From the NCBI GenBank assembly GCA_031291645.1, contig JARLIQ010000047.1, positions 1 to 64,000 on the forward strand: a DNA stretch of 64,000 bases, read 5' to 3'. Origin of the DNA: Caulobacteraceae bacterium (lineage in GTDB: Bacteria > Pseudomonadota > Alphaproteobacteria > Caulobacterales > Caulobacteraceae). The position numbers and the translations under genes were made by a program. Positions 1 to 64,000 of this stretch are shown piece after piece (within the stretch, counting starts at the first letter, position 1; each line of letters opens with the position of its first letter). The notes under the pieces were generated by a model, which was not told where the DNA came from, did no database searches, and worked only from the letters and a program-made list of their open reading frames with translations.

Positions 1-93
1 AGCTGCCCTGCCCGTGCCTCGGCCGGCGGCCGGGCTCTGCGCGATTTGAGGGCTACGCGCCCGCCCGCCGCCCGACCCCCAACGCCGGCGACT

Positions 94-191
94 GACATCT
101 CTATTTTGCTCAAACTGCGACATCTCTAACCGGCGTAGACAGTGGGCGTAGCCAACATTTAGTAATGTCACCGGCGTGCCAGTTAGAGATG
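94..191. repeat. short direct and inverted repeats, possible IS-end remnant
   Basis: gacatctcta occurs at 94-103 and 119-128; catctctaaccggc (121-134) is inverted at 178-191 (gccagttagagatg, 1 mismatch). No transposase present. Confidence 0.35.
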
Positions 192-218
192 GCGCCCTCC
201 CTCTGTCCAGGTCGACGG

Positions 219-1133
219 CTAACCGATGTTTCTGGCAAGGAAAGCGCGCGTCTCCGCGACGACGCGATCCTGAAATTCTGGATCCTCAGCCAGGATCGAT
301 CCGGTCATCGGCGCCCCCTTTTCGTCGTAGTAGATTCCAGTCCTGCCCGAGTGATCAGTGAGGACCGTCGTCAAGACCTTCGCTGCCCGTTCCGGGGTGC
401 TCAGATATCGGCCGAACGGCGGCAGCCGCATCACGATACGCCCGACGAAACGCAGCACGCCGTTCATGTCCCCCAGACCGGTGCTGGGGTTGATTCCGGG
501 TTCGACGGCGTTGATGCGCAGTCGCGGATTTTCTCGCGCGAGAGCCAGGGTGGCGGCAAGGCTGCATTGCTTGGATGTCGCATAGGCGTCAACGCCAGGC
601 ATCTTGGCGCCGCCCGGCAGCCACTCGCCTCGGGCGCTGGCCTCTACAGAAAGGAATCGACCGCCGCGCATGCCCATGACCTTGGCCGGCTTGCGCTCCG
701 GGTCCTCGATCGCAGAGGCGACGAAGACGATCTCCGCCTTATCGGGAAGGTGCGGGATCAATCCTTGGGTCAGGGCGAACGGGCCAAGATAGTTTGTCGC
801 AAATGTCAGGTCCCACCCCACCCCATTTCTGCCCGCCTTGCTTGGCATGATGCCGGCGTTGTTGAGCAGCCCAGTGATCGGCAGGCCCAGCGCGACTATT
901 TCGGTGACAGCACGTTGGACGTTCGCAGGCTCGGATAGGTCACAGACGACGGTCAGCGCCCGACCGCCCCGGGCTTCGATCCTGTCTCGCACGCCATCGA
1001 GCTTTGCGCCGTCCCGACCGACTAGGATCACAGCACCGTGCCGGGAAAGCGCCAGCGCCGCGCAAAGACCGATGCCCGAGGTCGGACCGGTTACGACATA
1101 GGCCCCCGCGTTGCTGGACGGCTTGTTCGACAT
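219..1133 (-). CDS. SDR family NAD(P)-dependent oxidoreductase
   Basis: VVTGPTSGIGLCAALAL Rossmann motif, NNAG, YATSK active-site motif. Confidence 0.9.
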   Translation of the reverse strand: MSNKPSSNAGAYVVTGPTSGIGLCAALALSRHGAVILVGRDGAKLDGVRDRIEARGGRALTVVCDLSEPANVQRAVTEIVALGLPITGLLNNAGIMPSKAGRNGVGWDLTFATNYLGPFALTQGLIPHLPDKAEIVFVASAIEDPERKPAKVMGMRGGRFLSVEASARGEWLPGGAKMPGVDAYATSKQCSLAATLALARENPRLRINAVEPGINPSTGLGDMNGVLRFVGRIVMRLPPFGRYLSTPERAAKVLTTVLTDHSGRTGIYYDEKGAPMTGSILAEDPEFQDRVVAETRAFLARNIG

Positions 1134-1146
1134 AGCTGGCTCCTTT

Positions 1147-1164
1147 GGCTGATCAGTCAGTCAT
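1147..1164. promoter_or_regulatory. putative TetR operator upstream of SDR gene
   Basis: ctgatcag followed by agtcagtcat; shares the 10-mer with the site at 1777-1796. Confidence 0.45.
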
Positions 1165-1178
1165 TTCGTGCGGGCAAA

Positions 1179-1745
1179 TCAGGCGATCATCCGCCACATC
1201 GCATCGAAGCCTGTCTGTCGATGCGTGTCGGCGTTCGCGGGGTCGACGAGGATGAAGTCGACGGTCGCCTCCGCCGCGGCATTGAGCAGATTGGCGACGA
1301 GGCCCAGGGGCGCTCCCCGCATCGGGCCATTTTCTCGGCTCCGCTCGAGCAAGGCGGCGACGCCCGCCATCGATCGATGGCCTATTTCGCGGCTTTGCTG
1401 GGTAATCTCATCGGAGACCGAGAGTTGGGCGAGCGCCCGGCGTTTGTCGGGTTCCAATGTCGCCCAGTTCACCCAGCCCGACCACATATGCGCCAGTTGC
1501 CGGCGCGCATCTTGATCGGTCGGCAGGCCGTCTAGCGCGGCGGTGGCCATTTCGGTTTTGAGTTCGACATAGAGCACGTTGAGCAACGCGGCCTTCGTCT
1601 CGAAATAAGTGAACAGTGATCCAGTCGCGATGCCGGCTTCTTTGGCGATCAACGCCGTCGGCGCGCTGAGCCCTTGGGCGGCAATGATGCGGGTCGCTGT
1701 TTCCAGAATGGCGCTTCGCCGGTCGTCGCTTCTTGGCCTCGCCAT
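1179..1745 (-). CDS. TetR/AcrR family transcriptional regulator
   Basis: N-terminal HTH (RSAILETATRIIAAQG...GIATGSLFTYFETKAALL). Start placed at MARPRSDD because the upstream extension would cover a palindrome. Confidence 0.85.
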   Translation of the reverse strand: MARPRSDDRRSAILETATRIIAAQGLSAPTALIAKEAGIATGSLFTYFETKAALLNVLYVELKTEMATAALDGLPTDQDARRQLAHMWSGWVNWATLEPDKRRALAQLSVSDEITQQSREIGHRSMAGVAALLERSRENGPMRGAPLGLVANLLNAAAEATVDFILVDPANADTHRQTGFDAMWRMIA

Positions 1746-1776
1746 CGCATTGTCCTGAACACGAAGTTTCCTCACC

Positions 1777-1796
1777 ATGACCGACTAGTCAGTCAT
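1777..1796. promoter_or_regulatory. putative TetR autoregulatory operator
   Basis: atgaccgactagtcagtcat, palindromic with one mismatched pair. Confidence 0.55.
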
Positions 1797-1906
1797 TATC
1801 AATAGGCTGAGGGCCTTGCCCGACTGGGGCGCGCTCGGTGAGACCCGGGAGTGAACATTATAGCTAATCGTTCGCTCCGGCTTACGGCTCGCCGCGCGCC
1901 ATGCTC

Positions 1907-2236
1907 TCACGAGTCCGTGGGCGAATTGCCGCCGTGGAACCGCCCGAACGCGAGCGCGGACACCACGCCCATGAGCAGGACGCCCACGCCCAGGGCGACG
2001 ACCTGATCGGTGGCGCGCAGGTCGAAATTCCCCACGCGGACGATGAGAAGGTAGGCGATGGCGAAGTTCGCAAACCCCCAGAGCACGTTCACGCTCGAGG
2101 ACGAGAGCCCCCTGCCCGGCGGCTTGGCGAACGGGCTCTGAAAGGGCCGCCCCATCACGCCGCTGACGAAATGCGGGACGGCGTTCGACAGAAATGCGCC
2201 GCCGAACAGGTAGGATACGTCGTGAAGCCAATTCAT
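1907..2236 (-). CDS. small integral membrane protein
   Basis: 109 aa, three to four hydrophobic segments, directly downstream of the isochorismatase-like gene. Confidence 0.65.
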   Translation of the reverse strand: MNWLHDVSYLFGGAFLSNAVPHFVSGVMGRPFQSPFAKPPGRGLSSSSVNVLWGFANFAIAYLLIVRVGNFDLRATDQVVALGVGVLLMGVVSALAFGRFHGGNSPTDS

Positions 2237-2238
2237 GA

Positions 2239-2799
2239 TCAGGCGCTCATTTCCAGCAGATCGATGATGTCCTGCGTCGCCCCGGTCTCGCCGATCCGCG
2301 GGAAAACCCGCGTGACGCTGTAGGCGTGGGCGTCGGCCTGCAGGTCGGTCAGGGCGTCGGTCGCGAGCGTGACGTTGAAGCCGAGCTCATAGGCCTGGCG
2401 TGCGGTGACCTCGACGCCATTGCTGGTGGCGACGCCGACGATCACGACCTGCGTGACCCCCAACGCCCGCAGATGGGCTTCGAGGCCGGTGTTCGTGAAG
2501 GCGCCCGGCGTGTGCTTCGTCACCACATGGTCCTGCGGCTGCCGGTCCAGTTCGGGGATGAGATCGGTCCAGCCGGCCGGAAACTCCCGGTGGCCCCTCG
2601 CCTGCTCCGTCCGCCCCGGCGCGCCGCCGGCGACGTTGACCAGCACGACCGGCAAGCCATGTCCGCGAAAGGCCCGCGTCAGCGCCCCGACGTGCTTCAC
2701 CACGCCGTCCATGGGATGCGCGGTCGGGAGCGAAACGACGCCCTTCTGAAGATCGACGACGATGAGCGCGGTCTTCGGGTCGAGGGTGGTCACGGTCAT
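2239..2799 (-). CDS. isochorismatase/cysteine hydrolase family protein
   Basis: TALIVVDLQKG..., HVVTKHTPGAFTNTGLE, VVIVGVATSNGVEVTAR; start at MTVTTLD. Confidence 0.85.
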   Translation of the reverse strand: MTVTTLDPKTALIVVDLQKGVVSLPTAHPMDGVVKHVGALTRAFRGHGLPVVLVNVAGGAPGRTEQARGHREFPAGWTDLIPELDRQPQDHVVTKHTPGAFTNTGLEAHLRALGVTQVVIVGVATSNGVEVTARQAYELGFNVTLATDALTDLQADAHAYSVTRVFPRIGETGATQDIIDLLEMSA

Positions 2800-3320
2800 G
2801 GCGCCTTTCCTTTGGCGGTCGGGCCGGCGTCGCCCTCGCCCAGACGCTTGATCAGGGCGGCCGCGGCGATGAGCGTCTGCTGTTCGCCGGGATCGAGCCT
2901 GGCCATGGCGGCGAGCAGCCATTTCTGCTTCGCGGCGCTGCGTTTTCGCCCGGCCTCGATGCCTGGGTCCGTCAGGGCGAACAGGACCTGCCGGCCGTCG
3001 CTCGGATGAGGCCGACGCTCGACCAGGCCCTCTCGCTCCAGTTCGGCGAGCGTGGCGCCCATGGATTGCGGCTTCACCGACTCCGCGCGCGCGAGGTCCG
3101 CCGTCGTCATCGAACCCGCCTGCTCCAGCCGCGACAAGGCCATGGTCTGCGACCAGGTCAGCCCGTCCGGATTCGATTCCGCGCGCAATCGCCGCAAGAG
3201 CTGGCCGATCGCCAGGGAAAGTTCGGTGATGGCCGTTTCAGCGGACATCGACGGGCCGGCAGACGCGCTCATGGGGCCAGTTAGGGCTAAACAGGAAAAC
3301 TTGCAAGTTTCCCTGTCCAT
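2796..3320 (-). CDS. MarR family transcriptional regulator
   Basis: winged-HTH pattern LSRLEQAGSMTTADLARAESVKPQSMGATLAELEREGLVERRPHPSDGRQ; 4-bp overlap with the downstream gene. True start may be internal. Confidence 0.85.
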   Translation of the reverse strand: MDRETCKFSCLALTGPMSASAGPSMSAETAITELSLAIGQLLRRLRAESNPDGLTWSQTMALSRLEQAGSMTTADLARAESVKPQSMGATLAELEREGLVERRPHPSDGRQVLFALTDPGIEAGRKRSAAKQKWLLAAMARLDPGEQQTLIAAAALIKRLGEGDAGPTAKGKAP

Positions 3321-3398
3321 ATTGCCTGACGGCAGCGTGAGGTTTGTTGGATGCGCAACGCCATGCGCGAACGAACCAAGGACCGGCCGGCGGGCGAA

Positions 3399-4337
3399 CT
3401 ACTCCGAAAGCATCCCGATCGTCCCCAGCCATTTCTCCACCAATTGCGGCCACGCGGACACGGGCGACTTTGTCGGCCTAAGCCCAAACGCATGGCCGCC
3501 CTGCGCGTATGAGTGCAACTCCACGGGAACCCCGGCCTTTTTCAGCCCCATGTAATAGCTCAGCGCATCCTCGACCTGGTCCACATGATCATCCTCGTTC
3601 TGCAGGAGAAACGTCGGGGGCGTCTGAGGCGTGATGTGACTCTCGATCTCGGGATTCAGCGCGATGCTGTTTTTAGCCAGAGAAAGGTGTCCCGGATAAA
3701 GAGCAATGGCGAAATCTGGGCGGGCGCTTTCCTGGTCCGCCGCGTCCACCGGCGCATAAAGGCGACTTTTAAAGCGCGTACTCACCTCGGCCACCAGATA
3801 GCCGCCGGCTGAAAACCCGAGCACTCCAACCTTGTGCGGATCAATGCGCCATTCCGCAGCGTGAGCGCGCACCAACCTCAGCGTTCTCTGGGCGTCCTGC
3901 AACGACGGTGTCGATATTGACCGGTTGTGAGGGCGGCAATCGCATTGCCAAACGTAAGGCGCGCTTGGGACGCGATATTTCAACAATACGCAAGTGACGC
4001 CTCTGGATGTCAGCCAATCGCAAACCTCGGCGCCTTCGAGATCAATGGCCAGCATTTTGAATCCGCCGCCTGGAATAACGACGACCGCGGCGCCGGTGTT
4101 CTTCGCCTTTGGGGCGTAGACCGTCATCGTGGGCCGGGTCACGTTGGTCACCGCCCCCTCGGTGTAGGCTTCCGGCCCTGGGACTGATTGCACGTCGGGA
4201 GCGGCTCCCGGCCAGATCGGGATCTGCGAATGACCTGGCGATGGCTGCCAAACGGTCGGCTCCGCGCTAAGGGCGGACCCCTGATAGACCGACGCGAGAA
4301 GAAGTCCCGCCAGCGCCGCGGCGCAAGAAAACTTCAT
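3399..4337 (-). CDS. secreted alpha/beta hydrolase (esterase/acetylxylan esterase-like)
   Basis: signal peptide, VVIPGGGF oxyanion motif, VGVLGFSAGGYL nucleophile elbow. Confidence 0.85.
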   Translation of the reverse strand: MKFSCAAALAGLLLASVYQGSALSAEPTVWQPSPGHSQIPIWPGAAPDVQSVPGPEAYTEGAVTNVTRPTMTVYAPKAKNTGAAVVVIPGGGFKMLAIDLEGAEVCDWLTSRGVTCVLLKYRVPSAPYVWQCDCRPHNRSISTPSLQDAQRTLRLVRAHAAEWRIDPHKVGVLGFSAGGYLVAEVSTRFKSRLYAPVDAADQESARPDFAIALYPGHLSLAKNSIALNPEIESHITPQTPPTFLLQNEDDHVDQVEDALSYYMGLKKAGVPVELHSYAQGGHAFGLRPTKSPVSAWPQLVEKWLGTIGMLSE

Positions 4338-4406
4338 AGTGCTCGAGGCTCCTCGGAAGTTTAGCGGCGATCGACGCGTTCGAACGGTTTGGAGCCCGGC
4401 GCAGCC

Positions 4407-4763
4407 CTATTCGGGCGGCGGCTCCCACAATTCCACCGGATTTCCCTCTGGATCGTGGATACGGGCGAACCGGCCCGTCTCAGGCGTGTCCCATTCAGGG
4501 TTCGTGGTGATCGCGATCCCGGCGTCCCGGAGCGTCGAGAGCAGCCGATCCAGGTCCGCAACCCGGAAGTTGATCATCCACTGCTTGTCCGCGGGGAAAT
4601 AGTCCGTGCCTCGGGGGAAGGGCATGAACACGGTCGGACCGGACTGTTGCTCCCAATGAAAGGCGTCCTCGGCGGGCACGCCCAGGTGCTTTCGATACCA
4701 CGCCTGCAGGGCCTTAGGATCGTTCGCCCGGAAGAAGACGCCACCGATACCCACTACGGACAT
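4407..4763 (-). CDS. VOC family (glyoxalase-like) protein
   Basis: GGVFFRANDPKALQAWYRKHLG ... FARIHDPEGNPVELWEPP. Confidence 0.85.
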   Translation of the reverse strand: MSVVGIGGVFFRANDPKALQAWYRKHLGVPAEDAFHWEQQSGPTVFMPFPRGTDYFPADKQWMINFRVADLDRLLSTLRDAGIAITTNPEWDTPETGRFARIHDPEGNPVELWEPPPE

Positions 4764-4948
4764 GAGGACCTCCCGATCTGCATCGAAGCGTAACCTCCGC
4801 AAACCGTGAAACCAAGCGGCGCACCGCGCCTGCCGCCCGGCCCCCGCCAATGCGCCGGAGCGTCGCGTCGTCCATTTGTTTCGTGACTCGGGCGCCGATC
4901 AGGCGCAGCATTGATTGAAGCTGGGTTTTCCCTTTGAAAGGGATCGCC

Positions 4949-5131
4949 GTGGAACGTCTCGAAGAGTGGGTGGCTCACGAGAATATCGCGAAGCTCGAGC
5001 GACAACTGGCCGATCCGGCGTTTGCGGGCCGCAGGCTGGAGTTGCAACGTCAGATAGCCGAGCAGCGGCGCAAGGTCGGGGCGGCCGATGGGCCTGTCCG
5101 CGACGCCGGACGGCCCCGCCTGCTCGACTGA
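4949..5131 (+). CDS. small charged hypothetical protein (60 aa)
   Basis: GTG start with upstream aaaggga ribosome-binding-like site; amphipathic, helix-rich. Confidence 0.45.
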   Translation: MERLEEWVAHENIAKLERQLADPAFAGRRLELQRQIAEQRRKVGAADGPVRDAGRPRLLD

Positions 5132-5265
5132 GGCGCTGCCGAACAGCCGGCCGCCTCACCGCCCAATTTGGACGGTCTGGCGCTTCGAACTTCCCCCGCC
5201 GCGCGCTATCGTCGCTCAGTGGTCGTGAATCGTAGACAGAGTCCTGGCTGGGCCCCGACTGAGCG

Positions 5266-5323
5266 CCTGTCCGTGCGGACAGGGCCGCGGCAGCCCCATG
5301 GCCGGTCGACGCGTCCGTCGACC
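5266..5323. other. two strong consecutive hairpins
   Basis: cctgtccg-tg-cggacagg (5266-5283) and ggtcgacg-cgtc-cgtcgacc (5304-5323), both perfect 8-bp stems. Confidence 0.5.
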
Positions 5324-5347
5324 TGACAAGCACGCTTGGGTTCTTCG

Positions 5348-5875
5348 ATGGCGTCCATCCTGTCCTTTCTGAAGGGGCTTTGGCCCTGGCGTCGCCGCAG
5401 CCGCCCGGTCGCGCCGGCCAGGCCCGTGCTTCAGCTCTCCACGCCGGAGGCGGCCGCCCCGACCGTCAGCGAGGCTGAGGCCGAACCCCCTGCCCCCGCC
5501 GCCCTTCAACCGCCGCCGATCGAGACCACGCCGCCGCCGGCGCTGGCGGACGCGCTGGAGATCGAGGAATGGGACGAGGACGAGCCTGACGAGCTGGACG
5601 GCGAAGAGGACGACGATCCGCTAGCGCCCGACCCCTTCGTCCATGCGGATGGCGCCGCGCTCGACGAGCCACCGCCCGACGTGCTGCAGCAGCGCCGCGA
5701 CGAGGCGCGCGCGGACGCCCTGGGCGGCGAGCACAAGGTCTATCTGTCCGACGCGGCCGGCCCGGGAACCCTGGCCGAGGCCCTGAACCAGCTGCTGCAG
5801 GAAGGCCGGGTCACCGCCGAATTCTGCGAGGCCGGCGACATGGGCCCGCACCTGCTCTACCGCCCCAAGCATTGA
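5348..5875 (+). CDS. hypothetical protein with acidic, proline-rich linker
   Basis: ORF with basic N-terminus, EEWDEDEPDELDGEEDDD tract and folded-looking C-terminus. Confidence 0.6.
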   Translation: MASILSFLKGLWPWRRRSRPVAPARPVLQLSTPEAAAPTVSEAEAEPPAPAALQPPPIETTPPPALADALEIEEWDEDEPDELDGEEDDDPLAPDPFVHADGAALDEPPPDVLQQRRDEARADALGGEHKVYLSDAAGPGTLAEALNQLLQEGRVTAEFCEAGDMGPHLLYRPKH

Positions 5876-5882
5876 GGCGCGG

Positions 5883-7493
5883 CTAGCCGGCCTTTCGCGT
5901 CCGCTCGTACGCAGCGGCGGCCGTCGCCGGCTCGGCGCCCACGCGGAAGCCGGCGGCCAGGTCGGCCAGCCGGTCGGCTTCGTCGGCGATCAGCTGGGCG
6001 GCCGCGGTCGACAGGTCGATCACCGCCATGTTGCGCTGCTTGGCCTGGCCGATCCGCTCGATGGTGGTGTTCACCCGGGCCAGACCGGCGGACTGCTCGC
6101 CGGCGGCCTGGGCGATGCCGGCGACCATGCCGACGATCGCCTCGACCTGGCCGGCGATCTGCGACAGGCCCTGGCCCGTCTGGTCGACCTGGGCGACGCC
6201 GCGGGCAACCTGTTGGCCCGAGGCGCCGATCAGGCCGCGGATCTCGCGCGCGGCGCTGGCGGCGCGATGGGCCAGGGCGCGCACCTCCTGGGCCACCACG
6301 GCGAAGCCGCGGCCTGCGTCCCCCGCCCTCGCCGCCTCGACGCCCGCATTCAGGGCCAGAAGGTTGGTCTGGAAGGCGATCTCGTCGATGGTCCCGACGA
6401 TCTGGGCGATCTGCCGGGCCGAACCCTCGATCTCGGCCATGGCCGAGACGGTCTCGCCGGCGATGACGCCGGTGTCCTTGGCGCTGGCCGAGGCCTGGCG
6501 CAGGGCCGCGTCGGCCCGGCCGGCGCCGTCGGCCGTACGCTTGATGGTGTCGGTGATCTCGCCCAGCGTGACGGCCGCCTGCTCCAGGGTGACCGCCTGG
6601 CGTTCGGTGCGGCGCGACAGGTCGTCGGCGGCCTGCGTGATCTCGCCGACGCCGCCGTTGATCGCCTCGACGTTGGCCGCCAGCTCGCCCATCGCCGCCT
6701 CCAGTTGGCCGACCGAGCGGTTGAAGTCCTCGCGCAGGCCCCGGTAGGCGTCCGGGAATTCCGCCGTCACACGGATGGTCAGGTCGCCGCCCGACAATCG
6801 CCGCAGGCCCTCGGCCAGGGCGTCGACCACCCGCTGCTGTTCGCGCCGGCCGTCCTCCCTGGCCCGCTCGCGCTCCAGGGCGGCGCCGCGCGTGCGCGCG
6901 TGGGCGGCCTCGGCGGCGGCCAGGGCGGCCTCGGTCGCGGCCTGCAGCTCGGCGGCCTCCTGCGCGCCCTCGGCCATGGCCGAGAACCGGGCGTCCAGAT
7001 GGGCCGTCACCAGGATCAGCGCCGCCGCCTCGACCAGCAGCACGCCGGCGTGCAGCGCCAGCCGGCCCGGCTCGGCCCCGCCCGGATAGACCAGCGCCGG
7101 CAGCATCACGCCCAGCAACAGGTGGTGGGCCGCCGCCGTCGCGGCGCCCGCGACGATCACCCGCCAGTCGCAATAGACCGCCAGCAGGGCCAGGACGACG
7201 AAATAGCCGATCTGGGCGTCGAACTGCCACGCCCGTCCGGCCAGCTCGGCCACGACCAGCGACAGCTCGCCCATCAGCGCGACGCTAAGGGCGATCCGGC
7301 CGGGCCCCTTGTCCTGGGCGGCGAACAAAAGGACGCTCCCGCCGCCGGCCAGCGCCATGGCCAGCGCGCCGAACAGAAGCCAGTTCTCGCCCAGCAAGGC
7401 CGCCAGGCCGCCGCACAGGGTCATGAGCGCCCAGGCCAGGGCCAGCACGGCCCGGTCGCCCCAGGCCCGCTGGATTTCGAGCCCCTGGCTCAT
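5883..7493 (-). CDS. methyl-accepting chemotaxis protein
   Basis: signalling hairpin [44 protein letters not shown]; multi-TM N-terminus. Confidence 0.92.
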
Positions 7494-7544
7494 CGGCCCC
7501 CTCTCGCCAGGCCGGTTTTCACCCGCCGCGCCCCATCCGCAAAC

Positions 7545-7552
7545 ATGGTTAA
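7545..7552 (-). promoter_or_regulatory. possible CtrA half-site (TTAACCAT) upstream of the MCP gene
   Basis: atggttaa on + = TTAACCAT on -; half-site only. Confidence 0.2.
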
Positions 7553-7617
7553 CGGTAGGCGGCGGCGGGTTTACGAAGTCTGAACTTTCCGCCCGGCCAA
7601 TGACCTATGGGTCGACC

Positions 7618-8043
7618 TCAACGGTCGATCTTGGTCGAGAGCACGATCGAGGATGTCGTCCGCTCCACCCCGTCGATTTCGCCGATGGCGTCGATCAGGT
7701 CGTCCATCTCGGCCGCCGAGCCGGTGGCCGCCACCGCCATCAGGTCGAAACCGCCGCTGACCGAGTGCAGCAGCCGCACGGCCGGGATCTTCTTCAGCGC
7801 CGTGACCACGGCCGGCGCGTGTTTGGGCCGGAGGGTGATCATCACATAGGCGTGGATCAGCCCCCGTTCGTAGGCTTCGGACAGGCGCACCGAATAGCCG
7901 ACGATGACCTTGGTCTCCTCCAGCCGCGCCAGCCGGCTCTGGACGGTCGTGCGCGACAGCTTCAGCGCCCGGGCCAGTTCCGAGACGCTGGCGCGGCCGT
8001 TCTCGCGCAGGCGCGCGATCAGCTTGAGGTCGGTTTCGTCCAT
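7618..8043 (-). CDS. Lrp/AsnC family transcriptional regulator
   Basis: MDETDLKLIARLRENGRASVSELARALKLSRTTVQSRLARLEE plus C-terminal RAM domain. Confidence 0.9.
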   Translation of the reverse strand: MDETDLKLIARLRENGRASVSELARALKLSRTTVQSRLARLEETKVIVGYSVRLSEAYERGLIHAYVMITLRPKHAPAVVTALKKIPAVRLLHSVSGGFDLMAVAATGSAAEMDDLIDAIGEIDGVERTTSSIVLSTKIDR

Positions 8044-8167
8044 CCGGCGATCTGTAAAGCCGACTGGGCAATCTGACCAGCCGCAGTGGCCGATATCGGC
8101 AGGTTGGACCTACGAATCGGCGAAGCCGGACCGCATCCTGGCCGCCCAGGGCGGACGGAGGCGGACC

Positions 8168-9268
8168 ATGAAATCCATATTGTTGATCGGCGCGGGCAAG
8201 ATCGGCTCGATGGCCGCCGAGCTTCTGGCCCGCAGCGGCGACTACCGCGTCACCCTGGCCGACCGCAGCGCCGAGCAGCTGGCCGGCGCGCCCAAGCTGG
8301 CCGCCGTCGAGACCCTGGTCCTGGACGTGGGCGACGAGGCGGCCCTGGCGCAGGCCCTGGCCGGCAAGTTCGCGGTGCTGAGCGCCGCGCCCTACCAGCT
8401 GACCGCCGCCATCGCCCGCGGCGCGGCCAAGGCCAAGGTCCACTACCTGGACCTCACCGAGGACGTCGCCTCGACCCGGATCGTCAAGGCGCTCGCCGCC
8501 GAGGCCGAGACGGTGTTCGCGCCCCAGTGCGGCCTTGCGCCCGGCTTCATCACCATCGTGGCCAACGACCTGGCCAGCCGGTTCGACACCCTGCAGGACG
8601 TGCGCCTGCGCGTCGGCGCCCTGCCCCGCTATCCCTCCAACGCCCTGAACTACAATCTCACCTGGTCGACCGACGGGGTGATCAATGAATACTGCGAGCC
8701 GTGCGAGGCGATCGTCGACGGCCAGTCGCGCGAGACGCCGGCCCTGGAAGAGCTGGAGGAGTTCTCGCTCGACGGGGTCACCTACGAGGCGTTCAACACC
8801 TCCGGCGGCGTCGGCACCCTGTGCGAGAGCCTGGTCGGCAAGGTGCGCAACCTGAACTATCGCACCATCCGCTATCCGGGCCACGCGGCGATCATGCGCG
8901 CGCTGCTGAACGACCTGGGCCTGCGCCACCGCCGCGAGGTGCTGAAGGACATCCTGGAGAACGCCCTGCCGACCACCCTGCAGGACGTGGTCATCGTCTT
9001 CGTCACCGTCAGCGGCACGCAAGGCGGCCGGCTGGTCCAGGAGACCTACGCCAACAAGATCTACGCCCAGCCCCTGGCCGGAACGATGAAGAGCGCGATC
9101 CAGATCACCACGGCGGGCGCGGCCTGCGCGGTGCTCGACCTGATCGCTTCGGGCCAGCTCCCCGACCGCGGTTTCCTGCGCCAGGAAGACATTCCGCTCG
9201 AGCTCTTCCTGCAAAACCGCTTCGGTCGCTGCTACGCTGTCGACGAAGCCCACGCCCGCTCCGCCTGA
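8168..9268 (+). CDS. saccharopine dehydrogenase family protein (lysine 6-dehydrogenase-like candidate)
   Basis: N-terminal ILLIGAGKIGSMAAELLA, then LAPGFI, YEAFNTSGGVGTL, YRTIRYPGHA family motifs. Confidence 0.85.
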   Translation: MKSILLIGAGKIGSMAAELLARSGDYRVTLADRSAEQLAGAPKLAAVETLVLDVGDEAALAQALAGKFAVLSAAPYQLTAAIARGAAKAKVHYLDLTEDVASTRIVKALAAEAETVFAPQCGLAPGFITIVANDLASRFDTLQDVRLRVGALPRYPSNALNYNLTWSTDGVINEYCEPCEAIVDGQSRETPALEELEEFSLDGVTYEAFNTSGGVGTLCESLVGKVRNLNYRTIRYPGHAAIMRALLNDLGLRHRREVLKDILENALPTTLQDVVIVFVTVSGTQGGRLVQETYANKIYAQPLAGTMKSAIQITTAGAACAVLDLIASGQLPDRGFLRQEDIPLELFLQNRFGRCYAVDEAHARSA

Positions 9269-9293
9269 GCCCCAGACCGTCCGGAAGCCTGCG

Positions 9294-10817
9294 ATGAACG
9301 CCCCGTTCCAACCCTCCCCGCTCGCCGCCGAGGTCCGCGACCTCCTGGTCCGCCTCGGCGTCGCCCCCGACCAGATCGAGGGCGGCCGCCTGCTGGCGCA
9401 TTCGCCGATCAGCGGCGAACTCGTCGCCGAGGTGCGCGAACACGCCCTGCCCGAGGCCGAGGCGGTGATCGCCCGGGCCCACGCCGCCTACCTGGCCTGG
9501 CGCAAGGTCCCCGCGCCGCGCCGCGGCGAGCTGGTGCGGCTGTTCGGCGAGGAGCTGCGCGCGGCCAAGGCCGACCTCGGCCGGCTGGTGACGCTGGAGG
9601 CCGGCAAGATCCTCTCCGAGGGCCTCGGCGAAGTGCAGGAGATGATCGACATCTGCGACTACGCCGTGGGCCTGTCGCGCCAGCTGTTCGGCCTGACCAT
9701 CGCCTCCGAGCGGCCCGAACACCGGATGATGGAGACCTGGAGGCCCCTGGGCGTGGTGGGCGTGATCTCGGCTTTCAACTTCCCGGTCGCGGTCTGGTCG
9801 TGGAACGCGGCCCTGGCGCTGGTCTGCGGCGACGCCGTGGTCTGGAAGCCGTCCGAGAAGACACCGCTCACCGCCCTGGCCGTCCAGGCCCTGTTCGAGC
9901 GCGCGGCGGCCCGTTTCGGGGATGCGCCGGCGGGGCTCTCCAGCCTGCTGATCGGCGGACGCGACGTCGGCGAGGCCCTGGTCGACCATCCGGGCGTGCC
10001 CCTGGTCTCGGCCACCGGCTCGACCGCCATGGGCCGGGCCGTAGGCCCGCGCCTGGCCCTGCGTTTCGCCCGCGGCCTGCTGGAGCTGGGCGGCAACAAC
10101 GCCGCCATCGTCTGCCCGTCCGCCGACCTGGACCTGACCCTGCGCGCCGTGGCCTTCGCCGCCATGGGCACCGCCGGCCAGCGCTGCACGACCCTGCGCC
10201 GCCTGATCGTGCACGAGGACGTCTACGACACCCTCGTTCCCCGGCTGAAGGCCGCCTACGCCTCGGTCCGGATCGGCGATCCGCGCGATCCCAAGACCCT
10301 GGTCGGGCCGCTGATCGACGCCGACGCCCTGGCCGCCATGCAACTGGCGCTGTCCCACGCCAAGGCCGCCGGCGGCGGCGTGTGCGGCGGCGAGCCGGTC
10401 GAAGGCCTCGGCGGCGCCTACGCCCGCCCGGCCCTGGTCGAGATGACGGGCCAGGCCGAGGTCGTCCGGCGCGAAACCTTCGCGCCCATCCTCTACGTCA
10501 TGCGCTACCGCGACCTGGACCAGGCCATCGCCCTGCAGAACGACACGCCCCAGGGCCTGTCGTCCTCGATCTTCACCCGCGACATCGGGGAGGCGGAACT
10601 GTTCCTGTCGTCGGAGGGCTCGGACTGCGGCATCGCCAACGTCAACATCGGCCCCTCGGGCGCGGAGATCGGCGGGGCCTTCGGCGGCGAGAAGGAGACC
10701 GGCGGCGGCCGCGAAGCCGGCTCGGACAGCTGGAAGACCTACATGCGCCGCGCGACCAACACCATCAACTACGGCAAGACCCTGCCCCTCGCCCAGGGCG
10801 TGACCTTCGAGGTCTAG
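9294..10817 (+). CDS. aldehyde dehydrogenase (aminoadipate-semialdehyde dehydrogenase-like)
   Basis: LELGGNN, GTAGQRCTTLRR catalytic Cys region, GGAFGGEKETGGGREAGSDSWKTYMRR. Confidence 0.88.
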   Translation: MNAPFQPSPLAAEVRDLLVRLGVAPDQIEGGRLLAHSPISGELVAEVREHALPEAEAVIARAHAAYLAWRKVPAPRRGELVRLFGEELRAAKADLGRLVTLEAGKILSEGLGEVQEMIDICDYAVGLSRQLFGLTIASERPEHRMMETWRPLGVVGVISAFNFPVAVWSWNAALALVCGDAVVWKPSEKTPLTALAVQALFERAAARFGDAPAGLSSLLIGGRDVGEALVDHPGVPLVSATGSTAMGRAVGPRLALRFARGLLELGGNNAAIVCPSADLDLTLRAVAFAAMGTAGQRCTTLRRLIVHEDVYDTLVPRLKAAYASVRIGDPRDPKTLVGPLIDADALAAMQLALSHAKAAGGGVCGGEPVEGLGGAYARPALVEMTGQAEVVRRETFAPILYVMRYRDLDQAIALQNDTPQGLSSSIFTRDIGEAELFLSSEGSDCGIANVNIGPSGAEIGGAFGGEKETGGGREAGSDSWKTYMRRATNTINYGKTLPLAQGVTFEV

Positions 10818-10871
10818 GACCCGGCCCGGGCCGCCGCGAGGGCGGCCATCCGACGGGGTTGAGGTCTCCGG

Positions 10872-11795
10872 TCAGTTCCTTTGGGCGATCACGTACATCA
10901 TCGCCGCGTCCAAGGTGTTTCGTCTTGCGAGGCGCGCATACAGGGGATTCACCAGCCTGCGCAGCGGAAACAGCGCGAATCCTCGCCCTTCCTCCGACGC
11001 CAGTTCCTGCTCCAGGTTGAATTTTCTCACGCCCCGCCGGCCCCGCGAAAGCCGCTGCACAGCCATGCGGGCCTGGTACTCCCAAGGGGTGTACGAGGCC
11101 TCGGCGCGGATGGAAAACGCCCCCGTCATCGTGCAGAGGCGCCTCAGGGAGTCCGGCCCGAACAGGCTGATGTGCTGGTGAGGTATCCATTTCGGAAAGC
11201 CTTCGCCCATTACACGGACAGGGTTGCTTTCGAAATTGTCGGTGCCGACCACTAGGTATCCGCCCGCCTTGAGCATGTCAGCCGCGCGGCCAAGCAATGC
11301 TCGCGGATCCTTCAGGTGCTCGACGACCTCAAACAGGGAAATGACGTCGAATTTGCTTCCGGCCGGGACATCGTCCAGATCCCTGACGGTTTTGACCCCT
11401 AGCGACTCGTTGGCGAACTTCCGCTCCGCATTGGATAGTTCCACGCCCGTGACATTCATTCCAAGCTTGTCGCGCGCCCTGTCCAACAGGAAGCCAAACC
11501 CAGAGCCAATATCCAACAACGCGCGCCCGTTGATCGGCGGCTTTATCGTTTTCAATATATTGACATTCATATCGGCGTTGATCTGCTGCCCCTGCCGATG
11601 TCGCAGGCCCGCGTAGCCGTTCGCGTAATAATCAAGGCAGATGGCGTCTGGAATAACTTCCACAACATAAATGAAGCGGCACGATGCGCATCTGACGATA
11701 TGGAATCCATCCAGCTCTACAAGCGGATCGTGTCGCCGTTCGTCACAGAGCGGGCATTTATCACGATGATCCAATATCGATCTATCGAAGGCCAT
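10872..11795 (-). CDS. class I SAM-dependent methyltransferase with N-terminal zinc-ribbon-like motif
   Basis: CPLC...CASC; LLDIGSGFGFLL; SLFEVVEHLKDP. Confidence 0.85.
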   Translation of the reverse strand: MAFDRSILDHRDKCPLCDERRHDPLVELDGFHIVRCASCRFIYVVEVIPDAICLDYYANGYAGLRHRQGQQINADMNVNILKTIKPPINGRALLDIGSGFGFLLDRARDKLGMNVTGVELSNAERKFANESLGVKTVRDLDDVPAGSKFDVISLFEVVEHLKDPRALLGRAADMLKAGGYLVVGTDNFESNPVRVMGEGFPKWIPHQHISLFGPDSLRRLCTMTGAFSIRAEASYTPWEYQARMAVQRLSRGRRGVRKFNLEQELASEEGRGFALFPLRRLVNPLYARLARRNTLDAAMMYVIAQRN

Positions 11796-12182
11796 CGTTC
11801 AATCCCGCTCTTTGGCGATTTGACGAAACGCGCCTATACGAATGTTCTAATTAACCCTGTAAGCAATTCATCAGCGATGATCACGTTCACGCACGGCTGA
11901 CGCACGAAAAAAAACTAGTTCAGCGCCGGTGAATAATTGGCGAGAACCCTCTGAGGTAGAATTTTTACCAGAAAATCTCGCCGATGACATCCTGTTGACG
12001 CGTGACGATAGAAATATCTCGTCAGCAACCACGCCGTCGGACGCCATCCGGACAACACCATACGGTGCGCTCTCGAATGTGATCCATCATAAGATGATTT
12101 CATCGCCCCCAGGCGGAGGCTCACGAAGGCGCTCGCCTTATCCGTCCTCGATCGACAGGCCGCCTTGCGGTCTGTGGCGGCT

Positions 12183-12791
12183 TCAGGCCCCCGGCTCTTC
12201 CCGGCTTTCGAAGATATCGTCCACCAGGCCCCAGGCCTTGGCCTCCTGGGCGTTCATGAAGTGGTCGCGGTCGAGGGTGCGCTCGACCTCCTCGTAGGTG
12301 CGGTGGCAGTGTTTGGCGTAGAGTTCGTTCAGCCGCCGCTTGGTGACGATGATGTCCTCGGCGTGGCGCTCGATGTCCGAGGCCTGGCCGGAGAAGCCGC
12401 CGGACGGCTGATGCAGGATGATCCGCGCATTGGGGGTGCTGGCGCGCCGGCCGGCCTCCCCGCCCATCAGCAGGAATGCGCCCATCGAGGCCGCCATGCC
12501 CACGCACAGCGTCGCCACCGGGCTGCGGATGTATTGCATCGTGTCGTAGATCGCGAGCCCCGCCGTCACCGACCCGCCGGGCGAGTTGATGTACATCGAG
12601 ATCTCCTTCTTGGGGTTCTCGGCCTCCAGGAACAGCAGCTGCGCGCAGATCAGCGCCGACATGCCGTCCTCGACTGGCCCGTTCAGGAAGATCACCCGCT
12701 CGCGCAACAGCCGCGAGAAGATGTCGAACGCGCGCTCGCCGCGGCTCGACTGCTCGATCACCATCGGCACGAGGTTCATCAGGCCGCCCAT
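12183..12791 (-). CDS. ClpP-like ATP-dependent protease proteolytic subunit
   Basis: [13 protein letters not shown] (Ser) and [10 protein letters not shown] (His). Confidence 0.9.
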
Positions 12792-13279
12792 TTGATCACC
12801 TCCCCGCTGGACATCTTCGCCCGCCCGTCCCCGCGACGGCGGAGATCGGGCGCCTGTCTGCGGCGCACCGCGCTCATCGTCGAAACACCGGCCCCCTGGC
12901 CGCGGATCGCGCCCTGCAGCACCACGGGGAAGCCGTCGTGCACCAGCCTCAGCCGCGTGCCGCCCTCCGCCGTCGGCTCCAGCACCCAGGTGACCACGGT
13001 GTCGAGCGCCGCCGCCTCGCCGGGCGCGGTCGCGCGCCAGCGGTAGCTGAGCATCCGGCCGGGCTCGGCTTCCAGCACCTCGCAGGCGATCGGCGCCTCG
13101 CCGACCGGCCCGTCCGGGCGCACGGTGAAGCACCGGCCGACCTTGGCCTCGATGTCGCTGGCGCCCAGCCAGCGGGCCATCAATTCAGGCTCGGTCAGGG
13201 CGCGCCAGACCAGGTCCGGCGGCGCGTCGAGCGCCGCCTCCAGGATGATCGGCCGGGTTGGCGCGGCGGCGTCGGTCAT
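12779..13279 (-). CDS. SRPBCC/AHSA1 family protein with atypical C-terminus
   Basis: N-terminal [31 protein letters not shown]; 4-bp overlap with the upstream ArsR gene. Confidence 0.8.
12824..12842. repeat. degenerate REP-like core within CDS
   Basis: cccgtccccgcgacggcgg resembles the core cgtccccgcgaaggcgg at 31049-31065. Confidence 0.35.
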
Positions 13280-13618
13280 GGCTTGATGTCCTTCAGCACG
13301 TCCTTCAGGCGGTCGATCCGCTCAGGCCAGAAGGCGCGGTAGCGATCGATCCAGTCGATCAGCGGCGCGAGCCCCTGGGGCTCGGCCCGGTAGTAGGCGA
13401 ACCGCCCTTCCCGCCGCTCGGCCACCAGCCCGGCGCCGCGCAGGGCCGCCAGGTGCTGGGAGATGGCCGGCTGGGAGACCGAGAAGCCGGCCTTCAGCTC
13501 GCTGACGCTCATCTCGCGGCGGGCGAGCTGCTCGAACACCGCGCGGCGGGTGGGATCGGCCAGGGCTCGCAGGATGTCGGCTTCCAAGATGGCCTCGTCG
13601 AAATCGAATAAGTCCATA
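13276..13618 (-). CDS. ArsR family transcriptional regulator
   Basis: ILRALADPTRRAVFEQLARREMSVSELKAGFSVSQPAISQHLAALRGAGLVAERREGR. Confidence 0.92.
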
Positions 13619-13719
13619 CTTATGCAATGAACGCCCGGTTGGCAAGCCGCCGCCGCGGCGGATAGAGACGTCGCCGTACGGGCGCGTCCAGACGCCCAGC
13701 CGAGACGGGAACACGCGCC

Positions 13720-14496
13720 ATGACCGCAACGCCGCCCTTCGACCTCACCGGCCGCGCGGCCCTGGTCACCGGCGCCTCCTCCGGCATCGGCCGGCGCCTG
13801 GCGCTGGGCCTGGCCCGAGCCGGGGCCAAGGTCGCGGTCGCGGCGCGGCGGACGGATCGGCTGGACGCACTCACGGCCGAGATCGCGGCGGCTGGCGGAA
13901 CGGCGCTGGCCATCGCCATGGACGTCGCCGACGAGGCCTCGGTGATCGCCGGCTTCGACGCCGCCGAGGCGTCGCTGGGACCCGTGGACACCGTCTACGC
14001 CAACGCCGGGATGAACCTGGAGGGCCTGGCGCTGGATCTGGAGGTCGAGGCCTTCGACCAGATGGTCTCGGTCAATTTCCGCGGCGTCTTCCTGACCGCG
14101 CGCGAGGGGGCGCGGCGGATGATCCGCGCCGGATCGCGCGACAGCGGCCGCGGGCGGGTCGTCATCGTCTCGTCGATCGGCGCCCACACCGTGCTGCCGG
14201 GCCTGGCGACCTACTGCGCGACCAAGGCCGGCGCGGCCATGCTGGGCCGCAGCCTGGCCCGCGAATGGGCGCGCCAGGGGATCAACGTCAACGTGGTCTG
14301 CCCGGGCTTCATCGAGACGGAGTTGAACCGCGACTGGTTCGCCACCGAGGGCGGCCAGCGGCAGATCCAGGGCTTCCCCCGCCGCCGGCTGATGGTCGAG
14401 GCCGACCTCGACCCCATGCTGCTCTACCTGGGCTCGGACGCGGCGCGCGCGGTCACCGGCTCGGTCTTCACCCTGGACGACGGCCAGTCGCTGTAG
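13720..14496 (+). CDS. SDR family oxidoreductase
   Basis: ALVTGASSGIGRRLALGLA; YCATKAG; NVNVVCPGFIETE. Confidence 0.92.
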   Translation: MTATPPFDLTGRAALVTGASSGIGRRLALGLARAGAKVAVAARRTDRLDALTAEIAAAGGTALAIAMDVADEASVIAGFDAAEASLGPVDTVYANAGMNLEGLALDLEVEAFDQMVSVNFRGVFLTAREGARRMIRAGSRDSGRGRVVIVSSIGAHTVLPGLATYCATKAGAAMLGRSLAREWARQGINVNVVCPGFIETELNRDWFATEGGQRQIQGFPRRRLMVEADLDPMLLYLGSDAARAVTGSVFTLDDGQSL

Positions 14497-14563
14497 CGCC
14501 GTCGCTTGCCGGCTGCGGGCGCGAGCCTAAAGTCCCGGTCGTTCACCCGTCCAGGACAGCGTC

Positions 14564-15178
14564 ATGACCATCCGCGAGCCCCTGCTCAACCCCGTCGCGA
14601 TCGAGAGCCTGCGCCCGACGCAGATGACCGTCGGCTTCCGCGAGGTGTCCGAGAAGCGCCGGCTCTGGCGCGAAAGGCCCGGCGACAAGGGCGCGGTCTT
14701 CCTGGGCCACCACATGATCCCGGTGCTGCTGGGCCCCAAGGAGCGCCACTATGTGATCGACCATCACCACCTGGTGCGCGCGCTGCACGACGAGGGCGTG
14801 CAGGACATACTGGTCAACGTGGTGGCCGACCTGCGCACGCTGAAGCGGGAGGAGTTCTGGGTCCTGGCCGACAATCGCGGCTGGTGCCACCCCTACGACG
14901 AGCACGGCGAACGGCGCGGTTTCGACGCCATCCCGACCTCGATCGCCAAGCTGAAGGACGACCCGTTCCGCAGCCTGGCGGGCGAACTGCGGCGCACCGG
15001 CGGCTTCGCCAAGGACACCACGCCGTTCAGCGAATTCATCTGGGCCGACTTCCTGCGCCGCCGGATCAAGCGCACGACGGTCGAGGACGACTTTCCCCGT
15101 GCGATCGCCCGCGCCATCGCCCTGGCCAGAAGCCCGGACGCGAACCATCTGCCCGGCTGGTGCGGTCCGACGGAGTGA
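14564..15178 (+). CDS. ParB-like (ParBc_2) family protein
   Basis: AIESLRPTQMTVGFREVSEKRRLW...YVIDHHHLVRAL. Confidence 0.8.
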   Translation: MTIREPLLNPVAIESLRPTQMTVGFREVSEKRRLWRERPGDKGAVFLGHHMIPVLLGPKERHYVIDHHHLVRALHDEGVQDILVNVVADLRTLKREEFWVLADNRGWCHPYDEHGERRGFDAIPTSIAKLKDDPFRSLAGELRRTGGFAKDTTPFSEFIWADFLRRRIKRTTVEDDFPRAIARAIALARSPDANHLPGWCGPTE

Positions 15179-15196
15179 TCCGCAGTCCAAAAGGAA

Positions 15197-15226
15197 GGGC
15201 GGCGAAGCCTTCCGACCTCGCCGCCC
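15197..15226 (-). terminator. hairpin between convergent genes, likely terminator for the TonB receptor gene
   Basis: gggcggcga ... tcgccgccc perfect 9-bp stem; on - strand followed by TTCCTTTT. Confidence 0.55.
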
Positions 15227-15250
15227 CGAAGGTGCGTTCCAGGTTGGATC

Positions 15251-18200
15251 CTAGAACTTTTTGGTCAAGGTGACCCCGAACGTCCGCGGGTCCAGGGTGA
15301 AGGTGTTGGCGAACAGGCCGGAGCCGTCGTTGGTGATGTAGATGTCGGTGATCGGCTGGTTGTCGGTCAGGTTCTTGACCCAGAGCTGGGCGTTCAGGCC
15401 CCAGCTCGCCTTGTCGAAGGTCAGCGTCATGTTGACGTTGTCCCAGGCCTTCAGCTTGTCTTCGACGGTGTTGTAGATCCGGGCATAGCTCGAGGCCTGC
15501 CAGTAGTAATCCACGCGGCCGGTGATCTTCCAGTCGTCAGCCAGCTCCCAGACGTACTGGGCGCCCAGCGAGATCGTCCACTCGGGCGAGTTCGGCAGTT
15601 GCCGGCCCTTCAGGCTCTGCTCCACCCCGCTGACGCTGGCGTTGGGACCATAGGTGTAGAGCTCATTGGCCAGCGCGAGCGCCGCCGACGTCGGAACGCC
15701 GGCGAGCGCGTGGATCGTCGCCGCATATTCCTGCGCCGCGGTCGTCCCCTTCGTGGGATCAAGGTTCGTGGTCGGGCACTGCAGTCCGAGCAGCGATCCC
15801 CCCAGGCCCGCGTTGAGCGCGTCCTGCAGACCCTTGGTCGTCACGATACAGTCGCTGCCGCCCGCCTCCTTGATCACCGTGTAGTTCGGGTTGCTGGCGG
15901 TGAGGTTGAGGGTGTCGATCGACGAGCCGCTGGTGATCTCGGTGTGCAGATAGCCGAGGTTGGCGTTGAGCGTCAGGTCATGCACCGGCGACCACAGGCC
16001 TTCGAACTCGGCGCCATAGATCCTGGCGTTGATGTTCTCGTTGACCGACGACTGATCGACGATCTTCGAGATCTGGTAGCCGGTGTAGTTGTAGTAGAAG
16101 GCGTCGGCGTTCAGCATGATCGTGCCGCCCGCCAGGGTGTTCTTGGTCCCGATTTCGAACGCGTCGATGAATTCCGGCTGGAAGGTCTCCGGATAGGGGC
16201 AGGTCACGCCGACCGCCTGGCCGACGCCGCCGGAACACGGGGTGTTGAAGCCGCCGCCCTTATAGCCGCGGGAGTAGGACCCGTAGATCAGGGTCTTGTC
16301 CGTGAACGACAGCGAGGGCGTCCAGTCGAGGTTCGCCCGTCCGGTCATCTCGCGCCAGGTGTGCGTCTGGACGGTAATGCAGTTCGGGGTCGATGGGCAG
16401 CCCACTTCCGTGGTCGAGCCGACAGTCTCCAAGAGGATCGGATACTGCGGGTTATAGAGTTCGTCGACGTTGTACCGGGCGCCCGCGGTCAGTTTCACGG
16501 TCGGGGTGATGTCCCAGTACAGTTCGCCGAACCCGGCGTAGGTCTTCAGCGAGCCGGGACCGAACCGGGCGTCGTAGTAGTTGCCCGCCTTGCCGGTCGG
16601 CGGATAGCCGTCGCCGGTCGGAATGGTGCCGACGGTGCCGTAGGTGATGCCGGCGCCGGAGAGCGCGTTCGGCAAGGTGTTCGGATTGCCGTACAGGGAT
16701 TGCGACAGCGCACGCAGCGAATTGTACAGGTTGTTGTTCAATTGCGCGTACGACGTCAGGCCGCTGCTCTCGACATAGTAGTTGACCGCGCCGGTGGGCG
16801 TCTCGTTGTCGCTGTAGTACAGGCCGGCGGAGAAGTTCAGCGGACCCTTGAACGACGACGATAGACGCAGTTCCTGCGTGATTTCCCTGGTCGTCGTGTT
16901 GCCGTAGTCGAGGCTGTTGAGCTTGTTGGTGTTGCCGGTCTGCGGATCGTTGACGTAGCCACCCGGGAAGGTGGCCTGGAACACCGACTTGTACAGCGAG
17001 CCGAGGCCGGCCGCCTGGTAGAAGTTGTACCACAGGGCGCTTGGATCGGGTGTCGAGCTGTAGGAGGTGTTCGGAACGACCCGGTTGTAGTCTTCGGCCG
17101 ACGTCCCGGTGTTGAAATAGTAGCCGGTCAGAGACTGCAGGGTCAGATTATCGGTGATGTTCCAGTTCATGTGGAGCATGGCCAGGTCGGACCTGGCCGT
17201 GTACGACGGATCGATGATCGACTGGATGTCGTGCAGGTTATGGTCCTGCGCGGAATTGTTGGCGAAGACGTTGCCCGTGGTGTAGGCGCCGGTCAGGCCG
17301 ATCAGGTTGTTCAACGGCGTCGCGCCGTTGCTGTTGATCTGGCTATAGGCCGCGTTGCTGTAGAGCGTCGCTTCCTTACAGCCTTGGGACAGCCATTCCC
17401 GGTCGAGAGCGTTCGTCGTGTAGTTCCCGACCGTCGCCGGCCCGTTGTCAGTGGTGCAGAGCTGCTTGCCCACGCGGTTGCGGCTGTCGTTCTCGCCGAA
17501 GTGTTCGTACAGCAGATAGGCGTCGAACCTATCGTTCGGCTTGAAGCTGAGAGTGATCCGGCCCGAGCCGAGGTTGCGGCTGTCGACATGGTCGTGGGTG
17601 TAGGTGTTGTAGCCGAACCCGTCCGTCCTCAGACCGTAACCGGCGATGCGCACGGCGAACATGTCGCCGAGGGGCAGGTTGATGTAACCGTAGGCCTTGC
17701 GTTCGTTGTAGTTGCCGTATTCGCCGGTGATGCTGCCGCCGAAGGTATCGGTCGGCTTGTTGGTGATGATGTTCACCGCGCCGCCGGTGGCGTTCCGGCC
17801 GTAGAGGGTGCCCTGCGGACCACGCAGCACCTCGACCCGCTGGGTGTCGTAGAAGTCAGTATCTTGGAAGTGGTTCGCGGCGACAGGCAGTTCATCTTCG
17901 TTGATGCTGACCCCGGCGGTGCCGCCCGCCCCCACGGTCTTGGTGCCGACCCCGCGGATCGACAGGTTGTAGCTCCCGAAGTTACTGCGCGAATAGTTCA
18001 CGTTCGGGACGGCGATTTCAATGTTCTGGCCGCCATCCAGCCTTTGGACCTTCAGCTTGGCCTCGCTGAAGGCCGACACCGCGACGGGCGTGCTTTGAAG
18101 GGATTCTTCCCGGCGCTCGGCGGTGACGATGATCTCGCCTACGGTCGTCGATGACGGTCGGGCCGCAGGCGCCTGGCCTGCAGGAGCGGTCTGCGCCAGC

Positions 18201-18277
18201 GTCGGCGCGGCGCTGATCAGGGCGACAGACGATGCCCCAATAGCCAGCATGCTCCGCAAATGCAGAGTGTGAATCAT
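15251..18277 (-). CDS. TonB-dependent receptor
   Basis: signal peptide, plug domain (RGPQGTLYGRNATGGAVNIIT), C-terminal TF-aromatic beta strand (FGVTLTKKF). Confidence 0.95.
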   Translation of the reverse strand: MIHTLHLRSMLAIGASSVALISAAPTLAQTAPAGQAPAARPSSTTVGEIIVTAERREESLQSTPVAVSAFSEAKLKVQRLDGGQNIEIAVPNVNYSRSNFGSYNLSIRGVGTKTVGAGGTAGVSINEDELPVAANHFQDTDFYDTQRVEVLRGPQGTLYGRNATGGAVNIITNKPTDTFGGSITGEYGNYNERKAYGYINLPLGDMFAVRIAGYGLRTDGFGYNTYTHDHVDSRNLGSGRITLSFKPNDRFDAYLLYEHFGENDSRNRVGKQLCTTDNGPATVGNYTTNALDREWLSQGCKEATLYSNAAYSQINSNGATPLNNLIGLTGAYTTGNVFANNSAQDHNLHDIQSIIDPSYTARSDLAMLHMNWNITDNLTLQSLTGYYFNTGTSAEDYNRVVPNTSYSSTPDPSALWYNFYQAAGLGSLYKSVFQATFPGGYVNDPQTGNTNKLNSLDYGNTTTREITQELRLSSSFKGPLNFSAGLYYSDNETPTGAVNYYVESSGLTSYAQLNNNLYNSLRALSQSLYGNPNTLPNALSGAGITYGTVGTIPTGDGYPPTGKAGNYYDARFGPGSLKTYAGFGELYWDITPTVKLTAGARYNVDELYNPQYPILLETVGSTTEVGCPSTPNCITVQTHTWREMTGRANLDWTPSLSFTDKTLIYGSYSRGYKGGGFNTPCSGGVGQAVGVTCPYPETFQPEFIDAFEIGTKNTLAGGTIMLNADAFYYNYTGYQISKIVDQSSVNENINARIYGAEFEGLWSPVHDLTLNANLGYLHTEITSGSSIDTLNLTASNPNYTVIKEAGGSDCIVTTKGLQDALNAGLGGSLLGLQCPTTNLDPTKGTTAAQEYAATIHALAGVPTSAALALANELYTYGPNASVSGVEQSLKGRQLPNSPEWTISLGAQYVWELADDWKITGRVDYYWQASSYARIYNTVEDKLKAWDNVNMTLTFDKASWGLNAQLWVKNLTDNQPITDIYITNDGSGLFANTFTLDPRTFGVTLTKKF

Positions 18278-18738
18278 TGAAAAGTCCCTCCCAAACGTCG
18301 CGCGGATACTGACGATCCGCGTCGCGTCGTTTCCTCTGGGCCGCATTCTTTATGTTGGGCTCGGTCTGCGGCACACCGAACCCACGCGGGAACTGCATAC
18401 TTGGCCGCAGGACCTGTCAACAGGCGCCCTTAGGTAAAGCGGCTTAAATTGGACGAATCTGGCCGAATTGTTGCGACTTTGCCAAGTCTGCGACGAGGTC
18501 ATGCCCTTGCGGGCCAAGGGCCGGCGGGGTTTTGCAACCGCGCCCGGACGCCCACGAAACGTTGTCATGGTGGTGTCACGCGCAGGTGGTCCATGCCGTG
18601 AAACCCGTAGCGCCGGTTCGGCTTGCGTTTGCCCACGCGTCAGCTACAGCGCGCGGGCGCGGGGCTCTCATCCGGCTCCGGGGGGCGAGAACGGGGTCCG
18701 GCCAGGACCCACGATGACGGCGGAGCGCGAGACGAGCC

Positions 18739-20487
18739 ATGGACCTGCTTCCCGCCGAGCGGACCAGTCCCAGCCTGCTGATCCGCTATGCGCGGCTTCG
18801 ATTCGCGCCGAATCGCGCCGACGTGGTGGCGGCCCTGCTGCTGGCCGGCGCGGCCGTGCTGGTCGCCCATGGCGCCGAGCAGATGGGCGAGCCGCTGAGC
18901 GCGCTCAGGATCGCGCCGGTGACGCTCGATCCGGCGCGCCTGCCGCAGTACGCCATCCTGACCACGCTGCGGATGTTCGCCGCGCTCGCCGCCTCGCTGG
19001 TCTTCACCTTCGTCGTCGCCACCCTGGCGGCCAAGAGCAAGAAGGCCGAGCTGGTCATCGTGCCGGCGCTCGACATCCTGCAGTCGGTCCCGGTGCTCGG
19101 GTTTCTGACCTTCACCGTCACCTTCTTCATGGGCCTGTTCCCCGGCAAGGAGCTGGGCGTCGAGTGCGCGGCCATCTTCGCCATCTTCACGGCCCAGGCC
19201 TGGAACATGGCGTTCAGCTTCTACCAGTCGCTGCGCACCCTGCCCGGAGACCTTGACGAGGCGGCCCGGCAGTTCGGCCTGTCGCCCTGGCGGCGGTTCT
19301 GGCGGTTGGAGCTGCCGTTCGCGACCCCGGCCCTGGTGTGGAACACCATGATGTCGATGTCCGGCGCCTGGTTCTTCGTCGTGGCGTCCGAGGCGATCAC
19401 CGTGGGCAAGACCACGGTCGCCCTGCCCGGCATCGGCTCGTGGCTCGCCATGGCCATCGACAAGGGCGACGTGAAGGCGGTCGCCTGGGCGGTCCTGACC
19501 ATGGGCGTGGTCATCGTCATCTATGACCAGCTGATCTTCCGGCCGATCGTCGCCTGGGCCGACAAGTTCCGCTTCGAGCAGACGGCGTCCCAGGACCAGC
19601 CGAAGTCCTGGTTCTACGACCTCCTGCGCCGCACCCGGCTGCTGCCGCGCCTGTTCCGTCCGATCGGCAAGGCCCTTTCGAGCCTGCCGCCCCTGCCCGG
19701 CAAGACGCTGGCCCTGCCGCCGATCCGGGACCAGCGGGTCGTGCGCGGGCTCGACGGCCTGTGGGTGGTGGTGGTGCTCGCCCTGGCGGCCTGGGGCGGC
19801 TGGTCGGTGTACCGCTACGTCAGCGTCAGCCTGACCCTGCACGACGCCCTCGCCGCCTTCGGGCTCGGCGCGCTGACCCTGGTGCGGGTGGTGGTGCTGA
19901 TCGCCATCGCCAGCGTGATCTGGGTGCCGATCGGGGTCTGGATCGGCCTCAGGCCCGTCTGGGCCCAGCGGGTCCAGCCGGTCGCCCAGTTCCTCGCCGC
20001 CTTCCCGGCCAACGTGCTCTTCCCCGTGGTGGTGGTGGCCATCGTCGCCCTGCACGGCGACCCGAACATCTGGCTGTCGCCGCTGATGATCCTCGGGACC
20101 CAGTGGTACATCCTGTTCAACGTCATCGCCGGGGCCAGCGCCCTGCCGAACGACCTGAAGGAGGTCGCCTCGATCTTCAAGGTGCGCTCCTGGCAGTGGT
20201 GGCGCGACGTCGCCCTGCCCGGGATCTTCCCCTACTATGTCACCGGCGCCCTCACCGCCTCGGGCGGGTCGTGGAACGCCAGCATTGTCGCCGAGGTGGC
20301 CACCTGGCAGCACACCAAGCTCGAGGCCGCCGGCCTTGGGGCCTTCATCGCCAACGCCACGGCCGACGGGAATTACCCGCGCGTGGCGCTCGGCATCGCC
20401 GTGATGTCGGTCTACGTCATCGCCCTGAACCGCACCCTCTGGCGCCCGCTCTACGGCTACGCCGAGCGGCGCCTGCGCCTGAACTGA
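18739..20487 (+). CDS. fused two-domain ABC transporter permease (nitrate/sulfonate/bicarbonate type)
   Basis: two inner-membrane permease modules with EAA-like loops (LDEAARQFGLSPWRRFWRLELPFATPAL; LKEVASIFKVRSWQWWRDVALPGIFPY). Confidence 0.9.
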   Translation: MDLLPAERTSPSLLIRYARLRFAPNRADVVAALLLAGAAVLVAHGAEQMGEPLSALRIAPVTLDPARLPQYAILTTLRMFAALAASLVFTFVVATLAAKSKKAELVIVPALDILQSVPVLGFLTFTVTFFMGLFPGKELGVECAAIFAIFTAQAWNMAFSFYQSLRTLPGDLDEAARQFGLSPWRRFWRLELPFATPALVWNTMMSMSGAWFFVVASEAITVGKTTVALPGIGSWLAMAIDKGDVKAVAWAVLTMGVVIVIYDQLIFRPIVAWADKFRFEQTASQDQPKSWFYDLLRRTRLLPRLFRPIGKALSSLPPLPGKTLALPPIRDQRVVRGLDGLWVVVVLALAAWGGWSVYRYVSVSLTLHDALAAFGLGALTLVRVVVLIAIASVIWVPIGVWIGLRPVWAQRVQPVAQFLAAFPANVLFPVVVVAIVALHGDPNIWLSPLMILGTQWYILFNVIAGASALPNDLKEVASIFKVRSWQWWRDVALPGIFPYYVTGALTASGGSWNASIVAEVATWQHTKLEAAGLGAFIANATADGNYPRVALGIAVMSVYVIALNRTLWRPLYGYAERRLRLN

Positions 20488-20518
20488 ACGCATCCGGATT
20501 GAAGAAAGGGAGCCCGGC

Positions 20519-21835
20519 ATGACCGTCATCGAGCCCGTCGCGGCCCAGACGACCCTGGTCGAGGTGCGCGGCGTCAAGCACGTCTATGGCAAGGGCGGGT
20601 CCAACCTGCTGGTGCTGGACAACGTCGACCTGACCCTGCGGCCGAACGAGATCGTCGGCCTTCTGGGCCGCTCCGGCTCGGGCAAGTCGACGCTGCTGCG
20701 CACCATCGCGGGCCTGATCCGGCCGACCGAGGGCACGGTCGTGCTGCACGACATGCCCGGCGGCGACACCGCCCATGGCGTGGCCATGGTGTTCCAGAGC
20801 TTCGCCCTCTTCCCCTGGCTGACGGTGCAGCAGAACGTCGAGCTGGGCCTGGAGGCCCAGGGCGTGCCCGCCGACGAGCGGCGCAAGCGGGCGCTGGCGG
20901 CCATCGATCTGATCGGCCTGGACGGGTTCGAGAACGCCTATCCCAAGGAACTCTCCGGCGGCATGCGCCAGCGGGTGGGCCTGGCGCGGGCGCTGGTGGT
21001 CCAGCCGTCGGTGCTGCTGATGGACGAGCCGTTCTCGGCCCTGGACGTGCTGACCGCCGAGACCCTGCGGACCGACCTTCTGGACCTGTGGTGCGAAGGG
21101 CGCATGCCGATCCGCTCCATCCTGATGGTCACCCACAACATCGAGGAGGCGGTCCTGATGTGCGACCGCATCCTGGTCTTCGCCTCCAACCCCGGCCGGG
21201 TGATCGCCGAGATCAAGGTCGACCTGCCCCAGCCGCGCAAGCGCCTGGACCCGGCTTTCCGCGCCCTGGTCGACGACATCTACGCCCGCATGACCGCCCG
21301 CCCGGCCGCCCAGCCGGCCCGCGACGGCAACTTCCCGGGCATGGGCATCAGCATGGCCCTGACCCACATCTCGACCAACACCTTGGCCGGCATGATGGAG
21401 GCCCTCGCGGCCTCGCCGCACGACGGCAAGGCCGAACTGCCGACCCTGGCCAACGAGGCCCAGCTCGAGGCCGACGAACTGCTGCCGATCGCCGAGACGC
21501 TGCAGTTGATGCGTTTCGCCGAGATCGACGGGCGGATGATCCGCCTGACCGCCGCCGGCAAGCGCTACGCCCTGGCCGACGTCGACGAGCGCAAGCAGCT
21601 GTTCGCCCAGCACCTGCTGACCTATGTGCCGCTGGCCGCGCACATCCGCCGCGTGCTCGACGACCGCACCTCGCACCAGGCGCCCGCCCGCCGCTTCCGC
21701 GACGAGCTGGAGGACTTCATGTCCGAGGAATACGCCGAGGAGACCCTGGACTCGGTCGTCTCATGGGGCCGCTACGCCGAGGCCTTCGCCTATCACGAGG
21801 ACACCGACCAGTTCAGCCTCGAGAACCCGGCCTGA
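20519..21835 (+). CDS. ABC transporter ATP-binding protein with C-terminal AAA-associated domain
   Basis: Walker A GRSGSGKST, LSGGMRQRVGLARAL, Walker B VLLMDEPFSALD; about 170-aa C-terminal extension. Confidence 0.93.
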   Translation: MTVIEPVAAQTTLVEVRGVKHVYGKGGSNLLVLDNVDLTLRPNEIVGLLGRSGSGKSTLLRTIAGLIRPTEGTVVLHDMPGGDTAHGVAMVFQSFALFPWLTVQQNVELGLEAQGVPADERRKRALAAIDLIGLDGFENAYPKELSGGMRQRVGLARALVVQPSVLLMDEPFSALDVLTAETLRTDLLDLWCEGRMPIRSILMVTHNIEEAVLMCDRILVFASNPGRVIAEIKVDLPQPRKRLDPAFRALVDDIYARMTARPAAQPARDGNFPGMGISMALTHISTNTLAGMMEALAASPHDGKAELPTLANEAQLEADELLPIAETLQLMRFAEIDGRMIRLTAAGKRYALADVDERKQLFAQHLLTYVPLAAHIRRVLDDRTSHQAPARRFRDELEDFMSEEYAEETLDSVVSWGRYAEAFAYHEDTDQFSLENPA

Positions 21836-21856
21836 CGCGGGGTCGATGACGCCGGG

Positions 21857-22654
21857 TCAATAGTGCTCGTCGTGGTCCAGCCCTTCCACGATCGCGTAGC
21901 GGGTCCATAGGCGCACCAGGTCCTCGGACGGGCCGACCATGGCCTCCAGCCGGCCGGGATCGAGCACCGTCAGCGCGCCGTTGCGCAGGTCCAGGATGTG
22001 GTCCTCGCGCAGCCGGCGCAGCATGCGGTTGACGTGGATCGGCGTCAGGCCGGTGGCGTCGGCGATCAGCGGCTGGGTCAGCGGCATCTTGAACCGGTCG
22101 CCAGGCGCCAGCGGATAGCGCCGGCTGGAGCGCACGGCCAGTTCGAGCATCAGGTGCGCGACCCGCTCCAGGGCGCTGCGCTGGCCCAGGCTGGTCAGGT
22201 GGTCCATGGTCAGGTGGTTGTCGCGCTCCAGCATCCAGACGAAGCGGTCGCTGAAGCCGGGATAGCGGGCGCGCAGGTCGGTGACCCGCTCGGCCGGGAT
22301 GACGCACAGGCTGATGTTGGTAAGGGCCTGAGAGGCGTGGGACATGCTGGTCATGCCGGCCGGCTCCTGGCCGAACAGCTCGCCCGGCAGGATGAAGCGC
22401 AGGATCTGGCGGCGGCCGTCCTCCAGGTCCTGGTGCAGGCAGACCCAGCCCGACACCAGGTTGTAGAGGTCGCCGTGGCGGTCGCCCTGGCGGTAGATCG
22501 GCGCGCCGGAGTCGAGCAGCCGCGCGCCGCGCCGGGCGTCCCTCAGCTCCCGGAAACCCTCGCCATCGCCAAGGGCGCCGCACAGGCCCAGCGGCCGGGC
22601 CGAACAGAATGCGCAATTCATCTTGTAGGCAGTGATCGGAATGTCGGCGGTCAT
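21857..22654 (-). CDS. Crp/Fnr family regulator with FNR-like Fe-S cysteine pattern
   Basis: N-terminal C-x2-C-x7-C (NCAFCSARPLGLC) and SLCVIP cysteine at the FNR C122-equivalent position; C-terminal HTH. Confidence 0.9.
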   Translation of the reverse strand: MTADIPITAYKMNCAFCSARPLGLCGALGDGEGFRELRDARRGARLLDSGAPIYRQGDRHGDLYNLVSGWVCLHQDLEDGRRQILRFILPGELFGQEPAGMTSMSHASQALTNISLCVIPAERVTDLRARYPGFSDRFVWMLERDNHLTMDHLTSLGQRSALERVAHLMLELAVRSSRRYPLAPGDRFKMPLTQPLIADATGLTPIHVNRMLRRLREDHILDLRNGALTVLDPGRLEAMVGPSEDLVRLWTRYAIVEGLDHDEHY

Positions 22655-22754
22655 CGGAATGGGGGAGCCCCGTATTGGCCTTGCGCGTGCAGACTGCGCC
22701 CAGGGGGCGAGCACCATGCGGGCAAGTGTCGCAGGTCGCCGGCGCCCGGCCGAC

Positions 22755-23849
22755 TCAGCCGCGGGTGATCAGTTCGCCGTCCTTGGACAGGAGCACGGCG
22801 AGCCACCGCGCGCCCTCGAACTCGCCGGCCACCGCCATCACCACGACGGTGAGCGGGGTCGACAACAACGCGCCCGCCGGTCCCAGCAGCGCGCCCCAGA
22901 AGCCCAGCGAAAGCAGGACGAACACCGGGTCGATGTTCAGCCGGTCGCTCTGCAGCTTGGGCAGGAGGATGTTCTCGATCACGAAGACCATTCCGCCCAG
23001 CAGGGCGAACAGCGCCAGCGGTCGATAGGGGCTGTCGAACTCGCCGAGCGCGACCAGGCTGGGCAGCACCGCCGCCGCGATGCCGCCCACGATCGGCACA
23101 TAGGCCGCCAGGAACAGGATCAAGGCCAGGAACAGCGGATCGGTCAGCCCCATCAGCCGCATGATCACGAAGGCCGCGGCCGCGACCAGCGCCGCCTTCA
23201 GCGTCTGCAGGCCGACGTACTGCTCCGAGGCGCTGCGCACCCGGGCGAACACCCGTCCCACATGCTCGCGGGTGACGGGCGAGCTGAACATCCGCTGCAG
23301 CTTGCGGCCGAAGGCCCCCCGCGAGAACAGCAGGAAGCCCAGGTAGATCACCACCAGCACGGACTCGGACACGAAGCCGCGCGCCGCGCCGAACACATGG
23401 GTCAGTGAGGCCGCCGAGCGCGCGAGCCTGAACAGGTCGCCCAGCTGCAGCGCGGGCGTCTGGATCTGGGTCGAGACCTTGGCCAGGAGCGCGTCGATCT
23501 TGGGCGCGATGACCGTCATCTGGGTGACGAACGAGCGCGCGTCGTGCGCGCAGATGCCGACGACGATGGCGAAGCCCCCCACCGTCAGGGCCGCGCCCAG
23601 GGTCGACCTGAACCAGCTCGGAAAGCTCGGCAGCCACGTCTCCATGGCCCGGTCGAAGCCGTCGATCAGCATCAGCAGGAACAACGCGATCACCAGCGGG
23701 GTGATGATCCCCCGCAGGTACAGCACCACCATCCCGCCCACCGCCACCGCGATGAAGACGCCGGCGTTGCGCAGCGCGACTGAAAAGGCCGGCCGGTCCT
23801 CGACCTTCGACGGATGGTCCGTCTCCTGCGGATGCACTGATGTCCCCAA
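22755..23849 (-). CDS. AI-2E family transporter
   Basis: hydrophobic multi-TM; AAYVPIVGGIAAAVLPSLVAL, LLPKLQSDRLNIDPVFVLLSLGFWGALLGPAGALLSTPL. Confidence 0.88.
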   Translation of the reverse strand: MGTSVHPQETDHPSKVEDRPAFSVALRNAGVFIAVAVGGMVVLYLRGIITPLVIALFLLMLIDGFDRAMETWLPSFPSWFRSTLGAALTVGGFAIVVGICAHDARSFVTQMTVIAPKIDALLAKVSTQIQTPALQLGDLFRLARSAASLTHVFGAARGFVSESVLVVIYLGFLLFSRGAFGRKLQRMFSSPVTREHVGRVFARVRSASEQYVGLQTLKAALVAAAAFVIMRLMGLTDPLFLALILFLAAYVPIVGGIAAAVLPSLVALGEFDSPYRPLALFALLGGMVFVIENILLPKLQSDRLNIDPVFVLLSLGFWGALLGPAGALLSTPLTVVVMAVAGEFEGARWLAVLLSKDGELITRG

Positions 23850-23876
23850 CCTTGCCGGCCATGCGCGTCGCCTAGC

Positions 23877-24701
23877 CTAGTGGCTGAAGAGTACGCACTT
23901 GGAGGAGCTTGCAAGCAAGTCCTCCGTGACGCCCCCCAATATCCATTCGCGCAGCCGCGCGTGGCCGTAGGCGCCGGTGACGATCACGTCCGCGCCGTGC
24001 CGCGTGGCCGCGTGCTCCAGGTCGTCGGCGATGGTGGCGCGGCTGCGCGCGACGGTCTCGGTCCGGGCCTTGATTCCGTGCCGTTCGAGTCGGCCCGCGA
24101 TCTCGCCCAGGCCACCGCGTTCGGCGACCGGCTTGAGGTCGCCCTCGATCTCGACGATCACCACCTCCTCGGCCCGGCGCATCAGCGGCAGGGCGTCCGC
24201 CAGGGCGCGCCGCGATTCGCGGGTGTCCTTCCAGCCGACGACGATCCGCGAGGCGTTGAGCGGCTTGGCCGGATCGGCGGCGAACAGCACCGGCCCGCCC
24301 GCCTCCATCACCACGTCCGCCGGCGTCGGCGCATAGGAGGAACTAGCATGCTTCTCCGGGCGGCTGGCGATGATCAGGTCCGCGCTGCGGCCGTGCAGCG
24401 CCAATTCCCGCGCCGGATAGTCCATGCCGCTGATCCAGCGCACGCCGCCCTTCACCCCCGAGGTGGCCTCCCGGAAGCGCTTCTCGGCGATCGGCAGGTC
24501 GGCGATGATCCGCCCGCGCATCGCCTCGATCACCGCGCCGTCGGCGGCCGCATAGCCCGAGCTGAACACCGGATAGAAGGCCTGCGCGCCCAACCCGATC
24601 ACCATCGCGTCGAACTGCGCGGCCACCTCCACAGCCAGCTCCAGGCGGGCGTCCGATCCGGGACCCGGCTCGACGTGAACGAGAATGGTCTTGTAGGTCA
24701 T
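23877..24701 (-). CDS. universal stress protein family
   Basis: YKTILVHVEPGP; IVVGWKDTRESRRAL; DVIVTGAYGHARLREWILGGVTEDLLA. Confidence 0.92.
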   Translation of the reverse strand: MTYKTILVHVEPGPGSDARLELAVEVAAQFDAMVIGLGAQAFYPVFSSGYAAADGAVIEAMRGRIIADLPIAEKRFREATSGVKGGVRWISGMDYPARELALHGRSADLIIASRPEKHASSSYAPTPADVVMEAGGPVLFAADPAKPLNASRIVVGWKDTRESRRALADALPLMRRAEEVVIVEIEGDLKPVAERGGLGEIAGRLERHGIKARTETVARSRATIADDLEHAATRHGADVIVTGAYGHARLREWILGGVTEDLLASSSKCVLFSH

Positions 24702-24767
24702 CGGGTTCTCCGAGGCCGTCGCTTGCGTGCCAGACTCGCAACCTGATCCCGGCGGCGACTCTCGGCT

Positions 24768-24781
24768 GTGATCCAGATCAA
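24768..24781. promoter_or_regulatory. FNR-box-like site 1
   Basis: GTGAT-CCAG-ATCAA, 9 of 10 to TTGAT-N4-ATCAA; centre about 73 bp from the USP start. Confidence 0.55.
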
Positions 24782-24810
24782 ACGCGGTATCGCGCCCGGT
24801 GGCGGTCGGG

Positions 24811-24824
24811 CTGATCCAGGTTAA
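24811..24824. promoter_or_regulatory. FNR-box-like site 2 (weaker)
   Basis: CTGAT-CCAG-GTTAA, 7 of 10; centre about 64 bp from the micropeptide ATG. Confidence 0.35.
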
Positions 24825-24881
24825 GGCGCCCCGCGCACGAGGGCCCGTAGCGTCCCGGCTACACAGTCGGGCGGGAACGCC

Positions 24882-24992
24882 ATGGGCGTCGACAACATCG
24901 TGGTCGGACTGGTCGTCACGACCTTCATCATCTTCGGCGTCTGCCTGTTCGCGGTCTCGATCTACGCCTCGGGCGGCGCGTCCAAACGCTAA
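24882..24992 (+). CDS. small single-TM membrane protein (36 aa), below the ORF-track size cutoff
   Basis: MGVDNIVVGLVVTTFIIFGVCLFAVSIYASGGASKR*; hydrophobic core, positive C-terminus, upstream purine-rich gcgggaacgcc. Confidence 0.6.
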   Translation: MGVDNIVVGLVVTTFIIFGVCLFAVSIYASGGASKR

Positions 24993-25079
24993 ATCCCCCA
25001 CGGGTATCGCCCGCCCGTCGCCCGGTGCTAGCCTGCACGCGCCGCCCATGAACAGGGCGGCTTTTGGGAATTAGCGGGC

Positions 25080-26504
25080 ATGACGATCGCCGACGCCGCC
25101 CTGGCCGAACTGATGGCTTTGGCGGGCCGCGCCCAGCCCGATTTCGTCCGGATCGAGACCGGCGCCCCGGCGCTCAGGACGCGCTTCCACGCCGACGAGG
25201 CCGCCGCGGCCGCACTCGCCGCGGGCGGCGTGCTGGCGGCCGACCTGTGGCGCCTGCGCGGCGGCGAGGGCCAGGCGGTCTCGGTCTCGACCCGCGAGGC
25301 GGCGGCGGGCCTGGTCAGCTTCCTCCACCAGCGCTTCGAGGACGAAAGCCGCGCGCCGAACATGCGCCGGGCGTTCGACACCGAGCGGACGGCCGTGGCC
25401 GGCTTCATGCCCACCCGCGACGGGCGGACCGTTTTCCTGCACCCCAGCTTTCCGCCTAGCACCGCCAGGCTGGTCGCCCTGCTCGGCTGCCCGGACGAGC
25501 GCGAGGCGGTGCTGAAGACGGTGGCCGGCTGGGACGCCCTGGACCTGGAAGACGCCATCGCCGAGGCCGGGGTGTGCGGCGCCATGGTTCGCACGCCCGA
25601 GGAATGGGACGCCTCGGACCAGGGCCGCGCCCTCGCCGCCTTGCCGGTGGTCGAGGTGATCAAGCTGGCCGACAGCCCGCCGGAGCCCCTGCCCGAGCCC
25701 GCCGGCGGGGCCGACGCGCCCCTGTCGGGCGCGCGGGTGCTGGACCTGACCCGGGTGCTGGCGGGCCCGACCTGCGCGCGCACCCTGGCGCAATATGGCG
25801 CACAGGTGCTGCACGTGGCTTCGCCGAACCTGCCCCTGGTCGAACCCTTCGTCTCGGACACCAGCCACGGCAAGCTGTCGGCCTATCTCGACCTGGCGGG
25901 CGAGGACAGCCGCGCGCGCCTGCGCGAGCTGGTGCGCGGCGCTGACGTCTTCTCCCAGGGCTATCGGGTGGGTTCGCTCGACCGGCTGGGTTTCGGCCCG
26001 CTGGAGCTGGCGCGGCTGCGCCCGGGGATCATCTATGCTTCGATCAACTGCTACGGCCACGAGGGCGGCTGGCGCGGGCGGCCCGGCTGGGAGCAACTGG
26101 CCCAGACCGTGACCGGCATGGCCCAGTTGCATGGCGGCGAGGCGGGACCCGAGCTGCAGCCCGGCGCGGTGACCGACTATACGACCGGCTATCTGGCGGC
26201 CCTCGGCTGCCTGATCGCCCTGAAGCGCCGCGCCCTGCATGGCGGCAGCTATCTGGTGCGCGCTTCGCTCTGCCAGACCGGCATGTGGATCCGCCGGCTG
26301 GGCTATGCGGATGCGGGCCGGCTGGACCGCGTCGTCCCCCTCGGACCTGAGGAGATCGCCGGCTACGCCATCCGCAGCGAGACCGGGTACGGCCCGATGC
26401 GCCATCTGCGCCCGGCGGTGCGGATGACGGCCACGCCGCCGCGCTGGACGCGCCCGACGACGCCGCTGGGCAGCCACCCCGCGGCCTGGCCCGATGCAGC
26501 CTGA
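25080..26504 (+). CDS. class III CoA transferase (CaiB/BaiF) with permuted domain order
   Basis: PLSGARVLDLTRVLAGPTCARTLAQYGAQV, usually N-terminal, begins after about 215 residues; preceded by C-terminal-type segments. Confidence 0.82.
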   Translation: MTIADAALAELMALAGRAQPDFVRIETGAPALRTRFHADEAAAAALAAGGVLAADLWRLRGGEGQAVSVSTREAAAGLVSFLHQRFEDESRAPNMRRAFDTERTAVAGFMPTRDGRTVFLHPSFPPSTARLVALLGCPDEREAVLKTVAGWDALDLEDAIAEAGVCGAMVRTPEEWDASDQGRALAALPVVEVIKLADSPPEPLPEPAGGADAPLSGARVLDLTRVLAGPTCARTLAQYGAQVLHVASPNLPLVEPFVSDTSHGKLSAYLDLAGEDSRARLRELVRGADVFSQGYRVGSLDRLGFGPLELARLRPGIIYASINCYGHEGGWRGRPGWEQLAQTVTGMAQLHGGEAGPELQPGAVTDYTTGYLAALGCLIALKRRALHGGSYLVRASLCQTGMWIRRLGYADAGRLDRVVPLGPEEIAGYAIRSETGYGPMRHLRPAVRMTATPPRWTRPTTPLGSHPAAWPDAA

Positions 26505-26516
26505 GGCGACCCGCCC

Positions 26517-26750
26517 ATGATCACCGTGGACGCCCGCGGCCACCGGTGCCCAACGCCGACGCTGCGCCTGCAGCGGGCGCTGCGCGACGCCGCGCCGGGC
26601 GCCCAGGTGCGGCTCCTGGCCGACGACCCGCTGGCGCGCATCGACGTGCCGCATTTCGCCCAGCAGAACGGCCACCTGCTGGTCTCGGCCGAACCCGAGG
26701 GCGGCGGCTTCGCCTTCGTGGTCAGGAAGGCCGGCGCCGCCGCGTCCTAG
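26517..26750 (+). CDS. TusA-family sulfur carrier/sulfurtransferase
   Basis: DARGHRCPTPTLRLQRAL (CPxP motif), 77 aa. Confidence 0.85.
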   Translation: MITVDARGHRCPTPTLRLQRALRDAAPGAQVRLLADDPLARIDVPHFAQQNGHLLVSAEPEGGGFAFVVRKAGAAAS

Positions 26751-27660
26751 GCCCGCTGGCGACCACGCCGTTCGTGCGGCGCTGGACCAGGAGCTCGATC
26801 TCGGTCGCCAGGGCGCCGCCGTAGAACACCGCGTTCACGTTCCACGACAGCCAGACCAGCATCACCACCACGGCGGCGATCGAGCCGTAGGTCGCGCCGA
26901 AGTCGGCGAACTGCTTGACGTAGAGGGCGCTGGCCCAGGAGGCGACCAGCGACAGCGCCGCGGCCGCCGCGCCGCCGAACAGCGACGCGCGCCAGGCGAC
27001 CGGCCGGCTGGACATGGCGTAGCGATAGACCAGGGTCAGGCCGAGCGTCAGGCCGAGCGAGGCCCAGGTCCATTCGCTGGCCCACCAGGCGATGCCCTTG
27101 AGCGGCTCCAGGTGCAGGGTCGAGGCCAGGAGCCGCACGGCCAGGAACAGGCCGGACAGCGCGCCCAGAAGCCCGAAGGCCGCCAGCAGCGCCACGAAGG
27201 CCAGGACGTTGAAGCCGACGAAGCCGCGTGGCTCGTCCTCGTCGTGGATGAACGACAGGCCCGCGATCAGCGCCTTGAACCCGCGGTGGGCGGCGTAGAG
27301 CCCGACCAGCAGCGCCGCGCCGCTCTGGGCCGAGACCTGCTGGGTCGGGGCGTGGGCCAGGCGCTGGAGCTCGCCCTGGAACAGGGCGTGGGCGCCGGGC
27401 GGCAAGAGCCGGGCGAAGGCGTCCGCCTGCATGGCGGCGGCCTCCGGCGTCAGCAGCAGGCTGTAGACGCCCAGGAGGATGGCCAGGGCCGGAAACACCG
27501 CCAGAAGCGCGAAGAACGAGACGCCGCCGACGTAGAGCATCACGTCCCGGCCGAACAGACGGCCGAAGGCGCGCGCCGCCACCTGGGCCGTCGCGGCGGC
27601 CCAGTGCGTGGGGTTGTAGTCGAGGCTGCCCATCCGCCGCCAGTCCATCAGTCCCGACAT
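26722..27660 (-). CDS. YihY/BrkB family membrane protein
   Basis: GGVSFFALLAVFPALAILLGVYSLL; six-TM pattern; VLVWLSWNVNAVFYGGALATEIE. Confidence 0.88.
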   Translation of the reverse strand: MSGLMDWRRMGSLDYNPTHWAAATAQVAARAFGRLFGRDVMLYVGGVSFFALLAVFPALAILLGVYSLLLTPEAAAMQADAFARLLPPGAHALFQGELQRLAHAPTQQVSAQSGAALLVGLYAAHRGFKALIAGLSFIHDEDEPRGFVGFNVLAFVALLAAFGLLGALSGLFLAVRLLASTLHLEPLKGIAWWASEWTWASLGLTLGLTLVYRYAMSSRPVAWRASLFGGAAAAALSLVASWASALYVKQFADFGATYGSIAAVVVMLVWLSWNVNAVFYGGALATEIELLVQRRTNGVVASGPRTRRRRPS

Positions 27661-27693
27661 AGCCGTTCGGCGCCCATTGTCACGTCCCGCACG

Positions 27694-27726
27694 ACAAAAC
27701 GGCGCGCCACCGATCGGTGACGCGCC
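27694..27726 (-). terminator. intrinsic terminator for the upstream CoA transferase gene
   Basis: on - strand ggcgcgtcaccgatcggtggcgcgcc then gttttgt. Confidence 0.6.
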
Positions 27727-27858
27727 GCCGCCAGGACCTCCGAGGTCCTTCTAGGTCGGCCGTCGCATCGAGGGACGGGGGAGAGGCGGCGACCGTCTAG
27801 GCCGCCAACCTCGCGCCTTGCGCCTGAACCGCGCCTGAACGGGCCCGTCTTCCTTCGT

Positions 27859-28986
27859 TCAGAGAGCGCCGGCCCCTTTCAGCGCCTCGATCTCGCCGGT
27901 CGAGAAGCCCCAGTCGGCGAGCGCGCTGTCGTTGTGCGCGCCGATCCCCGGCGGCGGGGCCTGGATCGCGCCGGGCGTGGCCGAGAAGCGCGGCGCCGGC
28001 GCCGGCTGGACCACCCCGTCCAGCTCGACGAAGGTCTGGCGGGCGACGTTGTGCGGGTGGGACGGCGCCTCGGCCAGGGTCAGGATCGGCGCGAAGCAGA
28101 CGTCGGTGCCGCCCATGATCTCGGTCCACTCGTCGCGGGTCTTGGTGGCGATCACCGCCGCCAGCTTGTCGTGCAGGGCCGGCCAGGCGTCGCGGTCGTG
28201 CTGGGCCTGGAAGGCCGGATCGGTGATGCCGGTCTTCTCCAGCAGCAGGGCGTAGAACTGCGGCTCGATCGAGCCGATCGAGACCCACTTGCCGTCCGAG
28301 CACTGGTAGGTGTCGTAGAAGTGGGCGCCGCCGTCGAGCATGTTGGCGCGCCGCTCGTCCTGCCACATGCCCGAAGCCTTGAAGCCGTAGAACATCGCCA
28401 TCAGCGAGGCCGCGCCGTCGCTCATGGCGCAATCGACCACCTGGCCGGTCCCGGTGGCCCGGGCCTGGATCACCCCGGCCAAGAGGCCAAAGGCGAGGTA
28501 GAGCGCTCCGCCGCCGAAGTCGCCCACCAGGTTCAGCGGCGGCGTCGGCTTGTCCTTGGTCCCGATGGCGTGCAGGGCGCCGGTGATGGCGATGTAGTTC
28601 ATGTCGTGGCCGGCCGCCTTGGCGTAGGGGCCGGTCTGGCCCCAGCCGGTCATCCGGCCATAGACCAGCCTGGGATTGCGCTTCAACGCCACATCGGGCC
28701 CGAGGCCCAGCCGCTCCATCACCCCCGGGCGGAAGCCTTCCAGCAGGGCGTCGGCCTCCTCCATCAGCTTCAGGCAGGCCTCGACCGCCTCGGGCGTCTT
28801 CAGGTCCAGGGCCACCGAGCGGCGGCCGCGGCTGGTGATGTCGGCCTTCGAGCCGCGCCCGCCGCCCTTCCGGTCGATGCGCACCACGTCCGCGCCCAGG
28901 TCCGACAGCAGCATGCCGCAGAACGGGCCCGGCCCGATCCCGGCGAACTCCAGCACCTTCACGCCGTCTAGGGGGCCCTTGGTCAT
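27859..28986 (-). CDS. CoA transferase, alpha-methylacyl-CoA racemase-like
   Basis: [52 protein letters not shown]. Confidence 0.9.
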
Positions 28987-29170
28987 GTTCGCTTCCCTGG
29001 TTTGCCTGCGGCCCACCCTCGGCGGTCCCGCGCCTCTTGACGGCCCACTTCGGACCGCTATCGCCTTAGCGGGCCTCTGCTATGGTGGGGGCCGTCGAAT
29101 CTGGGTTGCAAGCTAGCGACGAAGCGGGCCTGGGGAAACGGCGCCGCAGCGTCAGGGCGAAGAGGTTTTT

Positions 29171-30496
29171 GTGTCCGTCCACGCCAGGGTCCTGATCGTC
29201 GCCAAGGACGACACCCTCGTCGGCCCGCTGGCCGAGGGACTGGACCGTCTCGGATGGCGCACCGTCACCGCCCGTGGCCCCTACGCCGCCCTGGCCGCCC
29301 TCGCCGACATGGAGATCGAGGTCGCGATCATCGACGCCACGCGCGGGGTCGAGGACGCCACCACCCTCGGCCGGCGCCTGAAGGCGGCCTGCGCCCCCCG
29401 CCGGCTGGCGGTGATCGCCATCGGCCTGCCCGATCCCGAGCGTGAAAGCGCCGCCTTCGACCTGACCCTGTCCCCGCCCCTGCACCCGGCCCAGGCCGCG
29501 ATGCGGCTCGACGCCCTCACCCGGATGATCGTCGCCGAGGAGGAGTTCGAGCTGAGGGCCGAGACCTTCGCCGACCGCGGCCGCCGCCTCGACCTGCCGG
29601 AGGAGCCGCCCGGCCCCTACCGCGTCCTGGCCATCGGCGAGCCGGCGCCCGACTTCCTGGCCCTGTCCAACGCCCTGGCCAGGTCCGGGGCCGAGGTGGT
29701 CGGCGCCTTCACCGCCTACACCGCCTTCGACTACCTGCATGAGCGCGCGTTCGACGCTGTGGTGCTGTGGGCCGACGCCAACCAGTCGGAGGCCATGTCG
29801 ATCGCCACCGGCATGCGGCGCAACACCCGCCTCTATCACATCCCCGCCCTGCTCTACCTGCAGGCGCCGGCGACCATCGGCCTGGCCGAAGCCTTCCACC
29901 GCGGGGTCTCGGACCTGGCGACGCCGGAGGTCGCCGCGACGGAGACGGCGCGCCGGGTGATCGAGCTGGCCCGCACCTATCGCCGCCAGAGCGCCATCCG
30001 CCAGGCATTGGAGAAGGCCCGCGGCTCGGGCCTGATGGACGGGCCCACGGGCCTGTTCACCCGCGACCTGTTCGCGGCCCACCTGGTGCGGCTGGTCCAG
30101 GCCGCGCGCCTGCGCAACCGGCCGCTGTCGCTGTGCGTGCTGCGCGTCGCCGACAAGCCGGAGCTGAAATTCGCCCGGGTCGGCGGCTGGATGGACCGCG
30201 CCATCCCCCAGATCGGCTCGATGGTCGGCCGGCTGGTCCGCGCCGAGGACACCGCCGCGCGCCTGGGGCCGGAGGTGTTCGCCCTGGCCCTGCCAGCCAC
30301 GGGTTTGGCCGCGGCCCGCGCCGCCGGCGAGCGCATCGCCGCCGTCATCGGCTGCACCGCCTTCGACGCCGGCGACAAGCGCACCCCGTTCGTGGTCGAG
30401 TTCGACATCGGCGTGGCCGAGGTCGAGATGGGCGAGAACGCCGCCCGCGCGCTGGAGCGGGCCGCAACCCGGGCCGCGCAGCTCAAGGCAAGCTGA
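29171..30496 (+). CDS. popA: PopA-like response regulator: two REC domains and degenerate GGDEF with intact I-site
   Basis: REC-like repeats, D55 in REC1, VRAEDTAARLGPEVFAL (RxxD I-site, GPEVF in place of GGDEF). Confidence 0.8.
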   Translation: MSVHARVLIVAKDDTLVGPLAEGLDRLGWRTVTARGPYAALAALADMEIEVAIIDATRGVEDATTLGRRLKAACAPRRLAVIAIGLPDPERESAAFDLTLSPPLHPAQAAMRLDALTRMIVAEEEFELRAETFADRGRRLDLPEEPPGPYRVLAIGEPAPDFLALSNALARSGAEVVGAFTAYTAFDYLHERAFDAVVLWADANQSEAMSIATGMRRNTRLYHIPALLYLQAPATIGLAEAFHRGVSDLATPEVAATETARRVIELARTYRRQSAIRQALEKARGSGLMDGPTGLFTRDLFAAHLVRLVQAARLRNRPLSLCVLRVADKPELKFARVGGWMDRAIPQIGSMVGRLVRAEDTAARLGPEVFALALPATGLAAARAAGERIAAVIGCTAFDAGDKRTPFVVEFDIGVAEVEMGENAARALERAATRAAQLKAS

Positions 30497-30519
30497 CCCG
30501 TTCCCCTTCGGAGACGTCG

Positions 30520-31032
30520 ATGGACCCCAACCTCAACCAGACGCTGCCGTATCTGGTCCCGATCCTGGTCCTGGTGCTGGTCGTCCGCCGCAGCCTGCGC
30601 GAGCGCAAGCTGAAGGCCGAGCGCCTGTGGGTGATGCCGGTGCTCCTGCTGTTCGTCGGCGGCTCGAGCCTGGTCAACGCCCCGCCCCAGACGCCGCTGG
30701 CGATCGCCGTGGTCGCGGTGGGCCTGGCGCTCGGCGCCGCCGCCGGCTGGTGGCGCGGGCGGCTGACCCATATCACCATCGATCCGGCCACCCATGAGCT
30801 GACCAGCCGCACCTCGCCCGTCGGCGTCCTGCTGGTCGCCGGCGTCTACGCCCTGCGCTACGGCCTGCGGATGGTCGAGCTGCAGCATCCGAACGCCCTG
30901 CCCGGCGGCGCGAGCGTCGTCGCCGACGCCCTGATGATCTTCGCCATCGCGACCATGGCCGTTCAGCGGCTGGAGATGTGGCTGCGCTGCCAGCGGCTGG
31001 TCGCCGAGGCGGTCAAGGCCAAGGCCGGCTGA
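30520..31032 (+). CDS. DUF1453/CcdC-like membrane protein
   Basis: 170 aa, several TMs; GRLTHITIDPATHELTSRTSPVGVLLV. Confidence 0.6.
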   Translation: MDPNLNQTLPYLVPILVLVLVVRRSLRERKLKAERLWVMPVLLLFVGGSSLVNAPPQTPLAIAVVAVGLALGAAAGWWRGRLTHITIDPATHELTSRTSPVGVLLVAGVYALRYGLRMVELQHPNALPGGASVVADALMIFAIATMAVQRLEMWLRCQRLVAEAVKAKAG

Positions 31033-31042
31033 GGCTCCATAA

Positions 31043-31142
31043 CCCGCTCGTCCCCGCGAAGGCGGGGACCCAGGTTTTTTATGTAACCTGATGAATAAAC
31101 AATAAAACGCCTGGATCCCCGCCTTCGCGGGGATGAGCGGCG
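31043..31142. repeat. inverted pair of REP-like elements with AT-rich spacer
   Basis: cccgctcgtccccgcgaaggcggggacccagg ... gcctggatccccgccttcgcggggatgagcgg. Confidence 0.85.
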
Positions 31143-31148
31143 ATAGAG

Positions 31149-34100
31149 CTAAGCCGCCGCCGCCAGGGCGATCCCGGCCAGCTCCGCCAGGATCTTCTCC
31201 GCCGCGTTCAGCCGGGCGTCGGGGGTTTCCCACTCGCCCTTGACCACCACCTTGTTGTCCGGGCGCACGCGCCAGACGGCCGACTTGCGCTGGACCAGCT
31301 GGATCAGGCCGGCGGGGTTGGCGAAGCGGTCTTCGCGGAAGGCCACCACGGCGCCCTTGGGCCCCACGTCGATCTTCGCGACGTTGGCCTGCCGGCACAG
31401 GCCCTTGATCGCCACCACCTTCAACAGCTGGCCCACCTCGGGCGGCAGCGGGCCGAACCGGTCGATCAGCTCGGCGGCCAGGGCCTCGCGGTCCTCCGGC
31501 CGTTCGGCTTCGGACAGGCGGCGATAGAGCGCCAGGCGCACGTTCAGGTCGGGCACGTACTCTTCCGGCAGCAGCACCGCCGCGCCGGTGTTGATCTGCG
31601 GCGACCAGCCGCGCGCGCTCTCGGCCGCCAGGTCGCCGCGCTCGCGCAGCTCGGCCACCGCGTGCTCCAGCATCTGCTGATAGAGCTCGACCCCGATCTC
31701 GCGGATGTGGCCCGACTGTTCGTCGCCCAAGAGGTTGCCGCCGCCGCGGATGTCGAGGTCGTGGCTGGCCAGCTGGAAGCCTGCGCCCAGGCTGTCCAGC
31801 GACTGCATGACCTTCAGCCGCTTCTCGGCCGCCGGCGTCAGCTGCCGCTCGGCCGGCGTCGTCAGATAGGCGTAGGCCCGCGCCTTGGACCGGCCCACCC
31901 GTCCGCGCAGCTGATAGAGCTGGGCCAGGCCGAACATGTCCGCCCGGTGGATGATCAAGGTGTTGGCCGTCGGGATGTCGAGCCCGGACTCGACGATCGT
32001 GGTCGACAGCAGGACGTCGTACTGGCCGTCGTAGAAGGCGCTCATGACGTCTTCGAGCTGGGTCGGCGACATCTGGCCATGCCCGACCACGAACTTCACC
32101 TCGGGGACCTGCTCGCGCAGGAACCGTTCCAGGTCCGGCAGGTCCTTGATCCTGGGGGCCACGAAATAGGCCTGGCCGCCGCGATATTTCTCGCGCAGCA
32201 GGGCCTCGCGCAGGACCACGGGATCGTGCGGGACGATGTAGGTGCGCACCGACAGCCGGTCGACCGGCGGGGTGGCGATGATCGACATCTCGCGGATGCC
32301 CGACAGCGCCATCTGCAGGGTGCGCGGGATCGGCGTGGCCGAGAGCGTCAGGACGTGCACCTCGGCGCGCAAGGCCTTCAGCGCCTCCTTGTGCTTGACG
32401 CCGAAGTGCTGTTCCTCGTCGACGATCACCATGCCCAGGTCCTTGAACTCGACCTGTTTGGACAGCACCGCGTGGGTGCCGACGATGATCTCGACCTCGC
32501 CCTTCTTCAGCCCCTCGCGGGTCTGGGCCGCCTCGGCGCTCGGCACCAGGCGCGAGAGGCGGCGAATGCGCACCGGCCAGCCCTGGAAGCGCTCGGTGAA
32601 GGTCTTGTAGTGCTGGCGGGCCAGCAGGGTGGTCGGGCAGACGACCGCGACCTGGCGGCCGCTCATCGCCACCACGAAGGCCGCGCGCAGGGCGACCTCG
32701 GTCTTGCCGAAGCCGACGTCGCCGCAGATCAGCCGGTCCATCGGATGGCCCGAGGCCAGGTCCTGCAGCACGTCGCCGATGCTGGAAAGCTGGTCCTCGG
32801 TCTCCTCGTAGGGGAAGCGGGCGCAGAATTCGTCGAACAGGCCGGCGGGCGGGTCGATCTCGCCGGTGACGTTGAGCTGGCGGGCGGCGGCGATGGCGAT
32901 CAGGCCCTCGGCCATCTCGCGCAGCCGCTCCTTGGCCTTGGCCTTGCGCGCCTGCCAGGCGGCGCCGCCCAGGCGGTCGAGCTGGACGCCCTCGCTCTCC
33001 GAGCCGTAGCGGGTCAGCAGGTCGATGTTCTCGACCGGCAGGTAGAGCTTGGAGTCGCCGGCGTAGTCCAGCTCCAGGCAGTCGTGCGGCGCGTCTTGGA
33101 CCTCCAGCGTCTTCAGCCCCGCATAGCGGCCGATGCCGTGGTCGATGTGCACCACCAGGTCGCCGGGCGTCAGCGAGGACGCTTCGGCGAGGAAGTTCTG
33201 GGCCCGGCGGCGGCGGCGCGGGCGGGCCAGCCGGTCGCCCAGGATGTCGGTCTCGGAGATCACCGCCAGGGTGTCGGTCTCGAAGCCGACGTCGAGCGGC
33301 AGCACCGCCCGCTGGGGCCGCTTGGGATCGGCCGCCTTGGCCGCCTGCCAGTAGGGGGTGAAGGCGACGTCCGCCAGGCCGTGGTCGGCCAGCATCACGC
33401 CCAGCCGTTCCGACGAGCCCTCGGACCAGGAGGCGAACAGCACCCGCTTGCCGGACGCGGCGAGCTGGCGGGCGTGGTTGGCGGTCGCCTCGAACAGGTT
33501 GACGCTGTCCTGAGCCCGCTCGGCCGCGAAATTGCGCCCGGCCCGCGCGCCCAGGTCCGCCACGTCGGCGCCCGGCTCGTGCTGGAAGGGGGTGAAGCTG
33601 CGCACCGGCCGCTCGGCCAGCCGGGCGTTCCATTCCTCCGGGCTGAGGTAGAGGCTTTGCGGGCCGAGCGGGTGGTAGCTCGAGCGCTTGCTGTCGGCGT
33701 CGTGGCGGGCGGCGAAGGCGTCGTCGATCATCGCCCAGCGCTCGTCCCGGGCCTCGGCGGCCAGGTGGTCGATGGCCAGCAGGGTCGCCTGCGGCAGATA
33801 GTCGAACAGGGTCTCCAGCCGCTCGTAGATCAGCGGCAGGAAGTGCTCCAGCCCGCCGCGCCGCGCGCCCTCGCTGACCGCGGCGTACATCGGATCGTCG
33901 CCCGACGGGCCGAAGGCGGCCACATAGCCGCGCCGGAAGCGGGCGATGGCCTCGGCGTCCAGCAGCACCTCGGACACCGGCAGCAGGTCGATCGACTTCA
34001 GCTGCTTGGTCGAGCGCTGGGTCTCCGGATCGAAGGCGCGGATCGATTCCAGGGTGTCGCCGAACAGGTCCAGCCGCACCGGCTCGTCCGCCGCCGGCGG

Positions 34101-34631
34101 GAAGACGTCGATCACCCCGCCGCGGATCGCGAACTCGCCCCGCTCGGACACCGTCGAGGCGCGCACATAGCCGTTGACCGCGAAATAGCGCTCCAGCTCG
34201 GCGACATCGACGTCCTGGCCCGACCGGGCGAGGTAGCTCGCCCGCTTCAGCGCCTCGCGCGGCGGCAGCCGCTGCATCAGCGCCGGCGCCTGGGTGACCA
34301 GCAGCCTGGGCGTCTTGTCGGCCTCGCCCGCCGCGAGCCTGGCCAGGGTGGCCATCCGCTGGGCCGACACCGACGCCGAGGGCCCCAGCCGGTCGTAGGG
34401 CAGGCAGTCCCACGACGGCAGGCGCAGCACCTCCATCTCCGGCGCGAAGAACCGCAGCGCATCGATGAAGGCCGAGGCGCGTCCGCCGTCACGTGCCACG
34501 AACACCGAAAGCCCGCCGCGCGCCCGGGCCATGTCCGCCATCGCCAGGGCGTCGAAGCCCTCCGGCGCGCCGGTCAGCTCGAGATGGCCCTCACGCAGGG
34601 CGATACGCTTGAAATCGGGGGCTTGGGCCAA
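31149..34631 (-). CDS. mfd: transcription-repair coupling factor
   Basis: 1160 aa; ICGDVGFGKTEVALRAAF, VDEEQHFGVKHKE, TLSATPIPRTLQMALSGIREMS. Confidence 0.97.
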   Translation of the reverse strand: MAQAPDFKRIALREGHLELTGAPEGFDALAMADMARARGGLSVFVARDGGRASAFIDALRFFAPEMEVLRLPSWDCLPYDRLGPSASVSAQRMATLARLAAGEADKTPRLLVTQAPALMQRLPPREALKRASYLARSGQDVDVAELERYFAVNGYVRASTVSERGEFAIRGGVIDVFPPAADEPVRLDLFGDTLESIRAFDPETQRSTKQLKSIDLLPVSEVLLDAEAIARFRRGYVAAFGPSGDDPMYAAVSEGARRGGLEHFLPLIYERLETLFDYLPQATLLAIDHLAAEARDERWAMIDDAFAARHDADSKRSSYHPLGPQSLYLSPEEWNARLAERPVRSFTPFQHEPGADVADLGARAGRNFAAERAQDSVNLFEATANHARQLAASGKRVLFASWSEGSSERLGVMLADHGLADVAFTPYWQAAKAADPKRPQRAVLPLDVGFETDTLAVISETDILGDRLARPRRRRRAQNFLAEASSLTPGDLVVHIDHGIGRYAGLKTLEVQDAPHDCLELDYAGDSKLYLPVENIDLLTRYGSESEGVQLDRLGGAAWQARKAKAKERLREMAEGLIAIAAARQLNVTGEIDPPAGLFDEFCARFPYEETEDQLSSIGDVLQDLASGHPMDRLICGDVGFGKTEVALRAAFVVAMSGRQVAVVCPTTLLARQHYKTFTERFQGWPVRIRRLSRLVPSAEAAQTREGLKKGEVEIIVGTHAVLSKQVEFKDLGMVIVDEEQHFGVKHKEALKALRAEVHVLTLSATPIPRTLQMALSGIREMSIIATPPVDRLSVRTYIVPHDPVVLREALLREKYRGGQAYFVAPRIKDLPDLERFLREQVPEVKFVVGHGQMSPTQLEDVMSAFYDGQYDVLLSTTIVESGLDIPTANTLIIHRADMFGLAQLYQLRGRVGRSKARAYAYLTTPAERQLTPAAEKRLKVMQSLDSLGAGFQLASHDLDIRGGGNLLGDEQSGHIREIGVELYQQMLEHAVAELRERGDLAAESARGWSPQINTGAAVLLPEEYVPDLNVRLALYRRLSEAERPEDREALAAELIDRFGPLPPEVGQLLKVVAIKGLCRQANVAKIDVGPKGAVVAFREDRFANPAGLIQLVQRKSAVWRVRPDNKVVVKGEWETPDARLNAAEKILAELAGIALAAAA

Positions 34632-34641
34632 GGGGATCTCT

Positions 34642-34926
34642 CTAGGCGCCGCGGGCCGGCGCGTCCGACGGACGGAACGCGCGGATCATCGCCAGAATCT
34701 CGCCGTCGAAGGCGGCCGGCGCGGGCGCGCCCTTGATCCAGTCGTAGATGTCCTGGTCCGGCTGGTCGAGCAGCGCCTCGAAAGCGTCGAGCTGGCCGGC
34801 GGTGAATTGCGGCAGGTGCGCGTCGGCGAAGGGGCCAAGGATCAGGTCGGCCTCGCGGAATCCCCGTCGCCAGGCGCGATAGGTCAGCCTTTTCAAGCGG
34901 AGTTCGGGTGTTGCGCCGGCGGTCAT
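34642..34926 (-). CDS. sdhE: FAD assembly factor SdhE
   Basis: RLKRLTYRAWRRGFREADLILGPFADAHLPQF...DIYDWI. Confidence 0.9.
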   Translation of the reverse strand: MTAGATPELRLKRLTYRAWRRGFREADLILGPFADAHLPQFTAGQLDAFEALLDQPDQDIYDWIKGAPAPAAFDGEILAMIRAFRPSDAPARGA

Positions 34927-34983
34927 GGGACCGGGCATATAGAACGCCCGCGCGCGTCCCGCCACCTTCGCTATGCTGGCGCG

Positions 34984-37056
34984 ATGCGCCCGGAGATTCT
35001 GTTTCCGCTGTTCGCGCCCGCCAGCTCGCTCAAAGGGGTCGGACCGAAGATCGCCCCGCTGATCGAAAAGCTGGCGGGACCGAACGTGCGCGACGTGCTG
35101 TTCCTGGCGCCCCAGAGCCTGATCCACCGCCGCCAGGCCACCGTCGCCACGGCGATCGAGGGCGAGGTCCAGACCTTCCTGGTCGAGGTCGACGCCCATA
35201 TCCCCGGCCGCGGCGCCCAGCCCTACCGCATCCGCGCCTTCGACGGCTCGGGCTTCTTGACCCTGACCTGGTTCAAGGTCACCGGGACCCATCTGCTGCA
35301 GCAGCATCCGCTCGGCGCCAAGCGCGCCGTCAGCGGCAAGGTCGAGCGCTACGGCGCCGAGCTGCAGATCGCGCACCCGGACTACATGCTGCCGGTCGAG
35401 CGGGCGAACGAGATCCCCGACCACGAGGCCGTCTATCCCGCCACCGCCGGCCTTGCCGCCCGCACGGTGCGGCGCTTGGCCCTGGAGGCGATGGCGCGCG
35501 CGCCCGACCTGCCCGAGTGGCAGGACCCCGCCTGGCTGGCGCGCGAAGGCTATCCGCCCTGGCGCGAGGCGCTGGAGGCCCTGCACGCGCCGCGGACAGA
35601 CGCCGACCTCTCGCCCATGGCCGCGGCCCGCCGCCGGCTGGCCTATGACGAGCTCTTCGCCCACCAGCTGGCCATGGCCCAGCGCAAGGCCGCGCGGCGC
35701 AGCCAGCCTGCGGTGAGCATCCCCGAAAGCCAGCTCGCCGACTCGGTGGAGGCCGCCCTGCCCTTCCGCCTGACCGGCGCCCAGGCGCGGGCCCTGGCCG
35801 AGGTGCGGGCCGACCTGGCCTCGGGCGAGCGGATGAGCCGGCTGCTGCAGGGCGACGTGGGCGCCGGCAAGACCGTGGTCGCGATGCTGGCCATGGCCGA
35901 CGCGGCCGCCGCCGGCCTGCAGTCGGCCCTGATGGCCCCGACCGAGATCCTGGCCCGCCAGCACTATGAGACCCTGGCCGCGCCGCTGGCCGCCCAGGGC
36001 GTGCAGGCGGTGCTGCTGACCGGGCGCGACAAGGGCGCGCTGCGGGCCGAGAAGCTGCGGGCCCTGGCCAGCGGCGGGGCGGCCGTCGCCGTGGGCACCC
36101 ACGCCCTGTTCCAGGACGACGTGGCGTTCCGCGACCTCGCCCTCGCCGTCGTCGACGAGCAGCATCGCTTCGGCGTCGGCGAGCGCCAGCGGCTGCAGGA
36201 GAAGGGCAAGGCCACGCACCTTTTGGCCATGTCCGCCACCCCCATCCCCCGCACCCTGGAGCTCACGGTGTTCGGCGACCTGGACGTCTCTCGCCTCGAC
36301 GAAAAGCCGCCGGGCCGCACGCCGGTCGCCACCCGCGCCGTGCCCATGCCGCGCGCGCACGAGGTGGTCCAGCGCCTGCGCCAGGCGATCGGCGGCGGCG
36401 CCCAGGCCTTCTGGATCTGCCCGCTGGTGGCCGAGTCCGAGCTCAGCGACCTGGCCGCCGCCGAGGCCCGCGCGGCGGCGCTGCGCCAGGCCCTGGGCCC
36501 TTCGGTCGGGCTGATCCACGGCCGGCTGGCGCCCGGCGAGAAGGACGCGGTGATGGCCGAGTTCGCCGAAGGCCGGCTGAGCGTGCTGGTCGCCACGACC
36601 GTGGTCGAGGTCGGGGTGAACGTGCCCAACGCCTCGATCATGGTGATCGAACAGGCCGAGCGCTTCGGCCTGGCCCAGTTGCACCAGCTGCGCGGGCGCG
36701 TCGGGCGCGGCGCGCGAGAGAGCGCCTGCGTCCTGCTCTACGATCCCCCGCTCTCGCAGGTCGCCCAGGCCCGGCTGGACATCCTCAGGCGCACCGACGA
36801 CGGCTTCCTCATCGCCGAGAAGGACCTGGAGCTGCGCGGCGGCGGCGATCCCCTGGGCCTCAAGCAGAGCGGCTTTCCGGCCTACAGGCTGGCCGACCCC
36901 GTCGCCCACCGCGCCCTGATCGCGGCGGCGGCGGACGACGCGCGCCTGGTGCTGGCGCGCGATCCCGGGCTGGCGACGGCCCGCGGCCGCGCGATCCGCG
37001 TCCTGCAGTCCCTGTTCGACTGGCGCCCGGGCGGCGCGCTCAGCGACGCGGGCTAA
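34984..37056 (+). CDS. recG: ATP-dependent DNA helicase RecG
   Basis: LLQGDVGAGKTVVAMLAM, VVDEQHRFGVGERQRL, MSATPIPRTLELTVFGDLDVS. Confidence 0.96.
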   Translation: MRPEILFPLFAPASSLKGVGPKIAPLIEKLAGPNVRDVLFLAPQSLIHRRQATVATAIEGEVQTFLVEVDAHIPGRGAQPYRIRAFDGSGFLTLTWFKVTGTHLLQQHPLGAKRAVSGKVERYGAELQIAHPDYMLPVERANEIPDHEAVYPATAGLAARTVRRLALEAMARAPDLPEWQDPAWLAREGYPPWREALEALHAPRTDADLSPMAAARRRLAYDELFAHQLAMAQRKAARRSQPAVSIPESQLADSVEAALPFRLTGAQARALAEVRADLASGERMSRLLQGDVGAGKTVVAMLAMADAAAAGLQSALMAPTEILARQHYETLAAPLAAQGVQAVLLTGRDKGALRAEKLRALASGGAAVAVGTHALFQDDVAFRDLALAVVDEQHRFGVGERQRLQEKGKATHLLAMSATPIPRTLELTVFGDLDVSRLDEKPPGRTPVATRAVPMPRAHEVVQRLRQAIGGGAQAFWICPLVAESELSDLAAAEARAAALRQALGPSVGLIHGRLAPGEKDAVMAEFAEGRLSVLVATTVVEVGVNVPNASIMVIEQAERFGLAQLHQLRGRVGRGARESACVLLYDPPLSQVAQARLDILRRTDDGFLIAEKDLELRGGGDPLGLKQSGFPAYRLADPVAHRALIAAAADDARLVLARDPGLATARGRAIRVLQSLFDWRPGGALSDAG

Positions 37057-37074
37057 GGCGCCGCCGCCTCCTAC

Positions 37075-37238
37075 ACCGCTCATCCCGGCGAAGGCCGGGA
37101 CCCAGATCATAAGGTGCGGACAGGCAAATCGGAGAACGAGGAGACTTTAATTAAGTCATCGATGTATTTGAGTTATAACATTATTGTATTCTAAGTCTTA
37201 GGATCTGGATCCCGGCCTTCGCCGAGACGAGCGGTGAT
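37075..37238. repeat. inverted pair of REP-like elements flanking AT-rich spacer
   Basis: accgctcatcccggcgaaggccgggacccagatc ... gatctggatcccggccttcgccgagacgagcggt; spacer ctttaattaagtcatcgatgtatttgagttataacattattgtattc. Confidence 0.85.
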
Positions 37239-37244
37239 GCGGAG

Positions 37245-38393
37245 CTAAGGCGTCGCCGCCGGCCGCGGGGCGTCCGGCAGGGCCATCAGGGCCGCCAGCC
37301 GGCCGAGGGCGTCGGCCTCGGTGTCGGCGTAGAACAGGTTGTAGCCGGGCTCCTTGAGCCGCTCGGTGAAGCCGCCGGTGTCCTTCAGCGACGGTGAGGG
37401 CGGCCGCGAGACGCGCAATATCCCCTGCTTGCACCGGGCCCACACCTGGCGGGTCAGGAAGGCCGGCCGCGTGCCCCAGTCGACGTCCGAGGCGTTGGCC
37501 GCGCCGAGGTTCAGCCTGGCCGGCGCCGCCGCCTCCGTCGCATAGCCGTACATCGGATTGACGCAGAGGATGGCCCGGCCGTTCACGTCCTGCAGGTGGC
37601 CCTCCGCGTCCCAGACCAGCGAGCGGTTGAAGGTGCGGCGCACGTCCGCCTCGTCCCAGGCCCAGGACTGGGTCCAGCCCACGACGCACCGCGGCTCGCC
37701 GCGCCGCTCGCAGGCCGGCAGCGGGCTCGACGGGCCGAAGTCGTCAGCCAGGGCCACGGTGTCGATCAGATAGACCGCCGCGATCTGCCTGATCAGCCCC
37801 GGGCGCGCGGCGATCTCCTCGCGCGCCAGCCGGTCGACCAGGGTCGCGCCCTGCTCCACCCCCGCCAGCACCAGGGGCCGGCCGCCGTTGTCGTGGTCGA
37901 GGTAATAGTCGAAGGCCCGGCGCACGTCGCCGTAGGCGAACTCCCGCGCCTCCCGCGAGTCGTCGCGCATGTTGAGCTGGCTGAACACGCTCGCCTGGCG
38001 ATAGTGCGGGGCGAACAGCCGCCCGACGCGCACGAACGGTCCGGCGTAGTTCGGCAGGATGGTGTGGTCGAGAAAGCGGTTGGACCGCTGGTCGTGGGTC
38101 CCGTCGTTCCAGTCGCGGCCACCGTCGAAGGTGGTCGGATGGACGAAGAAGACGTCGGCGGGCGGGTCCGCGCTGGTCCAGCGGCCGGGCGCGGCCGGCA
38201 TCAGCGCCCAGGCGGCGCGCTGGCTGTAGTCGGGCGCCTTGGGCGGCCGATAGGTCTGGAACGGAGTCTTCGGGTCGAGGAACGAGCGCAGGATGTCGCC
38301 GCGCCAGATGATGGCGGCGGCCAGGAGCAGGGCCAGAAGCACCAGGCCGCTGATCCACCACCAGTCCTTGAGCCCCGGTCTCCATCTCGCCAT
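37245..38393 (-). CDS. DUF3089 domain-containing protein
   Basis: DVFFVHPTTFDGGRDWNDG; LVLAGVEQGATLVDRL; N-terminal TM. Confidence 0.82.
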   Translation of the reverse strand: MARWRPGLKDWWWISGLVLLALLLAAAIIWRGDILRSFLDPKTPFQTYRPPKAPDYSQRAAWALMPAAPGRWTSADPPADVFFVHPTTFDGGRDWNDGTHDQRSNRFLDHTILPNYAGPFVRVGRLFAPHYRQASVFSQLNMRDDSREAREFAYGDVRRAFDYYLDHDNGGRPLVLAGVEQGATLVDRLAREEIAARPGLIRQIAAVYLIDTVALADDFGPSSPLPACERRGEPRCVVGWTQSWAWDEADVRRTFNRSLVWDAEGHLQDVNGRAILCVNPMYGYATEAAAPARLNLGAANASDVDWGTRPAFLTRQVWARCKQGILRVSRPPSPSLKDTGGFTERLKEPGYNLFYADTEADALGRLAALMALPDAPRPAATP

Positions 38394-38446
38394 GGCGCGG
38401 AGGGTTACACCACGGCGGCGGCGCGCGCGAGCGCCCGCGAGGGGGG

Positions 38447-39673
38447 TTAGCCGCCCAATCCGGGGATGCGCACGTGCTCGAGGCGGAAGCCCAGGCCGAC
38501 GACGCGCGCCGGGATGCGCCTCAGCCAGGCGACCTTGTCGACCAGCCGCACCAGCAGCGGCGGCCGGGGCGCGGCGCCGCTCCTCAGCAGCGGGCCCAGC
38601 ACCCGGTTCTGGACCAGGACCTGCAGCGCCTGCATCGCGCGCACGGGCCCCAGCCGGCGCGCCTGGACCCTGGCTAGCGCCTCGTCGCCCGGCTGGCCGG
38701 CGGCGAGCGGAGCGGCCAGGATGTTGGCCGCGGCGACCGCGTCGCCGATCGCCATGTTGATGCCGACCCCGCCGATCGGCGACATGGCGTGCGCGGCGTC
38801 GCCGATGCACAGGAGGCCCGGCTTCCACCACCGTTCCAGCCGGTCGACGCTGACCGACAGCAGCTTGATGTCGTCCCAACTGGCCAGCGCGTCCAGCCGG
38901 TCGGCGGTCATCGGCGCGACCGCGACGATCCGGCGCTTCAGCGCCTCCAGCCCCTCGGCGCGGACGGCGTCATAGCCGCCCTTCGGCACGACGAAGGCGC
39001 ATTGGTAGTAGTCCTCGCGCTCGATCATCACGAACACCGCCCCCGCGCCGATGTTGCCGAGCGGCGCGTTGACGTCGCCGGGGCGGCGCGGCAGGCGCAT
39101 CCAGAGCACGTCGATCGGCGCGCCGAGGTCGCGCACCGTCAGATCCGCCCGTTCGCGCAGGATCGAGCGACGGCCGTCGGCGGCGATGACGAGGTCGGCC
39201 TCTATGGTCAACGCCCCGTCGGGCGTCGTCGCCGCAACGCCGCTCACCCGCCCGGCGTCCTCGACCAGGCCGGTGACGTCGGCCTTCATCATCAGGCCGA
39301 ATTTCTCAAGTTTCGCACCCTCTTCCGCCAGGAAATTCAGAAATTCCCATTGCGGCATGATGGCGACGAACCGCGCGCGGGTCGGCAGATGCCGGAAGTC
39401 GACGAGCTTGAAGGTCTCGTTGCCGATCCGGCCACAGAGCTGCTCGATCTTGGTGTGCGGCCGCTGCAGGAACCGCTCGAGCAGGCCGAGCTCGGCCAGG
39501 GCCTGCAGGGTCGAGGGGTGCACGGTGTCGCCCCGGAAGTCGCGCAGGAAGTCGCCGTGCTTCTCCAGCACCAGGACCTCGATTCCGGCGCGGGCCAGCA
39601 TGTAGCCGGCCATCATCCCCGCCGGCCCGCCGCCGGCGATGCAGCACTGGGTCCTGACGACCCTGCCGCTCAC
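38447..39673 (-). CDS. FAD-dependent monooxygenase/oxidoreductase
   Basis: [56 protein letters not shown]. Confidence 0.92.
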
Positions 39674-40530
39674 TCCGCGGCGGCCCGCCCCTTGGCCAGG
39701 GCGTCATAGGCCAGGAGCTCGGCGACCAGCCCCTCGAACTGGTCCAGCGGCACCATGTTCGGCCCGTCCGACGGGGCGTTGTCGGGATCGGGATGGGTCT
39801 CCATGAACACCGCCGCCACGCCGACGGCGACCGCGGCGCGAGCCAGCACCGGCACGAACTGGCGCTCGCCGCCCGAGGTCTCGCCGCGCCCGCCGGGCTG
39901 TTGCACCGAATGGGTGGCGTCGAAGACCACCGGACAGCCGATCTGGCCCATGATCGGCAGGGCCCGCATGTCGCTGACGAGGGTGTTGTAGCCGAACGAG
40001 ACGCCGCGCTCGGTGGCCAGGACGTCCGGATTGCCGGTCGAGAGCACCTTGCCGACCACGTTCTTCATGTCCCAGGGCGCCAGGAACTGGCCCTTCTTGA
40101 CGTTGACCACCTTGCCGGTCGCGCCGGCGGCGAGCAGCAGGTCGGTCTGGCGGCAGAGGAAGGCGGGGATCTGCAGCACATCGACCGCCTGGGCGACCTC
40201 GGCGCACTGGTCCGGCTCATGCACGTCGGTCAGCACCGGCAGGCCGGTGACCTCGCGGATCTCGGCGAAGATCGGCAGCGCCTCGGCCAGGCCGATGCCG
40301 CGCATGGTGTTGACCGAGCTGCGGTTGGCCTTGTCGAACGAGGTCTTGTAGATCAGCCCGATCCCCAGCCGCCCCGCGATCTCCTTCAGGGCGTGGGCCG
40401 TCTCCAGCGCATGCTGGCGGCTCTCCAGCTGGCAGGGCCCGGCGATCACCGACAGCCGTTCGGCGTTGCCGATCCGCACCGTGTTTCCGTTGTGCGTCTT
40501 CACCGTCACGACGGCGTTGGGCTGGGTCAC
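39670..40530 (-). CDS. kdsA: 3-deoxy-8-phosphooctulonate synthase
   Basis: [44 protein letters not shown]. Confidence 0.96.
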
Positions 40531-40664
40531 GTGGTCCGTCCGTTAATCCAGGTAATGGGCCGGCCCATAGAACTCGCGTTCAACGGATCGGGCGACAAAC
40601 GCCGATGGGATACGCCGGATGAGCGTCGAAGGCGATAGGCGGACGGTCATCCAGCGGCGCGGCC

Positions 40665-40827
40665 AGCCTCGCCGCACGCCATCGCCCCTTGACGGACCCC
40701 CATCTGCTCCGCTTGAGTTTAGCCAGGCCGCTGATGACACTAGGTGTTGTAGCGGCGATCCACTGGGAGGCGCTCCGCCTGTGGATCAAGGGAACGCCCT
40801 TCTGGGCGCGCCCCGCGGGACCCGGGG
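40665..40827 (+). pseudogene. remnant of a DUF1365 protein C-terminus upstream of cfa
   Basis: in-frame ARHRPLTDPHLLRLSLARPLMTLGVVAAIHWEALRLWIKGTPFWARPA; no upstream coding body in frame. Confidence 0.6.
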
Positions 40828-40908
40828 CCGGCATGAGCGCCGGCCGCGCGAGCCTCGTGAGCCGGCGACGGCCCACCAGGGACCGTCCGGAGCGGATGGG
40901 AGGCGGCT

Positions 40909-42144
40909 GTGAGCGATCTGGCCCAAACCTCGGCGAGCGACCTGCTCGCCCTGCCCGACCTGCGGCGCGCCCCGGCGGCGTTCCGAACGGCGGTGCGGAT
41001 ATTCGCCCGGAACTGGGTCTGGGGGTCGATGACCTTCGTCCTGCCGTCCGGCCGCGAGATTCCGATCCAGGGCCGCGAGCCGGGACCGGCCGCGCGGGTG
41101 ATTATCCACGACTTCCGATTCATGCGCCGGGTGATGGCCGCGGGCGACATCGGCTTCGCCGAGGGCTTCATGGCCGGCGAGTGGGAAACCCCCGACCTGA
41201 CCGCCCTGCTGGTCTCCGCCGGCCTCAACTTCGACCGGCTGGCCAAGCTCTTCGCCGGCAATCCGCTGATGCGGGCGGTGAACTTCGTCAACCACCTGCT
41301 GCATTCCAACACCCGCGAGGGCGCCAGGCGGAACATCCACGCCCACTACGACCTGGGCAACGCCTTCTACGCCCGCTGGCTCGACCAGACGATGACCTAC
41401 TCCTCGGCCCGGTTCGACTATCCCGAACAGCCCCTGTCCGAGGCCCAGCACAACAAGTACGCCACCCTCGCCCGCTCGATGGGGTTGGAGGCGTCCCACG
41501 CGGTGCTGGAGATCGGCTGCGGCTGGGGCGGCTTCGCCGAGTTCGCCGCCCGCGAGGTCGGGGCCAAGGTCACCGGCGTGACCATCTCGCGCGAACAGTA
41601 CGACTTCGCCCGCCAGCGCCTGTTCGTCCAGGGCCTGGCGGACAAGGCCGACATCCGGCTGGTCGACTACCGCGACGTCGAGGGCCAGTTCGACCGCGTG
41701 GCCTCGATCGAGATGTTCGAGGCGGTCGGCGAACGCTACTGGCCGGCCTATTTCCAGAAGATCCGCGAGGTGCTCTCGCCGGGAGGCCGCGCCGGGCTGC
41801 AGATCATCACCATCCGCGACGAGCTGTTCGCCAAGTACCGCAGCCGGGCCGATTTCATCCAGAAATACGTCTTCCCGGGCGGCATGCTGATCAGCGAGCG
41901 GCGCCTGCGCGAGGAGACCGACCGGGCCGGGCTGAGCTGGGCCGACATCACCCGCTTCGGCCAGAACTACGCCCAGACCCTCGGCCAGTGGGCCCAGCGC
42001 TTCCAGGCGGCTTGGCCCGAGATCAAGCCGCTGGGCTTTGACGAGCGCTTCCGCCGGCTCTGGCTGTTCTATCTCAGCTATTGCGAGGCGGGGTTCGCCA
42101 CCGGCCGCACGAATGTGATCCAGCTGAGCCTGGCCAAGGCGTGA
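40909..42144 (+). CDS. cfa: cyclopropane-fatty-acyl-phospholipid synthase family
   Basis: HAHYDLGNAFYARWLDQTMTYSSARF; VLEIGCGWGGFAEFAAR. Confidence 0.93.
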   Translation: MSDLAQTSASDLLALPDLRRAPAAFRTAVRIFARNWVWGSMTFVLPSGREIPIQGREPGPAARVIIHDFRFMRRVMAAGDIGFAEGFMAGEWETPDLTALLVSAGLNFDRLAKLFAGNPLMRAVNFVNHLLHSNTREGARRNIHAHYDLGNAFYARWLDQTMTYSSARFDYPEQPLSEAQHNKYATLARSMGLEASHAVLEIGCGWGGFAEFAAREVGAKVTGVTISREQYDFARQRLFVQGLADKADIRLVDYRDVEGQFDRVASIEMFEAVGERYWPAYFQKIREVLSPGGRAGLQIITIRDELFAKYRSRADFIQKYVFPGGMLISERRLREETDRAGLSWADITRFGQNYAQTLGQWAQRFQAAWPEIKPLGFDERFRRLWLFYLSYCEAGFATGRTNVIQLSLAKA

Positions 42145-42197
42145 GTGTCGGCTTGCCCCGCGGCGCCGAATTCCCCTAGCGTCCCGGGCCCTTTTGC

Positions 42198-43211
42198 GTG
42201 AGTCAGGCGGTCATGAAAATCTGCCCCAGCGTTGTCGACGCCATCGGCGATACGCCGCTCATCCGGTTGAACCGGGCCAGCGCCGCGACCGGCTGCGAAA
42301 TCTGGGGCAAGGCCGAGTTCATGAACCCGGGCCAGTCGGTGAAGGATCGCGCGGCCCTGTTCATCATCCGCGACGCCGAACGGCGCGGCCTCCTGCGGCC
42401 GGGCGGCCTGATCGTCGAGGGCACCGCCGGCAACACCGGCATCGGCCTGGCCATGGTCGCCTCGGCGCTCGGCTACCGCACCGAGATCGTCATCCCCCGC
42501 ACCCAGAGCCAGGAAAAGAAGGACGCGATCAAGCTTCTCGGCGCCAAGCTGATCGAGGTTGACGCGGTCCCCTATTCCAACCCCGACAACTACGTCCGCT
42601 ATTCGGGCCGGCTGGCCGAGGAGCGGGCCAGGACCGAGCCCGCCGGCGCCATCTGGGCCAACCAGTTCGACAATGTCGCCAACCGCGAGGCGCACCGCGT
42701 GACCACGGCGCAGGAGATCTGGACCCAGACCGAAGGCCGGGTGGACGGCTTCGTCAGCGCGGTCGGCTCGGGCGGCACCCTGGCCGGCGTCGCCATGGGG
42801 CTGCGCGAGCGGCGCGCGGACGTCGCCATCGCCCTGGCCGACCCGCCGGGTGCGGCGCTCTACAGCTGGTATTCCAGCGGAGAGCTGAAGGCCGAGGGCT
42901 CGTCGATCACCGAGGGCATCGGCCAGGGACGGATCACCGCCAACCTCGAAGGCCTGACCGTCGACTACGCCTACCAGATCCCCGACGCCGAGGCCGTCCA
43001 GCAGGTGTTCGATCTCACCCAGTACGAGGGCCTGTGCCTGGGCGGCTCGTCCGGGGTGAACATCGCCGGCGCGATCCGGCTGGCCCGCGACCTCGGGCCC
43101 GGCAAGACCATCGTGACCATCCTCTGCGACCACGGCTCGCGCTACCAGAGCAAGCTGTTCAACCCTGCCTTCCTGGCCGAACGCGGCCTGCCGACGCCGA
43201 GCTGGATGTGA
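42198..43211 (+). CDS. cysteine synthase A-like PLP enzyme
   Basis: GDTPLIRLN, NPGQSVKDRAALFII, GTAGNTGIGLAMVA; GTG start, alternative ATG at 42213. Confidence 0.88.
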   Translation: MSQAVMKICPSVVDAIGDTPLIRLNRASAATGCEIWGKAEFMNPGQSVKDRAALFIIRDAERRGLLRPGGLIVEGTAGNTGIGLAMVASALGYRTEIVIPRTQSQEKKDAIKLLGAKLIEVDAVPYSNPDNYVRYSGRLAEERARTEPAGAIWANQFDNVANREAHRVTTAQEIWTQTEGRVDGFVSAVGSGGTLAGVAMGLRERRADVAIALADPPGAALYSWYSSGELKAEGSSITEGIGQGRITANLEGLTVDYAYQIPDAEAVQQVFDLTQYEGLCLGGSSGVNIAGAIRLARDLGPGKTIVTILCDHGSRYQSKLFNPAFLAERGLPTPSWM

Positions 43212-43216
43212 GCCCC

Positions 43217-44074
43217 ATGGACCGCGACCCCTTCGTCTCGACCGAGTGGCTGGCCGCCCACCTGGAGGCGCCCGACCTGGTGCTGATCGACGCGACCTGG
43301 TTCATGCCGGGCACGCCGCGCGACGCCAGCGCCGAATACGCCGAACGCCACATCCCCGGCGCCGTCCATTTCGACATCGACGAGATCGCCGACCATTCGA
43401 CCGACCTGCCCCACATGCTGCCCGAGCCGGCCGATTTCGCCATCCATGCGCGGCGCCTGGGGGTCGAGCCGACCTCGCGCGTGGTGGTCTACGACGCCCA
43501 GGGTCTGTTCTCGGCGCCCCGGGTCTGGTGGATGTTCCGCGCCATGGGCCACGAGAACGTCGCGGTGCTGGAAGGCGGCCTCGCCCGCTGGATCGCCGAG
43601 GCGCGGCCCGTCGAGGCGGGCTGGATCCAGAAGCCGCACGGCGAGTTCAAGGCCCATCCCGATCCCGACCTCGTGCGCCGCCTCGATCAGGTGCGCGAGG
43701 CGCTGGACGGGGGCGGCGCCCAGGTGCTCGACGCCCGCGCCGCCGACCGCTTCAGCGGCCGGGCTCCTGAGCCGCGGCCTGGCCTGCGCTCCGGCCACAT
43801 GCCGGGCGCGCTCAATCTGCCTTGGCAGACGATCGTCACCGCCGAGGGCGTGCTGGCGCCCAAGGCCGAGCTGGAGCGGCTGTTCAAGGCCGCCGGCGTC
43901 GACCTGGACAAGCCGATCGTGACCACCTGCGGCTCGGGCGTCTCGGCCGCCATCCTGGCTATCGGCCTGGCCCGTCTCGGTCACTGGCGCACCCCGGTCT
44001 ATGACGGCTCGTGGAGCGAGTGGGGCGCGCGCAGCGACACCCAGGTCGCGACCGGCGAGGCCGCCCGTGTCTGA
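43217..44074 (+). CDS. sseA: 3-mercaptopyruvate/thiosulfate sulfurtransferase
   Basis: two rhodanese domains; IVTTCGSGVSAAIL active-site loop. Confidence 0.92.
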   Translation: MDRDPFVSTEWLAAHLEAPDLVLIDATWFMPGTPRDASAEYAERHIPGAVHFDIDEIADHSTDLPHMLPEPADFAIHARRLGVEPTSRVVVYDAQGLFSAPRVWWMFRAMGHENVAVLEGGLARWIAEARPVEAGWIQKPHGEFKAHPDPDLVRRLDQVREALDGGGAQVLDARAADRFSGRAPEPRPGLRSGHMPGALNLPWQTIVTAEGVLAPKAELERLFKAAGVDLDKPIVTTCGSGVSAAILAIGLARLGHWRTPVYDGSWSEWGARSDTQVATGEAARV

Positions 44075-45245
44075 CGGCGCGCCCGGCCAGGGTCCGTCCA
44101 CCCGCCTGATCCACGCCGTCGGGCCGTCCCCGGTGGTCGCCCGCACGGTCGGCCCGCCGATCCAGAACGGCTCGACCGTCCTGCTGCCGACGGCGGAGGA
44201 CCTCTACGACCACTCGAGGCCCACCTACGGCCGCTCGGGCCTGGCGACGCACGAGACCCTGCGCGCCACCCTGGCCGAACTCGAAGGCGCGGCCGACTGC
44301 CAGCTCTATCCGTCCGGCGTCGCGGCCCTGACCGGCGCGCTGCTGGCGGTGCTGCGCGAGGGCGACGAGATCCTGGTCGTCGACAGCGTCTATGCGCCGA
44401 CGCGCCGGTTCTGCGACAAGGTGCTGGCCCGCTACGGGGTCAAGACCCGCTACTATCCCGCCCGCACCGAGCCGGAGGCCCTGCTAGCCATGGGCGGGGC
44501 GGCGCTGAAGCTGATCGTGCTGGAATCGCCGGGCTCCCTGACCTTCGAGCTGCAGGACGTCTCGGCGATCACCGCCCTGGCGCGGGCGCGCGGCGTCCTG
44601 ACCCTGCTGGACAACACCTGGGGCGCGGGCCTGCTGTTCAAGCCGCTGGCGCACGGCGTGGACATCAGCGTCCAGGCCCTGACCAAATACGTCTGCGGCC
44701 ATTCCGACGTGCTGATGGGCTCGGCCTGCGCGAGCGCGCCGGCGGTGGTCAAGGCGCTTCACGACGGCGTGCACCACCTCGGCTGGTCGGTCTCGGGCGC
44801 GGACGCCTACCAGGCGCTCCGGGGCCTTCGGACCCTGGCCGTGCGCCTGCAGCGCCACGGCGAGAGCGGCCTGGCGGTGGCCGCCTGGCTGGCCGAACAG
44901 CCGGAGGTCGCCGAGGTGCTGCACCCGGCCCTACCCGCCTCGCCGGACCACGCCCTGTTCGCCCGCGACTTCACCGGCGCCTGCGGCCTCTTCTCCCTGA
45001 TCCTGAAGCCAGGACCGGAGGCGGCGGTCAATGCGCTGCTGAACCGGCTGACGCTGTTCGGCCTCGGCTTTTCCTGGGGCGGCTTCGAGAGCCTGGCGAT
45101 CTCGTCGGGCGACCAGCTCGCCCAACGCCGGTTCAAGACCGCGTTCGCCGGCCCGCTCGTGCGGCTGCACATCGGGCTGGAGGAGCCGGAGGACCTGATC
45201 GCCGACCTGCGGGTGGGTCTCGACGCCTACGCGGAAGCCAGCTAG
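44067..45245 (+). CDS. cystathionine beta-lyase-like PLP enzyme
   Basis: SVYAPTRRFCDKVLARYGVKTRYY; LLDNTWGAGLLFKPLAHGVDISVQALTKYVCGHSDV; GTG start overlaps the sseA stop. Confidence 0.9.
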   Translation: MSDGAPGQGPSTRLIHAVGPSPVVARTVGPPIQNGSTVLLPTAEDLYDHSRPTYGRSGLATHETLRATLAELEGAADCQLYPSGVAALTGALLAVLREGDEILVVDSVYAPTRRFCDKVLARYGVKTRYYPARTEPEALLAMGGAALKLIVLESPGSLTFELQDVSAITALARARGVLTLLDNTWGAGLLFKPLAHGVDISVQALTKYVCGHSDVLMGSACASAPAVVKALHDGVHHLGWSVSGADAYQALRGLRTLAVRLQRHGESGLAVAAWLAEQPEVAEVLHPALPASPDHALFARDFTGACGLFSLILKPGPEAAVNALLNRLTLFGLGFSWGGFESLAISSGDQLAQRRFKTAFAGPLVRLHIGLEEPEDLIADLRVGLDAYAEAS

Positions 45246-46417
45246 CTCGCCGCCGCCCGCGGCGCGCGGCGCACCTCGACCACCCGCACGCGCACGCCGT
45301 CCAGCACCAGCGCCAGCTCGCCATGCTTGAGCTTCAGCGCGTCCTCGCCGAAGGCCTCGCGCCGCCAGCCGTGCAGCGCGGGCGTGTCGGCGTGGTCGTC
45401 GGCGGCGATCCGCTCCAGGTCCGAGACCGTGGCGATCAGCTTGGAGGCCACGCCCGCGTCCTCGGCCCGCGCCTTGAGCAGCACCTTGAGCAGCTCGACG
45501 ATCGCGCCCGAGGCCGGCTGGGGCGCCGTGCCGTTGCGCTCGATCTTGGGCGCATAGCCCTCCGGCGCGGCCAGCCCCGCCTTGACCGCCTCGATCAGCT
45601 CGGGCCCGAAGCGCGAGCCGCCGAAGCCCTTGGGCACCGAGCGCAGCCGGTTCAGCCCGTCCAGGTCGATCGGCAGCTGGTTGGCGATCTCGTCGATCGC
45701 GTCGTCCTTGAGGATCCGCCCGCGCGGCTGGTCGCGCGTCTGGGCGGTCCGCTCGCGCCAGGCCGCCACCGAGCGCAGCACGGCCAGGTATTTCGGCGCG
45801 AACTTGCGCGGCTTCAGCCGCCGCCAGGCGTTCTCGGGATCGACGTCATAGTTGGCCGGGTCGACCAGCTGGGCCATCTCCTCGGTCACCCAGGCCAGCC
45901 GCCCCGCCTTCTCCAGCCGGGCGCGCAGCGCCGGATAGAGGGCCGCCAGATGGGTCACGTCGGCCAGGGCGTAGTCGAGCTGAGCCTGGCTCAGCGGCCG
46001 GCGCGCCCAGTCGGTGAACCGGCTCGACTTGTCGAGCTCGATGCGCAGCATCTGGCGCACAAGGGCGTCGTAGGCGATCTGTTCGCCGAAACCGGCGGCC
46101 ATGCCCGCGATCTGGGTGTCGAACAGTGGCTTGGGCAGCACCCCGAGATTGTTGAAGATCTCAACGTCCTGCCGCGCGGCGTGGAACACCTTTTCGATTC
46201 GGGTGTCGGCCAGGACCTTGAGCAAGGGCCCGAGATCGATTCCGTCGGCCAGCGGATCGATCACCGCCGAATCGTCGGGGCTGGCGACCTGGACCAGACA
46301 AAGCTTGGGCCAGTAGGTGGTTTCACGCATGAACTCGGTGTCGACAGCGACGAACGGCGCGTCGGCGATCCGCTCACAGAAGGCTTCGAGTTCGGCGGTG
46401 GTGGTGATCGGCGTCAT
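45242..46417 (-). CDS. rnd: ribonuclease D
   Basis: FVAVDTEFMRETTYWPKLCLVQVA; HRDC-type C-terminus. Confidence 0.95.
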   Translation of the reverse strand: MTPITTTAELEAFCERIADAPFVAVDTEFMRETTYWPKLCLVQVASPDDSAVIDPLADGIDLGPLLKVLADTRIEKVFHAARQDVEIFNNLGVLPKPLFDTQIAGMAAGFGEQIAYDALVRQMLRIELDKSSRFTDWARRPLSQAQLDYALADVTHLAALYPALRARLEKAGRLAWVTEEMAQLVDPANYDVDPENAWRRLKPRKFAPKYLAVLRSVAAWRERTAQTRDQPRGRILKDDAIDEIANQLPIDLDGLNRLRSVPKGFGGSRFGPELIEAVKAGLAAPEGYAPKIERNGTAPQPASGAIVELLKVLLKARAEDAGVASKLIATVSDLERIAADDHADTPALHGWRREAFGEDALKLKHGELALVLDGVRVRVVEVRRAPRAAAS

Positions 46418-46508
46418 CGGCTAGCTATAAAGCGGCCCAGCGCCGGGTGGGCAAGAGTCGATCCGGCGCGGCGACCCATCCCGTACCGTCTGCGCGCAGG
46501 AATAGACC

Positions 46509-47534
46509 ATGACCGAACGGCCGAACGGCCTCACCTATGCGCAGGCCGGCGTGGACATCGACGCGGGCGCGGCCCTGGTCGAGGCCATCAAGCCGCTGGC
46601 CAGGTCGACCCGCCGGCCGGGCGCGGACGCGTCGCTGGGCGGATTCGGCGCCCTGTTCGACCTAAAGGCCGCCGGCTTCGCCGACCCGCTGATCGTCACC
46701 ACGACCGATGGGGTGGGCACCAAGCTGAAGATCGCCATCGACGCCGGCCATCACGACACGGTCGGGATCGACCTGGTGGCCATGTGCGTCAACGACCTGT
46801 TGGCCCAGGGCGCCGAGCCCCTGATGTTCCTGGACTACTACGCCACCGGCAAGCTGGACGTGGCCGTCGGCGCCAAGGTGGTGGCCGGCATCGCCGAGGG
46901 CTGCCGCCAGGCCGGCGCGGCCCTGGTCGGCGGCGAGACCGCCGAAATGCCGGGCATGTACGCCGGCGGCGACTACGACCTGGCGGGCTTTTCCGTCGGC
47001 GCGGTCGAGCGCAGCGGCGTCTTGCCGCGGCTGGAGCGCCAGGCCGCCGGGGACCTTCTGATCGGCCTCGCCTCGTCCGGCCCCCATTCCAACGGCTATT
47101 CCCTGATCCGCCGGGTGGTCGAGCGCAGCGGCCTCGCGTGGAACGCGCCCGCGCCGTTCGCCGAGGGCCATAGCCTGGGCGCGGCCCTGATGACGCCGAC
47201 GCGGATCTACGTGAAGTCGGTGCTGCCGTTGATCAAGGCCGGGCTGGTCGAGGGCGGCGCCCACATCACCGGCGGCGGGCTGATCGAAAACCCGCCGCGC
47301 GCCATCGCCGAGGGGCTGGCGCCGCGGTTCGACTGGGACGCCTGGCCGCTGCCGCCGGTGTTCGCCTGGCTGCAGTCGGTCGGCGGGATCAGCGACCACG
47401 AGCTTCGCCGCACCTTCAACTGCGGGGTCGGCTTCATCCTGATCGTCAAGGCCGAGAACGCCGAACCGGCTCTGGCGGCGCTGCTCGACGCGGGCGAGAC
47501 GGCCTTCGTCTGCGGCGAGCTGGTCGCGGCGTGA
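46509..47534 (+). CDS. purM: phosphoribosylformylglycinamidine cyclo-ligase
   Basis: [41 protein letters not shown]. Confidence 0.97.
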
Positions 47535-48157
47535 GCCGCCGGCGCGTCGGTGTCCTGCTGTCAGGCCGCGGCTCCGACGCCCTGGCCCTGATCGAGGCCG
47601 CCCGCGCGGCGGATTATCCGGCCGAGATCGCCCTGGTCGTGTCGAACAATCCCGCCGCGCCGGGCCTGGCGAAGGCCGCCGCCGCGGGCGCACCGGTCCG
47701 AGCCGTCGACCATCGCCCGTTCGGCAAGGACCGCGAGGCGCACGAGCGCGCGCTCGACGCGGCCCTGCGCGAGGCCGGGGTCGAATTCGTCGCCCTGGCC
47801 GGCTACATGCGGATCTTCACGCCCTTCTTCGTGCGCGCCTGGTCGGGCCGGATGATCAACATCCACCCGTCCCTGCTGCCGCTGTTCCCGGGGCTGGACA
47901 CCCACCGCGAGGCCCTGGCCGCGGGGGTCAAGCTGCACGGCTGCAGCGTCCACTGGGTGGTCGAGGGCGTGGACGAGGGCCCCCTGATCGGCCAGGCGGC
48001 GGTGCCGGTCCTGCCCGGCGACGACGAGAAGACCCTGGCGGCCCGCGTGCTGGCGGCCGAGCACCGGCTCTATCCGGTGTGCCTGGCGGCCGCGATCACG
48101 GGCGCCGCCGCCGCGCCCGGTGCGGACGCCGTGCTGGGCAATCCCAGCCTGGCCTAG
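47531..48157 (+). CDS. purN: phosphoribosylglycinamide formyltransferase
   Basis: [46 protein letters not shown]. Confidence 0.97.
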
Positions 48158-48173
48158 AGGCCAAACCGCCGCC

Positions 48174-48200
48174 CACCCCCGCCTTCGCGAGGACGAGCGG
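48174..48200. repeat. single REP-like element between purN and ndk
   Basis: cacccccgccttcgcgaggacgagcgg. Confidence 0.65.
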
Positions 48201-48213
48201 CCTGAAGGCATCC

Positions 48214-48633
48214 TCAGCCGACGATGTCGGTTTCCGAGAAGAACTGGGCGATCTCGAGCTTGGCGTTCTCTTCGCTGTCCGAGCCGTGGACCGAGTTCTC
48301 GCCGACCGATTCGGCGTAGAGCTTGCGGATGGTGCCTTCGGCGGCCTGGGCCGGATTGGTGGCGCCCATCACTTCGCGGTACTTGGCGACGGCGTTCGGG
48401 CCCTGCAGCACCTGCACCACGACCGGCGCGGAGATCATGAAGTCGACCAGTTCGCCGAAGAACGGGCGTTCCTTGTGCACTTCATAGAAGCGCTCGGCCT
48501 GGGCGCGGGTCATGTGGATGCGGCGCTGGGCGACGATGCGCAGGCCGGCGCCTTCGATCACCGCATTCACCTTGCCGGTGATGTTCCGCCGCGTCGCGTC
48601 CGGCTTGATGATCGAGAAGGTTCGTTCGGTCAT
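48214..48633 (-). CDS. ndk: nucleoside diphosphate kinase
   Basis: [37 protein letters not shown]. Confidence 0.97.
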
Positions 48634-48739
48634 ATCTGATCGAGGCTCGCACTAAAGAGTTGTCGGGGGAGTTGGATTGGAATGGTCGCGGGCTTATAGC
48701 CGTGCGCTTTCCTCCCGCCAAGGCGCGCTTCCGAACCAC

Positions 48740-50644
48740 ATGCTGCAGATCAACGAGCTGGTGTTCGACGCGTGGGGCCGGCGCTTCTTCGACAATGCGA
48801 GCGTCACCCTGCCGGTCAACGGCAAGGTCGGCCTCGTCGGTCGCAACGGCGCCGGCAAGTCCACGCTGTTCAAGCTGATCCTCGGCCAGCTCACCCTGGG
48901 CTCGGGCGAGATCCGCCTGCCCAAACACGCCCGCATCGCCTCGGTCGACCAGGAGCATCCGGCCACGCCCGTCTCGCTGCTGGACACGGTGCTGGCCGCC
49001 GACGTCGAGCGCGCGCGGCTGACGGCCGAGCTGGAGACCGCCGAGCCCGAGCACCTGGGCGAGATCTACGCCCGGCTGATCGAGATCGACGCCGACCGCG
49101 CGCCCTCCCGCGCGGCCGAGATCCTGAGCGGCCTCGGCTTCTCCAACGACGACCTGGCGCGGCCGATGGCCGAGTTCTCAGGCGGCTGGCGCATGCGCGT
49201 GGCCCTGGCGGCGGCCCTGTTCGCCGAGCCCGAGATGCTGCTGCTCGACGAGCCGACCAACTACCTGGACCTGGAAGGCGCGCTCTGGCTCGAGGCGCGG
49301 CTGAAGAAGTACCCCTACTCGGCCCTGATCATCAGCCACGACCGCGACATCCTCAACAACGCCTGCGGCTACATCCTGCACCTGCGCGACGGCAAGCTGG
49401 ACCTCTACACCGGCGGCTACGACCAGTTCGAGCTTCAGCGGGCGGAGAAGCTGCGCCTGCAGGAGGCGATGCGGACCAAGATCGAGGCCAAGCGCGCCCA
49501 CATGCAGGCCTTCGTGGACCGCTTCCGCGCCAAGGCGTCGAAGGCGACCCAGGCCCAGTCGCGCCTGAAGATGCTGGCCAAGCTGCCGGTGATCTCGGAG
49601 GCGGAGATGGAGCACACCGCCCCCTTCACCCTGCCCTCGCCGCCCCGGCCGCTGGCCCCGCCCCTGGTGCGGCTGGAGGACGTCTCGGTCGGCTACGACG
49701 GGCCGCCGGTGCTCAAGCGGCTGAACCTGCGCCTGGACCTGGACGACCGCATCGGCCTGCTGGGCGTCAACGGCGCGGGCAAGTCGACCTTCGCCAAGAT
49801 GATCGCGGGCGCCCTGCCGATCAGCGGCGGCCACATGCACCGCGACCGGCGCATGAAGGTCGGCTGGTTCCACCAGCACCAGATCGAGGCGCTGGATCCC
49901 AAGGACACGCCCCTGGACATCATCCGCGTCCACATGCGCGAGGCCAGCGAGTCCCAGCGCCGCTCCAAGCTCGCTCAGTTCGGCCTCGGCTACGACAAGG
50001 CCGAAACGACCGTGGCCAACCTGTCCGGCGGCGAGCGGGCGCGGCTGCTGCTGAACCTTGTGGCGATGGACGCCCCGCACCTGCTGATCCTCGACGAGCC
50101 GACCAACCACCTCGACATCGACAGCCGCCGGGCCCTGCTGGACGCGCTGAACGAGTACGAGGGCGCGGTGATCCTGATCACCCACGACCGCTCGCTGATG
50201 GAGCTGGTGGCCGACCGGCTGTGGCTGGCGGCCGACGGCGGGGTCAGGCCGTTCGACGGCGACATGGAGGACTACGCCAAGTTCGTGCTGGACCGGGCGC
50301 GGATGGCGGCCAGGGGGCCGTCCCAGACAGCCCCCGCGGCCGCTGCGCCGGCGCCGGCGGCCAAGCCCGCGCCCGCCCGCCCCTCCGCCTCGCGCGATCC
50401 GGTCGCCCAGGCCGCCCCGCTCAAGCGCAAGCTGGAGGCGGCCGAGGCGGCGCTGGCCCGGGAGACGCGGGCGGCGGCCGAACTCGACCAGGCGCTGGCC
50501 GACCCCCAGCTCTACGTCCGCGATCCCGCCAAGGCCGCCGAGCTCGGCCAGCGGCGGGCCAAGAAGCAGGCGGCCCTGGACGCGGCGGAACGCGAATGGC
50601 TGGCCGCGGCCGAAGCCTACGAGGCCGCGCTGGCGGCGCGCTGA
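48740..50644 (+). CDS. ABC-F family ATP-binding protein
   Basis: two ABC domains (GRNGAGKST, GVNGAGKST), ABC-F linker and coiled-coil C-terminus. Confidence 0.93.
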   Translation: MLQINELVFDAWGRRFFDNASVTLPVNGKVGLVGRNGAGKSTLFKLILGQLTLGSGEIRLPKHARIASVDQEHPATPVSLLDTVLAADVERARLTAELETAEPEHLGEIYARLIEIDADRAPSRAAEILSGLGFSNDDLARPMAEFSGGWRMRVALAAALFAEPEMLLLDEPTNYLDLEGALWLEARLKKYPYSALIISHDRDILNNACGYILHLRDGKLDLYTGGYDQFELQRAEKLRLQEAMRTKIEAKRAHMQAFVDRFRAKASKATQAQSRLKMLAKLPVISEAEMEHTAPFTLPSPPRPLAPPLVRLEDVSVGYDGPPVLKRLNLRLDLDDRIGLLGVNGAGKSTFAKMIAGALPISGGHMHRDRRMKVGWFHQHQIEALDPKDTPLDIIRVHMREASESQRRSKLAQFGLGYDKAETTVANLSGGERARLLLNLVAMDAPHLLILDEPTNHLDIDSRRALLDALNEYEGAVILITHDRSLMELVADRLWLAADGGVRPFDGDMEDYAKFVLDRARMAARGPSQTAPAAAAPAPAAKPAPARPSASRDPVAQAAPLKRKLEAAEAALARETRAAAELDQALADPQLYVRDPAKAAELGQRRAKKQAALDAAEREWLAAAEAYEAALAAR

Positions 50645-50654
50645 GCCGCGTGCT

Positions 50655-50999
50655 CTAGCCGCAGGTCACGGCCGTGATCAGGCCGGTGTTCGCGTCATAG
50701 AGGATGTCGGTCCGGTCGGGCCGGTAGTCCTGGCTCGCCGGGCAGGTGGCGCAGGCCACGCGCCGATGGGACGGGTCGACGGGCACAGGGATCTCGGACT
50801 TCGGCCGCCCCACCAGATAGGCCAGAGCGGCCGCCTCGCAGCGCGGCGGCGTCGATCCGGCGGACGGGGTCTGGGCCAGCGAAGGCGGCGGGCTTTGCGG
50901 CGACGGACCTTGCAGCGGCGTCTGGGCCGAGGCGTGGGCGCACAGGGACAGCGTCACGGCCAAGCCGAACGCCCACGGCCTCATGCCTGCTTTTCCCAT
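50655..50999 (-). CDS. secreted hypothetical protein
   Basis: signal peptide (MRPWAFGLAVTLSLCAHASAQ), proline-rich mature region, two-plus Cys. Confidence 0.6.
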   Translation of the reverse strand: MGKAGMRPWAFGLAVTLSLCAHASAQTPLQGPSPQSPPPSLAQTPSAGSTPPRCEAAALAYLVGRPKSEIPVPVDPSHRRVACATCPASQDYRPDRTDILYDANTGLITAVTCG

Positions 51000-51442
51000 C
51001 CGCGTTCCGCTCCCTGGCGCCAGTAGGATACCGCAAGACCCGAGTCCTTGAACGTCTTCCATCGGCGGCGCGCGAGCGCCGTGGCCGCTTCGTCTCGGCC
51101 ATCGAACAGCAGGATGCAGCGCGCATAGCCGTCCAGCGCGCCCGGCTCGGCCCCGTCGATCAGGAACAGGGCCTGGGCCGCGTTGGGATTGTCCAGCCCG
51201 CTGGTGAGCAGGATCGGCTGGCGTGGCGCGAGCGGCTCGTCATCCAGGCCGTGCGGCAGGAAGCTGTTGTCGCGATAACTCCACAGCCAGCCGTCCAGGT
51301 GCTCGATCCGCTCGGGCTCGGGCGTGCGGACGATGGCGCGCCAGCCCCGCGCCAGGGTCTTCTCCAGCAGCTCGGGCAGCACCTGGTCGAGCGTCGAGCG
51401 CTCCAGATGGTAGAACCAGACCTCGCAGGCGCCGCCGCTCAT
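50981..51442 (-). CDS. holC: DNA polymerase III subunit chi
   Basis: VWFYHLERSTLDQVLPELLEKTLARGWRAIVRT ... LDGWLWSYRDNSFLPHG. Confidence 0.93.
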   Translation of the reverse strand: MSGGACEVWFYHLERSTLDQVLPELLEKTLARGWRAIVRTPEPERIEHLDGWLWSYRDNSFLPHGLDDEPLAPRQPILLTSGLDNPNAAQALFLIDGAEPGALDGYARCILLFDGRDEAATALARRRWKTFKDSGLAVSYWRQGAERGWEKQA

Positions 51443-51449
51443 CCGCGCC

Positions 51450-52934
51450 TCAGGCCTCGTAGTGGTCGGCCACCAGCTGGTTCAGCAGCCGCACGCCGAA
51501 CCCGGTCGCCCCATCGGGGATGGTCGGGACGGCCGAGGGCTTCTTCCAGGCGGTCGAGGCGATGTCGAGGTGCGCCCAGGGCAGGCCGTTGACGAAGCGC
51601 TGGATGAACAGGGCCGCGGTGATCGAACCGCCCGGCCGGCCGCCGACGTTCTTCACGTCGGCCGCCATGCTCTCGATCTGCTTCTCGTAGGCCGCCGGCA
51701 GCGGCAGGCGCCACAGCGCATCGCCCGAGGCCTTCGACGCGGCCAGCAGGTTGTCCGCCAGCTCGTCGTTGTTGCTGAACAGGCCCGCGTAATCGTTACC
51801 GAGCGCGATGATGATGGCCCCGGTCAGGGTCGCCAGGTCGATCATGAACTTCGGCTTGAACCGGTCCTGGCAGTACCAGAGGGCGTCGGCCAGCACGAGC
51901 CGGCCCTCGGCGTCGGTGTTGATCACCTCGATGGTCTGGCCGGACATGGAGGTGACGATGTCGCCCGGACGCTGGGCGGCGCCGTCGGGCATGTTCTCCA
52001 CCAGGCCCAGGATGCCGACCGCATTGACCTTGGCCTTGCGGCCGGCCAGCACGTGCATCAGCCCGGCGACGGCGGCCGCGCCGCCCATGTCCCACTTCAT
52101 GTCCTCCATGCCGTCGGCGGGCTTGAGGCTGATGCCGCCGGTGTCGAAGCAGACGCCCTTGCCGACGAAGGCCACGGGCTGGGCGTTCGGGTCGGCCGCG
52201 CCCTTCCACTGGATGACGGCGAGCTGGCTGTCGCGCCGGCTGCCCTGGCCCACGCCCAGCAACGAGCCCATGCCGAGCTTGGCCATCTCCGCCTCGCCCA
52301 GCACCTCCACGCTCAGCCCCATCGGCTCCAGCGCCTTGACCCGGCGGGCGAACTCTTCCGGATAGACGACGTTGGCCGGCTCGGACACCAGGTCGCGCGC
52401 GAAGATCACCGCCTCGGCAAGCGCCTTCAGCGGCCCGTCGGCCGCCTGGGCGGCGGCGACGTCGGCCACGGCGATGCGGACCGTCTCGATCGACGGCTTC
52501 TTCTCCGGCTTTTCCTTGGTGCGGTAGCGATCGAAGCGGTAGGCGGCCAGGCGCACGCCCAGGGCCGCGCGCGCGGCCGCGTCGGCCGGCAGGTCGTCCA
52601 GGCCGATGGTGAGGGTCTTGGCGCCCGAGGTCTTCAGCGCCTGGTAGGCTTCGGCCGCGGCGGTCTCGGCGGCGGCCGCGTCGAACCCGTCGCTGGCGCC
52701 CGCCCCGATCAGCAACACCCGCGCCGCCTGGAGACCCGCGGGGGCCACGACTTCGAGCGAGCGTCCCTTGGCCCCGGTGAAGCCGGTCGCGGAGATGGCC
52801 CGGGCCAGGGCCCCGCTCGCCGCCGAATCCAGCGCCGCGGCCGCTCCCGACAAGGCCGCGCCTTCGAAAACCAGCACGGCGACGGCGCCGGACGCACTCG
52901 CGGACGCACCCGCCGCCACGAACTCGATCTGCAT
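51450..52934 (-). CDS. pepA: leucyl aminopeptidase
   Basis: VGKGVCFDTGGISLKP; NTDAEGRLVLADAL signature. Confidence 0.96.
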   Translation of the reverse strand: MQIEFVAAGASASASGAVAVLVFEGAALSGAAAALDSAASGALARAISATGFTGAKGRSLEVVAPAGLQAARVLLIGAGASDGFDAAAAETAAAEAYQALKTSGAKTLTIGLDDLPADAAARAALGVRLAAYRFDRYRTKEKPEKKPSIETVRIAVADVAAAQAADGPLKALAEAVIFARDLVSEPANVVYPEEFARRVKALEPMGLSVEVLGEAEMAKLGMGSLLGVGQGSRRDSQLAVIQWKGAADPNAQPVAFVGKGVCFDTGGISLKPADGMEDMKWDMGGAAAVAGLMHVLAGRKAKVNAVGILGLVENMPDGAAQRPGDIVTSMSGQTIEVINTDAEGRLVLADALWYCQDRFKPKFMIDLATLTGAIIIALGNDYAGLFSNNDELADNLLAASKASGDALWRLPLPAAYEKQIESMAADVKNVGGRPGGSITAALFIQRFVNGLPWAHLDIASTAWKKPSAVPTIPDGATGFGVRLLNQLVADHYEA

Positions 52935-53087
52935 TAAAAACACTCCCAACGACGAGCGGGCTTTCGTCGGCCCGCGCCACGGCTTACCTGCATGCGCTGC
53001 GGTTGGCGATTCCCAGGCGCGGCGTATAGAAGATGTTTCGCCTGGTCGGGCTCCGCAACGGCCGCGTTGGCGTCACGGCGGCGGTTC

Positions 53088-54230
53088 ATGCACCTGATCG
53101 AACGTTACCTGTTGCGACAGCTCGTTGGGCCGACCGTCCTTTCGGTCACCGCCCTCAGCATCGTCGCCATGCTCAGCCAGAGCCTCGGGGCGCTGGACAT
53201 CATCGTCAACCAGGGCCAGAGCGCCTTCGTGCTGATCAAGCTGACGCTGCTGGCCCTGCCGCAGCTGATGGTGCTGATCCTGCCGATCGCACTATTCGTG
53301 GCGGCCCTGGTGGCGCTGAACCGGCTGCACACCGAGCAGGAGATCGTGGTCTGCTTCGCCAGCGGCATGAGCCGCTGGCAGGTGATCTCCCCGGCGATCG
53401 GCCTGGCGGCCGTCGTCGCCCTGGTCGCCCTGTTCCTCAACCTCTGGATCTCGCCCCTGGCCGAGCGGGTCATGCGCAACGAGCTGTTCCGCGTCCGCAC
53501 CGACCTGGCCGCCAGCCTGGTGCACGTGGGCGAATTCACCGAGCCGGCGCCGGGCCTGACCGTCTACGCCCAGAGCAGCGACGCGGGCGGCTCCCTGCGC
53601 AACCTGTTCGTCATCCAGCAGAAGCCCGACGGCGGCGACACCACCTTCTTCGCCGCGCGTGGCAAGGTCTCCAAGCGCAACGGCTCGCCCGTGCTGATCA
53701 TGCACGACGGCTCCGAGCAGGAATTCACCAGCGGCGGCGTGCTCGACTACCTTAGGTTTGACGAATATATCTTTGATCTTTCGAACTTTTTATCCAAAAA
53801 TGAACTTGTCCACTACAAGATCTCCGACCGCTATCTGCACGAACTGCTGTTTCCCGACCTGACCCAGGCCTGGGAGCGGCGCGAGCGCGTGGCGATGCTG
53901 GCCGAGGCCCATGCGCGCCTGTCCGCGCCGCTCTACAGCATCACCTTCATGGCCATGGCCCTGGCCGCGGTGATCGGCGGGCCGTTCAGCCGGCTGGGCT
54001 ACGCGCGGCGGATCATCGGGTTCGGCGCGGCCGCCGCCGTGGTCCGCATCTTGGGCTTCGCGGTCCAGGCGGCCTGCGCGGGTTCGGCCTGGCTGAACAT
54101 CCTGCAGTACGCGATCCCGATCGGCGCCGCCTGGTGGGCCTTCGCCGAACTGTTCCGCCAGCGCGTGCGGCGACCCATCGCCCTGCGGCCGCTCAAGGGC
54201 TATACGGCGGCGAACGGGGCCCCGGCATGA
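53088..54230 (+). CDS. lptF: LPS export ABC transporter permease LptF
   Basis: MHLIERYLLRQLVGPT; YjgP/YjgQ fold; tandem with lptG. Confidence 0.93.
   Translation: MHLIERYLLRQLVGPTVLSVTALSIVAMLSQSLGALDIIVNQGQSAFVLIKLTLLALPQLMVLILPIALFVAALVALNRLHTEQEIVVCFASGMSRWQVISPAIGLAAVVALVALFLNLWISPLAERVMRNELFRVRTDLAASLVHVGEFTEPAPGLTVYAQSSDAGGSLRNLFVIQQKPDGGDTTFFAARGKVSKRNGSPVLIMHDGSEQEFTSGGVLDYLRFDEYIFDLSNFLSKNELVHYKISDRYLHELLFPDLTQAWERRERVAMLAEAHARLSAPLYSITFMAMALAAVIGGPFSRLGYARRIIGFGAAAAVVRILGFAVQAACAGSAWLNILQYAIPIGAAWWAFAELFRQRVRRPIALRPLKGYTAANGAPA
53751..53817 (+). other. AT-rich, rare-codon patch inside lptF
   Basis: 53751-53810 contains 18 G/C of 60; codons ctt agg ttt gac gaa tat atc ttt gat ctt tcg aac ttt tta. 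Confidence 0.8.
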
Positions 54231-55333
54231 AGCTGCGCCTGAACCGGATCGAGCACTACGTCCTCGAACGCACCCTGATCGGGGTCGGCGGAGCGTTCGC
54301 CGTGTTCGCGACGGTCATCACCCTGATCGACTTCGTCGAACTGTCCCGCAGCGTGGGCGTACGGGCCGAGATCGGGTTCGACCAGGTGCTGGTCATGACC
54401 CTGCTCAACGCCCCGACCCTGGTCCTGCTGCTCCTGCCCTTCTCCTTTCTGTTCGGGGTCCTGGGCGCGTTCGTCAGCCTGAACCGGCGCAGCGAGCTGA
54501 TCGCCATGCGCGCGGCCGGGGTCTCGGCCTGGCGGTTCATCTTCCCCGCCGCCGGCGCGGCCGTGGCCATCGGGGTGGTGACCGTCACCGTGCTCAACCC
54601 CGTCGCCTCCATGCTCAACGCCCGCTTCGAGAGCATGCGGGCCGAGCTGATGCAGGGCTATGGGCCGACGACGCCCCGGGCCCTCTGGCTGCGGCAGGGC
54701 GACATCCATAACCAGATCGTGATCCGCGCGCACCAGCGGGTGTCGGGCAAGGGCGAGCTGACCCTGCGCGGGGTGACGCTGTTCATCTCGACCCGTTCGG
54801 CCGCCGGCACGCTGCAGTTCTCGCGCCGGATCGAAGCGGCCCAGGCCCAGTTGATGCCGGGCTACTGGCTGCTGACCGGCGCCCAGGAGGCCACGCCCGG
54901 CGCGGCGGCCTACCACTTCGACACCCTGACCATCCCCTCCAGCCTGAACGGCGACAGCGCGCTGGAGCGCTTCGCCTCGCCCACGGCGGTGCCGTTCTGG
55001 GGCCTGTGGCGCGCGATCGCCCGGACCGAGCAGGCGGGCTTCTCGGCGACCGGCTACCGGCTGGAGCTGGAGGAACTTCTGGCCACGCCGCTGATGTTCG
55101 CCGCGATGTCGGTGCTGGCGGCGGCCTTTTCGCTGCGCCTTATCCGCCTGGGCGGGCTCGCCGCCCTGGCCGGATCGGGCGTGGCCCTGGGTTTCGTGAT
55201 CTTCTTCTTCAACGAACTGTGCCGCGCACTCGGCAAGGCCGGCGCCATTCCGGCGTTCGCGGCCGCCTGGACTCCGCCGCTGATCGCGCTTTTGGCGGGG
55301 TTCACCTTGCTTTGTTATACCGAGGACGGCTAG
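54227..55333 (+). CDS. lptG: LPS export ABC transporter permease LptG
   Basis: YjgP/YjgQ fold; 4-bp ATGA overlap with lptF. Confidence 0.93.
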   Translation: MKLRLNRIEHYVLERTLIGVGGAFAVFATVITLIDFVELSRSVGVRAEIGFDQVLVMTLLNAPTLVLLLLPFSFLFGVLGAFVSLNRRSELIAMRAAGVSAWRFIFPAAGAAVAIGVVTVTVLNPVASMLNARFESMRAELMQGYGPTTPRALWLRQGDIHNQIVIRAHQRVSGKGELTLRGVTLFISTRSAAGTLQFSRRIEAAQAQLMPGYWLLTGAQEATPGAAAYHFDTLTIPSSLNGDSALERFASPTAVPFWGLWRAIARTEQAGFSATGYRLELEELLATPLMFAAMSVLAAAFSLRLIRLGGLAALAGSGVALGFVIFFFNELCRALGKAGAIPAFAAAWTPPLIALLAGFTLLCYTEDG

Positions 55334-55393
55334 GCCGGAGTCGCCGTTTGTCGCCGCCGTGGTCCGGCCGCGTCGCGAGAGGGGAATTGCTTG

Positions 55394-57772
55394 ATGCGCG
55401 GCGGTTGGCGGGCGCGATCATTGGCTGGAACGCTGTGCGCCTTTGGCGGCGCGGCGCTTGCGTTGGCGTTCGCTGCGCAGGCCCAGGCGCAGACCGCCAC
55501 CGACCTGCCGGTGCGCGTGCCGGGATCGCCCTCGCCCCTGCCCTCGTCCGAGGCGCCCAAGCCCAAGCCCCCGCCCGTCCCGCCGCCGCCGGCTCCCGAC
55601 GGCCTGGGCCAGAACGGCTTCTATCTCGAGGCCGACACCTTGACTCGGGACGACCGCAACAACGTCTGGATGGCCGCCGGCCAGGTCGAGGCCCGCTACC
55701 AGGGCCGGGTCGTGCGGGCCGACACCCTGACCTATAACGTCGTCGCCGGGACAGTCACCGCCGACGGCCACGCCCAGATCATCAACACCGACGGCACGGT
55801 GTTGTCGGGCGATCACGTCCTGATGGACGACAAGATGCGCGCCGGCTTCGTGAAGGGCTTTTCCGCCCACGAGCCGTTCAACATCACCTTCGCCGCCGAT
55901 GTCGCCGTCCGCCGCAGCGAGACGGTCAACGAACTCAACCGAGCGGTCTTCACCCCGTGCGACATCTGCGCGCCGGACGGCTCGCACATCGAGCCGACCT
56001 GGTCGATCTCCGCCTCCAAGGTGGTCCAGGACCGCGAGCGGCGGCTGGTGACCTATCGCGACGCGGTGCTGCGGGTGAAGGGGATTCCGATCTTCTACGC
56101 GCCCGTGTTCTGGCACCCCGATCCGTCGTCGCCCCGCGCCTCCGGCCTCCTGGTGCCGACCTTCTCCTATTCGAACAAGCTCGGGATGACCTACCAGCAG
56201 CCGTACCTGCAGGTGATCTCGCCTTCTGAAGAACTGGTCATCGACCCGCAGTTCGACACCAAGGTGAACCCGATCCTGAACCTGGAATGGACCAAGCGCT
56301 TCTATTCGGGGATCATCAACGCCCGCGTGGGCGTCACCTACGGCCGGGACTTCGACAGCAACGGCAACCAGTTCGGGCCGCAGACCTTCCGCTCCTACAT
56401 CCTGGCGAACGGCGCCTTCGACCTGACCAAGGCCTGGTCGTGGGGCTTCAACGCCGAGCGGACGTCAGACCCGCTGCTGTTCGACAAGTACAACATCGCC
56501 AACGTCTACGAGCAGCACGGACCGTTCGCCGCCGACAACGAACGCCTGGTCTCCGACATCTACGTGACGCGCCAGGACACCAACTCCTACCTCTCGATCA
56601 GCGCGGTGAGCTTCCAGGGGCTGCGGCAGGTCTCCGCCGGCGTGACCGAGGACAACCGCGCCTTCCCGCTCGTCGCCCCTCTGATCGAGGGCCGCTACGA
56701 CGTGCCGTTCAGCGTCGCGGGCGGCTCGCTGCGCATCCTCGGCAGCGCCGTAGTCCTGACCCGCGACCAGCAGCTCCAGACCGCCACCGGCCCGACCGAC
56801 AACAGCCGCCGGGCGACTGGCGAGATCGACTGGCTGCGGACCTTCACCCTGTCCAACGGCATCCGGCTGAACCCGTTCGTCAACCTGCGCGGCGACGTCT
56901 ACAACATCGACAACCTCTCGGCGTCCAACGCGGGCAACCACACCGTCTCGCGCGGACAGGCCACCGCCGGCCTGAACCTGACCTGGCCCTTCATCCGCCA
57001 GCAGGGGTCCCAGTCCGTCGTGCTGGAGCCCATCGCCCAGTTCCTGGTCTCGCCGAGCGTCAAGGCCAATGCGAACATCCCCAACGAGGACAGCCTGGTC
57101 TTCACCTACGACGAGACCGACCTGTTCGATCCGAACAAGTTCCCGGGCTACGACGTGTTCGACGGCGGGGCGCGGATGAACCTGGGCGGGCGGGCGACCT
57201 TCGACTGGGGCGGCGGGCGCAACCTGGTCGTGGTGGCCGGCCGCACGTTGCGGGCCGACACCACCAACATCTATCCGGCCGCGACCGGGCTGAACCGCAC
57301 CGCGTCCGATTGGGTCGTCGCGGCCGACACGACGCCGATCGACGGCCTGACCCTGTTCAGCCGCGCTCTGCTCGGCGACCAATACGGCATCGACCGGCTG
57401 GAGGTCGGCGCCGATTTCGCCTATCAGCGCTTCCGCGGCTACATCCGCTACGATATCGACAACACCATCCCCGCCCAGACGGTCAACGGCATCGTCTATG
57501 GCGGCAAGATCAACGACCTGGAATACGGCGGCGAGGTCTTCGTCACCAAGCATTGGGGCGTAAGCCTGGCCGGCATCCACGACCTCGTGGCCAACGACTG
57601 GCGCATGCGCGACATAGGACTGATCTACAAGGACGACTGCATCCGGGCGGATGTGGTCTATCAACACGAAGACACGATCGAAGGTCGGCTGGGCAAGTCG
57701 GACGCGGTCTTCTTGCGCCTAACCCTCGCCACATTGGCCGACGAAGGGTACAAGAATGCCGACTTCCGCTGA
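55394..57772 (+). CDS. lptD: LPS-assembly protein LptD
   Basis: signal peptide, OstA-like N-terminus (YLEADTLTRDDRNNVWMAAGQVEARYQGRVVRADTLTYN), PIFYAPVFWHPDPSS. Confidence 0.95.
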   Translation: MRGGWRARSLAGTLCAFGGAALALAFAAQAQAQTATDLPVRVPGSPSPLPSSEAPKPKPPPVPPPPAPDGLGQNGFYLEADTLTRDDRNNVWMAAGQVEARYQGRVVRADTLTYNVVAGTVTADGHAQIINTDGTVLSGDHVLMDDKMRAGFVKGFSAHEPFNITFAADVAVRRSETVNELNRAVFTPCDICAPDGSHIEPTWSISASKVVQDRERRLVTYRDAVLRVKGIPIFYAPVFWHPDPSSPRASGLLVPTFSYSNKLGMTYQQPYLQVISPSEELVIDPQFDTKVNPILNLEWTKRFYSGIINARVGVTYGRDFDSNGNQFGPQTFRSYILANGAFDLTKAWSWGFNAERTSDPLLFDKYNIANVYEQHGPFAADNERLVSDIYVTRQDTNSYLSISAVSFQGLRQVSAGVTEDNRAFPLVAPLIEGRYDVPFSVAGGSLRILGSAVVLTRDQQLQTATGPTDNSRRATGEIDWLRTFTLSNGIRLNPFVNLRGDVYNIDNLSASNAGNHTVSRGQATAGLNLTWPFIRQQGSQSVVLEPIAQFLVSPSVKANANIPNEDSLVFTYDETDLFDPNKFPGYDVFDGGARMNLGGRATFDWGGGRNLVVVAGRTLRADTTNIYPAATGLNRTASDWVVAADTTPIDGLTLFSRALLGDQYGIDRLEVGADFAYQRFRGYIRYDIDNTIPAQTVNGIVYGGKINDLEYGGEVFVTKHWGVSLAGIHDLVANDWRMRDIGLIYKDDCIRADVVYQHEDTIEGRLGKSDAVFLRLTLATLADEGYKNADFR

Positions 57773-59156
57773 GGCGAGCGCTTCCGGCGTCAAGAAAGGA
57801 AATGGCCCGTTGATGATGCGCGCGCGCAGGGCGGCTGGAATAGCCGCCGCGATCGGTTTTGCTGTTGCTGGCGCAGGAGGTCCGGCCCTGGCGCAGGACG
57901 CCGCTCCGCCCGCCGCCGCGCCCCCGGCGCCGGCCGCCGCGGCCGCCGCCGTACAGCCCCTCACCGAGGGGGTGGTCGCCACCGTCAACGACGACGTGAT
58001 CTCGACCTACGACCTGCGCCAGCGGATGCGGCTCCTGATCGTCACCTCGGGCGTGCAGCCGACCCAGGACAATCTGCAGCAGATCCAGCGCGAGGCCCTG
58101 CGCAGCCTGGTGGACGAGCGTCTCGAGATGCAGGAGATCCGGCATCAGGAGAAGGAACAGAAGTTCAAGATCGCCGCGAGCGACGAGGACGTGATGGCCG
58201 ACCTGGGCCGCATGGCCCAGGGCAACCGGATGACCGCCGACCAGCTGTTGAACGCCTTGGCCAGCGCCGGCGTCGGCGCCGACACCCTGCGCGAGCAGCT
58301 CCGCGCCGAGATCAGCTGGCAGCGCTGGATCCAGGGGCGATACGGCGGCTCGCGGCTCAAGGTCAGCCCGGCCCAGGTCAACGCGGTCATGACCCAGATC
58401 GAGGCCGAGGCGGCCAAGCCGCAGTATCAGATCAGCGAGATCTTCATCGACGCCGCCCGCGTCGGCGGCCTGGAGGTCGCCACGAACGGCGCCCAGCAGC
58501 TGATCGGTCAGCTGCAGCAGGGCGCGCCCTTCCCGGCCGTGGCGCGCCAGTTCTCGGCCGCTCCGACCGCGGCCAACGGCGGCGACGCCGGCTGGCTGGC
58601 CGAATCCCAGCTGCCCCCCGAAGTGCGTAACGGCATCTCGGAGCTCAGCCCCGGCCAGCTCTCGCGGCCCATCCCGGCCAAGGACGGGGTCTACATCATC
58701 CTGCTGCGCGACAAGCGCGCCGGCGCGGGGGCGGACCTGGTCACCCTGAAGCAGGCCGCCATCGCCCTGCCCGCCACCGCCAGCGCCGAACAGATCGAGG
58801 CGGCGCGCCAGAAGCTGGCCGAGCTGAAGAGCAAGGTGAACGGCTGCGGCAACCTGGAATCGGCCGCGTCCAAGGTCCAGGGCGTCGTCGCCGCCGACCT
58901 GGGCGAAGCCAACCTCAAGGACCTGCGGCCCGACTTCCGCGACGCGGTCGCCAACCTGCAGATCAACCAGGTCAGCGATCCGATCCGCACCGACGTGGGC
59001 CTCCACCTGATCGCGGTCTGCGCCAAGCGGGAATCGGGCGTGACCCTGCCGTCCCGCGAAGAGGTCGAATCGCGGCTTGAGGATGAACAGCTTTCGCTGA
59101 TCTCGCGGCGCTACCTGCGCGACCTGCGCAATTCGGCGACCATCGAGACGCGGTGA
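57756..59156 (+). CDS. surA: peptidylprolyl isomerase SurA
   Basis: GVVATVNDDVISTYDLRQRMRLL; parvulin domains; true start may be the ATG at 57813. Confidence 0.9.
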   Translation: MPTSAEASASGVKKGNGPLMMRARRAAGIAAAIGFAVAGAGGPALAQDAAPPAAAPPAPAAAAAAVQPLTEGVVATVNDDVISTYDLRQRMRLLIVTSGVQPTQDNLQQIQREALRSLVDERLEMQEIRHQEKEQKFKIAASDEDVMADLGRMAQGNRMTADQLLNALASAGVGADTLREQLRAEISWQRWIQGRYGGSRLKVSPAQVNAVMTQIEAEAAKPQYQISEIFIDAARVGGLEVATNGAQQLIGQLQQGAPFPAVARQFSAAPTAANGGDAGWLAESQLPPEVRNGISELSPGQLSRPIPAKDGVYIILLRDKRAGAGADLVTLKQAAIALPATASAEQIEAARQKLAELKSKVNGCGNLESAASKVQGVVAADLGEANLKDLRPDFRDAVANLQINQVSDPIRTDVGLHLIAVCAKRESGVTLPSREEVESRLEDEQLSLISRRYLRDLRNSATIETR

Positions 59157-60166
59157 GGACGCCGCCCCTCGCCCTTAGCCTGGGCGATCCGGCGGGGATC
59201 GGCCCGGAGATCGTGGTCAAGGCCTGGCGCGCCCTCCGCGTGAGCGGGCCGGCGTTCATGGTCGTCGGCGACTTCCAGGCCCTGGCGGCGGCCTCGCCCC
59301 AGGGCGCGTCGATCCTTCGCCGGGTCACCGGACCGGGCGAGGCGGCGGAGGCGTTCACCGAGGCCCTGCCCGTGCTGGACCTGCCGTTCCAGGGCCATGT
59401 GGTCGCCGGCCGCGCCGACCCGGCCTATGCGCCGGCGGTGATCCGCTGGATCGAGACGGCGGTGGGCCTGGCCCTGTCCGGAGAGGTGGCGGGGGTGGTG
59501 ACCGCGCCGATCGCCAAGGCGCCGCTCTACGACGCCGGCTTCCGCCATCCCGGCCACACCGAGTTCCTGGCCGAGTTGACGGCGTCCGCGCGGCCGAGCC
59601 AGCCGGTGATGATGCTCTGCGCGGGCGACCTGCGCACCGTGCTCGCCACCATCCACATCCCGCTCGGCCAGGTCGCCGGGGCGCTCGACCGCGAGCACAT
59701 CGTCAGCGTGGCCCAGGTCACCGCCCGTGCGCTCAGCGAGGACTTCGGCATCGCCCGGCCCCGCCTGGCCATGGCCGGCCTCAACCCGCACGGCGGCGAA
59801 TCCGGCGCCATCGGCCGCGAGGAGATCGAGATCATCGCGCCGGCCGCGCAGGCCCTGCGCGAACTGGGCGTCGACTGCAGCGATCCGCGCCCCGCCGACA
59901 GCCTGTTCCACGCCGAGGCGCGCGGGACCTATGACGCCGTGGTCTGCATGTATCACGACCAGGCCCTGATCCCGGTGAAGATGCTGGACTTCTGGGGCGG
60001 GGTGAACGTGACCCTGGGCCTGCCGATCGTGCGCACCTCGCCCGACCACGGCGTCGGCTTCGACATCGCCGGCCGCGGCCTGGCGCGCGCCGATAGCCTG
60101 ATCGCCGCCGTGCGCATGGCCGGCGAGATCGCCGCGCGCCGCCAGGGGACGGCCCAGGCCGCGTGA
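59153..60166 (+). CDS. pdxA: 4-hydroxythreonine-4-phosphate dehydrogenase
   Basis: LALSLGDPAGIGPEIVVKA; GLNPHGGESGAIGREE; CMYHDQALIPVKML. Confidence 0.97.
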   Translation: MRTPPLALSLGDPAGIGPEIVVKAWRALRVSGPAFMVVGDFQALAAASPQGASILRRVTGPGEAAEAFTEALPVLDLPFQGHVVAGRADPAYAPAVIRWIETAVGLALSGEVAGVVTAPIAKAPLYDAGFRHPGHTEFLAELTASARPSQPVMMLCAGDLRTVLATIHIPLGQVAGALDREHIVSVAQVTARALSEDFGIARPRLAMAGLNPHGGESGAIGREEIEIIAPAAQALRELGVDCSDPRPADSLFHAEARGTYDAVVCMYHDQALIPVKMLDFWGGVNVTLGLPIVRTSPDHGVGFDIAGRGLARADSLIAAVRMAGEIAARRQGTAQAA

Positions 60167-61032
60167 GCCTGGACGACCTGCCGCCGCTGCGCGAGGCGCT
60201 CGAGGCGCACGGCCTGTTCGCCAAGAAGAGCTTCGGCCAGCACTTCCTGCTCGACCTCAACGTGACGCGGAAGATCGCGCGCCTGGCCGGGCCGCTGGAG
60301 GACCGCGCGGTGCTGGAGGTCGGTCCCGGTCCCGGCGGACTGACCCGCGCCCTGCTGGAAGCCGGCGGCCGGGTGGTCGCGATCGAGAAGGACCCGCGCT
60401 TCCTGCCGCTGCTGGATGCGCTGGCCGAGGCCGCGCAAGGACGGCTGACGGTGATCAACGCCGACGCCCTCGCCAGCGACGACGCAGCCCTGCTGGCCGC
60501 GCACGCGCCGGGCCTGCCCTGCCGCGTCGTCTCCAACCTGCCCTACAACGTCGGAACGGTCCTGCTGATCAAATGGCTGCTGGGCCCGCTGCGCCCCGAA
60601 GCCATGGCCCTGATGTTCCAGAAGGAGGTCGCCCAGCGGATCTGCGCCGGCGTCCGCGAGGAGGCCTATGGCCGCCTGGCGGTGATCGCCCAGGCGGTCT
60701 GCCGCGCCCGGATGGTGATGGACCTGCCGGCCCGCGCCTTCACCCCGCCGCCCAAGGTCGATTCCGCCGTCGTCCTGCTCGAGCCGCTGGCCGAGCGGCC
60801 GACGGACGCCGTGCTGGCCGCCCTGGAGAAGGTCACCGCCGCCGCCTTCGGCCAGCGGCGTAAGATGCTGCGCTCCAGCCTCAAGCCCGTGGGCGGCGAG
60901 GCGCTCTGCGCGGCGGCCGGCGTCGATCCGCAGGCCCGGGCGGAGGAGATACCGGTGGCCGGCTTCCTGGCGCTGGCGGCCTGCGTCTCCGCTACAGCGT
61001 CTCGTCCAGCAGGGTCTGGACGAAGCCCTTGA
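60163..61032 (+). CDS. rsmA: 16S rRNA (adenine1518/1519) dimethyltransferase
   Basis: KSFGQHFLLDLNVTRKI; VLEVGPGPGGLTRALLE; VVSNLPYNVGT. Confidence 0.97.
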   Translation: MSLDDLPPLREALEAHGLFAKKSFGQHFLLDLNVTRKIARLAGPLEDRAVLEVGPGPGGLTRALLEAGGRVVAIEKDPRFLPLLDALAEAAQGRLTVINADALASDDAALLAAHAPGLPCRVVSNLPYNVGTVLLIKWLLGPLRPEAMALMFQKEVAQRICAGVREEAYGRLAVIAQAVCRARMVMDLPARAFTPPPKVDSAVVLLEPLAERPTDAVLAALEKVTAAAFGQRRKMLRSSLKPVGGEALCAAAGVDPQARAEEIPVAGFLALAACVSATASRPAGSGRSP

Positions 61033-61636
61033 GCCAGGGGTTGCGCTGACGGCGCAGGCGTTCGGCGTGGTAGATGTGGGCCAGGTCGGCGTAGGCCAGG
61101 TCGAAGTCGTCGTTGATGATCACGTAGTCGTACTCGGCCCACATGCGGATCTCGCCGTAGGAGCGGCCCAGGCGGCGCAGGATCACGTCGTCGGCGTCCT
61201 GGGCCCTGGCGTGCAGCCGCCGGGCCAGGTCGGCCATCGAGGGCGGCAGGATGAAGACCCGCACGACGTCCTCGCTCGCGGCCGCGGCGATGGCCATCGC
61301 GCCCTGCCAGTCGATGTCGAACAGCACGTCCCGGCCCGCCTCCAGCGCCTCGAACACCGGGGCCCGGGGGCTGCCGTAGCGGTTCTCGTGCACCTCGGCC
61401 CATTCGAGGAACGCGTCCTCGCGCACCATCTCCTCGAAGCGATCCGGCGTGACGAAATGGTATTCGCGCCCGTCCTGCTCGCCCCGGCGCGGCTCTCGGG
61501 TGGTGGCCGAGACCGACAGCTCCAGGTCCGCGTGGTCGGCCACCAGCCGCCGCGACAGCGAGGTCTTGCCGGCGCCGGAGGGGCTGGAGATCACCAGCAT
61601 CAGGCCCCGCCGAGGGCCATGGCGTTCACTCGACAT
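60992..61636 (-). CDS. gmk: guanylate kinase
   Basis: VISSPSGAGKTSLSRRL; SATTREPRRGEQDGREYHFV. Confidence 0.97.
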   Translation of the reverse strand: MSSERHGPRRGLMLVISSPSGAGKTSLSRRLVADHADLELSVSATTREPRRGEQDGREYHFVTPDRFEEMVREDAFLEWAEVHENRYGSPRAPVFEALEAGRDVLFDIDWQGAMAIAAAASEDVVRVFILPPSMADLARRLHARAQDADDVILRRLGRSYGEIRMWAEYDYVIINDDFDLAYADLAHIYHAERLRRQRNPWLKGFVQTLLDETL

Positions 61637-62510
61637 TTTGGACCTGCTCGCGAAACTGATCGATCGTCGCCTTCAGCTCCAGGCCGATTCCCGTCAAGGC
61701 CGTCGTGGCCGACTTCGAGCAGAGCGTGTTCGCCTCGCGCATGAACTCCTGGGTCAGGAAATCGAGCCGCCGCCCGCTCGCCCCCTCCCCGGCCAGAAGG
61801 CCGCGCGCGGCGGCCACGTGGCTGGTCAGCCGGTCCAGCTCCTCGCGCACGTCGGCCTTGGTCGCCATGACCGCCGCCTCCTGCACGATGCGCTCCTCCA
61901 GGTCACCGCGGTCGGCCAGCAGTTCGGCGATCCGGCGCGCGAACCGCTCCTTCAGGATGGCAGGCTGGCCGGCGGCCTCGGCTTCGGCCTGGCCGACCAG
62001 GGTCTCGACGCGGTCGATCAGGCCGTCCAGCACCGGCGCCAGCGCCGCGCCTTCCGCCAGCCGGGCCGCCTTCAGCGCCTCCAGCGCCTCGCCGATCGAC
62101 ACGGCCATCGCCGCCTCGACCTCGGCGTGGGCCTCGGGACCGTCCAGTTCCTCGGCCGCCTCGATCACCCCGCGCAGGGCCAAGAGGCCGTCGAGGCTGG
62201 GCGCGGCCGCGCGCCCCTCGTCGACATAGCGGCCGGCCACCGCCAGATAGCGTTCCAGCTGTTCGAGGTTCACCCGCGCCGCGCCGGTCGCCTCCGAGCG
62301 CTTGGCCTGCAGGTTGATGGTCAGCTGGCCGCGCTGGAACCGGGCCTGGGCGGCGTCGCGCGCGGCCCGGTCGAGCTGGTCGAACCCGGTCGGGCCGCGA
62401 AAGCGAGGCTCCAGAGAACGGCCGTTGACGCAGCGCGCCTCGACCGTCCAGGTCCAGGCGCCATGGGTTCCGTCCGCGCGGCCAAAGCCGGTCATGCCCG
62501 AAAGCGCCAT
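61626..62510 (-). CDS. YicC family endoribonuclease-like protein
   Basis: MALSGMTGFGRADG; DFLTQEFMREANTLCSKS. Confidence 0.94.
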   Translation of the reverse strand: MALSGMTGFGRADGTHGAWTWTVEARCVNGRSLEPRFRGPTGFDQLDRAARDAAQARFQRGQLTINLQAKRSEATGAARVNLEQLERYLAVAGRYVDEGRAAAPSLDGLLALRGVIEAAEELDGPEAHAEVEAAMAVSIGEALEALKAARLAEGAALAPVLDGLIDRVETLVGQAEAEAAGQPAILKERFARRIAELLADRGDLEERIVQEAAVMATKADVREELDRLTSHVAAARGLLAGEGASGRRLDFLTQEFMREANTLCSKSATTALTGIGLELKATIDQFREQVQNVE

Positions 62511-62511
62511 C

Positions 62512-63582
62512 TCAGCCTCCGCCCGCGCCGGTGGCCGGCGGCGGCGAGCGAACCTGATGCTCGATCGCCCGCCAGTGCTCGACGTTCTTCTGGTGCGCCT
62601 CCAGCGTCGAGGCGAAGTTGTGCCCGCCAAGGCCGTTGGCGACGAAATAGAGCTCGTTCGTATGCGGCGCGTCCAGCACCGCCGCCAGGGAAGCGCGGCC
62701 CGGGTTGCAGATCGGCGTCGGCGGCAGGCCGTCGATCAGATAGGTGTTGTAGGGCGTCGGCGTGGCCAGCTCGGACTGGCGGATGCCGTGCCCCAGCGGC
62801 CGCCCACCCGTCAGGCCGTAGACCACGGTGGGGTCCGACCCCAGTCGCATGCCCTTGGCCAGGCGGTTGAGGAAGACCGCGGCCACGCGCGGCCGCTCGT
62901 CCGCCAGGGCCGTCTCCTTCTCCACGATCGAGGCCAGGGTCACCGCCTGCTCCGGCGAGGTGAACGGCAGGCCGTCGCGCCGCTGGGCCCAGAGGGTGCG
63001 CAGCAGCACGTCGCGCGCGTCCATCATCCGCTGCAGCACCGCCGAACGGTCCTCGCCCCGGCGCACCTCGTAGGTCTCGGGCAGGATCGAGCCTTCCGGC
63101 GGGATCGGCGCGGCGCCGGTCAGGACCGGCGTGTTCATCAGGATATCGACCGCCTGTTCCGAGGTCAGGCCCTCGGGGATGGTCACCATGTGGTGGACCA
63201 CCTCGCCGCGGCGGATCTTGCCGACCACCTCGGCCATCGAGGCGCGGCTCGGGAATTCGTATTCGCCCGCCTTCAGCCGGCGGGCCGAGCCAGTGATCTG
63301 GGCGGCGGCCATGAACAGCGGCGCGGAGATGATCGCGTGGCCGCGCTCCAGCGTCGCGGCGATCTCGGGCAGGTGCGCGCCCTGGCGCAGGATCACCGTG
63401 GTCGAGGCGCCCACCGGCGCCTTGGGCCCCGGCCCCAGGTACAGCCAGAGGCCGGCGACGACCAGCGCGGCGAGGATGAGGCCCAGTGTCGAGGCGGCGC
63501 TGGCGGCCATGATCGCGACACGGCGGTGGAGGGGCAGCTCCCTCCCTTTCGGTGCGCCCCGGCGCCGCGCGGGCCGGCTCAC
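62512..63582 (-). CDS. mltG: endolytic transglycosylase MltG
   Basis: VTLASIVEKETALADERPRVAAVFLNRL; YNTYLIDGLPPTPICNPGRASLAAVLDAP. Confidence 0.95.
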   Translation of the reverse strand: MSRPARRRGAPKGRELPLHRRVAIMAASAASTLGLILAALVVAGLWLYLGPGPKAPVGASTTVILRQGAHLPEIAATLERGHAIISAPLFMAAAQITGSARRLKAGEYEFPSRASMAEVVGKIRRGEVVHHMVTIPEGLTSEQAVDILMNTPVLTGAAPIPPEGSILPETYEVRRGEDRSAVLQRMMDARDVLLRTLWAQRRDGLPFTSPEQAVTLASIVEKETALADERPRVAAVFLNRLAKGMRLGSDPTVVYGLTGGRPLGHGIRQSELATPTPYNTYLIDGLPPTPICNPGRASLAAVLDAPHTNELYFVANGLGGHNFASTLEAHQKNVEHWRAIEHQVRSPPPATGAGGG

Positions 63583-64000
63583 GATACCTTCTTGAGGATC
63601 AGCGAAGCGTTGGTGCCGCCGAAGCCGAAGCTGTTGGAAAGGCAGATGTCGATGGCCATGGGCTTGGCCTTGTGCGGGATCAGGTCGATCGCGGTCTCGA
63701 CCGAGGGATTGTCGAGGTTGATCGTCGGCGGGGCGATCTGGTCGCGGATGGCCAGCACGCTGAAGGCGGCCTCGACCGCGCCGGCGGCCCCCAGCAGGTG
63801 GCCGATCGCCGACTTGGTCGAGGACATGGCGACCTTGCCGGCCGCCTGGCCCAGCAGCCGTTCGACCGCGCCCAGCTCGATCTCGTCGCCCAGCGGCGTC
63901 GAGGTCCCGTGGGCGTTGATGTAGTCGATGTCCGACGGATCGATCCCGGCGTGGCCGATCGCCATCTTCATGGCGCGGAAGCCGCCGTCGCCGTCCGCGG
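63579..64000 (-). CDS. fabF: 3-oxoacyl-ACP synthase II, C-terminal part; 5' end beyond window
   Basis: DPSDIDYINAHGTSTPLGDEIE; SSTKSAIGHLLGAAGAVEA; NSFGFGGTNASLILKK; frame open to window edge. Confidence 0.95.
   Translation of the reverse strand, partial: ADGDGGFRAMKMAIGHAGIDPSDIDYINAHGTSTPLGDEIELGAVERLLGQAAGKVAMSSTKSAIGHLLGAAGAVEAAFSVLAIRDQIAPPTINLDNPSVETAIDLIPHKAKPMAIDICLSNSFGFGGTNASLILKKVS

Follow-up and report, generated by a model that had tools for sequence, protein, structure and literature searches.

Small proteins of the membrane are easy to overlook, even though low-oxygen respiration can depend on them, as CydX and CcoM show. CcoM is encoded by an orphan gene, and CydH (YnhF) of the E. 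coli bd-I oxidase is a tiny single-transmembrane (TM) protein with a link to low oxygen, and its gene stands apart from cydAB. CydX carries the motif YxxWxxGx15E/D (PMC4325964), while CcoM is tied to a low-oxygen context (PMC10433244), as is the micropeptide described here. FixT, a member of the FixLJ regulon, is a feedback inhibitor of FixL (PMC7078487).

The window is a 64-kb stretch of DNA from a Caulobacteraceae bacterium, in which an ORF of 36 codons plus stop at 24882..24992 on the plus strand would encode the single-TM micropeptide MGVDNIVVGLVVTTFIIFGVCLFAVSIYASGGASKR, for which family members are found in relatives. Divergent from it lies a universal stress protein (USP) gene at 23877..24701 on the minus strand, with its start at 24701 and a Pfam Usp match (PF00582) of 1.5e-10. 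Both the ORF and the divergent USP gene of the first-pass annotation were borne out, and the two FNR-like sites that it had scored 9/10 and 7/10, with centres 43 bp apart, were found where it had placed them. The distal FNR/FixK-like palindrome (GTGATCCAGATCAA, 24768..24781) matches 9/10 positions and is centred 73 bp 5' of the USP ATG and 107 bp 5' of the micropeptide ATG. The proximal palindrome (CTGATCCAGGTTAA, 24811..24824) matches 7/10 positions of TTGAT-N4-ATCAA, or 8/10 of TTGAY-N4-RTCAA, with its centre 64 bp 5' of the micropeptide ATG. The distal site is unusual because only 0.26 sites with at most one mismatch are expected in the 64 kb, where 2 were found; the sole further one-mismatch FNR-like site of the window is located at 12586-12599 (TTGATGTACATCGA). 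Considering that the window holds 140 sites with at most three mismatches, the proximal site is without weight alone, and it gains weight only because homologous genes have an FNR box about 62 bp upstream. Since the proximal site stands at this conserved distance and the 9/10 site at 73 bp from the USP gene, the simplest reading would be one site for each divergent gene, and the strong distal site could also act on the micropeptide gene from farther upstream. A gene for a Crp/FNR-family regulator with a cysteine-rich N-terminus (CAFCSARPLGLC), at 21857..22651 on the minus strand and about 2.2 kb from the micropeptide gene, is given as context and as a candidate regulator. Its N-terminal cysteines are possibly Fe-S binding; in Caulobacterales, a comparative study finds FixK only, without FnrN (PMC4999443).

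Searches with the single peptide alone returned weak matches in congeners and family members, several of which were, by inspection, standalone ORFs of 34-42 codons with a common core. Matches inside long ORFs (L006, L007, L009-L015, L017, L018) were set aside as chance, as was L016, located inside a long TonB-receptor-like ORF. A profile built from six relatives (A1) gave best E values of 1e-17 to 1e-19 (top 6e-19) and, at E<=0.05, had matches in 132 of 390 genomes from the same GTDB family as the window, a count whose weak end includes non-standalone matches inside long ORFs. The congeners G001 and G002 were without a match in the A1 search, and such presence and absence calls are limited by the shortness of the profile and the draft state of the genomes. 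A larger profile (A3) matched 107 of 199 genomes of at least 95% completeness, from 11 of 21 genera, at E<=0.001. We fetched 60 loci from the best and most diverse matches and added the window; percentages given below describe those loci, not the whole family, and locus counts ignore kinship, the loci being phylogenetically non-independent. A small ORF with the family core was present in all 60 loci and in the window, mostly of 33-42 aa with a few longer tails, and its start, stop and core were conserved among relatives, with poor conservation outside the hydrophobic core in the family alignment. Comparison of the coding sequences supports purifying selection on the micropeptide, with changes between close pairs mainly synonymous and a pooled pN/pS of 0.35 over 87 non-independent pairs. 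This ratio and the profile matches to standalone ORFs uphold the earlier proposal of a real, conserved single-TM micropeptide; a lack of conserved start, stop and core, which the proposal had named as counting against it, was looked for and not found. Within Caulobacter (g22), two loci (L131, L132) carry a divergent peptide type, MPIAQLAYLGFVLAAFGVFMLALGSVWIAERLSDD, with an acidic C-terminus and a perfect FNR box at 61 bp.

Searched against Pfam and NCBIfam, the peptide gave nothing over a curated cut-off and chance-level matches only, although individual members may still be annotated as hypothetical proteins. No PDB chain matched the peptide or the profiles, a plasmid collection gave no match, and a literature search for the peptide found no description. 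In a single-sequence structure prediction, residues 3-30 of the peptide form a helix with a mean pLDDT of 88. As judged from sequence, the 36-aa peptide belongs to an unnamed family of predicted single-TM membrane micropeptides, comprising the Caulobacter group and short relatives in other Alphaproteobacteria, and the ORF at 24882-24992 is almost certainly a real gene that gene finders missed.

The predicted regulation of the micropeptide family is conserved more strongly than its sequence. Outside g7, an FNR/FixK box of at least 8/10 was found at 50-85 bp in 34 of 37 members, with a median box-to-ATG distance of 62 bp and 29 of the 34 boxes within 57-66 bp. Boxes of at least 9/10 in the same interval were present in g22 (20/20), g3 (6/7), g20 (2/2), g10 (1/1) and the paralogous g22b type (2/2), and the g1 boxes scored 8, 8 and 9. 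By comparison, a score of 9/10 is attained by 0.9% of random windows of equal size. Upstream of long ORFs in the same loci the share is 7.9%, which further FixK targets in these loci have probably inflated. In the congener G004, the box TTAATCTGGATCAA is located 64 bp from the ATG, a distance equal to that of the proximal site in the window. A TTGAT-N4-ATCAA-type palindrome at activator distance is conserved in the homologs, the window site scoring 7/10, and these boxes, predicted from sequence, support the oxygen-responsive FNR/FixK-type promoter with class-II-like spacing that the first-pass annotation had suggested. Taken together, it is very likely that 24882-24992 is both a real gene and a member of the oxygen regulon.

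In genus g7, none of the 24 members had an FNR box in the scanned upstream regions, which have a different element in common, one that fixK also has in its upstream region. A FixJ-type matrix, trained only on six fixK promoters of other genera, beat every shuffle (0/200 each) in 22 of the 24 g7 members, where the element begins 82-93 bp before the ATG; the matrix was positive in 0 of 20 g22 members. Since fixK is a known FixJ target in Caulobacterales (PMC4999443), the g7 element is most simply a FixJ site, and we infer that FixJ would bind it. Such an exchange of a FixK for a FixJ site would be a clean case of regulatory rewiring with the signal unchanged. We also infer that g7 is Phenylobacterium and g3 Brevundimonas. 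At eight g7 loci (L073-L077, L080, L081, L083), the peptide gene is transcribed divergently from a gene for a small c-type cytochrome, and the spacer between the two holds the FixJ-type element.

When A3 was run against 241 alphaproteobacterial genomes, the 11 best matches outside the family (L167-L177) had E values of 4e-7 to 1e-3; they were found from the protein profile alone, and are short matches of modest protein similarity. Nine of the 11 have a perfect TTGAY-N4-RTCAA box 60-81 bp from the ATG, one has an 8/10 box at 64 bp and one has none. Because these candidates came from protein sequence alone, the upstream box is an independent criterion, and such genes can also be sought by their conserved promoter box, a second feature that does not depend on their sequence. 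A distant candidate in a FixL locus of a Xanthobacteraceae MAG (L215, MPIDVASIFILCGIVLAFTLFAGTLMWADHQTNGVKK) has a weak score (E 0.007) and a 10/10 box at 66 bp.

At least one of the genes fixL, fixJ, fixK and fixT stands no more than a few kb from the peptide gene, in several different orientations, in about 70% of the 60 loci, and these neighbours were often joined by cydC (g22) or ccoN (G004, some g22 and g7). As gene order varies while the company stays constant, a functional link is suggested rather than inherited gene order. In Caulobacter, the peptide gene adjoins fixL in C. vibrioides DSM 9893 and OR37, so that the function of a family member can be tested in a harmless species open to genetic work. 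Compared with these loci, the window copy has by all appearances moved to a place beside the universal stress gene. In the window genome, a perfect box (TTGACCTAAATCAA) precedes ccoNOQP; the genome also has cydA, and it contains 27 perfect TTGAY-N4-RTCAA sites versus 2 for a reversed control pattern. The case for the suggested co-induction with USP is weaker: the USP gene has its own 9/10 box, but its pairing with the peptide gene is local, the recurrent neighbours being fixL, fixJ and fixK, and few other loci (L114, L118, L120, L121) have a USP-like gene close to the peptide gene. In two of these, from g3 (L120, L121), the opposite strand carries a USP gene about 370 bp downstream of the peptide gene; this USP gene has a perfect FNR box of its own and makes a second USP-peptide pairing.

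On this basis, we consider it reasonably probable that the window ORF encodes a membrane protein that is regulated by oxygen and has an accessory part in the microaerobic respiratory chain. Falling oxygen would lead to transcription via the FNR/FixK-type site, which precedes the start codon by about 62 bp and would be in a class-II activator position if the leader were about 20 nt; in g7 a FixJ-type site would take its place. Once translated, the micropeptide would reside in the inner membrane as a single pass with its basic C-terminus in the cytoplasm. Considering that the C-terminus is more basic than the N-terminus in 54 of 61 members, an N-out/C-in topology is probable under the positive-inside rule. 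There it would assist or modulate the microaerobic respiratory chain as a small protein comparable to CydX, CydH and CcoM, though it is none of these three. This respiratory role is the weakest step, and we regard the case for it as evenly balanced. The peptide is present with cbb3 only, with bd only and with both oxidases, and some genomes that have it lack a detectable FixL; because its presence tracks no single oxidase, the respiratory role rests on regulation and neighbourhood. The same mixed oxidase co-occurrence and FixL-less genomes make a dedicated one-oxidase subunit or a FixL modulator unlikely.

Were the peptide nevertheless a dedicated extra subunit of one terminal oxidase, either cbb3 (like CcoM) or bd (like CydX or CydH), its size and single TM, which resemble those three proteins, would be explained, as would the gene adjoining cydC in g22 and standing 526 bp upstream of ccoN in G004. 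The peptide is also enriched in ccoN-bearing genomes (strict matches 44/56, Fisher p=3e-6, uncorrected for phylogeny). However, it occurs in cydA-only genomes (e.g. G013, G050, G139) and in ccoN-only genomes (e.g. G011), CydX and CcoQ have genes of their own after cydB and within ccoNOQP, respectively, and alignments to the known small subunits stay at the level of a scrambled control, which leaves this explanation improbable. It also seems unlikely that the peptide belongs to the low-oxygen response as a general small stress protein of the membrane that has no specific partner in respiration: the repeated association with fix, cyd and cco genes suggests a respiratory link, although the poor conservation outside the hydrophobic core, the variable genome position and the USP neighbour in the window would suit such a protein. 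A feedback modulator of the membrane-bound FixL kinase, by analogy with MgrB on PhoQ, might be expected where the gene adjoins fixL or fixJ in many genera, apparently under the same cascade, and where FixL usually has N-terminal hydrophobic segments. Two g22 loci (L099, L108) have the peptide with a FixL that lacks hydrophobic segments, and in three class genomes (G743, G800, G816) a candidate peptide gene follows a box of 8/10 in G800 and 10/10 in G743 and G816, but FixL gave no match at E<=1e-40. In the window genome, the FixL homolog is on another contig with no peptide adjoining, and we consider such a modulator quite unlikely. That 24882-24992 is a chance ORF beside an FNR-regulated USP gene could be argued from its shortness and from a 7/10 proximal site that is common by chance, but profile matches to standalone ORFs that keep their start, core and stop in many genera, together with the conserved promoter spacing, make this extremely improbable.

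Extending the preferred reading of an accessory membrane protein of the microaerobic chain to the whole class is more tentative. A class-wide alphaproteobacterial family of 29-40 aa single-TM peptides may be a core, overlooked output of FNR, FixK and FixJ, acting with a partner common to cbb3 and bd respiration, and its promoter may have been rewired between FixK and FixJ in one lineage within the oxygen cascade. Such partners might include the quinol pool, the bc1 complex or the aa3 oxidase being replaced.

Among known small subunits, CcoM of the Pseudomonas stutzeri cbb3 oxidase (PDB 5djq chain N) is likewise 36 aa long with a single TM helix and a basic C-terminus, whereas the micropeptide family is also found in genomes without ccoN. 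Homology to CcoM, CydX or CydH was rejected, as hhalign scored them no better than a scrambled CcoM, and CydH differs in having no profile similarity to the micropeptide. Identity with CcoQ/FixQ was discarded as well, because the micropeptide is not encoded inside ccoNOQP; the window genome has a separate CcoQ-like ORF of 51 aa between ccoO and ccoP. CydX (YbgT) of cytochrome bd resembles the micropeptide in its length of about 37 aa, its single TM and its link to microaerobic respiration, but the micropeptide is without the CydX motif. A CydX substitute is ruled out, since the window genome, Caulobacter and others have a separate gene for a true CydX after cydB. Finally, FixT is often encoded in the same cluster as the micropeptide; FixT is a soluble receiver domain, in contrast with the predicted membrane peptide described here.
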